Source of the DNA: a virus
Virus record (IMG/VR): IMGVR_UViG_3300009285_007418
Location: 1 to 37,716 of that record
Reading direction: 5' to 3' (one strand)
Length of the DNA: 37,716 bases
The translations under genes and the position numbers were made by a program. Below the pieces are notes generated by a model. It had not been told where the DNA came from, searched no databases, and saw only the letters and a list, made by a program, of their open reading frames with translations. Shown one piece after another: positions 1-37,716 of this stretch (within the stretch, counting starts at the first letter, position 1; each line of letters starts with the position of its first letter).

Positions 1-2
1 GA

Positions 3-50
3 TACAAAATGAGCGCAGGAATTCGCAATATATCTGGTAAAAAAGATTGA
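3..50 (+). CDS. possible 3' end of an upstream gene (partial)
   Basis: A reading frame enters from the left edge and stops at position 50, just before the small terminase gene. Only about 15 codons are visible, so no function can be given. It could equally be chance open frame. Confidence 0.25.
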   Translation, partial: YKMSAGIRNISGKKD

Positions 51-68
51 CATGAACATGAGAATAAT

Positions 69-566
69 ATGAGTATAAAAGATATCCAGGTTACTACGAA
101 TGAGCTGGCTGATCTGTTGGATGTAGATCCTAAATATATCTCGCAGCTAGTATTGAATCATAGTTACCCGAAAGAAGATCACAATTCATTTTCTTTATAT
201 GATTTTATTAAAAAAAGATTTGAACATTTGAAAGAGATGTGTGATGATCGGGTTAAAAAAGTTCGTGAAGAAAGAACTCGTGACCGGTATGAAAGAGCCT
301 CTGCTGAACTTAAAGAAATGGAAGTGGAAAAACAAAAAGGGAAGTTGGTTAATGCTGATGATGTCGATTCAGCCTGGAAAGATGCTATGCAGGTTGTTAT
401 TAATAAATGGGATGGATTCCCCACTATGGTTGCTCATTTGTTGGTGGGTATTGATGATGTAAAACAAATTGAGATAATACTAACTGAAAAAAAAAATAAA
501 GTAAAAGCCGATATTGCCAAACAAACACTACATACTAAAGCATCAATACCCGGCACCGCTGAGTAA
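69..566 (+). CDS. terminase small subunit-like DNA-packaging protein
   Basis: The 165-residue product probably recognises the packaging site and delivers phage DNA to the large subunit. Residues 8-30 (ELADLLDVDPKYISQLV) look like a winged helix-turn-helix of the Nu1 type. Residues 50-95 are a highly charged helix likely to dimerise. The C-terminal half is helical, as in Nu1-like small subunits. The ATG at 69 has only a weak purine stretch upstream. The 3' end overlaps the earliest possible terL start, as is common for terS-terL pairs. The call rests mainly on the HTH plus the position directly before terL. Confidence 0.75.
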   Translation: MSIKDIQVTTNELADLLDVDPKYISQLVLNHSYPKEDHNSFSLYDFIKKRFEHLKEMCDDRVKKVREERTRDRYERASAELKEMEVEKQKGKLVNADDVDSAWKDAMQVVINKWDGFPTMVAHLLVGIDDVKQIEIILTEKKNKVKADIAKQTLHTKASIPGTAE

Positions 567-2523
567 TATTATTTCTGCTGGATGGTATTTATGGATGCCG
601 CGAGTTTTAAAGCCTTTGAGTGAATGGATTGCGAAGCGTTATGTTTCGCCTGCTGAGTCTGCGCGCCCGGGGCAGTGGGATAATGACACGACTCCCTTTG
701 CAGTCCCGGTGATGGATGCTTTTTCTAATCCAAAGGTTGAACGCATTACAATGGTTGGCTCTTCGCAGGTGGTTAAAACTGAAATCATCAAAAACATAAT
801 TGCATACATTATAGATAATAATATGGGACCGCTGCTTGTGGTGTATCCGAGTGATGGAGCTGCGCGTGAATTCTCTGTTGAAAAGCTTGAGCCGATGATT
901 GCACATAATAAATTTTTACGCGATAAAATTGCACCGGCAAAACCAAACAGTAAAGAGAATAAAACTCTCTATAAAAAGTTTGGACCTTACTTCCTGGCAA
1001 TTGTTGGAGGCAACGTTCCGCAGGATCTGGCTCGTAGATCTGTTAAGTATGTAATTGCTGATGACCGTGACCGAATCGGAACTGCAGGAAACGAAGGCGA
1101 TGCTGTTGAGCTTGCCTGGCAGAGAACTGAATCGTATGCTTTTCTCGGACGGAAGCGCGTGGAAATATCATCACCAACAATTGAGAACGCTTCTCCGATT
1201 ATGGATTCTTATGAATTATCGGATCAGGGCGAATGGTTTGTGCCGTGTCCGCATTGCGATCATTATCAAACATTTAAATTTGAAAATTTTGTATGGGATA
1301 AAACGGAAGAGAAAGATCTATTTAACAACGTAACAAAAAAAATCCACAGACCGGAAACGGTAAAGCTGAAATGCGAAAACTGTGCAGAGCTTATCGATGA
1401 AAAGCATAAGCAGTGGATGGTGAGCAGCGGAAAGCGTGTTTGCAAATTTCCTGAAAGAGTTGAGCATTTTGGTTTAAAAAATATTAATCGTATGTATTCC
1501 TTTTTTAGTCCGTGGTCGGGCATAGTTAAGGAATATCTTGATAGTAAAAACAATCGTCCAAAGCGTCAGGTATTCTGGAATACTGTTATGGGTATAACCT
1601 GGAAGCTGGATGTAAGCGAGACGATTGATGAAAATATTTTACTTAACCGGCTTGAGGATTATCTTACAGAAGATAAACCGTTCCTGCCGAATAAAATTTT
1701 ATATCTCACCTGCGCTGTTGACACACAGGGAGATCGTTTGGAGGTGCAGGTTGAAGGCTGGGGTTATGAGGAAGAGAACTGGGTTGTGCATTACGTGCAG
1801 CTCTGGGGTGACCCCGATATGCAGGATGTATGGAATCAGCTTGACGAGTTCCTTACAAAAACGTGGCAGCGCGAAGATGGTGCAACTTTGCAGATCGGCG
1901 GATATTATTTAGGCAAAAGATTCTTTGCAACTTTTATCGATAGCCAGGGCAAGAGTGCAAAATCGGTTTACGATTACTGCCTGCACCGCCAGCATAAAGG
2001 AATATTTTCAATTAAAGGAAGAGGCGGCACGGGACTTCCGCCGGTTATTAACCGCAGTAAAGTTGGGCAATACCGCCAAACGATACTCATCAACCTCGGT
2101 GTGGATTCAATTAAGGAAGTTATATGGAGCCGCTTGAAACGATTTCCTAAAGATGAGCAGGGTAATTTTAAGGGCGGCCCAAAGACCTGTCACTTTACAC
2201 GCGAGTTTTGCGATGAGATTTATTTTAAGATGCTGCTTGCTGAGCGTCCGCTGCTTAACGATGACCGGCGCGGCAACCAGATTATTCTCTGGAAAAAATT
2301 TCCAGCCGGTGCACGCAATGAGCCGTGGGATCTTAAGGTTTATAATTATGCTGCATACCTTTACAGTAATGTAAACTTGAGGCAGGTGGATGAAGCTATC
2401 CGTAACGAAATGATGAAGCAGAAAGTGGAAGAGCCGAAACCGCAGCAGTCCGGCAAACCGTTGTTTAAGAATAAAGTTAGTATGAGAGTTTCAAAAGGTT
2501 TTATTAATAGTTGGAATGAGTGA
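514..2523 (+). CDS. terminase large subunit, GpA family
   Basis: This is the ATPase-nuclease motor that cuts concatemers and pumps DNA into proheads. The ATPase part carries the P-loop region at residues 83-90 (SSQVVKTE) and a Walker B-like stretch at 180-187 (VIADDRDR). A zinc-binding knuckle follows (CPHC at 245-248, CENC at 287-290). The nuclease domain opens with CAVDTQGDRLEV at about residue 400, with Asp403 and Asp407 as likely metal ligands. Length is typical of the family. The widest frame starts at a TTG at 514. The ATG at 595 (residue 28) is an alternative just before the conserved N-terminus. The P-loop has Val87 where the family normally has Gly, and Walker B has Asp-Asp instead of Asp-Glu (see findings). 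Confidence 0.95.
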   Translation: MPNKHYILKHQYPAPLSNIISAGWYLWMPRVLKPLSEWIAKRYVSPAESARPGQWDNDTTPFAVPVMDAFSNPKVERITMVGSSQVVKTEIIKNIIAYIIDNNMGPLLVVYPSDGAAREFSVEKLEPMIAHNKFLRDKIAPAKPNSKENKTLYKKFGPYFLAIVGGNVPQDLARRSVKYVIADDRDRIGTAGNEGDAVELAWQRTESYAFLGRKRVEISSPTIENASPIMDSYELSDQGEWFVPCPHCDHYQTFKFENFVWDKTEEKDLFNNVTKKIHRPETVKLKCENCAELIDEKHKQWMVSSGKRVCKFPERVEHFGLKNINRMYSFFSPWSGIVKEYLDSKNNRPKRQVFWNTVMGITWKLDVSETIDENILLNRLEDYLTEDKPFLPNKILYLTCAVDTQGDRLEVQVEGWGYEEENWVVHYVQLWGDPDMQDVWNQLDEFLTKTWQREDGATLQIGGYYLGKRFFATFIDSQGKSAKSVYDYCLHRQHKGIFSIKGRGGTGLPPVINRSKVGQYRQTILINLGVDSIKEVIWSRLKRFPKDEQGNFKGGPKTCHFTREFCDEIYFKMLLAERPLLNDDRRGNQIILWKKFPAGARNEPWDLKVYNYAAYLYSNVNLRQVDEAIRNEMMKQKVEEPKPQQSGKPLFKNKVSMRVSKGFINSWNE

Positions 2524-3128
2524 TGATAAAATATCATTGTTTGTGTTGTAAAGAAGACAAAGGCGAGGATGATTTTTATTGGCGGAAAAATGGAAAGATT
2601 CATACACCTTGCAAAAAGTGTACAGCTAAGATTGGCAAAAAATATCGGATTAAAAATGATATCGCATTAAAAGAAAAATATAAAAAAAATGCGGAAAATA
2701 ATCGCGAGCTTTTGAGGAAAAGATATAAAAAATATAAGAAAGAAAAACCTGAATTGTCAAAAGCTAAAAATGCAAGATATTATCAAAAACACAAAGAAGA
2801 GTTACTTCAAAAAAGTAGAAGTTACAACCAGCGAGATTATGTTAAAGAAAAAAGGAAAATATATGTTCTCGGCCACAGAAAAGAAAAACGGACTTATGAT
2901 AAGAATAGAGTTGCAAATATAGATAATGGCTATGTGCGTGGTGTAATAAAAGTGCTTGCTGGAATGGAAAGCAAATATATTTCTGATGATCTGGTTGAAA
3001 GCAAAAAGCTTTTTATAATGATCAGAAGATATAAAGAAGGAAGATTGGCAGAGAATTTAAAACCAACATTAATTAACTTATTACAAAAACAAATTAGAGG
3101 GTACGAAAATGCAAGAATTAACAGATGA
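2523..3128 (+). CDS. small zinc-knuckle, lysine-rich protein (HNH-lineage-like N-terminus)
   Basis: The product is about 201 residues. Its N-terminus has two Cys-x2-Cys pairs (CLCC and CKKC) separated by an aromatic and basic stretch ending DDFYWRKNGKIHTPCKKC. This is the zinc module often found in front of phage HNH endonucleases, but I see no HNH catalytic core behind it. The middle is a very Lys/Arg-rich helix (residues about 40-120), which suggests nucleic-acid binding. The ATG at 2523 overlaps the terL stop (TGATG), implying coupling. It may be a cofactor of packaging or a nuclease remnant. Confidence 0.6.
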   Translation: MIKYHCLCCKEDKGEDDFYWRKNGKIHTPCKKCTAKIGKKYRIKNDIALKEKYKKNAENNRELLRKRYKKYKKEKPELSKAKNARYYQKHKEELLQKSRSYNQRDYVKEKRKIYVLGHRKEKRTYDKNRVANIDNGYVRGVIKVLAGMESKYISDDLVESKKLFIMIRRYKEGRLAENLKPTLINLLQKQIRGYENARINR

Positions 3129-3426
3129 AGAATTGTTTGACGGTGAATATAAATCATTTAAACTTATTATGATGGATGTTGAGGGTAAACCTGTTAACAA
3201 AGAAAGATTGGGGGCTTCTTACCATATCAGTTCAAAGGCTGATAAAAGGAGGCAACATAATACTGCTGCTAATCAAACAAAGATTCAATCAATAGTTTAT
3301 GCTGTTGAAAAAGGTAAATATTCATTGGAGGGTGGTATTGAAGATCTTTGTGATGTTGGAATATTAAATGCTAAAAATATTTTACGTGGTGCGCCTGCTC
3401 AATTGGAAGCTAAAAAGAAAGGATAA
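3109..3426 (+). CDS. hypothetical protein (105 residues)
   Basis: I do not recognise this family. The ATG has a good ribosome-binding site (GAGGG) lying inside the end of the previous gene, and the two genes overlap by 20 bases. The N-terminus is acidic, the middle is basic and polar (KADKRRQH), and the C-terminus is charged. No membrane segment or signal peptide is visible. The position between terL and connector genes suggests an accessory head or packaging role, but this is only context. Confidence 0.6.
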   Translation: MQELTDEELFDGEYKSFKLIMMDVEGKPVNKERLGASYHISSKADKRRQHNTAANQTKIQSIVYAVEKGKYSLEGGIEDLCDVGILNAKNILRGAPAQLEAKKKG

Positions 3427-3428
3427 AA

Positions 3429-3662
3429 ATGGATAAAGATAAAAACTATAACATCACAATCAACACAGAAGGTGGCTTCGGTGGTGATATGGACAAGTTT
3501 GCGCGTGAGATAATTTTTGATATTAAAAAAGCTAGAAAGGCAGAGCTACCGTCAGCGGAAAAGAAACTGATAGAGGTAAAAGAAAAGTTTTGGAAGCGCG
3601 AATTAAAAAAATTGAAACAACGGTTAGCTAAGTTCAAAATAAAACGTTCGCCCAAACTTTAA
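3429..3662 (+). CDS. small protein carrying a tape-measure C-terminus-like motif plus basic coiled coil
   Basis: The 77-residue product starts with a roughly 30-residue segment (INTEGGFGGDMDKFAREII) that matches the last 35 residues of this phage's tape measure protein at about 22 of 30 positions. Residues 40-75 form a strongly basic helix likely to be a coiled coil. The ATG follows a clear AAAGGA site two bases after the previous stop. Because tape measure C-termini act at the tail tip, this protein may bind the same partner. That role is inferred from the similarity alone. Confidence 0.65.
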   Translation: MDKDKNYNITINTEGGFGGDMDKFAREIIFDIKKARKAELPSAEKKLIEVKEKFWKRELKKLKQRLAKFKIKRSPKL

Positions 3663-3667
3663 AATAA

Positions 3668-4063
3668 ATGCGCTGCCCGCACTGCAAAACAAAAAACAAT
3701 TTTAAGCAGGAAGGCACATCTGTTTACTGTATTGCAAAAGTTAAGGCGGGGCTGGGCTTGTGCTGGTACACACTAACTCCGGAAGAGCGTAAAAAATATT
3801 TTGCAGAAAAAAGAAAACACGCAGAGCGGAAGAAGCGCAGTAAAGAATACTGGAAAAAATATTATTATGAACATCGCCGTGCGCGGCTGCATAATAATCG
3901 TAAATTTAAAGATGGAATAACTCTCAGCCAGGTTGCTATTATCAGAAAAACTTCGTATCAATCCGTGTGGAATAATTTAAGTAAATTTGATATCATCCCG
4001 GGAATAAAACCGGTGACGTTAAAGTTTAACCAAAAAGTAATTGAGTGGGTCCCGAAAAAATAG
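3668..4063 (+). CDS. zinc-ribbon and helix-turn-helix-like basic protein
   Basis: The 131-residue product begins with a CPHC pair and has further cysteines at YCIAK and LCWYT, forming a possible N-terminal zinc ribbon. A very basic helix follows (residues 40-80). The C-terminal part (residues 85-115, ITLSQVAIIRKTSYQSVWN) resembles a helix-turn-helix. This points to DNA or RNA binding, perhaps as a regulator or packaging accessory. No clear Shine-Dalgarno site precedes the ATG, which lies six bases after the upstream stop. I do not recognise a named family. Confidence 0.6.
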   Translation: MRCPHCKTKNNFKQEGTSVYCIAKVKAGLGLCWYTLTPEERKKYFAEKRKHAERKKRSKEYWKKYYYEHRRARLHNNRKFKDGITLSQVAIIRKTSYQSVWNNLSKFDIIPGIKPVTLKFNQKVIEWVPKK

Positions 4064-4090
4064 TAAGCAGTAAACAGTAAGTAGTAAGCA
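4061..4090. repeat. dispersed word, TAAGCAG/TAAACAG type
   Basis: This short intergenic stretch is built from near-repeats of AGTAAGCAGTAAACAGTAA. A 13-base part is found in reverse complement in the signal-peptide coding region at 20429-20460. A looser copy occurs in the attP region at 30215-30238. It looks like a fragment of a dispersed repeat rather than a regulatory site. Confidence 0.5.
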
Positions 4091-4112
4091 ATAAAATTTT
4101 AAAGGAGAAAAA

Positions 4113-4280
4113 ATGAAAAAAGACGAAGACTTATCAATCAAAACACCTTGTGCTTTTGCAGACGTAAAAAATATTAAACCGCTTCCACCTCCGTCAATTG
4201 CAGTAAAGGAAAGCGGTATTGGAACACCTTTGATTTTTGCAATAATGATATTTTGGTTGCTGATGTTTTTTTTGTTATAG
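4113..4280 (+). CDS. small protein with C-terminal membrane helix (55 residues)
   Basis: This short gene has an excellent ribosome-binding site (AAAGGAG, 7-9 bases before the ATG). The first 35 residues are polar and include a proline-rich piece (KPLPPPS). Residues 38-55 are a continuous hydrophobic stretch (PLIFAIMIFWLLMFFLL) with no residues after it, so it would be tail-anchored. Function is unknown. Confidence 0.6.
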   Translation: MKKDEDLSIKTPCAFADVKNIKPLPPPSIAVKESGIGTPLIFAIMIFWLLMFFLL

Positions 4281-4316
4281 GCTTATAGCTTACAGCCCGA
4301 AAGAAAGGATCTAACG

Positions 4317-4889
4317 ATGATTAACATAAAAACAAACATAGCCCAGTTCATCAACACCGAAATGAAGCGGATAAAGAATGCAACCAACACTGCAACGTTA
4401 TCCACAACAAATAAACTGGCTCAGCAGGGATTGACTGAAGCGCGTAAAACTATGCGTGAAGAATATAATATTAAGCTGAAGGATATCACGACTAACTCGA
4501 AAGGCAGGAGAGTAACTTATTACGAACGGGCAAAAGTTTTAAGCGAGCCTGCAAGCATCGTTGGTTTGGAGCCGGGAATATCACTCGGCAAGTTTGGCGC
4601 AAAGCAGAGAAAAGAAGGTGTTGCCGTCCAGGTTAAAAAGGGCGGAGCACCAAAAGTTATTAAGCACGCTTTTGGTCCCAAAATACCCCGGTTAGGTAAG
4701 GGGGTTTTTACCCGTCAGAATCCAAAAGATTCAACTGTGAGCAAGCGCCTGCCGATATTCCGTTTGTATGGTCCCGGTGCTGCAGTGATGATGAATAACA
4801 GAAAAGTATTTGCAAGAGTTAAAGCATTTGTCAGGGCAAAGTATGCTATTATTCTTGAACAAGAAATGAAATACAGATTAGGAAAATAA
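4317..4889 (+). CDS. minor tail protein Z-like tail completion/connector protein
   Basis: The 190-residue product resembles lambda gpZ, which is needed to finish and join the tail. It starts with an amphipathic helix (residues 5-30) and a conserved N-terminal region ending in TEARKTMREEYNIK. The C-terminal half has the family pattern RLPIFRLYGPGAAVMM followed by a final helix. Length fits the family. The gene lies earlier than in lambda, before the portal, so the module order is rearranged. An alternative reading is a generic head-tail connector. Confidence 0.7.
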   Translation: MINIKTNIAQFINTEMKRIKNATNTATLSTTNKLAQQGLTEARKTMREEYNIKLKDITTNSKGRRVTYYERAKVLSEPASIVGLEPGISLGKFGAKQRKEGVAVQVKKGGAPKVIKHAFGPKIPRLGKGVFTRQNPKDSTVSKRLPIFRLYGPGAAVMMNNRKVFARVKAFVRAKYAIILEQEMKYRLGK

Positions 4890-4898
4890 TAATTTAAT

Positions 4899-4932
4899 CC
4901 GGCTTCGTCCGGCAACCGCCGGACTACGCCGG
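4899..4932. repeat. strong intergenic hairpin (CCGGC...GCCGG)
   Basis: The two arms CCGGC-TTC-GTCCGGC and GCCGGAC-TAC-GCCGG pair perfectly around an AACC loop, apart from a symmetric 3x3 internal bulge. There is no T-run, so it is not a standard terminator. It sits 15 bases before the next ATG and leads into the ribosome-binding site of that gene. Confidence 0.75.
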
Positions 4933-4947
4933 GATAACGGAGGAAAA

Positions 4948-5157
4948 ATGAAGTATATAAAAATATTTTGTATTGGGACGATATTTAGTTTTGTTATTGG
5001 GCTACTCTTATTTTTAATGTTAATTTCTCTGGATCTTTCTGATAAATTGTCCCAGCAGCAAGTTGATATAATTGGTAATATTACTACGATTATTTCGGTA
5101 TTATTAGGCTTTCTCTTGGGGTATGCGTTTTATGAATCAAATAAAGAAATTTTATAA
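4948..5157 (+). CDS. two-helix membrane protein (69 residues)
   Basis: The product has two hydrophobic segments (residues 5-28 and 40-63) around a short polar loop containing DKLSQQQVD. The ATG follows the leader TAACGGAGGAAAA, and almost the same leader precedes the next gene at 5168. This suggests local duplication of the translation start or a recombination joint. No family is recognised. A holin-like or superinfection-exclusion role is possible but unsupported. Confidence 0.6.
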   Translation: MKYIKIFCIGTIFSFVIGLLLFLMLISLDLSDKLSQQQVDIIGNITTIISVLLGFLLGYAFYESNKEIL

Positions 5158-5167
5158 CGGAGGAAAA

Positions 5168-5380
5168 ATGAACAGAGTGTTTCACCAATATTTAATTAAT
5201 GATTTTATTGGGCAACATCGTAAGACTCAGGAAGATAAACTACCGATAGATGATGCAACCTATTCACTGATAGGTTATCCAATCCGATTTTATGAGGCTT
5301 GTTTAATATGGAAAAAATGTTCGGATGAATTAAAATTGGCTTTACAAAAAGAAATTGATGATATGAAAAAACAACCTTAA
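5168..5380 (+). CDS. hypothetical small soluble protein (70 residues)
   Basis: The frame is open from 5123, but the ATG at 5168 is chosen because a perfect ACGGAGG site precedes it and the upstream part overlaps the previous gene. The product is charged and helical, with several aromatic residues (RFYEACLIWKKC) and no membrane segment. I do not recognise it. Confidence 0.6.
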   Translation: MNRVFHQYLINDFIGQHRKTQEDKLPIDDATYSLIGYPIRFYEACLIWKKCSDELKLALQKEIDDMKKQP

Positions 5381-5525
5381 GTTTACTAACTACTCCCTAT
5401 TCCCTACTAACTTCTCCTTGATAATTTTTTACAACATTTCGGATTCATTCCTTTTAAAGCATTAACGAAGTTTACATCAGAATTCAAAAGACTTTAATCT
5501 TTTTACATTAATCTTTTATCTTGAT

Positions 5526-6116
5526 GTGAACATTCCCGATATCATTTTTGCAGGTGACGATTTAGAGTGGGTTGAATCATTCCCGAATGATGACGCCGGC
5601 AATGCGCTTAAAGCTTCCCTCGGATGGACCTACAAATACAGAATAATCAATTCAGCAAACCTTGCGCAAGTAACTGCCGCAGATATCGCATCCACAGCTT
5701 ACCAGACAGACGATCACAAATTTTCTTTAACATCCGCTAACACTTCAAGCTGGGTTGCCGGTAAATACCTTGCAACCGGTTACTGCGTTAAAGGATCCGA
5801 ATACCAGGTTATCGGAAGAAAAACTATTGAAATAAAAATTAATGTTTTTACTGCAACTACTTACGATTTCCGCACGCACGCACGCAAAGCTCTTGAAGCA
5901 ATCGAAGCAGCTATCGAACGGCGTGCAAGCAAAGAGCAGAATCAATTATCAATTTCAACCGGCGGAGGTTCATCGCGTGCAGTGCAGTTTATGACACTGG
6001 AAGAATTAATAAAAGCAAAAGCATATTACCAGTCTTTGGTTAATCAGGAGATCGCAGAAGAAAAAATGGATAACGGCGAAGCACCCGGCGGCAGAGTGAA
6101 ATTACAATTTTCATAA
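5526..6116 (+). CDS. gpW-like head-tail joining protein with N-terminal beta domain
   Basis: The N-terminal 105 residues look like a beta-sandwich (Asp/Thr/Ser-rich strands, WVAGKYLATGYCV). The C-terminal 70 residues (RKALEAIEAAIE... FMTLEELIKAKAYYQSLV) resemble gpW-type joining proteins, which fill the portal channel after packaging. The start is a GTG at 5526, since the overlapping ATG is closed at once by a stop. No good ribosome site is seen. It lies just before the portal region, which fits a connector. Confidence 0.6.
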   Translation: MNIPDIIFAGDDLEWVESFPNDDAGNALKASLGWTYKYRIINSANLAQVTAADIASTAYQTDDHKFSLTSANTSSWVAGKYLATGYCVKGSEYQVIGRKTIEIKINVFTATTYDFRTHARKALEAIEAAIERRASKEQNQLSISTGGGSSRAVQFMTLEELIKAKAYYQSLVNQEIAEEKMDNGEAPGGRVKLQFS

Positions 6117-6140
6117 TTATAAAATAAACGGAGTAACAAA

Positions 6141-6644
6141 ATGAAAACCTTAAAATCTTTCTTAGCAATTTTTATGATTGCATTATCATTCGTCATCCTG
6201 AGCGGAGTCGAAGGGCAGGCACAGGGAATTGTTGGTGTAAAATCTTACAACCTCGGAACCATCGCAAACACAGTCTGGGAATCTTATCAGTATGATACTT
6301 TTAAAGGACTTCTGAAAGAATTCGGCTGCACAAAAATTGATTCAATAATTATTTCAATGACTGTGGAAGGCGAAGCAGATGTTGATACTCTTAATTGGTA
6401 TCCTGTAAACTGGACGAGTAACGGAACCGCCGTTGTTGGTACTGTAAAAACTTTTACCGTAACTCTCAACGTTGCAGCTGCGGGAACAGGCACAGAAAGA
6501 TTATTTGTTTCAAATGCAGGCATTGCAAGTTCATTGTGGCGAGGCTACGAAGGATTTACCTGGCGAACTCGTGGCGCTGCCTCAGGCAACGATGCAACAG
6601 ATCCAAATAATTGTAAGGTAACACTTACGTTTTTCGGTTCTTAA
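6141..6644 (+). CDS. signal-peptide protein in the head module, function unknown
   Basis: The 167-residue product begins with a textbook Sec signal peptide (basic start, hydrophobic core about residues 7-21, likely cleavage in GQA-Q near 28). The mature part is beta-rich, with many Thr, Val and Gly and two Cys (GCTKID and NNCKVT). It has a good ribosome site (CGGAGT). It sits between the gpW-like gene and the portal, where exported proteins are not expected. A decoration protein or a lysogenic surface protein are options. The codons for VILSGVEG are a dispersed-repeat word (6192-6214, see findings). Confidence 0.65.
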   Translation: MKTLKSFLAIFMIALSFVILSGVEGQAQGIVGVKSYNLGTIANTVWESYQYDTFKGLLKEFGCTKIDSIIISMTVEGEADVDTLNWYPVNWTSNGTAVVGTVKTFTVTLNVAAAGTGTERLFVSNAGIASSLWRGYEGFTWRTRGAASGNDATDPNNCKVTLTFFGS

Positions 6645-6658
6645 ACTTACACTTACAC

Positions 6659-8323
6659 TTGAACTTACGAGATAACATACTCGGCGGGCTCTTTAAGTCG
6701 CCCTTCAAGCTTAAAGCTGAAGTCAGCGATTTGAAAAAACAATTGGCTGATGTTCAACTTATCAAACGCCAGTATAATATGGCTAAGCTTTCACGGCTCA
6801 GCAATGACTGGCTTACGACTGCAAAATCCTTTAACTACGATATTGCCCAGGGCGGTGTAAAGTTAATTGCACGTGCACGCGAGCTTGAGCAGAACGATCC
6901 TTATGCAAAAAAGGTTTTACGTCTGCTTGAAAAAAATGTTGTGGGACCAAAAGGATTTTTATTCCGGAATAAATCCGGCGAGTATGTTAAAGATAATAAG
7001 ACCGGTGAGTTTCGTTTTGTATATGATAAGCTGGCAAACTTAAAATTTGAGGAAGCCTGGTGGGAATGGAATCTGAATAAATATTGTTCCATAAATCAGC
7101 GGGCTTCATTTAAAAGATTATGCAAGCAGGCTGTGCGTTCGACCTGGCGCGATGGTGAAATATTCTTTAAAAAGATCCGCGGCTCAGTAAATAAATTTGG
7201 TTACGCACTCCAGCCGATAGACCCAATCTATTGCGATCACTCGCTCAATAAAGATTTAGGCAACGGCAGATATATTATTATGGGTGTTGAGGTCGATGAA
7301 ACACGCAAACCGCTCGCTTATTATTTCCGCACATCGAACATAAAAAATGAAGTGCAGATTGCATTCGTTAATTACGGCAGCTATGAACGCATTGAAGCCG
7401 ATAAAATAATTCATTTATTTATTGAAGAGCTGCCCGGGCAGATACGCGGCATTACGCAATTTGCACCCGCAGGAATCAGAATGAAAATGCTTTACGGTTT
7501 TGAAGAATCTGCTCTTACACGTTCACGCTTCTCTGCAAGAACTCCCGGCGTTATTTCCAAACAGCCCAACCAGATGGCGCTCTCCGGTCCCGGCATCGAT
7601 GTAACTGAAAAGGATGCTGACGGCGATTGGATACTTGATATGGAAGATGGTGAATTCCTGAAAGTAAAAGATGGTTACGATCTCAAATCACTTGAAAGCG
7701 ATTATCCTCATCCGCTGCACAAAGAAGCAACTAAGCTTGCTCTGCGTGGTATAGCCGCAGGTAACGATGTTGGTTACTCGTCCATAAGCGGTGATTATGA
7801 ATCTGTTACCTGGCACAGCGGCAAGCTTGAAAAAATGGATGAGCGTGACGGCTACACAGATATTCAGCAGTGGTTCATTGAAGATTTTTTGAATGTAGTT
7901 GCTTATGATTTTATGGAAATGGGAATGCTCTCCGGTGCAATAAATCTTCCTATCGGCAAGCTTGAAAAATTTTACGTTCCTGTTTTTCTTGGCAGAGGAT
8001 GGGATTATACAAATCCGAAAGAAGAAATACAGGCAGATATCGAAGGGCTTGCAGCAGGAGTTAAAACTATGGAAGAAGTTTTAAGCAGGCGTGGAATTGA
8101 TATGGATGAACATTTTGATCAGCTGGCGCGTGAAGCTGAAAAGCGTAAAGAGTATGAGGAAAAATACGGCGTTGAATTTATCTGGACTAAACCGGCAGCA
8201 GCTCCTCAGCAGCCTATGCCGGCAAATGATAAACCGATGGATGATGAAGATGACGATATGATGGATAGTAAAAAACCTAAAAACGGAAAAGGAAATAAAA
8301 AATTATTAGAGGAATTAATATGA
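6659..8323 (+). CDS. portal protein, lambda type
   Basis: The 554-residue protein forms the ring at the head vertex through which DNA enters and to which the tail binds. The N-terminal half has the family pattern: a helix with LSRLSNDWLT, then ARARELEQNDPYAKKVLRLL and NVVGPKGF (residues about 40-100). The middle has DPIYCDHSLN and GYSSISGDYESVTW, also typical. The C-terminal 50 residues are very acidic (DDEDDDMMD). The start used is a TTG at 6659 with no clear ribosome site. The start might lie elsewhere, but the frame is certain. The stop overlaps the next ATG (ATGA). Confidence 0.95.
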   Translation: MNLRDNILGGLFKSPFKLKAEVSDLKKQLADVQLIKRQYNMAKLSRLSNDWLTTAKSFNYDIAQGGVKLIARARELEQNDPYAKKVLRLLEKNVVGPKGFLFRNKSGEYVKDNKTGEFRFVYDKLANLKFEEAWWEWNLNKYCSINQRASFKRLCKQAVRSTWRDGEIFFKKIRGSVNKFGYALQPIDPIYCDHSLNKDLGNGRYIIMGVEVDETRKPLAYYFRTSNIKNEVQIAFVNYGSYERIEADKIIHLFIEELPGQIRGITQFAPAGIRMKMLYGFEESALTRSRFSARTPGVISKQPNQMALSGPGIDVTEKDADGDWILDMEDGEFLKVKDGYDLKSLESDYPHPLHKEATKLALRGIAAGNDVGYSSISGDYESVTWHSGKLEKMDERDGYTDIQQWFIEDFLNVVAYDFMEMGMLSGAINLPIGKLEKFYVPVFLGRGWDYTNPKEEIQADIEGLAAGVKTMEEVLSRRGIDMDEHFDQLAREAEKRKEYEEKYGVEFIWTKPAAAPQQPMPANDKPMDDEDDDMMDSKKPKNGKGNKKLLEELI

Positions 8324-10359
8324 AAGACGGAAGCCAAAACTTAAAACCAGCAGAAGATTTTATTGGATGGTGTTCGAGATCCGCAGTTACAAAACCATCG
8401 ACATTTAAAAAAGATGGAAAGACTGCCATAGTTGAAGCGGTTGTCACAACTGAAAACCCTGCTATCGTTGTCGATTGGTCAAAATCAAATTGGGACCATA
8501 TAGAACTTGTGAGGGAAGTGCTTTTAATGGATGGGGTCATTCTTCCCGAAAATAAACAAGTCCCCTTGCTTAATACACATAGCCGATGGAGCACTTCAGA
8601 CATAAAAGGTTCCATTAGAAATCTCCGGGTTGAAGAAAACGGATTAGTCGGCGATGTCCATTTCTGGAGTAAAGCAGAAGATGAAATTTCTCAGGTTGAA
8701 GAAGGGCATCTCACAGATCTATCCGCAGGCTATAAAACATTTAAAGAAACAACTGTTGAATTGGCTCCAGGTGAAGAAAAGGAATTCAAAGGTCGAAAGA
8801 TAAAAAATATTTATGAAGATAGAATGCGGATGCTTGTGCGGACAACGTGGGAAATTAAAGAAGGTTCGCTAGTGCCAATTGGTGCGGATAGTTTTTCAAA
8901 GTTCCGTTCAGAGCTGCAGCCTGTCGTTGAGAATAAAAAAGATGACGGGAGTCAGGAACACATTGTGGCTCTTGAAACAAGACTTCACGAACGCCTGTTA
9001 GAAATTGAAGAATTAAAAATTAAAAATGAACAATTAATTAAAATCAATCCAAAGGAGATAAAAATGGATAATGAAACCAAAACCCCAGAGCAGATTCAGA
9101 AAGAAGAGAGGGAAAGAATAGAGGGTCTTGAGGGAATAAAGAACTCTATTATCGGCAAGAACTACAAGCACGGTGAAGCAAAGCTTGCTGAAAAATTCAA
9201 AGAGGCAAAAGAGACGGGCATACCTGTTGAGCTGTTCCGTGCACACGTTTTTGAAAATTATGATGATACCAAACCAGTTGCACCACCTGCAAATGAAATT
9301 GGTATGACCGACAAGGAAATTGACCGCTTCTCAATTTCTAAATATGTGCTCGCTGCATTTGACCAGAGCAAGGGCGATAACAACGCATTCAAAAAGCACG
9401 GCGCAGAATTCGAATTGGAAGTGTTGAATGCTGCTTCTGCAAAAGCTTCAAAGGAAACGGAAGTAAAACCGCAGGGCAGAATAATTCCTTACGATATCAT
9501 TGCTAAAAAAATGCTTGGCGGTTTGGGCAAAAGAGCAATGACCGTTGGAACCGTTGCCGATGGCGGTTACTTAAAAGGTACTGAACATCTCGGCGGTGAG
9601 TTTGTCAGCTTGCTCAGGAACAGAACAATCGCCGGTGCTCTTGGTGTTAGAATCATCTCCGGCTTAAAAGCAAGCATCGATGTTCCAAAGCAGCTTACTG
9701 CCGGAACGTTCGCGTGGGGTGCTGAAGCCTGGGCTGTAACAGATACCAATATGACGTTCGGCCAGGTAACCGGTGCGCCGAAGGAAGGCAAAGCTTCCCA
9801 GACTTACACCAGAAAATTATTGCTGCAGTCAGATCCCGGAATTGATATGATCTTGAATGAGGATATGATCAATATGGCTCGCATCGGGGTTGACCTTGCA
9901 GTATTTCACGGTGCAGGAACAAACGCTCCAACCGGTGTTGCAATTACAACCGGTATTGGTGATTTCGTTGGTGCTTCTCTTGATTGGGATGCAATCCTTG
10001 AAGCCGAAGAAGATATCGCTGTTGCAAATGCTGATATGGCAACTTTGAAATGGGCACTCTCTCCATCAGCCAGGAGAATCTTAAAGGGCAGAGAGAAGGG
10101 TCCTGTAACTGCTGGATTCCTGATGGAGCCTGATGGAAGAATTAATGGTTACGGTGCCGAAGTTTCTAATCAGATCACATCCGGTTATATGTTCTTTGGT
10201 GATTGGAGCAAAGTATGGCTGCTCGATTGGAATATGTTCGACATACTTGTTAATCCTTACAAGGATAACACAGGAAATGTTACCGTTGTGATCTTTGTTT
10301 ATGCAGACGTTGCAGTTTCGATTGCATCTGCATTAACAATGGCTGATGACGTCAGCTAA
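8320..10359 (+). CDS. prohead protease fused to HK97-fold major capsid protein
   Basis: Residues 1-215 are an HK97-type prohead serine protease: His87 (LLNTHSRW), Ser135 (HLTDLSAGY) and a closing strand SLVPIGADSF are the family landmarks. Residues 215-300 form a charged coiled coil, serving as a scaffold-like delta region. Residues about 335-679 are the major capsid protein (RTIAGALGVRII, SDPGIDMILNEDMINMARIGVD, VFHGAGTNAPTGV, CFN-type beta end). The fused 679-residue frame has a second start at 9064 with a strong ribosome site, giving a 431-residue capsid protein alone. The first ATG has GAGGAATT upstream and overlaps the portal stop. Confidence 0.92.
   Translation: MKDGSQNLKPAEDFIGWCSRSAVTKPSTFKKDGKTAIVEAVVTTENPAIVVDWSKSNWDHIELVREVLLMDGVILPENKQVPLLNTHSRWSTSDIKGSIRNLRVEENGLVGDVHFWSKAEDEISQVEEGHLTDLSAGYKTFKETTVELAPGEEKEFKGRKIKNIYEDRMRMLVRTTWEIKEGSLVPIGADSFSKFRSELQPVVENKKDDGSQEHIVALETRLHERLLEIEELKIKNEQLIKINPKEIKMDNETKTPEQIQKEERERIEGLEGIKNSIIGKNYKHGEAKLAEKFKEAKETGIPVELFRAHVFENYDDTKPVAPPANEIGMTDKEIDRFSISKYVLAAFDQSKGDNNAFKKHGAEFELEVLNAASAKASKETEVKPQGRIIPYDIIAKKMLGGLGKRAMTVGTVADGGYLKGTEHLGGEFVSLLRNRTIAGALGVRIISGLKASIDVPKQLTAGTFAWGAEAWAVTDTNMTFGQVTGAPKEGKASQTYTRKLLLQSDPGIDMILNEDMINMARIGVDLAVFHGAGTNAPTGVAITTGIGDFVGASLDWDAILEAEEDIAVANADMATLKWALSPSARRILKGREKGPVTAGFLMEPDGRINGYGAEVSNQITSGYMFFGDWSKVWLLDWNMFDILVNPYKDNTGNVTVVIFVYADVAVSIASALTMADDVS
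9054..9066 (+). promoter_or_regulatory. internal ribosome-binding site and in-frame ATG for the capsid protein
   Basis: Within the protease-capsid frame, GGAG at 9054-9057 lies six bases before an in-frame ATG at 9064. It is one of the strongest Shine-Dalgarno sites in the window, although it encodes only Pro-Lys-Glu-Ile-Lys. This suggests separate synthesis of excess capsid protein. Confidence 0.75.
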
Positions 10360-10360
10360 T

Positions 10361-10406
10361 TCCTGATCGAAGTCGAAGAATTTCGCGGCATCTGAAATGG
10401 TGCCGC
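10361..10406. repeat. dispersed word plus small hairpin after capsid gene
   Basis: The stretch TCCTGATCGAAGTCGAAG matches the signal-peptide word at 6195-6212 at 16 of 18 bases. It is followed by the arms GCGGCA (10385-10390) and TGCCGC (10401-10406). There is no T-run, so a terminator is unlikely. Confidence 0.55.
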
Positions 10407-10450
10407 ATTCAATAAATAATTATTCTTAATTAAAAATAGAGGGTAAAAAA

Positions 10451-10717
10451 ATGGCAGAAATAATAAAGGCTTATAATCCTGCTGATGCAAATAAGATTGA
10501 AACTGTGCTAATTCTTAAGCAGACCAGGATAAAACCCCTTGGTGAAGAAAAATCACGAAGAGCTTTGCCTGGTGAAAAATACCAGATTAGCGGGATTGAT
10601 AAAATTGAATTGCTGGCTCGCGGACTTGCTACTTTGGACTTAAAGGCAGAGTTGCCTGAGAGTAAAAAGAAACAAGCTCCGAAACCGGTTATCAAAGAAT
10701 CTTTCTCTAAAAAATAA
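10451..10717 (+). CDS. hypothetical basic protein of head-tail region (88 residues)
   Basis: The product is Lys-rich, especially at the C-terminus (KKKQAPKPVIK). Its centre (RRALPGEKYQISG) looks like a small beta domain. It sits between capsid and the FII-like connector. Similar short proteins in this slot are often capsid-associated or connector proteins. The family is not recognised. The ribosome site is GAGGGT, ten bases before the ATG. Confidence 0.6.
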   Translation: MAEIIKAYNPADANKIETVLILKQTRIKPLGEEKSRRALPGEKYQISGIDKIELLARGLATLDLKAELPESKKKQAPKPVIKESFSKK

Positions 10718-10726
10718 TTCGGTGTA

Positions 10727-11041
10727 ATGACCGCTTACGACAGCACATTTAATCAGCAATTTTTTGATACGGATGTTTTTTCCGTATCTGCGGATTATAC
10801 ACCTGGCGGCGGATCTGCTTCCGCCGTTACGGTGAACTTTTTTAATGAAGGTCAGGAAATTGAATTGAGCGGAGGTGTTACAATCCTGAAGAAGCCTGCA
10901 CTCCTGGTAAGGGCCAGCGAAGTATCTGACCCAAAGCAGAATGAAACTTTTGAAATAGACGGCACAACTTATTACATCATTAAATCAAATCCCGATGGTG
11001 AAGGTGTTTGGTTTATTGAGCTAAGCGAAAATTCAGTGTGA
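10727..11041 (+). CDS. FII-like head-tail attachment protein
   Basis: The 104-residue product has the pattern of lambda FII-type joiners: an N-terminal helix region (STFNQQFFDTD), a strand block, then PALLVRASEVSD, a turn, FEIDGTTYYIIKSNPDGEG and a final strand WFIELS. In lambda, FII forms the interface between the filled head and the tail. The position between capsid and tail-terminator genes agrees. Length is close to lambda FII. Confidence 0.75.
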   Translation: MTAYDSTFNQQFFDTDVFSVSADYTPGGGSASAVTVNFFNEGQEIELSGGVTILKKPALLVRASEVSDPKQNETFEIDGTTYYIIKSNPDGEGVWFIELSENSV

Positions 11042-11047
11042 GTAAAC

Positions 11048-11111
11048 ATCCTGAATTTATTTCAGGATCTCCAGAATAATTTAAGATTCCGGAACGGAGT
11101 CCGGAATTTTT
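11048..11111. repeat. two tandem intergenic hairpins
   Basis: ATCCTGAA/TTCAGGAT (11048-11068) and ATTCCGGA/TCCGGAAT (11086-11107) are perfect 8-bp stems. The second is followed by a short T-run and could weakly terminate transcription. The core CCTGAATTTATTTCAGG is repeated exactly at 15713-15729. Confidence 0.7.
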
Positions 11112-11120
11112 GAGGAAACA

Positions 11121-11591
11121 ATGGGACTCCCAACAATAAAAAATAACGCGATAGTCGATAAAATTAAAACCCGGCTGGAAGCTATTGCAGCCGGTGCCGA
11201 TTACTATTATACGCTTGATGATGTGTTCGATAACAAACCAAACCTTGCAGATGTCTATGCAAATTCTACAAATACAAAAGTTGCAAACATACGCGATACG
11301 TTTTATGAAAAGACAGGCGAAGCTTCCGAGAGCTCCAAGCAGATTTATGATATTGTAATGACTGTCGAGATCGATCTTATTTATAAAGGCAGCGATGCAG
11401 CCGTAATTATAAGAAAGATGGATGCCGATGTTCAAAAAGCAATTGCGCAGGATCTATACTGGGATGCTCTTGCGTTTGATACAAATTACGTTTCTTCCCA
11501 GCGCAACAGGATGGATGCTTACGGAAGAGTGATAAGCGATTTAACTTTAACAATAAATATTCAATACCGTAAAGATGCGTGGTCGGTGTAA
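11121..11591 (+). CDS. tail terminator-like / minor tail protein U-like
   Basis: The 156-residue product is an alpha-beta protein with an N-terminal helix (IVDKIKTRLEAIAAG) and strands around YDIVMTVEIDLIYKG. Helix-strand elements follow to the C-terminus (LTLTINIQYRKD). This arrangement and the gene position between FII-like and tail tube genes match tail terminators, which cap the tail tube and bind the head. Sequence similarity to named families is weak by eye. The ribosome site is GAGGAA. Confidence 0.65.
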   Translation: MGLPTIKNNAIVDKIKTRLEAIAAGADYYYTLDDVFDNKPNLADVYANSTNTKVANIRDTFYEKTGEASESSKQIYDIVMTVEIDLIYKGSDAAVIIRKMDADVQKAIAQDLYWDALAFDTNYVSSQRNRMDAYGRVISDLTLTINIQYRKDAWSV

Positions 11592-11773
11592 AGAACTTCA
11601 GCCCTTGAGTAAGGCTGAGGCATAGTCCTCCTTGTTAAATGATGAGTGATCGGGCGGGCGACGCATAAAAAAGCTCGCCCGGTTATTATGAAAAATGAAA
11701 TTTATAAAATAAAAACTTAAAGCCCGTCCAAAGGACGAGGTCTCATTTTGAAAAATAAAATGGAGTAAATAAA
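11592..11773 (+). other. intergenic region with three hairpins
   Basis: The gap before the tail tube gene holds the stems TCAGCC/GGCTGA (11598-11618), CGGGCGA/TCGCCCG (11655-11681) and CGTCC/GGACG (11725-11737). The first is the same word family as at 23492 and 35548. No open frame or good promoter is seen. A GGAGT ribosome site lies at the right end. Confidence 0.6.
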
Positions 11774-12712
11774 ATGTTTCAAGCAGATAAAAGTTTAGTC
11801 CTTGCAAAAATTGAAGCTAACTATGGAGTGGACCCGGTCCCGGCCGAAGCTACTGAAGCAATAATCACTAAAGGCGTTCCAACTTTTGACGTGGTTGGTG
11901 CTGTAAGATCCCGCGAAGTTCCTATGCCGACTTTCGGCAGAATAAAAGGTGTTAACGTTGGCGATGCTCTTAAATTATCATTCACAACAGAATTAAAACA
12001 CTCAGGCACGGCAGGCTCGGTATCACGCTATAATCCGTTATTCCTTGCGTGCGGAATGACCGCAGCTGTCGGTGCAACTGTAGTCTATACACCAGGCTCA
12101 ACAATGGGCATTCTTGGTGTTACACTTTACTTCTACGTCGGCGGAGTGCTTCATAAAATAATCGGAGCTGTCGGCACATTCAAATTAAATCTTAAAGCTG
12201 GTGAAATTGCAACTGTTGATTGGGAATTCACAGGCCTGTATGCAGATAACGCAGCCGATGTTGCATTTCCAACGGCAACGCACGAAGCAATTGCACCTTT
12301 AATTGTTTCATCACTTGGATTTACTTACGGTGCTTTTGCTGCAGTTATCGAAGAGCTTGTGCTTGATATCGGCAACACGGTTTCACCTGAGAAGAGTGCT
12401 AACGCTGCTAACAACGGGGTGGCTCGTTACTTTATAAGCAACCGCGAATCTAAAGGCACGATGAATCCCGAAGCCGGTGATCTGACTGATACATTTAATC
12501 CCTGGGATATTTACGACCAGACAACCGCTGCCAACATTGCGCTCGATATCGGTGGAAGTGCAGGCAACGATTTTGCAATTGCTGTTACAGGCGCAGTGCT
12601 CGAAGCTCCTAAATACGGCAGCAGAGAAAATATTTTAACCTGGGATTTATCATTTACAATCAATCCGACTTTAGCAGCAGGGAATAATGAAATAGTAATA
12701 ACGTTTAAATAA
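11774..12712 (+). CDS. major tail tube protein
   Basis: The 312-residue product begins with the pattern seen in tail tube proteins of many siphophages (SLVLAKIEANYGVDPVP). It continues with beta-strand-rich sequence: FTTELKHSG, a hydrophobic plug, a GEIATVDWEFTGLY strand pair and a second copy of the fold ending WDLSFTINPT. Such proteins stack in hexameric rings to form the tail tube around the tape measure. The position just before the tail chaperone gene fits. Its ribosome site is GGAGT. Confidence 0.85.
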   Translation: MFQADKSLVLAKIEANYGVDPVPAEATEAIITKGVPTFDVVGAVRSREVPMPTFGRIKGVNVGDALKLSFTTELKHSGTAGSVSRYNPLFLACGMTAAVGATVVYTPGSTMGILGVTLYFYVGGVLHKIIGAVGTFKLNLKAGEIATVDWEFTGLYADNAADVAFPTATHEAIAPLIVSSLGFTYGAFAAVIEELVLDIGNTVSPEKSANAANNGVARYFISNRESKGTMNPEAGDLTDTFNPWDIYDQTTAANIALDIGGSAGNDFAIAVTGAVLEAPKYGSRENILTWDLSFTINPTLAAGNNEIVITFK

Positions 12713-12720
12713 TAATTGTC

Positions 12721-12742
12721 ATCCCGGACTCCGATCCGGGAT
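12721..12742. repeat. intergenic hairpin ATCCCGGA/TCCGGGAT
   Basis: A perfect 8-bp stem with a 6-base loop lies between the tail tube gene and the next small gene, 15 bases before its ATG. There is no T-run. It is one of the repeated late-gene hairpin words. Confidence 0.65.
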
Positions 12743-12756
12743 CTTCTAAATAAATT

Positions 12757-13032
12757 ATGAAAAGAAAAATATTAAGAATAAGTGAGCCCTTTCTAAAACA
12801 ATTTTTTGCAATGGGTAAGAAACCGGGATTTGAAGTAATCGAAGATGGAATTCCCGAAGATGCAAAAATAGTTGATTGTAAATATGATGGTTTTCAGAAC
12901 ATAGAAGGTGCGGGGACTATAATTATTTTATTGGAATCGGAATCATTCCCTGAGGTTGAAGAAGGGAAAGAGTATTCTATCCTTCTGCCAACGATTTCAA
13001 AATTGAAGATCAAAGATGAAACAAATTCTTAA
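12757..13032 (+). CDS. hypothetical protein (91 residues)
   Basis: The product has an N-terminal helix (SEPFLKQFFAMGKK) followed by alternating strands and acidic turns (GTIIILLESESFPEVEEGKEY). I do not recognise the family. The pattern of a helix, a DCKYDGF strand and a second strand pair resembles small phage proteins of unknown role often found near regulatory or tail genes. No ribosome site is obvious. Confidence 0.55.
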   Translation: MKRKILRISEPFLKQFFAMGKKPGFEVIEDGIPEDAKIVDCKYDGFQNIEGAGTIIILLESESFPEVEEGKEYSILLPTISKLKIKDETNS

Positions 13033-13186
13033 AAAATATTCTAACAACATTTTAGCAGAAGCATCGGGCTTGCCGGTTGGGTTTATTTCAGGATATCGAA
13101 AAAAAATATTTACAAGTAGCGTGATGAACGGAATCGAAAGATCAATACTTACAGGAATAAAAAAATATGAAAAGGGATTTAACTAA
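13016..13186 (+). CDS. small basic protein with possible helix-turn-helix (56 residues)
   Basis: This short frame starts 17 bases inside the previous gene and runs to a TAA at 13184. The stretch NILAEASGLPVGFISGYRKK has the spacing of a helix-turn-helix. The product is rich in Lys and small. Overlap with the previous gene and the lack of another gene before 13326 support it, but a weak start context leaves doubt. Confidence 0.4.
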   Translation: MKQILKKYSNNILAEASGLPVGFISGYRKKIFTSSVMNGIERSILTGIKKYEKGFN

Positions 13187-13191
13187 TTCAA

Positions 13192-13310
13192 CCCGTGAGA
13201 TAATCACGGAGAAATATAAATTATAAATGCGTGAGTAATATCTCACGGTCCACCCCGTGAGATAAAATATAATAAAAACCAAAACAGCCGTGAGCTATTT
13301 ATCTCACGGG
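13192..13310. repeat. two palindromic elements with CCCGTGAGATA ends
   Basis: The first element runs from CCCGTGAGATA at 13192 to TATCTCACGG at 13229-13238. The second runs from CCCGTGAGATA at 13254 to TATCTCACGGG ending 13310. The interiors are AT-rich and unrelated in length. They fill most of the gap before the tail chaperone gene and belong to a family also seen at 14007 and 29089. Confidence 0.75.
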
Positions 13311-13325
13311 ATAAAGGGATAAAAA

Positions 13326-13781
13326 ATGAGGGACTTAAAATCAAGCGATCAAAACTCAATAGTAGTTTTTGACAGTCTTACCGCAACGAAGATAAAATTA
13401 TTTTATCGCACACCTACAACCAAAGAACGGCTCAGATATAAATCTGATATCGTTAATGTATTAACCAAAACCAAAAGCGTGGAGGAAGGCACAAAGATGC
13501 AGCTCCAATGGGCAAAGGAACTGGTCACCGGTTTCCGCCAGGGTGATTTTGGTTATGACGGCAAAGCGATATCTGCAAATAAAGATGATGAAAATTATTA
13601 CCAGGCGTGGAAATCTTTAATGGAAGAAACTGCTTCCGATATAATGCTTGCATTTATTGAAACTGTTATGGACCGTCCGGTGATGGTTATTAAAGATGTT
13701 GAGGTGGACGAAAGTTTTTTTTCCGGGAACTCCAGGGACTCGATAACCTCTGGACAGGCGAAAAGCGAGAACAATACTTAA
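13326..13781 (+). CDS. tail assembly chaperone, short (G-like) form
   Basis: The 151-residue product lies directly before the tape measure gene, which is the place of lambda gpG. Tail assembly chaperones bind the tape measure and recruit tail tube subunits. Residues 10-130 appear as a compact folded domain (KIKLFYRTPTTKERLRY..., DIMLAFIETVMDRP). After residue 131 the zero frame gives a short polar tail (GNSRDSITSGQAK) typical of frame read past a slip site. A run of eight T at 13715-13722 sits at the end of the folded part. The gene is preceded by palindromic elements and a GGGAT site. Confidence 0.8.
   Translation: MRDLKSSDQNSIVVFDSLTATKIKLFYRTPTTKERLRYKSDIVNVLTKTKSVEEGTKMQLQWAKELVTGFRQGDFGYDGKAISANKDDENYYQAWKSLMEETASDIMLAFIETVMDRPVMVIKDVEVDESFFSGNSRDSITSGQAKSENNT
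13715..13721 (+). other. programmed -1 frameshift site T-TTT-TTT
   Basis: Zero-frame codons are AGT TTT TTT TCC, so T-TTT-TTT fits the canonical slippery heptamer pattern. A -1 slip leads into an open frame to 14005 with no credible start of its own. A short CCAG/CTGG pairing lies downstream (about 13731-13755), but no strong stimulatory stem is obvious. Confidence 0.8.
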
Positions 13782-14005
13782 AGCAATTCAAAGGTAATGA
13801 AAATGCGGTTGCACTTGTTGAAGCTGAATATGATAAAGACCTTGTACTCGATGCACGGTTTATTCATTCGCTTTACCTGCTGCAATTGCAGAAGTCGGGA
13901 ATACCTTTTCAAATGGATGATCTGACAGAAGAAGAATGGAAATGGTTAGCATATATAAAATCAGCAAACGACAAATTTTACTTGTGGAAACATCGGCGCA
14001 ATTAA
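13721..14005 (+). CDS. tail assembly chaperone -1 frame extension (T-like part of GT-like product)
   Basis: Reading one base back at the T-run gives about 94 more codons, starting FRELQGLDNLWTG and ending FYLWKHRRN, for a fused product of about 226 residues. The extension is a clearly coding-type sequence, with an acidic helix (TEEEWKWLAYIKSANDKFY) and regular hydrophobic spacing. It has no upstream ATG and no ribosome site. In lambda the GT form binds both tape measure and tail tube protein. The ratio of the two forms is normally set by the slip frequency. Confidence 0.8.
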   Translation, partial: FRELQGLDNLWTGEKREQYLKQFKGNENAVALVEAEYDKDLVLDARFIHSLYLLQLQKSGIPFQMDDLTEEEWKWLAYIKSANDKFYLWKHRRN

Positions 14006-14006
14006 A

Positions 14007-14096
14007 CCCGTGAGATAGAGTTGTAAAAATTGAAAAATAAAATTAAAAATATAATTAATAAAAAAATATCCTGCGAATTAAATATTATCTCACGGG
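14007..14096. repeat. palindromic element with CCCGTGAGATA ends, before the tape measure
   Basis: CCCGTGAGATA at 14007-14017 is inverted as TATCTCACGGG at 14086-14096. The 68-base interior is almost entirely A and T. The right end lies four bases before the tape measure ATG, where a ribosome site would normally be. Confidence 0.75.
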
Positions 14097-14100
14097 TTAA

Positions 14101-15705
14101 ATGGCTAATAAAGTTGAAATACAAATAGTCGGTAACAACGTTTATGCAGTAAATGCAATTGACGGTGTAAAGACAAAGCTGGGCACATTAGAGAAGCAGT
14201 CGAGAACTACTGCCGATAGAATGATGGGTCATTTCAAAATGATCGGCGGTGCTTTTCTTGCCGGTGGTGCTATTAGTTTTATGAAGTCGTCTATTGAAGC
14301 TTTCAAGGAACAGGAAATGGCAGCTAAGAAACTTGATGTTGCTTTGGGCAGGAATTCGTTTAGCCTGCAGCAATATGCCAGCCATCTTCAGAAAACAACA
14401 ACTTTCAGCGATGAACTTTCAATTGAATCAATGAGCTTGATTGCTGCTTTCACAAAGGAAGAATCGCAAATTAAAAAACTTATCCAGGCTTCTATGGATT
14501 TGTCGGCAGCAAAAGGAATTGAATTACATATGGCTACCGATTTTATTACCAAAGCGGTTTATACTGAATATACTGGTCAGCTACATAGACAGGGCATTGA
14601 AGCTAAGGGTGTCGTAGGTTCTATAGCACGGCTTAATATGGTAGTTGAACAGATTTCAGAGCTTTACGGCGGGCAGGCAACCGAACAGGCAAAAACTTAT
14701 AGCGGCCAGCTGGAAATATTAAATAATGCGCTCAGCGATCAGCAGGAGGATATCGGCGGTGCATTGCTGCCAATATGGGTTGCGTTCAACCAGGTGATTG
14801 CAGACAACATAAAAAATCTTCAGATACTGAGCGGGCTTGACTATGGTAAAATGCTGGCAATGCAGGAAGCAGCAGCATTATCTGAATTAGGCAAATTAAC
14901 AAACGAAAGATTTGATGTATTGCTTGAAACTTTTAATGTATATGAAGCAATGAGCGGGCAAACCGTAATACTAACTGATCACCAAAAGAAAGCATTAAAA
15001 GAGGCAGCGAAGAATAGGGAGGAAGAAGAAAAAAAGCTTGAAGCTTTAAGAAAGCAAAACCAGGAACGCAGGGAAGAAATTGCTTTTATGGAATTCCGGG
15101 CGGTGATGGATGCAGAACTGGATGAAGAAGGTATGTATGAACCGCCATCATTTGAGCCAATTGAGTCGGATAGATTAAACACCTATATGCGATATCAGAT
15201 GAATTTAATTGATGATCTGAAAGAATATGAGCTTGCTGCTTTTGAGTCAAGAGAAAACGCGGCTTTACAGTCGTTTAGCAATATGGCTAATGCTATGTAC
15301 AGTTTTTATGATGCAACCGGTCAAAGATCGAAGGCGGCATTTGCATTATTTAAAGCATTCTCAATTGCGCAAACAATCGCTGCCACTTACGTTGCTGCAA
15401 CTGCAGCTCTGGAACCTCCTCCGATTGGTGCCGGTCCTTTATTCGGGCCAATCCTGGCAGCTACAACTATTGCAGCAGGGCTTGCCAATGTTGCAAGCAT
15501 TCTTTCAACCAATATTGGCTCGCACGGTGGTGGTGGTGGAAGATCTGCTTCCCCTTCAATGCCGGGTAACATTACAAACAGCAATAACAGAAATGCTAAT
15601 TACAGCATTGTAATAAACACTCAGGGCGGCTTTTCGGGGGATCCTGATAAGTTTGCACGTGAAATAATATGGCATTTAGACAAGGCGAGAAGTGATGGCG
15701 GATGA
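14101..15705 (+). CDS. tape measure protein (short)
   Basis: The 534-residue product sets tail length and is later ejected with DNA. It begins with the usual tape measure start (a beta segment then NAIDGVKTKLGTLEKQS). It has a hydrophobic piece at 48-60 (IGGAFLAGGAISFM), long helices with a coiled coil at 300-330 (EEEEKKLEALRKQ) and a membrane-like Ala/Gly/Ile stretch at 425-475. A Gly-run linker (GGGGG) follows, then a C-terminal motif INTQGGFSGDPDKFAREII. At roughly 1.5 angstrom per residue it would give a tail of about 80 nm. The tail chaperone gene precedes it, as expected. Confidence 0.92.
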   Translation: MANKVEIQIVGNNVYAVNAIDGVKTKLGTLEKQSRTTADRMMGHFKMIGGAFLAGGAISFMKSSIEAFKEQEMAAKKLDVALGRNSFSLQQYASHLQKTTTFSDELSIESMSLIAAFTKEESQIKKLIQASMDLSAAKGIELHMATDFITKAVYTEYTGQLHRQGIEAKGVVGSIARLNMVVEQISELYGGQATEQAKTYSGQLEILNNALSDQQEDIGGALLPIWVAFNQVIADNIKNLQILSGLDYGKMLAMQEAAALSELGKLTNERFDVLLETFNVYEAMSGQTVILTDHQKKALKEAAKNREEEEKKLEALRKQNQERREEIAFMEFRAVMDAELDEEGMYEPPSFEPIESDRLNTYMRYQMNLIDDLKEYELAAFESRENAALQSFSNMANAMYSFYDATGQRSKAAFALFKAFSIAQTIAATYVAATAALEPPPIGAGPLFGPILAATTIAAGLANVASILSTNIGSHGGGGGRSASPSMPGNITNSNNRNANYSIVINTQGGFSGDPDKFAREIIWHLDKARSDGG

Positions 15706-15711
15706 GTTAAT

Positions 15712-15783
15712 CCCTGAATTTATTTCAGGGTCTTTTGACAAAATTATAATAAAGAACTAAAGATCCTGAAACAAGTTCAGGAT
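15712..15783. repeat. two intergenic hairpins, CCCTGAA/TTCAGGG and ATCCTGAA/TTCAGGAT
   Basis: The first (15712-15730) shares the exact core CCTGAATTTATTTCAGG with the hairpin at 11050. The second (15763-15783) has a 5-base loop and ends nine bases before the next ATG. An intervening TTGACA (15735-15740) lacks a good -10 partner. Confidence 0.7.
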
Positions 15784-15791
15784 GAAGAATT

Positions 15792-16646
15792 ATGAATCCA
15801 GTAATACTATATGACAACCTTTTAAGCCGCGGTGCTCTCACAGTTACAAGCGAAGCAACCGGCTACCCGATTGAGAACGTTACAGATCTTCGTTCATTTA
15901 CAAAATGGAAAGCAAGTTCTGAAGCTACCCAGGATATTGAAGTTGATTTAACTCCTGTCGGGGCATTGCTTGAAGGTGCAGGTGCAGGACGTATTATGCT
16001 TGAAGGTGCAGGCGCAGGACAGATTATGCTTGAAGGTGAAGCAAGCGGTGCTGAACTGCCGAATGCAATTGGAATATTTAATCATAACTTTGGTTCCATC
16101 GGTGCAACGGTAAAAGTTTACAGAGATAACGGCGGATGGGAATTGCTTGAGACTATTAACCCAACAACTGATAAACCAATTTTATCTTACTGGGTTGCTG
16201 CAAGTTCAATAAAATTCAAAATAGAAATAAGCGGTGCAGCTGAAGCGCCTTACGCCGGAGTTATTATGCTCGGTGTTTATTTGAGTATGCCCGATCCTCC
16301 GGATGCACCTTACGTGCCGGTTAATGAAGGAATAAAAGTATCAACCGAAATAAGCGAAGCCGGGCACTTGCTTGGTTCTGTGGTTGAACATTTTCCGATA
16401 AACATTAATCCGCGCTGGACCAACGCACCAAACTTTACACGCACCTGGTATACAACTTATTTCCTTCCGTTCTGGGAAGATCACGGCAGATGGATTAAGC
16501 CGTTCTTTTACGGCTGGGATTTAGTCAACCGTCCCGATGATGTTTTTTACGTGCACTTAGATCCCGGGTTTGTAAGAGCTGAAGCACTTTCGCTTCTTAC
16601 ATACACTGATTCTGTTGAACTGCTTCTTAAAGGTGTGAGTTTATGA
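15792..16646 (+). CDS. tail tip / distal tail-like protein
   Basis: The 284-residue product follows the tape measure and precedes the hub-like gene. The N-terminal half has the look of a jelly-roll or discoidin-like domain (NVTDLRSFTKWKASS... DIEVDL... AIGIFNHNFGS), a pattern found in tail proteins behind tape measures. The C-terminal half (HFPININPRWTNAPNF... WWKPF-type aromatic runs) is conserved in tail-tip proteins. A loop at residues 57-84 contains near-identical 10-residue tandem repeats that look like recent expansion. The stop overlaps the next ATG. Confidence 0.7.
   Translation: MNPVILYDNLLSRGALTVTSEATGYPIENVTDLRSFTKWKASSEATQDIEVDLTPVGALLEGAGAGRIMLEGAGAGQIMLEGEASGAELPNAIGIFNHNFGSIGATVKVYRDNGGWELLETINPTTDKPILSYWVAASSIKFKIEISGAAEAPYAGVIMLGVYLSMPDPPDAPYVPVNEGIKVSTEISEAGHLLGSVVEHFPININPRWTNAPNFTRTWYTTYFLPFWEDHGRWIKPFFYGWDLVNRPDDVFYVHLDPGFVRAEALSLLTYTDSVELLLKGVSL
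15969..16043 (+). repeat. 30-base tandem repeat inside the tail-tip gene
   Basis: Units at 15969-15998 and 15999-16028 differ at only four positions, and a partial third unit follows. Each encodes LEGAGAGxIM. The repeat keeps the reading frame, so length change would alter only a loop. Confidence 0.8.
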
Positions 16647-18706
16647 CCACTTACTTAGCAGAACAAAACAGCATTACACGCACAAAGATTAACATCATCA
16701 AATTGAAGATGGGTTTCTGCAGATATATTTACGGTGTTGATCCTTGCACTGCAACTGCTGTTGAAAAATGCTTTAATACATTCCCAACCTGCACAGTTAA
16801 AAATGTTTACAGCAGCATCGGCAAAGAATATAAATTCATCTCTGCAAACCTTCCTGCATCAACAATAAACGATTACGGCGTTGTGTTCCCTTACATAAAA
16901 AGTATTTCAGATCTTCCAACGGAAATAAAAGAAGAGGATACGGTTGTTAAACGCTTAAAGATTGAAATGTATGACGATAAAGATTTCGGTGTTGGCATAG
17001 ATCCTTACTGGGAAGAAAGGCGTGTGCAGGTTTCATTCTGGAAAACATTTATTCAAAGAAATAAAAACTACCGCAACGGTATTGTGGAGCTCTGGGAAGG
17101 TTTCGCCGGTGTATCAGAAGATAGCTTTGTAATGAAGTTTGCAGGCAAGCTTGACAACATAGAATATAACGGCGGCATTGCAATGCTGGAAGCTGTTGAT
17201 CTTCTTAAAGAACTTTCAAACATAAAATACCCGCTTAACATTGATGTAAGGACTGCAGAGAATATTCCTACAATGTTCATCGCGAATAACCAGGCAGAAA
17301 TGCTCACGCTTAATGCAGAGACTCTTGATTACTGCAGGCGCACGGATTTCAGAAATGTAACCGGCACATCTGCGTCTGAATTAACTTCCTCCGGAGGCAA
17401 CGTAAGTCCGGGCACATATTACCTTAAAGTTTATGCTTACGATTCTCAGGATAGACCAATCGGGCGGAGTGCCCAGTTTTCTGTTGTTGTTGACCAGGGC
17501 AATTCAATACAGGTAAATTGGGATGCTTTAAGCAGTGCGTCTTATTATAGAATTTATTTGAAGAATACTTTTAGTGGACCGTTCATTATGTATTGGGAGG
17601 ATACGGCTTCGCCTTATGTTATTCTTGATGATAATTACGGCACGGCTGGAACAGGCCCGGCTCAAGCTGAAAGATATTACCAGCTCACCGGTGACGATCC
17701 TACAGATATAAACGACTGGACTGAAATACCCGGGTATAATTTTACGATACCTATCGAAGGAACGCAGATCACTCTTTTGCCGGTAAGCGGATATGTCAGG
17801 GTGAATAAAGAAGTAATTTACTATGCTTCCTATTATCTGTCTGCAGGAGTTTATTATTTAAGCGGAGTTCTGCGCGGGCAGTTTGATACTGAAATAGATT
17901 ATCACTTCGAAGGTTCTTTCCTCGCTGTGCTTTATTATAGTTTAATTCCTAATAATCCTTTTACAATGCTTAAAAAGATTCTTAATCTTGCCGGGATTGA
18001 CGATGGTTATATTGATTATGCTTTCCAGGGTTACGCTCAATCCTGGTCGCAATACACTTCCAACCCGCTTGTAACTCTTAAGCCGATACTTAAAGATGTA
18101 AAGCTCAGCCGGCTTTATTTTGATTTGGTGCGCCTTGTTAATTGTATGAGCTGGGTTAATGAGGATGGTAAAATTGATATTCTTAATTATGATGATGACG
18201 GCGGTGTGCACGTTGTTACAGATGAAGCAAATATAATCTCCGGTTCTTTTGGTGTTGATTATAATGATGAAAGCCGGATGACGCGGTGGCTGATATTCTG
18301 GAATCGTTTTGATATTGAAGAAAGTATTGATGAAGCAAATGCTTACAGCCGTATAAATATTGTGGCTGATGCCGATGCTGAAAGCGATGAAGAATACGGC
18401 GATATAAAAGAGGACAGGCAATACACAGTATGGTTCAGCGAAGAGAGTGATGATATTGAAAAAATAAATACTTACGTGGATGCTCTTCTGCAGAAGAGAG
18501 CCGCACGCACACGCGATGCTCAGGAGATCCCGGATTACCAGGTTGAATTAAAAGATGCAAGTATTAAAACAGGCGACACAATAAAACTTAGCACAAAACA
18601 TTTAGTGGATATTTACGGCAATGATTATAACGAAGTGCCGTTCAGATTAATTAAAAAAGAAATGATGAACAACAGAATTGCACATAAATTATTAAGGAAA
18701 CTGTAA
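16643..18706 (+). CDS. tail hub-like protein with four-cysteine cluster and FN3-like insertion
   Basis: The 687-residue protein is probably the central baseplate or tail-tip hub. Residues 20-55 hold Cys26, Cys35, Cys43 and Cys50 in the pattern CRYIYGVDPC...KCFNTFPTC, which I recall from tail proteins of many siphophages. It might bind a metal or an Fe-S cluster, by analogy with lambda gpL. Residues about 243-340 look like a fibronectin type III domain (SPGTYYLKVYAYD, YYRIYLKN). The C-terminal third (DALLQKRAARTRDA, YQVELKDASIKTGDTI) resembles hub domains of tail proteins. It is translationally coupled to the previous gene. Confidence 0.75.
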   Translation: MTTYLAEQNSITRTKINIIKLKMGFCRYIYGVDPCTATAVEKCFNTFPTCTVKNVYSSIGKEYKFISANLPASTINDYGVVFPYIKSISDLPTEIKEEDTVVKRLKIEMYDDKDFGVGIDPYWEERRVQVSFWKTFIQRNKNYRNGIVELWEGFAGVSEDSFVMKFAGKLDNIEYNGGIAMLEAVDLLKELSNIKYPLNIDVRTAENIPTMFIANNQAEMLTLNAETLDYCRRTDFRNVTGTSASELTSSGGNVSPGTYYLKVYAYDSQDRPIGRSAQFSVVVDQGNSIQVNWDALSSASYYRIYLKNTFSGPFIMYWEDTASPYVILDDNYGTAGTGPAQAERYYQLTGDDPTDINDWTEIPGYNFTIPIEGTQITLLPVSGYVRVNKEVIYYASYYLSAGVYYLSGVLRGQFDTEIDYHFEGSFLAVLYYSLIPNNPFTMLKKILNLAGIDDGYIDYAFQGYAQSWSQYTSNPLVTLKPILKDVKLSRLYFDLVRLVNCMSWVNEDGKIDILNYDDDGGVHVVTDEANIISGSFGVDYNDESRMTRWLIFWNRFDIEESIDEANAYSRINIVADADAESDEEYGDIKEDRQYTVWFSEESDDIEKINTYVDALLQKRAARTRDAQEIPDYQVELKDASIKTGDTIKLSTKHLVDIYGNDYNEVPFRLIKKEMMNNRIAHKLLRKL

Positions 18707-18710
18707 AATG

Positions 18711-18732
18711 TCACCCCGCTTCGGCGGGGTGA
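18711..18732. repeat. TCACCCCGC-TTCG-GCGGGGTGA hairpin
   Basis: A perfect 9-bp GC-rich stem is capped by a TTCG tetraloop just after the hub gene stop. No T-run follows in either direction, so it may stabilise or process mRNA rather than stop transcription. It separates the core tail genes from the secreted fibre cassette. Confidence 0.8.
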
Positions 18733-18753
18733 AAAAACAAAAAGGAAAATATT

Positions 18754-19827
18754 ATGAAAAATAAAACAACAATACAATCAATCTTGCTGATGGCAGCTTT
18801 ACTGCTTGCGGGCTTGCTGCTTACTGCAGCTTTGCCGACTAATCCAACCGGACCGGGAGTGCCGGCAGACAGCACAGTCTCTCAGCTTGGTGCTGTAACA
18901 ACCGCCGCAGGCACGGACGTGCTTTACATTGTATCCGGCGGTAACTCTAGAAAAATATCCTGGTCAAGTTTAATGAGCATCATCCGCGACAGCCTTGAAG
19001 CGCGTGGTTATGCAACTGCAGGCGATTGGAGCTGGGATGGCGGCACTTTTGATGCAGGCTCTGCGGGCAGGGTAACGTTTAATGATAGCGTATTATTTAA
19101 TTATACCATTTACCTAAATGGTGGTAATAATAAATCAAAAAGCATCTGGCCTTTTACAACTAACTCTTATTCAATTGGGACTGCAACAGCTAGATATGCA
19201 GAAGGTGTTTTTAAGAATTGCAAAGCAGATTACTTTATAGTCACAAATCCGGGTGCGCCGGAAACTGATACTGTGTTTTTTAGTTATGATGGGAACAAAA
19301 TAACTTTAAGTGCAAGTCTTTCTTTTAGCGATTCTGCTGGTAATAATGTCGGCTCGGATGAAGTGCCTGTTGATTCAATATATGGGCAGGGGTTCGTTGG
19401 GCAGAATCATTTAGCGATAATTGCAGGAGCCAATGAGGGCAAAAGTAGTCCGCCTGCTATACTTGCAGATGGTATATTAATAAAACCGGTCGGGCTGCAT
19501 TATCAGCAGACTTATAATACAAGCGGAACAACCAGATCCCTTACGCTTAATAGCGAAGTTGTAATAATAAATGCTTCCGCCGTCAGCGGGCAGATTGATA
19601 CACTTTATATCGATGATGCTTTGGTCACAAACTTGGGTGTCCCGATAATTACAATCTATAATAGATCTTCCAACGCTATACAAATAACAGATACCGGTGG
19701 CGCCGGGTTCAAATACTGTATTAGAGGCAATGGCAATATCGCTCTCGGTCAATATGATATTGTAAGGCTTTTTTATGATGCAAATTTTGAGCAGTGGATT
19801 GTAATGTCAACTTATGCAAATGATTAA
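18754..19827 (+). CDS. signal-peptide-bearing tail-fibre-like protein
   Basis: The 357-residue product starts with a clear signal peptide (MKNKTT then ILLMAALLLAGLLLTAA, cleavage near residue 26). The mature N-terminus (VSQLGAVTTAAGTDVLYIV... KISWSSLM) matches a motif common at the start of phage tail-fibre proteins. SIGTATARYAEGVFKN is like the repeated 'rW..vy' elements of fibres. The C-terminus is beta-rich (IYNRSSNAIQIT, YDIVRLFYDANFEQWI), similar to receptor-binding tips. The ribosome site is AAAAGGAAA. It is the first of eight consecutive signal-peptide genes. Confidence 0.75.
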   Translation: MKNKTTIQSILLMAALLLAGLLLTAALPTNPTGPGVPADSTVSQLGAVTTAAGTDVLYIVSGGNSRKISWSSLMSIIRDSLEARGYATAGDWSWDGGTFDAGSAGRVTFNDSVLFNYTIYLNGGNNKSKSIWPFTTNSYSIGTATARYAEGVFKNCKADYFIVTNPGAPETDTVFFSYDGNKITLSASLSFSDSAGNNVGSDEVPVDSIYGQGFVGQNHLAIIAGANEGKSSPPAILADGILIKPVGLHYQQTYNTSGTTRSLTLNSEVVIINASAVSGQIDTLYIDDALVTNLGVPIITIYNRSSNAIQITDTGGAGFKYCIRGNGNIALGQYDIVRLFYDANFEQWIVMSTYAND

Positions 19828-19856
19828 CAAAAAATTAAAAATATAAAGGTGACGTA

Positions 19857-20381
19857 ATGATAAACACAATTAAAAAAATACAAGATTACAAGATTGCAAG
19901 ATTTTTTTCGCTTGTGGTTTTCAGTCTTGTAATGTTTCAATTCTGCAATTTTGCAATCTTAAAAGCCCAATTCACAACTGACCGCGACACGCTTGTAATC
20001 CTTTCGGGTGACTCCACATCATACTATTATGAAGATGGTGATACAACCGCAGGTTACGATCTTAACGGCAAAAAATTTGTCGGGGTTGACTTTGACACAA
20101 CCTCTGCATTTACAGCCGCAAAGTTTTTCATACAAACTTCTGCAACATATAACTCGGCTGCAGATACATCCGGCGGAACTCCTTACGATTGGAAGCCGGT
20201 TTCTTATAAAGGAGTGCTTTACACGTTTATTCCAATAGTTGGTGGAATAAACATATTAGACCCTCAGTTTCTGTATGCACTTAAAAGATACATAAGGTTT
20301 GGGTGTTACACCAGTGGTGATGCCTGGGAAACTGAAGCGGGGCCGAGGAAGTTAATTCCACTCATCCGAAGCGGATTTTAG
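19857..20381 (+). CDS. signal-peptide protein, tail-fibre cassette, function unknown
   Basis: The 174-residue product has a long signal peptide (residues 1-37, hydrophobic core FFSLVVFSLVMFQFC, cleavage at LKA-Q). The mature part is beta-rich and acidic, with DTLVILSGDSTSYY at the front and a C-terminal segment YALKRYIRFGCYTSGDAWETEAG. The latter is like small virion or fibre-attachment proteins, though I cannot name the family. The ribosome site AAAGGTGA is good. The signal-peptide codons lie in an imperfect inverted repeat (19885-19960). Confidence 0.6.
   Translation: MINTIKKIQDYKIARFFSLVVFSLVMFQFCNFAILKAQFTTDRDTLVILSGDSTSYYYEDGDTTAGYDLNGKKFVGVDFDTTSAFTAAKFFIQTSATYNSAADTSGGTPYDWKPVSYKGVLYTFIPIVGGINILDPQFLYALKRYIRFGCYTSGDAWETEAGPRKLIPLIRSGF
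19885..19960. repeat. imperfect inverted repeat inside signal-peptide coding sequence
   Basis: ATTACAAGA (19885-19893) is inverted as TCTTGTAAT (19925-19933), and AAGATTGCAA (19890-19899) as TTGCAATCTT (19951-19960). The DNA looks like a folded dispersed repeat captured in frame. Confidence 0.65.
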
Positions 20382-20407
20382 CGTCAATTAAAAATTATAA
20401 ATTATAA

Positions 20408-22696
20408 ATGAAAAAAATAATTTTAATACTGCTTACTGTTTACTGTTTACTGATTACTGGTTACGCTCAGGAAAACAATCATATTTTTGTTGAACGCGGA
20501 TCCACAACAACATTAACGTGGAAAGCTGCCGGTGATTACTCTGCTTACGACAGTCTTTACTTTGTAGTTAAGCCCTGCACATCTAATACGTGCGCACGCT
20601 TAATACAAAAACCAACTACCGTAAGTTACAGCGAGCCTTACACAACATTAACCTGCACGCTTTATGTGGATGAAACGGCGAGCTTTAATGCGGCAAAGTA
20701 TTACTATTCCATCTATGCTTACGGACCCGATACAGTTTGGGTTACAAGCGGTAATTTTAATTTGATGCTGAACGGGCAAACTCCCACAGATGGAGTGCCG
20801 ACAACAAGTCCTTACTATACAATTGCGCTTTCACCTCCTGTTCACGACCCCGCTTATATTATTGGTGACAGCTCTGCCGATAGCTGGAGTCAAATTGATT
20901 CTGATTCAATGAGAGTGTTGCTTGGTGTGGATACTGTAACATTCGCAACCTCTCTCCCCGACTCCATTATATACACAAGCGAGACTGCTGACTTTGTAAC
21001 TAAGTCAACAGCACAGACGATTACAGCACAGAAGAATTTTATGGGAATGGTTAAATTCAACTCTGATACTTCTATGATTGCCGGAACTACTGATGACGGG
21101 ATACCTCTATTCTTGAAATGGGATTTAGCAAAGAATTACAGTACATATTATTCAATCGCTAATTTGTTCACCGTGTCACCATCAGGCTCAGACTCAGTAA
21201 GTGATTGGACTATGCAATTCAGGACTTGGAATTATTTAGGGGTTATGGGTCACGGTATGTATTTTGGATTGAACCAAAATTATAGACGACTAAACGAACC
21301 TATCTTTTCTTTTGTTAGCGAAGCACCTTATCGGGCATTAGATAGTGTAGAAATTTATGAATGGTATTGGGCTTGGGCAAACAAAATAAATTCTCCAGAT
21401 TATAGTTACAGACCATTTGGATTAGCTGTTTATTATTACAGAGACCCAATCACAAATTTACCACTTAATACATCCCCTGGGATTCAATTAACCCCAGCTC
21501 TCTCTGAGATAACATTCTTAGATAAAGACAGAAATTATATTATGCAAATGTTATTTGATGGTAGCGGATATTCAAATTGGGCTATAGATGATACATTCAA
21601 TATAAGTTACCACGTGAATAATGGGAATTGGCTCTATCAAACTAAATCGGATGGAGTGACTGGCAAGGAAATAATAAGAGTTGACGATGATGATGATGTA
21701 GTCGTAAGTCCAGATGGATCAGACCATATAAAGTTAAAATCGCCTATCAATGGGCAAGTAAAATGGAATAAAACTCAAAGCTCTGGTACTATACCGATAG
21801 AACCAGATACTTCTAATGATAAATTAAACATTGGCAGCAATGAAGGATTATTCACACAGCAATTATCGGTTGGATATTTTTATACTGATACAACTGGGAG
21901 ATTAAGCGGCGAAATAATAGCAAACCCAAATTCGGGAGTCCTAAGCTATTTGTTTCCATTGGATATTGTCGTCAATGGAGATTTCACGGATTGGACGGGA
22001 GACGACCCCGATGGTTGGACTGTGCAATCAGAAGATGCTGGGAATTATGTGGAGGAAAGCCCAACGGGACAACTTCATTTTGTAACTGATGGTTTGTTGG
22101 GGCCGAGTGTCAGGTGGGGTTTAAGTCAGGACGTCCTTATGCTTGGTGTAACCTATGGATATTCTTTTGAAGTTACTGTTGCAACTTCTGATACAGTTGT
22201 AGTTGCTTTTGATGGGGTTAACTTAAATATAAGCACAGTAGGTATATTCATTGGTGAATTTACGGCGACAGGTTCTACACAAATACTTATAAGAGAAAAC
22301 TTTGGTGCCGCTAATATTACGTTTGACAATTTCAAAGTATGGGTTAAAAATGGTGCTGCTAAACAACCAACTTATATTATCCACGCACCACAAAGACCAG
22401 ACCAAATATTAAATCCTACAGTTGATGATACTGTAAGTAATTTTTATACACATAGTGCGATCATAATAGATTCAATTCAAGTTAGAACTGATGATTCCAT
22501 AACAGTAGTAGGAACTTTCGGGGCTTTGGGATTAGGCACAACTTGTTTTAATGCTTATACAAATGTTTCTGGATGGAATTCTATTACAACTTTTAATGAT
22601 GCCACAATTCCTGCGGGTAATGAAGTTTATTTTTACTTCACTTATATAGGCGATGCTTTAACTTATTTTAGATACAAGATTTATTGGAGAGAGTGA
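20408..22696 (+). CDS. large signal-peptide tail-fibre-like protein (BppU-like N-terminus, carbohydrate-binding-like end)
   Basis: The 762-residue product has a signal peptide (IILILLTVYCLLITG, cleavage at GYA-Q, residue 20). Residues 25-125 (FVERGSTTTLTWKAAGDYSAYDSLYF) resemble baseplate-upper-protein N-terminal domains. KSTAQTITAQKNFMGMVKF at about 200 is the phage fibre motif usually written 'qtI.g.KtF.g.v.f'. Residues about 520-650 (VVNGDFTDWTGDDPDGWTV, TFDNFKVW) look like a carbohydrate-binding beta-sandwich. The last 110 residues form another beta domain. Likely role: receptor binding. No ribosome site is visible. The start lies in a dispersed-repeat leader. Confidence 0.75.
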   Translation: MKKIILILLTVYCLLITGYAQENNHIFVERGSTTTLTWKAAGDYSAYDSLYFVVKPCTSNTCARLIQKPTTVSYSEPYTTLTCTLYVDETASFNAAKYYYSIYAYGPDTVWVTSGNFNLMLNGQTPTDGVPTTSPYYTIALSPPVHDPAYIIGDSSADSWSQIDSDSMRVLLGVDTVTFATSLPDSIIYTSETADFVTKSTAQTITAQKNFMGMVKFNSDTSMIAGTTDDGIPLFLKWDLAKNYSTYYSIANLFTVSPSGSDSVSDWTMQFRTWNYLGVMGHGMYFGLNQNYRRLNEPIFSFVSEAPYRALDSVEIYEWYWAWANKINSPDYSYRPFGLAVYYYRDPITNLPLNTSPGIQLTPALSEITFLDKDRNYIMQMLFDGSGYSNWAIDDTFNISYHVNNGNWLYQTKSDGVTGKEIIRVDDDDDVVVSPDGSDHIKLKSPINGQVKWNKTQSSGTIPIEPDTSNDKLNIGSNEGLFTQQLSVGYFYTDTTGRLSGEIIANPNSGVLSYLFPLDIVVNGDFTDWTGDDPDGWTVQSEDAGNYVEESPTGQLHFVTDGLLGPSVRWGLSQDVLMLGVTYGYSFEVTVATSDTVVVAFDGVNLNISTVGIFIGEFTATGSTQILIRENFGAANITFDNFKVWVKNGAAKQPTYIIHAPQRPDQILNPTVDDTVSNFYTHSAIIIDSIQVRTDDSITVVGTFGALGLGTTCFNAYTNVSGWNSITTFNDATIPAGNEVYFYFTYIGDALTYFRYKIYWRE
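20429..20460. repeat. dispersed word forming part of a signal peptide
   Basis: The bases are near-tandem copies of TTACTGTTTACTG. Thirteen bases match the reverse complement of the intergenic word at 4064-4080. In frame they encode the hydrophobic core TVYCLLIT. Confidence 0.55.
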
Positions 22697-23478
22697 TGAA
22701 AACAATATTTATCTTTTTACTTTTATCTTTTACACTTCAAGCACAAGGATTCAAAACTCTTGTTCTTTTAATGGAGGATGAAGTGGTCGCAGAAGATGTT
22801 TATGCTGTTGACCTAAATGGTTCAAATGAATACGCAACGAAAACATCGCCGACAGATGTTGACTTATCTGCCACTACTTTTTCTATTATTGCTTGGGTGA
22901 AAACACCGAGCACAATAGACGGAGGACAAAGAGCAATAATCTCGACAGATGCCAATCCTACAAGGGGTTGGGTATTTATGCTCGCAGCAAACGAAGCTTG
23001 GGCTTTTGTGATGGACAATAGCACGGGTGTTGCTGTTGTTTCACCCGCCGAAACAGAAACAGATACTTGGAGACTTATTATTGCGACTTGTTTTGATTTA
23101 ACTGGAGGAGTATCGGATTATAAGGTATATGTTGATGGGGTCGCAACGACAACGCTTAATCAAGGCAATACAAGCTCTGGCGATTCTAAATTAACGGTCG
23201 GGCAAGATGGATATTCTCAAGGATGGTATTATCCAGGGTTAATAGGGCAAGTTCAAATTGTAAGCGGGTATGCTTTAACAGCAGATGAAGTTACAGTCCT
23301 ATATAATGCAGGTGGCACATTAAACGCTTCTTACTTGGGCGGAACGGTTGTCGCTTGGTATAAATGGAGTGGTACTACTGATGTAGAAATGTTAAATGAT
23401 TATTCAGCAAGCGGGAATGATTTAACTGGGACAAACGTAACAACCGCAGACCAAGTTTTAATCGGGGCTACTTACTAA
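22696..23478 (+). CDS. secreted LamG/concanavalin-like lectin domain protein
   Basis: The ATG at 22696 overlaps the previous stop (TGATG) and is preferred over the in-frame start 12 bases upstream. The first 15 residues (FIFLLLSFTLQAQG) are a short signal peptide with an LQA-Q cleavage site. The rest is a single LamG-like jelly roll: VDLNGSNEYATKTSPTDVDLSATTFSIIAWVK, then RGWVFML, YKVYVDGV, LTVGQDG, and the LIGQVQIVSGYALTADEV strand that closes such domains. These domains bind carbohydrate. In this position it is likely an adhesion or fibre-tip protein. Confidence 0.8.
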   Translation: MKTIFIFLLLSFTLQAQGFKTLVLLMEDEVVAEDVYAVDLNGSNEYATKTSPTDVDLSATTFSIIAWVKTPSTIDGGQRAIISTDANPTRGWVFMLAANEAWAFVMDNSTGVAVVSPAETETDTWRLIIATCFDLTGGVSDYKVYVDGVATTTLNQGNTSSGDSKLTVGQDGYSQGWYYPGLIGQVQIVSGYALTADEVTVLYNAGGTLNASYLGGTVVAWYKWSGTTDVEMLNDYSASGNDLTGTNVTTADQVLIGATY

Positions 23479-23796
23479 ATGAAATATCTTTTCAGCCAGA
23501 GGCTGATGAGCCTCATATTCATATTACTAACAATAACTTCTTTTGCACAGGAAGTAATTATAATCCAGAGAGGAAGCGGAACACCTAACCCGCCTGATAT
23601 TACTATTGATTATATGGTCACTTCTGAGGGTGATACGATGTTTACATCAGGGGGTGATACAATGAAATTAGCTTTTATTCAATTTGATATTTTAGAACAA
23701 ATTAAAAACGGAGATAATGGTGAAGAAGATATTATTCTTCCTCAGCGTACTTATGCTGTTCTCAACAGCAAACGCACAATGGACTTCACAGTTTAA
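23479..23796 (+). CDS. small signal-peptide protein, possibly rearranged 3' end
   Basis: The 105-residue product begins right after the previous stop with a signal peptide (core LMSLIFILLTITS, cleavage SFA-Q near 24). The mature part is short and Gly/Thr-rich (GTPNPPDITIDY, GDTMFTSGGDTMK). The last 27 codons overlap the next gene in another frame, which suggests that the true 3' end was replaced during rearrangement. The start region contains the hairpin word TCAGCC-AGA-GGCTGA at 23492-23506. Confidence 0.5.
   Translation: MKYLFSQRLMSLIFILLTITSFAQEVIIIQRGSGTPNPPDITIDYMVTSEGDTMFTSGGDTMKLAFIQFDILEQIKNGDNGEEDIILPQRTYAVLNSKRTMDFTV
23492..23506. repeat. TCAGCC-AGA-GGCTGA hairpin word in a signal peptide
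   Basis: The same TCAGC...GCTGA word occurs in intergenic DNA at 11598-11618 and 35548-35562. Here it encodes the first residues of a signal peptide. Confidence 0.6.
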
Positions 23797-24790
23797 TAAT
23801 GCTTGGTGGTCAAACACCGAAGATGCCATAAATCGTTGGTTCCCTACTGGTAGAGATTCGGCCTCTACATTATTGATTGTAGGAGGCAGCGGAGATACTG
23901 TCCAAGTAAGAGGCAAGTTTTATTTCTGGCGGACTAATAGATATGTCCCGGAAGATAGTTTATATACCATCGCACAAATTGCAGCAGCATACCAACCATT
24001 AGAAACAACCTTAACAGATATTGCCGATGGAACGATAGATGAGAACTTAGTTAATACTGCTAATCCTTGGGCTGAGAATGAAATAGATTCTACAATGGCG
24101 ACTAAAACAAATGTGAGTGATTCAATAGCTGCTCATACAGTAGAAGGAACAGCTAATAATCAATTTATGCACTATGATTTAGGCAATGGATGGACGGCTC
24201 TTTCAGCAAGTGTAACTGGTGACAGTTTATTTAAGGCTTATACTAACTTACCAACAGCAACTACAATAGGGACTGCTTATATTTATAGAGTAGGTGGAAC
24301 AGACGTAACTGATGCAGACGTAGCTGATAATATTACAATCACTAATATTTCACAAGTCGGAGATATAACAGCAACAGCAGCAGAGATAAATTATACTACT
24401 GATGTTACTTCAAATATACAGGCACAATTCAAGGGGAAAGCAGATACTCTTGCTTACCATTGGGGAGTAATGGATACAGTCACAGTTGGTGATTTAATTG
24501 CTTATAAAGTGGAATCGAATATAACGATAATAAAAGTTAGTACTTATGGAACTACCGATAGTGTAAGATTCAATATACAGGAAAGGGCAGCAACTACTCC
24601 CAACACAGCAGGGGATTCTTTATTTGCTTCTCCTATGTGGTCTCCTACAACTGGCAGAGATTCAACTTCATTTAGCGGTTCAGGTGGTGCTAATTTTGCT
24701 AAAAATACCTGGATTCAACCGGTAGTAAACGATATAACAAATGCAACAAGATTTGGAATAACGGTATGGTATATAAAACAATCTTATTAA
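23717..24790 (+). CDS. signal-peptide tail-fibre protein with classic fibre motifs
   Basis: The 357-residue product has a signal peptide (KKILFFLSVLMLFSTANA-Q). The mature part carries recognisable phage fibre motifs: YQPLETTLTDIADGTIDENL with NPWAENEI at about residues 91-122, and ITATAAEINYTTDVTSNIQ at about 220-238, the latter equivalent to the common 'TA.ELNyldGvtsniQ' repeat. The C-terminus (SFSGSGGANFAKNTWIQP) is beta-rich and may be the tip. A GGAG site three bases before the ATG lies inside the previous gene, and the two frames overlap by 80 bases. This is the clearest case of a fibre with an export signal. Confidence 0.8.
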   Translation: MVKKILFFLSVLMLFSTANAQWTSQFNNAWWSNTEDAINRWFPTGRDSASTLLIVGGSGDTVQVRGKFYFWRTNRYVPEDSLYTIAQIAAAYQPLETTLTDIADGTIDENLVNTANPWAENEIDSTMATKTNVSDSIAAHTVEGTANNQFMHYDLGNGWTALSASVTGDSLFKAYTNLPTATTIGTAYIYRVGGTDVTDADVADNITITNISQVGDITATAAEINYTTDVTSNIQAQFKGKADTLAYHWGVMDTVTVGDLIAYKVESNITIIKVSTYGTTDSVRFNIQERAATTPNTAGDSLFASPMWSPTTGRDSTSFSGSGGANFAKNTWIQPVVNDITNATRFGITVWYIKQSY

Positions 24791-25563
24791 TAACTTTAAG
24801 TGTATTCTTAATAAACGCACAAATAATACTTAATCCTAAAAGGAGTGATATACTAAATCCTCCTGGTGGTAGTGGTGGTGGAATCCCTGTTATCGAATCA
24901 TTTACCACCGATTCTATTTTAGCGGCACAAAGATTAATCTTGAATAAACCTTCGGGAGTGGTATCAGGCAACTTACTTATAATCGCAGTCACTAATGAAA
25001 ACACGGATGATACTCAACAATGGAATAATACAACATATAAACCTTCCGGGTTTACCTGGATTACAACTTCTCTTGGAACTGCCGTAACAGGCACAAATAA
25101 TTCACAGACTCATTGTGCTGTATTCTGGAGGATAGCTGATGGTTCAGAAAATGATACTATTGGTGTGCCTTGTGTTGGCGGTGTTATGGAGCAGATTGGT
25201 TTTTATTTAAGAATTTCAGGTGCTCACGCAACTACGCCAATTGATGTATCGGATAGCCCGATGGATTCAACTTATTACAACGAGCGAGACTCTATCCAAA
25301 TTCACAGTTTAACGACTGGTTATGCTAACGAGCTTGCTTTATTTGTTTGTGCAAGAGATTATGGAGATGGATTACCGCACACTGTTTCTGGGACGGGCTG
25401 GAGTAAAATTTCCGAAAACTTAGCAAATGCAGGTGACTTTGGTTTAACTGCAAGCATAGGACAAAAAGATGTAACATCAGCAGGTGCAACTGGGCAAGTT
25501 ACAGTAACAGCTATAACGGCAAGGGGTTCTGTGGGATTCCAGTTTACAATCAGGAGTCCGTAA
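24766..25563 (+). CDS. signal-peptide beta-sandwich protein of the fibre cassette
   Basis: The 265-residue product begins within the end of the previous gene. It has a signal peptide (TILLITLSVFLINA-Q). A short linker with PPGGSGGG leads into one large beta domain of about 215 residues (ESFTTDSILA..., LLIIAVTNENTDDT, YANELALFVCARDYG, VGFQFTIRSP). This pattern matches secreted or fibre-associated beta-sandwich domains seen in many phage and bacterial surface proteins. It probably forms an adhesive tip. I do not recognise a precise family. Confidence 0.65.
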   Translation: MVYKTILLITLSVFLINAQIILNPKRSDILNPPGGSGGGIPVIESFTTDSILAAQRLILNKPSGVVSGNLLIIAVTNENTDDTQQWNNTTYKPSGFTWITTSLGTAVTGTNNSQTHCAVFWRIADGSENDTIGVPCVGGVMEQIGFYLRISGAHATTPIDVSDSPMDSTYYNERDSIQIHSLTTGYANELALFVCARDYGDGLPHTVSGTGWSKISENLANAGDFGLTASIGQKDVTSAGATGQVTVTAITARGSVGFQFTIRSP

Positions 25564-25566
25564 TTG

Positions 25567-27174
25567 ATGAAATTAATTTTAACAATAATATATACGATAG
25601 CTTTAGTTGTTGTTTTAAGTTATAGTTTATTTGCTACTAACTGGTATTGTGATGGTGCTTTAACAGGCACGGATAATGGAGGCACAAGCTGGGCTGATGG
25701 ATGGGAATCTTTTGCAGAAATAAACTGGGCTTCGATAGGTGCTGGTGATTATCTTTACATTTCAGGCGGGACTGATTCTCTTATTTACTATGAAACATTA
25801 ACTCCTCAATGTCAAGGAACAATTACTAACCAAATTACTATCATAGCTGGTAAATATTCTCCTTCTCCTTCCGGACATTCAGGCAGAGTGATAATAGATG
25901 GTCAAGCACAAACAAGAGATAATAGCATTTTATTTGATGATTATGCTGGTGGGTCTCCTGCTTATATCACTGTTAAAGGATTTGAACTTAGACAAGCTAC
26001 CGGGGGGATTGAGTTTAACATTGATGATGTTACTCCGCCTTTAGCAATAGGAATTATAATAGATTCTTTATACATATATGATTGGTATGACTTAGCCGGA
26101 ATACAAGTTCAGGGGAATACAGACGGCTTAATCGTTCAAAATTGTAGAATTGTAACTTTTCTAAATGATGGCGTTCAAACTGATTGTTTCCATTTTAATG
26201 GTACAGATACTCAACACGCAAGAAGAACAATAATTCGTAACAATGTTATTCTAAATAAGAATCAAGACCCATTAGCTCACAATGATGCTATACAGGGTGT
26301 TATCGCTGATGGTTTCGTGATTTATAATAATATTATAGTAAATGATTCAGTTTATTCTTCAGAAGGTGGCGGATTACCATTTATACTTGGAGATATTGAT
26401 TATAATTACGGTGAAGCAATAGAGAATAGATACCCTGTTATTCTTTATAATAATTTTTGTTATATGGGAGGAGTTTGGTATCCAAATGGTAATCAAGGTT
26501 TTACGATGTGGACAAGATATTACAGTGATGAAATACATCAACCGCTTACTTATATTATAAATAATACAGTAGTAACAAATGGACCCAGAGTAGCGGGTAT
26601 GGGTCAGGAATATAAGATGCACCTTGTCATAAATAATATTAACGCAATGTATTGTTTACCAGATGGGACTTATGGCGAAGATTGGAGAACTGGCGGGACA
26701 CACGGTTGGCAGAGTAACTTTTCTGCAAATAGTGGATGGGAAACCGCTATGGATATAGATTCTATAAGAAGTAATTTATTTTGGAAAGAAGATAGTACTC
26801 AGACTTTATTTATTGGAGGTTATACATATCACGACCCACCAGGTGGAACAGGCGGAATTAGTGGATGGTCAGATTGGTTAAGTAAAGGTGGAACGGGACT
26901 TAATCGTAATCCAAAATTCGAGCAGAACTTCGGACACGAACCGAACCAGAGTGTTTTAGTTCCTGATTTACAAGCAGGTTCACCAGCTACAGGAGCCGGT
27001 GAATCTTTAAGAGCTTTGTTTGATTATTTTGAAGCTACCTGGGGAATTATTCTACCAGAAACAGATATGTACGGCAACACAAGGGATATTGACAATCCAT
27101 CAATAGGGGCTTATGAATTTCAAACTGGGGCGACACCAGCAATAATAACTAAAGTTTTACCAGGAAATCAATGA
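25567..27174 (+). CDS. secreted right-handed beta-helix protein (tailspike/depolymerase-like)
   Basis: The ATG at 25567 is taken rather than the TTG three bases upstream. Residues 1-24 are a signal peptide or membrane anchor (ILTIIYTIALVVVLSYSLFA). The body has repeated short strands with Asn and Ile in register (IIRNNVILNKN, VIYNNIIVND, VILYNNFCYM, YIINNTVVTN). This is the signature of parallel beta-helices such as pectate lyases and tailspikes. The end DMYGNTRDIDNPSIGAYEF is the common C-terminal cap of these secreted proteins. It probably degrades or binds surface polysaccharide. No catalytic residues can be assigned by eye. Confidence 0.75.
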   Translation: MKLILTIIYTIALVVVLSYSLFATNWYCDGALTGTDNGGTSWADGWESFAEINWASIGAGDYLYISGGTDSLIYYETLTPQCQGTITNQITIIAGKYSPSPSGHSGRVIIDGQAQTRDNSILFDDYAGGSPAYITVKGFELRQATGGIEFNIDDVTPPLAIGIIIDSLYIYDWYDLAGIQVQGNTDGLIVQNCRIVTFLNDGVQTDCFHFNGTDTQHARRTIIRNNVILNKNQDPLAHNDAIQGVIADGFVIYNNIIVNDSVYSSEGGGLPFILGDIDYNYGEAIENRYPVILYNNFCYMGGVWYPNGNQGFTMWTRYYSDEIHQPLTYIINNTVVTNGPRVAGMGQEYKMHLVINNINAMYCLPDGTYGEDWRTGGTHGWQSNFSANSGWETAMDIDSIRSNLFWKEDSTQTLFIGGYTYHDPPGGTGGISGWSDWLSKGGTGLNRNPKFEQNFGHEPNQSVLVPDLQAGSPATGAGESLRALFDYFEATWGIILPETDMYGNTRDIDNPSIGAYEFQTGATPAIITKVLPGNQ

Positions 27175-27272
27175 TAGATATAATTTTAACATACTTACCA
27201 ATCGTAAATTTCATCTGTATAATTATTTTATTTATCTGGATGAACAAAGTTAAAGGACAAAGTATATGGTAG
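27171..27272 (+). CDS. 33-residue single-helix membrane peptide
   Basis: The ATG overlaps the previous stop (ATGA) and the stop overlaps the next gene's start, so it is likely translationally coupled on both sides. The product is almost entirely one hydrophobic helix (IILTYLPIVNFICIIILFIW) with a short basic tail. It could be a holin regulator or a spacer gene. Confidence 0.5.
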   Translation: MIDIILTYLPIVNFICIIILFIWMNKVKGQSIW

Positions 27273-27697
27273 AGATAATTTTAGTAATAGTAATTGCAAC
27301 TCTGTTTGCTTCTTTAGGTGGCTATATGGAAGTGCAGGTTTTATGCGGACAAACAAGAGATGAAAAGGCTTGGACTTCTTGGAGTTGGGCTGATTACAAA
27401 AAAAATTGGTATTGGTTTACAGACCAGAACGATAAGAAGAAAAGTGTTTATGATTCTGCTCATATCTCAGAAGGTGCTTTGTATGCTATGATGGCAGTAG
27501 CACTAACTTTTGTTTTATACTTTGCATCGGGATTAGAATGGTATTTCTTATTGATACTGCCAATACTTTTTTGGCTGTATATGTTTTGGATTAGGAACAT
27601 TTGGATGCACATTATTTTGAAAGTTAAACCACTTTGGTATTACTTAATTCCTATATTCGGCAAATTATTCAAAAAGGAAATAAATAAAAATGCCTGA
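27266..27697 (+). CDS. multi-helix membrane protein (143 residues)
   Basis: Three or four hydrophobic helices are visible (residues 2-20, 73-90, 92-110 and possibly 118-133). They are separated by a Trp-rich polar loop (WTSWSWADYKKNWYWFTDQNDKKK). The C-terminus is basic. It has the size and topology of small phage membrane proteins in lysis regions, but I do not recognise a family. It overlaps its neighbours by 7-8 bases. Confidence 0.6.
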   Translation: MVEIILVIVIATLFASLGGYMEVQVLCGQTRDEKAWTSWSWADYKKNWYWFTDQNDKKKSVYDSAHISEGALYAMMAVALTFVLYFASGLEWYFLLILPILFWLYMFWIRNIWMHIILKVKPLWYYLIPIFGKLFKKEINKNA

Positions 27698-27929
27698 AGT
27701 ATTATTAACGGTTGCAACAACAGTGCTTAGTGCAGTCGCATTATTGGTTCTGAAGCATATCACAAAAAAGATAGACAGGTCGAATAATCGTGGAAGGTTA
27801 TTGAATTATAAGATTGATACACTTGTTGATTGTACGTCAGAACAATTTGGTAATGGAGATTTCAAAATTAAGTTTAGTAATACGCTTGAAGGTAAAATGA
27901 AAGAAGATAATTTTATCTATAAAGAATGA
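27690..27929 (+). CDS. small membrane-anchored protein (79 residues)
   Basis: Residues 4-22 form one N-terminal membrane helix (LLTVATTVLSAVALLVL), followed by a basic patch (KHITKKIDRSNNRGR) and a soluble acidic end. The gene overlaps the previous gene by eight bases and the next by an ATGA. Role unknown. The lysis-region position suggests a holin accessory. Confidence 0.55.
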   Translation: MPEVLLTVATTVLSAVALLVLKHITKKIDRSNNRGRLLNYKIDTLVDCTSEQFGNGDFKIKFSNTLEGKMKEDNFIYKE

Positions 27930-28156
27930 AAAACTGGATTAAAGAAAACTTAGGTAAATCATTCACTGCTTTTGGGTTGGTGATAGCAATCGGCAGTTTT
28001 ATTGTCGGGGTTTACTTTGCTCAGCACGATATTAAAAGTGATTTACAGATTAAGGAAACAAAGATTGAATCATTAAAACAGGAAATCAGAGACTTAAAAG
28101 ATGATGACATCTGGTATATTAAACAATGGATAAGTAATCCATCAAATTATAGATAG
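27926..28156 (+). CDS. membrane-anchored coiled-coil protein (76 residues)
   Basis: Residues 11-30 are a membrane helix (SFTAFGLVIAIGSFIVGVYF), followed by a coiled coil at 35-62 (IKETKIESLKQEIRDLKDD). The shape of anchor plus coiled coil is like inner-membrane spanins or haemolysin XhlA-type proteins that help holins. It is coupled to the previous gene by an ATGA overlap. Confidence 0.55.
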   Translation: MKNWIKENLGKSFTAFGLVIAIGSFIVGVYFAQHDIKSDLQIKETKIESLKQEIRDLKDDDIWYIKQWISNPSNYR

Positions 28157-28166
28157 GAGAAAAACA

Positions 28167-28472
28167 ATGGAACAATTTCTTTATTCATTCGCAGGGCTTT
28201 ATATTGTCGCACTGCTCGGTATGCTCACCCACTTTCTAAAAAAGAATATCAAGGGTGAGACGCCAACTGAAATACTCGGGTACTTCAAAGACAATTTTAA
28301 GAGTTCATTAACCGCGATCATATTAACGTCTGTTATGTTCTTTGCTTACTATCAGCTATTCATTACTGCTGAAAGCGTAAAGGATATAATGATTGTGTTT
28401 CTGATCGGGTATGCTTTCGATTCTACATTTAATAAATATGAAGCTACAACCGAAGTCAGTTTCAAAAGATGA
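28167..28472 (+). CDS. putative holin
   Basis: The 101-residue product has three hydrophobic segments (residues 5-23, 48-66 and 72-87) and a charged C-terminus, the usual size and shape of a holin. FLIGYAFDSTFNK near the end resembles the C-terminal region of phage holins. It has one of the best ribosome sites in the lysis block (AGGAG, 9 bases from the ATG) and lies two genes before the spanin-like pair and endolysin. Holins time lysis by opening the inner membrane. Confidence 0.6.
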   Translation: MEQFLYSFAGLYIVALLGMLTHFLKKNIKGETPTEILGYFKDNFKSSLTAIILTSVMFFAYYQLFITAESVKDIMIVFLIGYAFDSTFNKYEATTEVSFKR

Positions 28473-28804
28473 AATTCGATAAGCTGCATTTGATCTTATT
28501 CATCCTGTTTATCGGGATGGTGCTTTACCTGGCATTCTGCAATGAGCAGGATACTCTTACCAAACGAGAGGGCGAAGCACTGGCAGAGAAAAGCGAGCTT
28601 GCACTTCAAAAGCTCGATGCAATGTTTGAGCATCTTAAAGAGCTTGACAGCATTAAAACAATTAATAATTATTATTCAACAGTCTATAAATATGAAAAAC
28701 AAAGGAAAGACAGTCTGCTCAATATCCATCCTGAGCTTGCTGATAGTTTGTTTCTTTACTACGTCCGAAAGCTACAGTCAGAACCTTCACCCCTTACAAA
28801 ATGA
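28469..28804 (+). CDS. spanin-like membrane protein with coiled coil
   Basis: The 111-residue product has a single N-terminal membrane helix (residues 7-24, LHLILFILFIGMVLYLAF), then a long periplasmic helix with coiled-coil pattern (about 35-65, ELALQKLDAMFEHLKELDS). This is the layout of an inner-membrane spanin (Rz type). It overlaps the next gene by 113 bases in another frame, as Rz/Rz1 pairs often do. Sequence identity to known spanins cannot be claimed. Confidence 0.5.
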   Translation: MKFDKLHLILFILFIGMVLYLAFCNEQDTLTKREGEALAEKSELALQKLDAMFEHLKELDSIKTINNYYSTVYKYEKQRKDSLLNIHPELADSLFLYYVRKLQSEPSPLTK

Positions 28805-29087
28805 AATTAACAAGGCTTTACCGGATGCAATAGATCTGCTCATCGAACTGGGGCAGCTCCGGCGCGCTTACGTGGATCTACAGAGTAATTACATCCTTTA
28901 CCAGATGGATGTTGAAATGATCCAGTCCGGTGTTAATGATGTGAAGAGGATGAAGGATAACGAAATAAGATTCTGGAGGGGAGCTTATGAGCAGGAGAAT
29001 GTTTGGTACAAATCAGTCTGGTTTGGAATAGCGGTGGGTGCGGTGGTCACTGGCGGAGCGGTTATTCTGGCAGGGCAATTAAAATGA
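28692..29087 (+). CDS. overlapping secreted partner protein with C-terminal membrane helix
   Basis: The product is taken from the ATG at 28692 (131 residues). The frame is open upstream, but that part lies wholly inside the previous gene. Residues 1-30 form a signal peptide (SILSLLIVCFFTTSESYS-Q). The middle is helical (DAIDLLIELGQLRRAYVDL). Residues 108-127 form a final membrane segment (FGIAVGAVVTGGAVILAG). There is no canonical lipobox, so it is not a normal Rz1 lipoprotein. It may still span the periplasm with its partner. Confidence 0.5.
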   Translation: MKNKGKTVCSISILSLLIVCFFTTSESYSQNLHPLQNEINKALPDAIDLLIELGQLRRAYVDLQSNYILYQMDVEMIQSGVNDVKRMKDNEIRFWRGAYEQENVWYKSVWFGIAVGAVVTGGAVILAGQLK

Positions 29088-29088
29088 T

Positions 29089-29146
29089 CCCGTGAAATAA
29101 CGGGAGAACAAAAATGATAAATTTATAACACGGGGTATTTCACGGG
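29089..29146. repeat. palindromic element with CCCGTGAAATA ends, before the endolysin
   Basis: CCCGTGAAATA (29089-29099) is inverted as TATTTCACGGG (29136-29146). The right end touches the endolysin ATG directly, so no normal ribosome site exists. It belongs to the same family as the elements at 13192, 13254 and 14007, with one changed base per arm. Confidence 0.75.
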
Positions 29147-29740
29147 ATGAACAAACAATTAAACGAGCAAGATTATAAGAACGCTGCCTTCGATCTTGGT
29201 GTTGAGGTTGCAGCATTAAAAGCAGTCGCGGAGGTTGAGAGTGCCGGTGATGGTTTTCTTCCGGATGGATATCCTAAAATTCTTTTTGAAGGACATCTGT
29301 TCAGCAAATATACCGGCGGCATTTATGATAAGGTTGAGCCGACAATTTCTTACCCTGTGTGGACCAAGGAACATTACCTGGGCGGTAAAAAAGAATATGA
29401 CCGGCTGCACATTGCAATGGCTCTTGGTGATGGAACGCGTGATGCAGCTCTCAAAGCAACGAGCTGGGGAAAGTTTCAGATACTCGGTGTAAACTTTAAA
29501 GATGCAGGATATGAGAAGGTAAGTATGTTCGTCCACGATATGCACATCTCGGAGATCCAGCATTTGAAGGCATTTGTAAATATCATCCGGTGCTGGCAGT
29601 TGGTTGATGCTTTGAAATATCTTAAGTGGGAGATTTTTGCAAGACGTTATAACGGTCCCGGCTTCAAAAAAAATCAGTATGATGAAAAGATGTTTGAAGC
29701 TTATATGAGATTTAAAGCTGAAGAAAGAAAAGCGGTGTGA
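29147..29740 (+). CDS. N-acetylmuramidase endolysin (DUF3380-like)
   Basis: The 197-residue enzyme should cut the glycan backbone of peptidoglycan at the end of infection. Residues 14-35 (AFDLGVEVAALKAVAEVES) and KILFEGHLFSKYTGG at about 45-58 are diagnostic for this muramidase family. One of Glu29 or Glu31 in AEVES is the likely catalytic acid. ATSWGKFQILGVNF, with a YNGP motif near the C-terminus, completes the lysozyme-like fold. There is no signal peptide, so it would need the holin to reach the wall. Confidence 0.9.
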   Translation: MNKQLNEQDYKNAAFDLGVEVAALKAVAEVESAGDGFLPDGYPKILFEGHLFSKYTGGIYDKVEPTISYPVWTKEHYLGGKKEYDRLHIAMALGDGTRDAALKATSWGKFQILGVNFKDAGYEKVSMFVHDMHISEIQHLKAFVNIIRCWQLVDALKYLKWEIFARRYNGPGFKKNQYDEKMFEAYMRFKAEERKAV

Positions 29741-29748
29741 GGGGAACT

Positions 29749-29988
29749 GTGGAAAAGGTGAATACTAGATATAAAATTGACAAGTTAAAGGTTCTCATCG
29801 ATGGACTTTTGACAAGGGTTTATTTCATAGGTGATCATATTATAAATCTGGAGTATGAAATTGCAAAGGCTAAGGAAAAGATGGCAAAAACAGAAAAAGA
29901 AATTAAAATTAAAATGGATGAACTCCAGGAGCTCGCAAATATTGAATTGAAAGAAGAAGCAGAGACCTTGCGGGAGGCTGGTTTGTGA
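29749..29988 (+). CDS. small coiled-coil protein after the endolysin
   Basis: The GTG at 29749 is preferred because GAGGGG lies four bases before it. An in-frame GTG at 29737 overlaps the endolysin stop and is also possible. The product of about 79 residues is a long charged helix (IINLEYEIAKAKEKMAKTEKEIKIKMDELQEL). It lacks a membrane segment. It may be a lysis accessory or the last late gene of the operon. I do not recognise it. Confidence 0.5.
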   Translation: MEKVNTRYKIDKLKVLIDGLLTRVYFIGDHIINLEYEIAKAKEKMAKTEKEIKIKMDELQELANIELKEEAETLREAGL

Positions 29989-30003
29989 AGCCAATTAAGA
30001 GTT

Positions 30004-30050
30004 CGGATGTTCCTCCCTGACATCCGTTACCGGTGGATGCCCTCTTCCAC
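30004..30050 (+). other. two hairpins between last late gene and terminator
   Basis: CGGATGT/ACATCCG (30004-30026) and GTGGA/TCCAC (30033-30050) lie in the short gap after the last late gene. With the terminator they could shape the 3' end of the late transcript or form part of a small RNA. The 29989-30415 gap contains no convincing gene. Confidence 0.5.
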
Positions 30051-30068
30051 TGTGACTGCTGAAAAGAG

Positions 30069-30093
30069 CGCCCCGCCAAGGCGGGGCGTTTTT
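30069..30093 (+). terminator. Rho-independent terminator of the late operon
   Basis: CGCCCCGCC and GGCGGGGCG form a nine-pair stem (eight if the loop is CAAG-like) followed at once by TTTTT. It lies 80 bases after the last late gene and ends transcription before the attP region and the convergent integrase. Confidence 0.9.
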
Positions 30094-30178
30094 AATTTAA
30101 GCGAGTTCGATACTTATTACTAACCGGCCAGAGAACGTGGCACAGGCGCAATCTGTGGGCTTAATTCATATACAATTA

Positions 30179-30412
30179 CGAGTCAGATATCGAGTCACTG
30201 TAAATCCGGTGATCGGTAAGCAGTAATTGGTAATCAGTGTAAGGATATGTTATTATAAGGGTTTACAGATATTAAGAATTACACAATAAAAAACGACCCA
30301 GTGTTGGGGTAGTATTTCTTTTGCTCTATTGTGGCGAATATTACAGGATTATGAGGGTTTGCTTGCACTAATTAGCTCTCTCGATGAACAATTTCGAGTC
30401 ACGTTCGAGTCA
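30179..30412. other. probable attP region with paired CGAGTCA repeats
   Basis: CGAGTCA occurs at 30179-30185 and 30191-30197, and again at 30395-30401 and 30406-30412. Each pair is spaced 11-12 bases, about one helical turn. This is how integrase arm-type sites are often arranged around an attachment core. Between them CACAATA (30282-30288) is inverted as TATTGTG (30327-30333). The region is next to the integrase 3' end. The exact crossover core cannot be named without host sequence. Confidence 0.55.
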
Positions 30413-30415
30413 TCA

Positions 30416-31414
30416 CTAGCCGATCTTTATGCGCTGCAGTTCTCTGGATAGGTGTTCCTTTGATATGTTTGCGTAATGCCGTTTGAGTGTGCGCAGGGAG
30501 GTGTTTGTCAGCTCACTCAGGATCTCTATCGGCACACCCTGCCGGATGGACTCTGAAATGAATGTGTGCTTGAGCCGGTGAATGCCGTATGTTGTTTTGA
30601 GCTTGAGTTTCTTCTGGACTTTATTAAAGAACTTTGTTGACCAGATATCTTTGTATGGAAATATCTTTCCTGATTTCTTTATTCCAATTTGTCTGAGCAG
30701 ATCCCGGAACTTAGGGACCAGCGGAATTGTAAACGGTGTGCCCATCACTTTTACATTGCGCAGGATGATGAGCTTTCTTTTCCAGTCAATATCTTCCCAT
30801 TTTAATTCAACAAGCGTGCTTACTCTTACACCGGTGTTTACCAGGAAGTAAACGAATGCGTGATGGAGTTTATTTTTTTCTAATGCACTGAGAATCTTCT
30901 GGATGACTGCAGGCTCGATGCTTCTGATAACTGATACACGCGGCGGAATTATTTCGATGATGTTTTCTTCGGTGAGCTTTATCTTTATAAAATAATTCCA
31001 CAATGAATGAAGCGTGCGTGTGTAAATACTCCGGGTGTTCTGTGAATGACCAAGCTGGTTGAAAACTGAAAGCAGCCTGATGTAATCCCTCACGGAATAT
31101 TCATTAACAAATTTATCTGCAGAAGCTTTAAGAAAATAATTGCCTGCTTTGGTGTAAATTTCTTTTGTGGATTTTGCGAACGGTTTTATCTGAAGGAATT
31201 CTTTTAGTGCATCTGAGAAGAGAATATATAATTTATCTGCATCGATGAAACCTGCGGGGAGAAAGTTTGTGCTGTAAGTTTTTGCAATCTTCTGTGCAGA
31301 TCTTCGGTTTGCCTGGTTGTCTTTTAGCTTTAAACTTTTACGGCGTGAATATCCTTTATGCGGGTCATAAAATTTTAAGTAGAGCCGGTTATTGATTGAC
31401 TCAACTGTCGGCAT
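30416..31414 (-). CDS. tyrosine recombinase (phage integrase)
   Basis: The 332-residue protein should integrate and excise the phage at att. Residues 1-50 form an arm-binding-like start with basic residues. Residues 60-150 are the core-binding domain. The catalytic part has Arg197 (NTGVRVST), Lys222 in the beta-hairpin, His279 and His283 (GIHRLKHTF) and Tyr314 (RHYANIS). Position 282 is Lys where Arg is usual, and 304 is Asn (LTN) where His or Trp is usual. The ATG overlaps the stop of the small membrane protein gene. It is read from the repressor operon. Confidence 0.9.
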   Translation of the reverse strand: MPTVESINNRLYLKFYDPHKGYSRRKSLKLKDNQANRRSAQKIAKTYSTNFLPAGFIDADKLYILFSDALKEFLQIKPFAKSTKEIYTKAGNYFLKASADKFVNEYSVRDYIRLLSVFNQLGHSQNTRSIYTRTLHSLWNYFIKIKLTEENIIEIIPPRVSVIRSIEPAVIQKILSALEKNKLHHAFVYFLVNTGVRVSTLVELKWEDIDWKRKLIILRNVKVMGTPFTIPLVPKFRDLLRQIGIKKSGKIFPYKDIWSTKFFNKVQKKLKLKTTYGIHRLKHTFISESIRQGVPIEILSELTNTSLRTLKRHYANISKEHLSRELQRIKIG

Positions 31415-31593
31415 TAGTAACTGGGAGTTTTAACCGCACCGGATACCATCATCCCTAACATAAAATAAAGTGTGGCAAGCAGACAGATTACAGAAAATAT
31501 TTTTGTAACCTGCGGCTCGGTTTTGGTTGCAAGTATCTGCACCATTCTTACTATGATGTAGATGCCTATCATCAACCCGATATATTGAATCAT
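31414..31593 (-). CDS. 59-residue two-helix membrane protein in the lysogeny operon
   Basis: This small minus-strand gene lies between repressor and integrase. The ATG overlaps the repressor stop (ATGA) and has a GAGGT site. Its stop overlaps the integrase ATG (TAATG). The product has two hydrophobic helices (residues 2-20 and 33-53) around a short basic loop (ATKTEPQVTK). It is expected to be made during lysogeny and could act in superinfection exclusion. That role is inferred from position only. Confidence 0.65.
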   Translation of the reverse strand: MIQYIGLMIGIYIIVRMVQILATKTEPQVTKIFSVICLLATLYFMLGMMVSGAVKTPSY

Positions 31594-31985
31594 TTTTTTA
31601 CCTCTGCTTTCTCGTTATTTTTATTAATGAGTTTTGTCTCCAATTCAACAATCCGTGCTTCTAACAATTTAACTTTATCTTCAAGTTTGGTTGTGTAAGT
31701 CAAAAAGTGTTCGGTTAATTTTTTACCTGTCTCATCTTCACTGTAACCAAAATAATCAATTTGCTTTTCTTTAACAATTATTTTTTCCTCACCGGTGAGT
31801 AACCAATTTATATCACAGCCGAGTTCAACAAGGCTTTCTATATAATTCAGTGGATCAAGTTTACCTTCAAAAACTTTATTAAGATTTTGAGGATATTCGT
31901 CGATTGCTTCGGCAAACTTCTTTTTAGTCCACCCTAATTTATTAAAATAATGTTCGATTCTATGCGAAATATCGATTTTATTCAT
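31590..31985 (-). CDS. phage repressor-like HTH protein with C-terminal coiled coil
   Basis: The 131-residue protein has an N-terminal XRE/CI-type helix-turn-helix (residues about 8-60: GWTKKKFAEAIDEYPQNLNKVFEGK, shown in parts). It includes the signature GCDINWLLTGEE often seen in phage repressors. Residues 92-125 form a leucine-zipper-like coiled coil, likely for dimerisation. There is no LexA-like protease domain, so induction would not be by self-cleavage. It is transcribed away from the early genes and starts the repressor-membrane protein-integrase operon. Confidence 0.8.
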   Translation of the reverse strand: MNKIDISHRIEHYFNKLGWTKKKFAEAIDEYPQNLNKVFEGKLDPLNYIESLVELGCDINWLLTGEEKIIVKEKQIDYFGYSEDETGKKLTEHFLTYTTKLEDKVKLLEARIVELETKLINKNNEKAEVKK

Positions 31986-32002
31986 TTAATAATAAAAAAG
32001 TA

Positions 32003-32031
32003 TTGACAAAACAATATAAATGTATTATTAT
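32003..32031 (+). promoter_or_regulatory. early rightward sigma70-type promoter
   Basis: TTGACA (32003-32008) and TATTAT (32026-32031) are separated by exactly 17 bases, upstream of the first early gene. This is the best consensus promoter in the window. It lies in the intergenic region of the divergent repressor and early genes and would be the target of repression. Confidence 0.75.
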
Positions 32032-32034
32032 TGT
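32011..32034. promoter_or_regulatory. candidate operator ACAATA-N12-TATTGT
   Basis: A perfect inverted repeat of six bases per arm overlaps the spacer and -10 box of the early promoter. Binding of a dimeric repressor here would block the promoter. The neighbouring ATTATTAC tracts are AT-rich and may add sites, but no second perfect copy is seen. Confidence 0.5.
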
Positions 32035-32068
32035 AACAGTCATTATTACTTATAAAAGCTATTGACTT

Positions 32069-32290
32069 ATGAACGACAATATAATAAAAGAAAATATTTC
32101 CCGCACACCTAAAGGTTCTGCCTGGTTCAGAGCAAGGATACCGGAGCCGATGCTGATTGATATAAACATTCTCAATGCCAGAAGGCGACCTGAAACGTTT
32201 AGCGAAACAATAAAAATGTTGCTTGAAAGAGGTCTTTCTTCTAACGGCAAACATACAACAGAACCATCTTCAAAATCTCAAGAAAGTTAA
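32069..32290 (+). CDS. small ribbon-helix-helix-like early regulator
   Basis: This is the first early gene, transcribed opposite to the repressor, which is the place of Cro-like regulators. The 73-residue product has a strand then helix-helix pattern (AWFRARIPEPMLIDINIL, then PETFSETIKMLLERG) resembling ribbon-helix-helix DNA-binding proteins. It may dimerise and bind the switch region. The start context is weak (TTGACTTATG). Confidence 0.55.
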   Translation: MNDNIIKENISRTPKGSAWFRARIPEPMLIDINILNARRRPETFSETIKMLLERGLSSNGKHTTEPSSKSQES

Positions 32291-32296
32291 ATTGAT

Positions 32297-32707
32297 ATGA
32301 GCAAGCAGCTTGAAATTTTACAGATTCTTTTCCGTAATGATAAACCAAAAAGCTGGCTGCAGAATGAGCTGAAGAAAAAAGGGATTGACAAGGATCTGCA
32401 ATACCTGCTTGATGAAACCAGATCAAAAAATTTTGATGTAAATATTTACGAAACGATAATTGAGATCTTCCGTGAGCACGGAATTATTCCCACCGAAAGC
32501 GACCGCATAAAAAAACTGAGAAGTAAAGTGATGGAGATAAACGGAATCATCGCAAGCGGTATTACTCTTCTTAACGAAACAATGAACGATTATCTAAAAG
32601 ATGATGAGCTTACCTTCGATGAAAAAGCAGAGCTGTTAAAAATGATTGACGGAATAGAGAAGCAGTATGCTCATTTGGATGAGTTAAAAACATTAATTAA
32701 AAAATGA
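32297..32707 (+). CDS. early HTH-like helical protein (136 residues)
   Basis: Residues 15-60 (KSWLQNELKKKGIDKDLQY..., FDVNIYETIIEIFREHG) look like a divergent phage-type helix-turn-helix, followed by a long helix with coiled-coil character (LRSKVMEINGIIASGI, then DEKAELLKMIDGIEKQY). It may regulate early transcription together with the previous gene, but the family is not recognised. It overlaps the next gene by ATGA. Confidence 0.5.
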   Translation: MSKQLEILQILFRNDKPKSWLQNELKKKGIDKDLQYLLDETRSKNFDVNIYETIIEIFREHGIIPTESDRIKKLRSKVMEINGIIASGITLLNETMNDYLKDDELTFDEKAELLKMIDGIEKQYAHLDELKTLIKK

Positions 32708-33039
32708 AAAAACCTGAAATACTTAAAGGTGAGGTGCTTGAATATGTTGATTTGGTAAATCATAACTATTCAATTACACAAACTCTTGGTTTCTATTTAC
32801 AACCCTTCAAACCAGAAATGATAACAGAATATTTTGAGGGATGGGAATTAAAAGGGAGGACAATCGCAATTTTGGATAATTTGCTTTCAATAGATTTTTA
32901 TGAAAGAGGAAGATTTATGGAAATAAATGGAGAATATCTTGCCAGAAAAGTAGAATGGACTATGCCATACCCATTAACTAATTCTCAATTCATAACCAAC
33001 TGCATACAGGCAGGAATAAAACTAACCTGGAAGGATTGA
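32704..33039 (+). CDS. early hypothetical protein (111 residues)
   Basis: The product mixes strands and helices, with many aromatic residues (FYLQPFKPEMITEYFEGW, KVEWTMPYPLTN) and one Cys. No signal or membrane segment. I do not recognise a family. It is coupled to the previous gene and lies in an operon of small early genes. Confidence 0.55.
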   Translation: MKKPEILKGEVLEYVDLVNHNYSITQTLGFYLQPFKPEMITEYFEGWELKGRTIAILDNLLSIDFYERGRFMEINGEYLARKVEWTMPYPLTNSQFITNCIQAGIKLTWKD

Positions 33040-33042
33040 ACA

Positions 33043-33273
33043 ATGAACCAGCTAACAGAAAATTTAAGAGAAGTGCGCGGCTGTTTGGAGAATATAACTG
33101 AACGCCCTGATTTGAAAGAAGCGCCGGTTGAAGTGCGCGATCATTTTTATTCTGCACTTGGCCATCTGAGTCGGGCAATTCAATTGATGATGTTCAAATA
33201 TAATGAAGTCGATAAGAAAGTTGTGGTAAAGGATGGAGTTCCGTTTGAACAAATTACAACGAGGCAGGGATGA
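33043..33273 (+). CDS. early hypothetical helical protein (76 residues)
   Basis: The product is mostly two helices (TENLREVRGCLENITE and VRDHFYSALGHLSRAIQLMMF) with a basic and acidic end. It starts four bases after the previous stop. No known family by eye. Confidence 0.5.
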   Translation: MNQLTENLREVRGCLENITERPDLKEAPVEVRDHFYSALGHLSRAIQLMMFKYNEVDKKVVVKDGVPFEQITTRQG

Positions 33274-33294
33274 AAGATGTTGAACGAAGTGAAA

Positions 33295-33309
33295 TCCGCC
33301 TTTGGCGGA
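33295..33309. repeat. TCCGCC-TTT-GGCGGA hairpin word
   Basis: A perfect 6-bp stem with a 3-base loop. The same arms occur at 35533-35547. It lies in an intergenic stretch with several GATGG-rich near-repeats and no gene. Confidence 0.6.
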
Positions 33310-33352
33310 GTTGATGGAAGAGGGATGATGGAAAACGGAAGATGGTTGATGG

Positions 33353-33604
33353 ATGATGGGACAGCAGAAGCTTTATAATAAATTTTTAAGGTTATCGATG
33401 CAGAGGGATTTGTATTCTATTCCGCAGGCGGCGTTTAGGATTAATTGCAGCCGCAATGTTTTTACGAGGAAATATGTGGAAACAGGAAAAATAAAATTGG
33501 TTGTTGATGAAGGAAAGTTAATGGTGCCGGCAACTGAATTGCTTTATGCAATTAGTGAGATGCCGAAAGTAGTTCATAAAAATAGTTTGAGGAGAGTTCA
33601 ATGA
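33353..33604 (+). CDS. excisionase-like small HTH protein
   Basis: The product of up to 83 residues carries an N-terminal HTH pattern (YSIPQAAFRINCSRNVFTRKYVETGKI) like that of MerR or excisionase-type DNA-binding domains with a winged turn. The ATG at 33398 (16 codons in) is an alternative start. It could be the excisionase for the integrase, but its distance from int leaves this open. It overlaps the next gene. Confidence 0.5.
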   Translation: MMGQQKLYNKFLRLSMQRDLYSIPQAAFRINCSRNVFTRKYVETGKIKLVVDEGKLMVPATELLYAISEMPKVVHKNSLRRVQ

Positions 33605-33834
33605 GAGTAAACACAAAATATAGAAATATTTATGCAGAAGAGTTTTATAACTACGATAAGATACCAAAACATATTTTTGCTGCTATAGCCGGTTCAATAA
33701 TATCCAGAATAATTCCTATCCTCGATGATGATGAAATGACTGATGTTGAAGGTTATTTATTCAGAGAATGGGATAATTTATATATGACAGGTTGTCTTGA
33801 TTACAGACCAACTAAAAGACAATCTAAAAAATAA
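33601..33834 (+). CDS. early hypothetical protein (77 residues)
   Basis: An acidic and aromatic N-terminus (IYAEEFYNYDKIPKH), a hydrophobic helix (IFAAIAGSIISRIIPIL) and an acidic turn (DDDEMTDVEG) are visible. Overlaps at both ends show tight operon packing. Unknown family. Confidence 0.5.
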   Translation: MRVNTKYRNIYAEEFYNYDKIPKHIFAAIAGSIISRIIPILDDDEMTDVEGYLFREWDNLYMTGCLDYRPTKRQSKK

Positions 33835-34157
33835 TGACAAAACTTTTATTCAACCGCAGGAAGTTAATTGAGGTGGAGGACAGCAAGATTCTGCAAGGTT
33901 TTGCTAATTCGCATATCATAAAAGATTACAGCGACCACCCGGAGGAAGTAAGGCTTGCGCTCTTCGTTGCATTCGATGAGCCGGTTGGGTTTGGTTCTAC
34001 TTTTAGAAGCAGTAAGGAGTTTTATAAGCTGTTCGATAAGTGGTGTGCGGAGAAACATAAATTCAGTTTGAGTAATGGCTCTGAACTCAGAAAAAATGAA
34101 GCCACTACCAACAAGCCGATTGGTGGGCTAAATTCTCTTTCTGCGAAGAGGATATAG
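33834..34157 (+). CDS. early hypothetical protein (107 residues)
   Basis: The product starts at a TAATG overlap. It is basic with aromatic residues (FGSTFRSSKEFYKLFDKWC) and a Ser/Asn-rich end. No motif is recognised. It is the last gene before an intrinsic terminator-like hairpin. Confidence 0.5.
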   Translation: MTKLLFNRRKLIEVEDSKILQGFANSHIIKDYSDHPEEVRLALFVAFDEPVGFGSTFRSSKEFYKLFDKWCAEKHKFSLSNGSELRKNEATTNKPIGGLNSLSAKRI

Positions 34158-34169
34158 TTGCAGAGGTTA

Positions 34170-34203
34170 GGGAGTGATTAGACGCTTGTCACTCCCGTTT
34201 TTT
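34170..34203 (+). terminator. Rho-independent terminator inside the early operon
   Basis: GGGAGTGA (34170-34177) pairs with TCACTCCC (34189-34196) and is followed by a run of T from 34198. It divides the early region, so genes beyond may need antitermination or a separate promoter. Confidence 0.8.
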
Positions 34204-34229
34204 ATTTTGAAAGAATTTATAGGCGAGAA

Positions 34230-34373
34230 ATGAATGCACTTGAAATTTTTGCTCTGGTAATTGTCGGGCTGGTGGTCTTATCAATTGTAAGAGTTTACCG
34301 GAATGACCGCAGGCAGGATTGGGATGCAATGTATGAAAAGGAATTTATAAAAAATTATCTGAAAGGTAAATGA
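34230..34373 (+). CDS. 47-residue membrane-anchored protein
   Basis: The product has one N-terminal membrane helix (ALEIFALVIVGLVVLSIV) and a charged tail (RNDRRQDWDAMYEKE). The start has GGCGAG upstream and the stop lies one base before the next ATG. It is one of several tiny membrane proteins in this block. Confidence 0.55.
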   Translation: MNALEIFALVIVGLVVLSIVRVYRNDRRQDWDAMYEKEFIKNYLKGK

Positions 34374-34374
34374 A

Positions 34375-34710
34375 ATGTTTACTTACGAGCTGTTAACTAT
34401 TATGGCAGGAGCGATGCTGGCAGGTATGATTGCTGGTGCATTATTGTTCAATCGACTTCTTAAAAACGACCGCGACACTCTGCAGATTGAAAATATGAAA
34501 CTGCAAACGGAAATTAAAATGGCTGATCTTTCGCTTGCATCCAGCCGTAATGCTAATGAAGCTTGTTACGATCTCGGCAAAAAGGATGGAAAGGCTGAGC
34601 AGATTAAGGAACTGGGCAAAGCAATGCTTAGTGAATCGACTGTGCTGCGTGACGGCAGTATTGCAAAGATGGATAGCGAGAAGTTAGGACCGAAGAAGGA
34701 TGTTGCGTGA
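34375..34710 (+). CDS. membrane-anchored coiled-coil protein (111 residues)
   Basis: Residues 6-27 form a membrane helix (LLTIMAGAMLAGMIAGALLF). A helical soluble part with coiled-coil features follows (about 34-55) and then charged segments. The stop overlaps the next ATG. Function unknown. The layout recalls phage proteins that act at the inner membrane early in infection. Confidence 0.55.
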   Translation: MFTYELLTIMAGAMLAGMIAGALLFNRLLKNDRDTLQIENMKLQTEIKMADLSLASSRNANEACYDLGKKDGKAEQIKELGKAMLSESTVLRDGSIAKMDSEKLGPKKDVA

Positions 34711-34862
34711 TGTGGCGGACTGATGCAACTATACCTGATTTGAATGAGGATGAGTTCACGGATCCATTAGAGCCGGACCTGGATGAAAATGATGATTCTG
34801 CTCACGAATATGAAGATGATGAAGAGCCGGGACCAACTGAGCCGCCGGAGTATATCGAGTGA
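34710..34862 (+). CDS. 50-residue extremely acidic protein
   Basis: By direct count 21 of 50 residues are Asp or Glu and only one is Arg, with no Lys. It overlaps both neighbours by ATGA and GTGA type joints, so it is likely to be translated. Such charge is typical of DNA-mimic anti-restriction or anti-defence proteins, although no fold can be claimed. It is short for known DNA mimics. Confidence 0.55.
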   Translation: MWRTDATIPDLNEDEFTDPLEPDLDENDDSAHEYEDDEEPGPTEPPEYIE

Positions 34863-35080
34863 AAACTTTTCTCTGTAACATAAACGGTAAGCTAAGTCAT
34901 AAGCGCGGACGAAGTGCAGAGGCTTTGCGTGACAGGATACGTGCAACTTTGCTTAAGCAGTTCGGCAGGTATGATGATAAGCGGATTGATATTAAGCTGG
35001 TGAGAAACCCGCACGAGGGAAGATGTAAGATGGATGATGGGAGAGGGAATTCAATCACTGATCAGTTGAGGCATATATGA
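34859..35080 (+). CDS. small basic protein (73 residues)
   Basis: The product starts at a GTG overlapping the previous stop. It is rich in Arg and Lys (KLSHKRGRSAEALRDRIRATLL) and its middle looks like an amphipathic helix followed by strands. It may bind nucleic acid. No known family by eye. Confidence 0.5.
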   Translation: MKTFLCNINGKLSHKRGRSAEALRDRIRATLLKQFGRYDDKRIDIKLVRNPHEGRCKMDDGRGNSITDQLRHI

Positions 35081-35202
35081 AAAATATTTTAAATGCTTTG
35101 CTTGCGGTGTTCTGTTTTATTTTTATTGTTTTATTCGGATGGTTGCTTAAGTGGGATAAGTATGAATCTAAAGAAGAAAATGGAGAGGTGTTTGATGAGT
35201 GA
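35077..35202 (+). CDS. 41-residue membrane-anchored protein
   Basis: A single N-terminal helix (ALLAVFCFIFIVLFGWLL) is followed by a charged end. The ATG overlaps the previous stop. This frame is preferred over the longer open frame at 35093, which would have an unlikely start and no ribosome site. Confidence 0.5.
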   Translation: MKNILNALLAVFCFIFIVLFGWLLKWDKYESKEENGEVFDE

Positions 35203-35311
35203 ATCAATGATGTATTTTATACTTGGCTTTTTGGTTTGTCTGTTTGTGTTATTTGTTTTTGCATTGCTTGGAATAAATAATGATACCAAAAAAAATGGTG
35301 GTAAAAGTTAA
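35195..35311 (+). CDS. 38-residue membrane-anchored protein
   Basis: The ATG at 35195 overlaps the previous gene by eight bases and has GGAGAGG upstream. The product is mostly one helix (FILGFLVCLFVLFVFALLG) with a short basic tail. The stop overlaps the next ATG. Confidence 0.5.
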   Translation: MSESMMYFILGFLVCLFVLFVFALLGINNDTKKNGGKS

Positions 35312-35517
35312 TGACTCTGTCCTGTCCTGAATGCAGCTTAAAGAATAAGGTGAACTTGATTCCGGGCGGGTTCTTTTTTAACCAGGCGGAGTATAAGTGC
35401 GCCTGCGGGTTTTACCTGGCAACTTATGCAATGAACTTTTCGGATGCAAAGAGTGATTTGAAAAGGATAATAAAGCAAGATCGTATGAAACTAATTAACG
35501 AATGTCAAACTAAATAA
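35311..35517 (+). CDS. small zinc-ribbon protein (68 residues)
   Basis: Cys pairs CPEC near the start and CACG around residue 30 make a four-Cys zinc ribbon, followed by a helix with basic residues. Small ribbon proteins of this type occur in phage early regions and may act as transcription or replication accessory factors. Confidence 0.55.
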   Translation: MTLSCPECSLKNKVNLIPGGFFFNQAEYKCACGFYLATYAMNFSDAKSDLKRIIKQDRMKLINECQTK

Positions 35518-35532
35518 CGGAAAGGTTCTATT

Positions 35533-35651
35533 TCCGCCATAGGCGGATCAGCTTCAGGCTGAAAAATGGTTTGGCCCGGGCAAGAGAAACAGCACTTTCG
35601 CCCTTTGGGCGAGATCTCGTCACAATGTGACGGACTAAAAGGCACCCGGGC
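35533..35651. other. multi-hairpin leader with long-range GC stem
   Basis: Two upstream hairpins (TCCGCC/GGCGGA 35533-35547 and TCAGC/GCTGA 35548-35562) are followed by a long-range stem. Its arms are GCCCGGG (35574-35580) and CCCGGGC (35645-35651). It encloses two further hairpins: CGCCC/GGGCG (35599-35611) and CGTCAC/GTGACG (35618-35632). It lies just before the ribosome site of the 35674 gene and could be a structured RNA leader or an insertion of dispersed words. Confidence 0.6.
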
Positions 35652-35673
35652 TTTACTTTTAACAGAAAGGGAA

Positions 35674-36114
35674 ATGAATCTTAAGAATTATACATCTAGT
35701 GTGCCGGTTATCAATTCAATCGGCAGGATTGAACACAGGCTTTCACAAGCAGGGGCTACTCATATTGCTAAACAATACGCCAAAGAAAGACCTATCGGGA
35801 TGATATTTCAGATCCCGATAAATAATATTCCTATGACTTTCAAGCTTCCTGCCAAGAGTGAAAAGGTGTATGATTATATGGTTAAGCAGAGATCCAGACC
35901 TCCTAAACAAGCGCAGAAGGGATCCATCCAGATGCAGGCTGATAGAACTTCCTGGAAGATATTATCAGATTGGATTGATATACAGGTTAGTCTTATCCAA
36001 CTTGATCAGGCAGAGGCTGTTGAGGTTTTCCTTCCTTACGTTTATGATGGAAGAAACGACAGAACTTTATTTGAGAAAATGAAAGAGAATAATTTTAAGC
36101 TATTAACTCAATGA
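35674..36114 (+). CDS. conserved phage replication-region protein (146 residues)
   Basis: The start at 35674 is chosen because AAAGGG lies just before it and because upstream codons fall in the hairpin leader. The product has the pattern of a conserved protein seen in many phages and mobile elements. That pattern includes NSIGRIEHRLSQAGATHIAKQY, a short basic patch, RTSWKILSDWIDIQVSLIQL, and the end VEVFLPYVYDG...KMKENNFKLLTQ. Its role is not known to me. It is coupled to the primase by ATGA. Confidence 0.7.
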   Translation: MNLKNYTSSVPVINSIGRIEHRLSQAGATHIAKQYAKERPIGMIFQIPINNIPMTFKLPAKSEKVYDYMVKQRSRPPKQAQKGSIQMQADRTSWKILSDWIDIQVSLIQLDQAEAVEVFLPYVYDGRNDRTLFEKMKENNFKLLTQ

Positions 36115-37280
36115 TTGACTTAGCACAAATAATAAAAGAACGGATTACAATTACTGAAATGGCAGAGCGGTGCGGCTGCACGGTTCAGCGTAATGGCTTT
36201 GTGCTTTCACCGTATCACGAGGAGCGCACTGCAAGCTGCAAGCTTTATACTGATAATAATTCTTTTTTTGATTTTAGTTCTAACCAGGGCGGCAGTGTAA
36301 TTGATTTCTGGATGGCTTTATACAATGTGGAGTTTAAGCAGGCGGTGAAAAAGATTGCGGAAGTGTGGGGTTTGGCTGGTGACACACTTCGACAGGCTCA
36401 GTGTGACAGACCGATTCCTGCTAAACCTATCCGGACCAAAGAGGAAAATATTTTTGAGTGTATGAACGATGCTGAGCGTGAAGTTTATGAGGAGCGTGCT
36501 GCATTGGCAGATGAGAAGCAGGCGTTTAAGGAGGTAAGGCTTTTAAGATTGGAACAGAACAAAAAAGTTTTTAATGATTTATTTGAATATTGTATTACCA
36601 GGGGTTTTACAAAAGAGTGTTATGATTATCTGCTCAGCAATCGGCATCTGTCGCTAAAGGCAATAAGCAATTTTAAGATATTCCAGATAAGAAATTATTA
36701 TGAAGTGCAGAACCATCTGAAGAAAAATTTTAGTATGCGATGCCTCCAAAGTGCCGGGCTCTTTAACCGAAAAGAGGGTGAGGGCGAAGAGTCCGGTAAC
36801 TTAATTTTCTTTAAACACACACTTATTATTCCATACATCTTTAACGATGAAATTGTTTACCTGCGCGGGCGTTATTTCTTTGAGGGTAGTTCAAGTGTAA
36901 GTTTAAGTGGGAGTAAATACTTAGGCTTGCGTAACGATGCGCTTAACGTGAACACTCCAAAAAGATTTTTTAACCGCGATGTAATGCGCACGATGTTGAG
37001 TGGTGAAAGGCTTTATATTGTTGAAGGTGAGTTCGACGCAATGGTAATGACTGACCACGGTTATAATGCAATCGGTATCCCGGGCATAGGCAATTCACCG
37101 CCTGCAGAGAAGTTTCATCTGCTGAAGAACTTTAAGGTGATTGCTGTGCCGGATAGCGATGAAGCGGGCAGTAAGCTTACTGACCATTTACAGAAAATTT
37201 TTAACGACAGCGGGATGGAGTTGTTTGTAAAGAAGATCCCTGCGAAGGATGTAACGGAAATGGCGGGGGTAGCGTTATGA
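36111..37280 (+). CDS. DnaG-like primase (CHC2-like plus Toprim)
   Basis: The 389-residue protein should make RNA primers for phage DNA replication. Residues 20-68 correspond to a CHC2 zinc-binding domain (LSPYHEERTASCKL, GGSVIDFWMA), but most zinc ligands are replaced and only His36 is clear. The Toprim part is intact: LYIVEGEFDAM with Glu305 and Asp309, and VPDSDEAGS with Asp348 and Asp350. No helicase domain is attached. The linker at residues 91-100 (DTLRQAQCDR) is encoded by a dispersed-repeat word (see findings). The stop overlaps the next start. Confidence 0.85.
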   Translation: MIDLAQIIKERITITEMAERCGCTVQRNGFVLSPYHEERTASCKLYTDNNSFFDFSSNQGGSVIDFWMALYNVEFKQAVKKIAEVWGLAGDTLRQAQCDRPIPAKPIRTKEENIFECMNDAEREVYEERAALADEKQAFKEVRLLRLEQNKKVFNDLFEYCITRGFTKECYDYLLSNRHLSLKAISNFKIFQIRNYYEVQNHLKKNFSMRCLQSAGLFNRKEGEGEESGNLIFFKHTLIIPYIFNDEIVYLRGRYFFEGSSSVSLSGSKYLGLRNDALNVNTPKRFFNRDVMRTMLSGERLYIVEGEFDAMVMTDHGYNAIGIPGIGNSPPAEKFHLLKNFKVIAVPDSDEAGSKLTDHLQKIFNDSGMELFVKKIPAKDVTEMAGVAL

Positions 37281-37716
37281 ATGAAAGACCGATAATATTT
37301 TCTATTGAAATGGTAAAGGCAATTCTGGATAGAAGGAAAACTCAGACGAGGAGAATTGTGAAACCGCAGCCGGAAGATTTTGAACCTGGTGAGGGAAGAT
37401 GGAAATCACCAATTAAATGTGAATACTACAATCCAATAATGGTTGATAGATACGGAGAAGAATATCCCGGTAAAGAGGTCTTTGGTTTTGCTGATGAGAG
37501 AGAGGGCTGGGTTTGTCCTTATGGAGCACCGGGCGACAGGCTTTGGGTGCGAGAGAGCTATGCAGAGTTAGATAAAAATGTTTTTTGTTATAAAGCTGAT
37601 TTCAAGGAAGAAGATCAGCATCCCAAATGGAAACCACCAATCTTTATGCCTCGAATTGCTGCAGCTATCTTACTTGAAATAACAAACTTAAGAGTTGAAT
37701 GGCTGCAGGATATTAC
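37277..37716 (+). CDS. ASCH-like conserved phage protein (3' truncated by window)
   Basis: The frame starts with an ATGA overlap to the primase and remains open to the right edge. Motifs are RPIIFSIEMVKAILDRRKTQTRR (in parts), GAPGDRLWVRESYAE, WKPPIFMPRIAA and NLRVEWLQDI. These are diagnostic of a widespread phage family with an ASCH-like RNA- or base-binding fold. Its proposed roles include RNA or modified-nucleotide handling, which is uncertain. About 146 codons are visible. Confidence 0.85.
   Translation, partial: MNERPIIFSIEMVKAILDRRKTQTRRIVKPQPEDFEPGEGRWKSPIKCEYYNPIMVDRYGEEYPGKEVFGFADEREGWVCPYGAPGDRLWVRESYAELDKNVFCYKADFKEEDQHPKWKPPIFMPRIAAAILLEITNLRVEWLQDI

Follow-up and report, generated by a model that had tools for sequence, protein, structure and literature searches.

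A stand-alone copy of the tape-measure C-terminal module in a 77-residue protein of an uncultured phage

The tail tape-measure protein (TMP) of an uncultured phage ends in a module that the same phage also encodes at the N-terminus of a separate protein of 77 amino acids. The phage is known from an IMG/VR record of 37,716 bases, which was analyzed at its full length and is called the window here. Judged from the sequences, the 77-aa protein is an old, constrained, stand-alone copy of the C-terminal module of TMP, and a copy of this kind has been clearly seen in one phage so far. Two readings of its role lead the field. The first, to which we give a probability of about 0.4 and which is drawn by analogy, is that the 77-aa protein is a selected late protein that mimics in trans the docking end of the phage's own TMP and acts at the tail hub; in the second the mimic serves as a decoy for an inhibitor of tail assembly.

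The window contains terS and a GpA-type terL, which overlap, as well as genes for the portal, a fused protease/major head protein and head closure, a tail chaperone region, the tape measure, tail-tip genes, an endolysin, a tyrosine recombinase and a DnaG-like primase. With an integrase present, the phage is a temperate one of the lambda type. Its closest annotated phage relatives share only 26-37% identity per protein, and homology was therefore sought at the protein and profile level. The features on which the analysis rests are collected in Table 1.

Table 1. Features of the window around the 77-aa gene and the tape-measure gene
Feature	Coordinates	Strand	Basis or remark
3-kb cargo slot, terL to head-tail adaptor gene	2524..5525	+	gap comparison with relatives
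202-aa protein, mobile-looking gene, two genes upstream of the 77-aa gene	2520-3128		weak phrog endonuclease match, E 2e-4
105-aa protein, function unassigned, ends 2 nt before the 77-aa gene	3109..3426	+	no convincing family match
Ribosome-binding-site-like AAAGGA, five bases 5' of the ATG of the 77-aa gene	3418..3423	+	sequence
77-aa protein (P0001), N-terminal TMP C-terminal module and basic helical tail	3429..3662	+	ORF; predicted pI 10.0
Duplicated module, residues 2-37: extended/strand NYNITIN, Gly turn, helix DMDKFAREIIFDIKKAR	3432..3539	+	alignment; helix 18-38 predicted
Second helix, basic amphipathic, residues 43-68	3555..3632	+	predicted; no homologue found
131-aa protein, two CxxC-like motifs, possible HTH by eye, starts 5 nt after the 77-aa gene	3668..4063	+	sequence
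Tail tape-measure protein (TMP), 534 aa	14101..15705	+	phrog_9483 tail length tape measure, E 9e-17, aligned to residue 533; TMP homologues
TMP C-terminal module (residues 496-531), other copy	15586..15693	+	alignments to the 77-aa protein and TMP relatives

In a BLASTP comparison, residues 2-37 of the 77-aa protein align with TMP residues 496-531 with 22/36 identical and 29/36 similar positions (E 3e-14), and there is no further similarity between the two proteins, the next stretch having an E of 28. The first-pass annotation had put the match at about 22 of 30 positions and had seen no other part of TMP shared; the count is right for the core (22/31 from NY to KAR) and there is indeed only one significant BLASTP stretch. 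In the whole record, copies of the module are found in just two places (E 1e-47 and 2e-12). Their DNA is only 62% identical and 23 of the 41 differences fall at third codon positions (23/36 such positions differ), which points to an old resemblance at the protein level and not to a recent DNA repeat; with this identity and with synonymous sites saturated, a recent DNA duplication is ruled out. A three-residue insert (TEG/TQG) is common to the 77-aa protein and the window TMP and absent from the other aligned TMPs, which implies that the copy derives from this TMP lineage.

To judge by the alignments, the TMP family around phrog_9483 has its most conserved end in this module. The end shared by 14-15 non-redundant metagenomic or MAG phage TMPs is of the type strand-G-x-x-x-D-x-DKFARE-helix-...KA, with the family layout being hydrophobic strand - G - x - x - x - D - [HQP] - DKFARE - helix - KA - x - x - D - G. 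TMPs with this end were reached by three routes. Portal homology led to the TMPs of two relatives, L015 and L016; a scan of viral contigs for DxDKFARE gave 39 matches, in nine of which the motif stands at the extreme C-terminus of a TMP and is followed by 13-15 residues; and a profile of the TMP C-terminus, run against genomes and viral contigs, recovered 14 viral contigs, several of which repeat earlier finds, as well as a provirus in an Omnitrophota MAG. The invariance of DKFARE is partly by construction because two of the three routes required it, and its unbiased witnesses are the two relatives recovered via their portals. The TMPs of the distant phages RcRhea, CRP-811, Vibrio phi 2 and S-LBS1 end in a glycine-rich linker, a strand and a helix without this sequence.

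The product of the small gene is MDKDKNYNITINTEGGFGGDMDKFAREIIFDIKKARKAELPSAEKKLIEVKEKFWKRELKKLKQRLAKFKIKRSPKL. Past the module it is strongly basic, with 15 K+R versus 5 D+E in the 40 residues from 38 to 77. A single-sequence structure model of the protein is of moderate quality (pLDDT 73) and has two helices (18-38 and 43-68); the model of the TMP C-terminus is poor (pLDDT 53) and ends in a matching helix, and fold searches returned nothing usable. The 77-aa sequence has no signal peptide and no membrane or hydrophobic segment. The long helical or hydrophobic body and the position after the tail chaperones that are typical of TMPs are not seen either, the gene being located between terL and portal, about 11 kb from the TMP gene. 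A family of unknown function, phrog_27995 (67 positions), matches residues 7-51 weakly (E 0.007) and has no match in 50 other records, and known anti-phage defence families (PADLOC profiles) do not match the 77-aa protein. The gene is tightly packed between its two neighbors, all of them being co-directional with terL, and it is probably expressed late, as part of a tightly packed late operon.

Where terL, the adaptor gene and portal could all be located in a relative, terL and the adaptor gene are mostly less than about 130 nt apart, compared to 3,003 nt in the window; a few relatives also have cargo there, e.g., 1.5 kb in L062 and 3.1 kb in L078. Since the slot is usually empty, the 77-aa gene occupies an accessory position. 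The 131-aa protein encoded next to it has no family match in profile searches. A Neck1/tail-completion gene (4317-4889) is also found inside the slot, which places it upstream of portal and not after the gene for the major head protein; in the relatives L016 and L137, Neck1-like genes seem, by eye, to be located upstream of terS.

The divergence of the two module copies bears on whether the small gene has been under selection. Different synonymous codons are used for 14/22 of the shared residues, and dN is about 0.31, with dS being at least 1.2 or saturated. Duplication was simulated with the TMP copy constrained and the small copy either constrained or not, at six divergence levels with 2,000 runs each (12,000). 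An unconstrained copy retained at least 22/36 identity and a stop-free frame at the observed synonymous divergence in 0 of 12,000 runs, and a constrained copy reached the observed combination in up to 11% of runs. The near saturation of synonymous sites together with the outcome of the simulation indicates that the 77-aa copy has been constrained. In addition, residues common to the window TMP and that of L015, the relative found independently via its portal, are preferentially kept in the 77-aa protein (11/13 vs 11/25, p 0.018). A neutral relic that decayed in place is ruled out by this simple codon simulation, with the caveat that a recent capture from a related phage's diverged TMP would leave the same pattern, in which case the constraint could not be credited to the small gene.

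Similar small proteins near terL, which the first-pass annotation had proposed to look for in other phages, did not turn up: about 100 related loci yielded no other case. A survey of 7,921 ORFs (about 90 related loci and the window) gave the phage's own TMP as the sole further match of the 77-aa protein, and direct homologues are absent from 50,697 phage records, from viral contigs (by protein, alignment or GDxDKFARE pattern) and from solved structures. When 384 genomes from one phylum were searched with an HMM, the only matches were a TMP, an aminotransferase-like protein that is unrelated, and an ORF lying antisense to a superoxide-dismutase-like gene. A small ORF that bears the C-terminus of a large protein of the same locus was seen, in about 100 loci, only in this window; the other within-locus matches comprise ORFs that overlap the same gene on the opposite strand, and a repeat next to a reverse-transcriptase cassette in L009. 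Among about 17 TMP-bearing records, one weak case of a second TMP-end copy was noted, in the record of L095, where a zinc-finger protein of about 117 residues (L151 207-695, at the record start) contains KINIKVKGNVIDQGKLAGAI, to be compared with KINIYVQGNIVDQDKFAREL at the end of its own TMP (pairwise E 1e-5, profile E 7e-4). This protein lacks DKFARE, is encoded in the early region and has an RHH-like end by eye; it is possibly a second, weaker case and is best treated as a lead. A limited full-text search of the literature found no description of a free TMP-C-terminus protein.

What the module may do is suggested by the TMPs of known siphophages. Phage TP901-1 without the last 30 TMP residues produces heads only and no tails (PMC5099701), and helices inside the hub are formed by the last 33 TMP residues in JBD30 (PMC11445458), by the last 20 in 80alpha (PMC7048315) and by gpH residues 818-842 in lambda (PMC10721106). 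Structures and deletions thus place such ends in the tail-tip initiation complex, and the view of the first-pass annotation that the shared piece is a tail-tip end agrees with this. The module is like these ends (of JBD30 gp46, lambda gpH, 80alpha gp57 and TP901-1 TMP) in that it is the same end of TMP, has about 30-35 residues and a predicted C-terminal helix; it differs in that it is also present in a separate 77-aa protein, where it is N-terminal and followed by a basic helix. As no sequence match between the module and TMPs of solved structure was found, the docking role is transferred by position and layout.

If the 77-aa protein is a hub mimic, its strand-turn-helix would dock in trans at the hub partner of the TMP C-terminus, the second basic helix would add a coiled-coil contact or displace a partner, and the docked protein would modulate tail initiation as an accessory part. 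The homology to TMP, the family-wide nature of the module, the shared insert, the constraint, the ribosome-binding site, the tight packing behind terL and the literature all speak for hub mimicry. Other considerations speak against it. The gene has been clearly seen in one case only, so relatives can do without it. If a phage produces a free docking module alongside TMP, poisoning of its own tails is to be expected, except where affinity or dose is tuned. The 77-aa protein also lacks the conserved D-G in which TMPs end, and the extreme C-terminus makes contacts in 80alpha and JBD30. Lambda offers a parallel in its gpC/Nu3 pair, where the C-terminal part of a structural protein is likewise produced on its own as an assembly factor. 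Nu3 is made from an in-frame internal start in gene C, whereas the copy described here is a second gene that has diverged and lies far from the first.

The other leading reading, again an analogy and in our opinion unlikely, though a serious competitor, is that the 77-aa protein mimics the TMP C-terminus and soaks up an inhibitor, either a resident prophage's or the phage's own. Tab, encoded by the P. aeruginosa prophage/phage JBD26, blocks tail assembly in a manner linked to the C-terminal region of TMP, and it is antagonized by anti-Tab, a small protein whose late-operon gene lies beside the terminase genes (PMC10884400). The 77-aa gene also occupies an accessory slot beside terL of a temperate phage, is found in one phage only and resembles the very region to which Tab and anti-Tab are tied; a mimic used in this way need not poison its own hub. 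Being located in the phage's own late region, which argues against a purely inhibitory role, and at an accessory location, the gene makes a decoy attractive. In its specific form, in which a soluble imitation of the TMP end guards tail assembly from a resident tail-assembly blocker, so that mimicry of the attacked part of the virion becomes a means of counter-defence, the proposal is a doubtful one. JBD26 anti-Tab does not resemble the C-terminus of its TMP, the 77-aa protein has no sequence similarity to Tab or anti-Tab, neither a Tab homologue nor an inhibitor gene was identified in the window, and the residues kept in the 77-aa protein include those conserved in the TMP family, which fits hub binding too. 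The Tab/anti-Tab pair sits between terS and terL, whereas the 77-aa gene lies after terL. Given the lack of a Tab homologue and of any likeness between anti-Tab and its TMP, the likeness is one of possible function, not of membership.

Small phage-encoded proteins linked to TMP are also known among superinfection-exclusion proteins, such as Ltp of TP-J34 and HK97 gp15, which are membrane or surface proteins functionally tied to TMP. Both are cited in PMC10884400 and PMC3952083. The 77-aa protein differs from these in being basic and in having no lipoprotein or membrane anchor and no signal peptide.

It is improbable that the 77-aa gene is a functionless TMP fragment that moved in with the mobile-looking gene two genes upstream and inherited its divergence from a related phage's TMP. 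The accessory slot and the weak endonuclease match would suit such a history, and a recent capture would explain the dN/dS values without selection on the small gene; on the other hand, the 77-aa frame is intact, has a ribosome-binding site and is tightly coupled to its neighbors, a neutral copy in place is rejected by the simulation, and searches of viral contigs and genomes found no donor TMP with the shared TEG/TQG insert. About equally improbable is a minor virion component, in which the module would anchor the protein in the tail-tip lumen beside TMP and the basic helix would contact the leading DNA end or the membrane at ejection: it would make use of both the hub-type docking module and the basic predicted helix, but the three-fold hub sites are already filled by TMP in known structures and the gene is absent in relatives. 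A chance motif, or a general one, the latter being a possibility which the first-pass annotation had raised, can be dismissed as the source of the shared stretch, for the bare DxDKFARE string does occur in unrelated proteins (DMDKFARET is found near the N-terminus of one recurrent unrelated family, lacking the preceding strand), but 36 residues align at E 3e-14 and share an insert, and the motif with its preceding strand was found only at TMP C-termini and the full motif in no other small protein.

The last 30 or so residues of TMP start tail assembly, and a selected free copy of them would be a ready-made probe for their binding partner. If naturally selected, the copy would represent a regulator of tail assembly of a new kind or else a new form of counter-defence by mimicry; its relevance is the greater as the C-terminal part of TMP is the target of at least one prophage defence (PMC10884400).

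Several observations were made on the tail genes of the window. The ORF at 13326-13781 overlaps an open frame reaching about 14005, with a T8 run, AAAGTTTTTTTTCC (about 13713-13722), inside the overlap, and the two frames resemble the tail assembly chaperones (G/GT type) that are usually encoded as a pair joined by frameshifting. Repeated inverted elements, CCCGTGAGATA / TATCTCACGGG, located at 13186-13315 and 13998-14105, lie on both sides of the chaperone gene and ahead of the tape measure; they are possibly transcript-end hairpins or binding sites. Further downstream, 22684-27174 is a large tail-tip or fibre region in which most proteins are without a family match; the protein at 22684-23478 is concanavalin A-like (Laminin_G_3), and 25564-27174 has a weak choice-of-anchor Q match.
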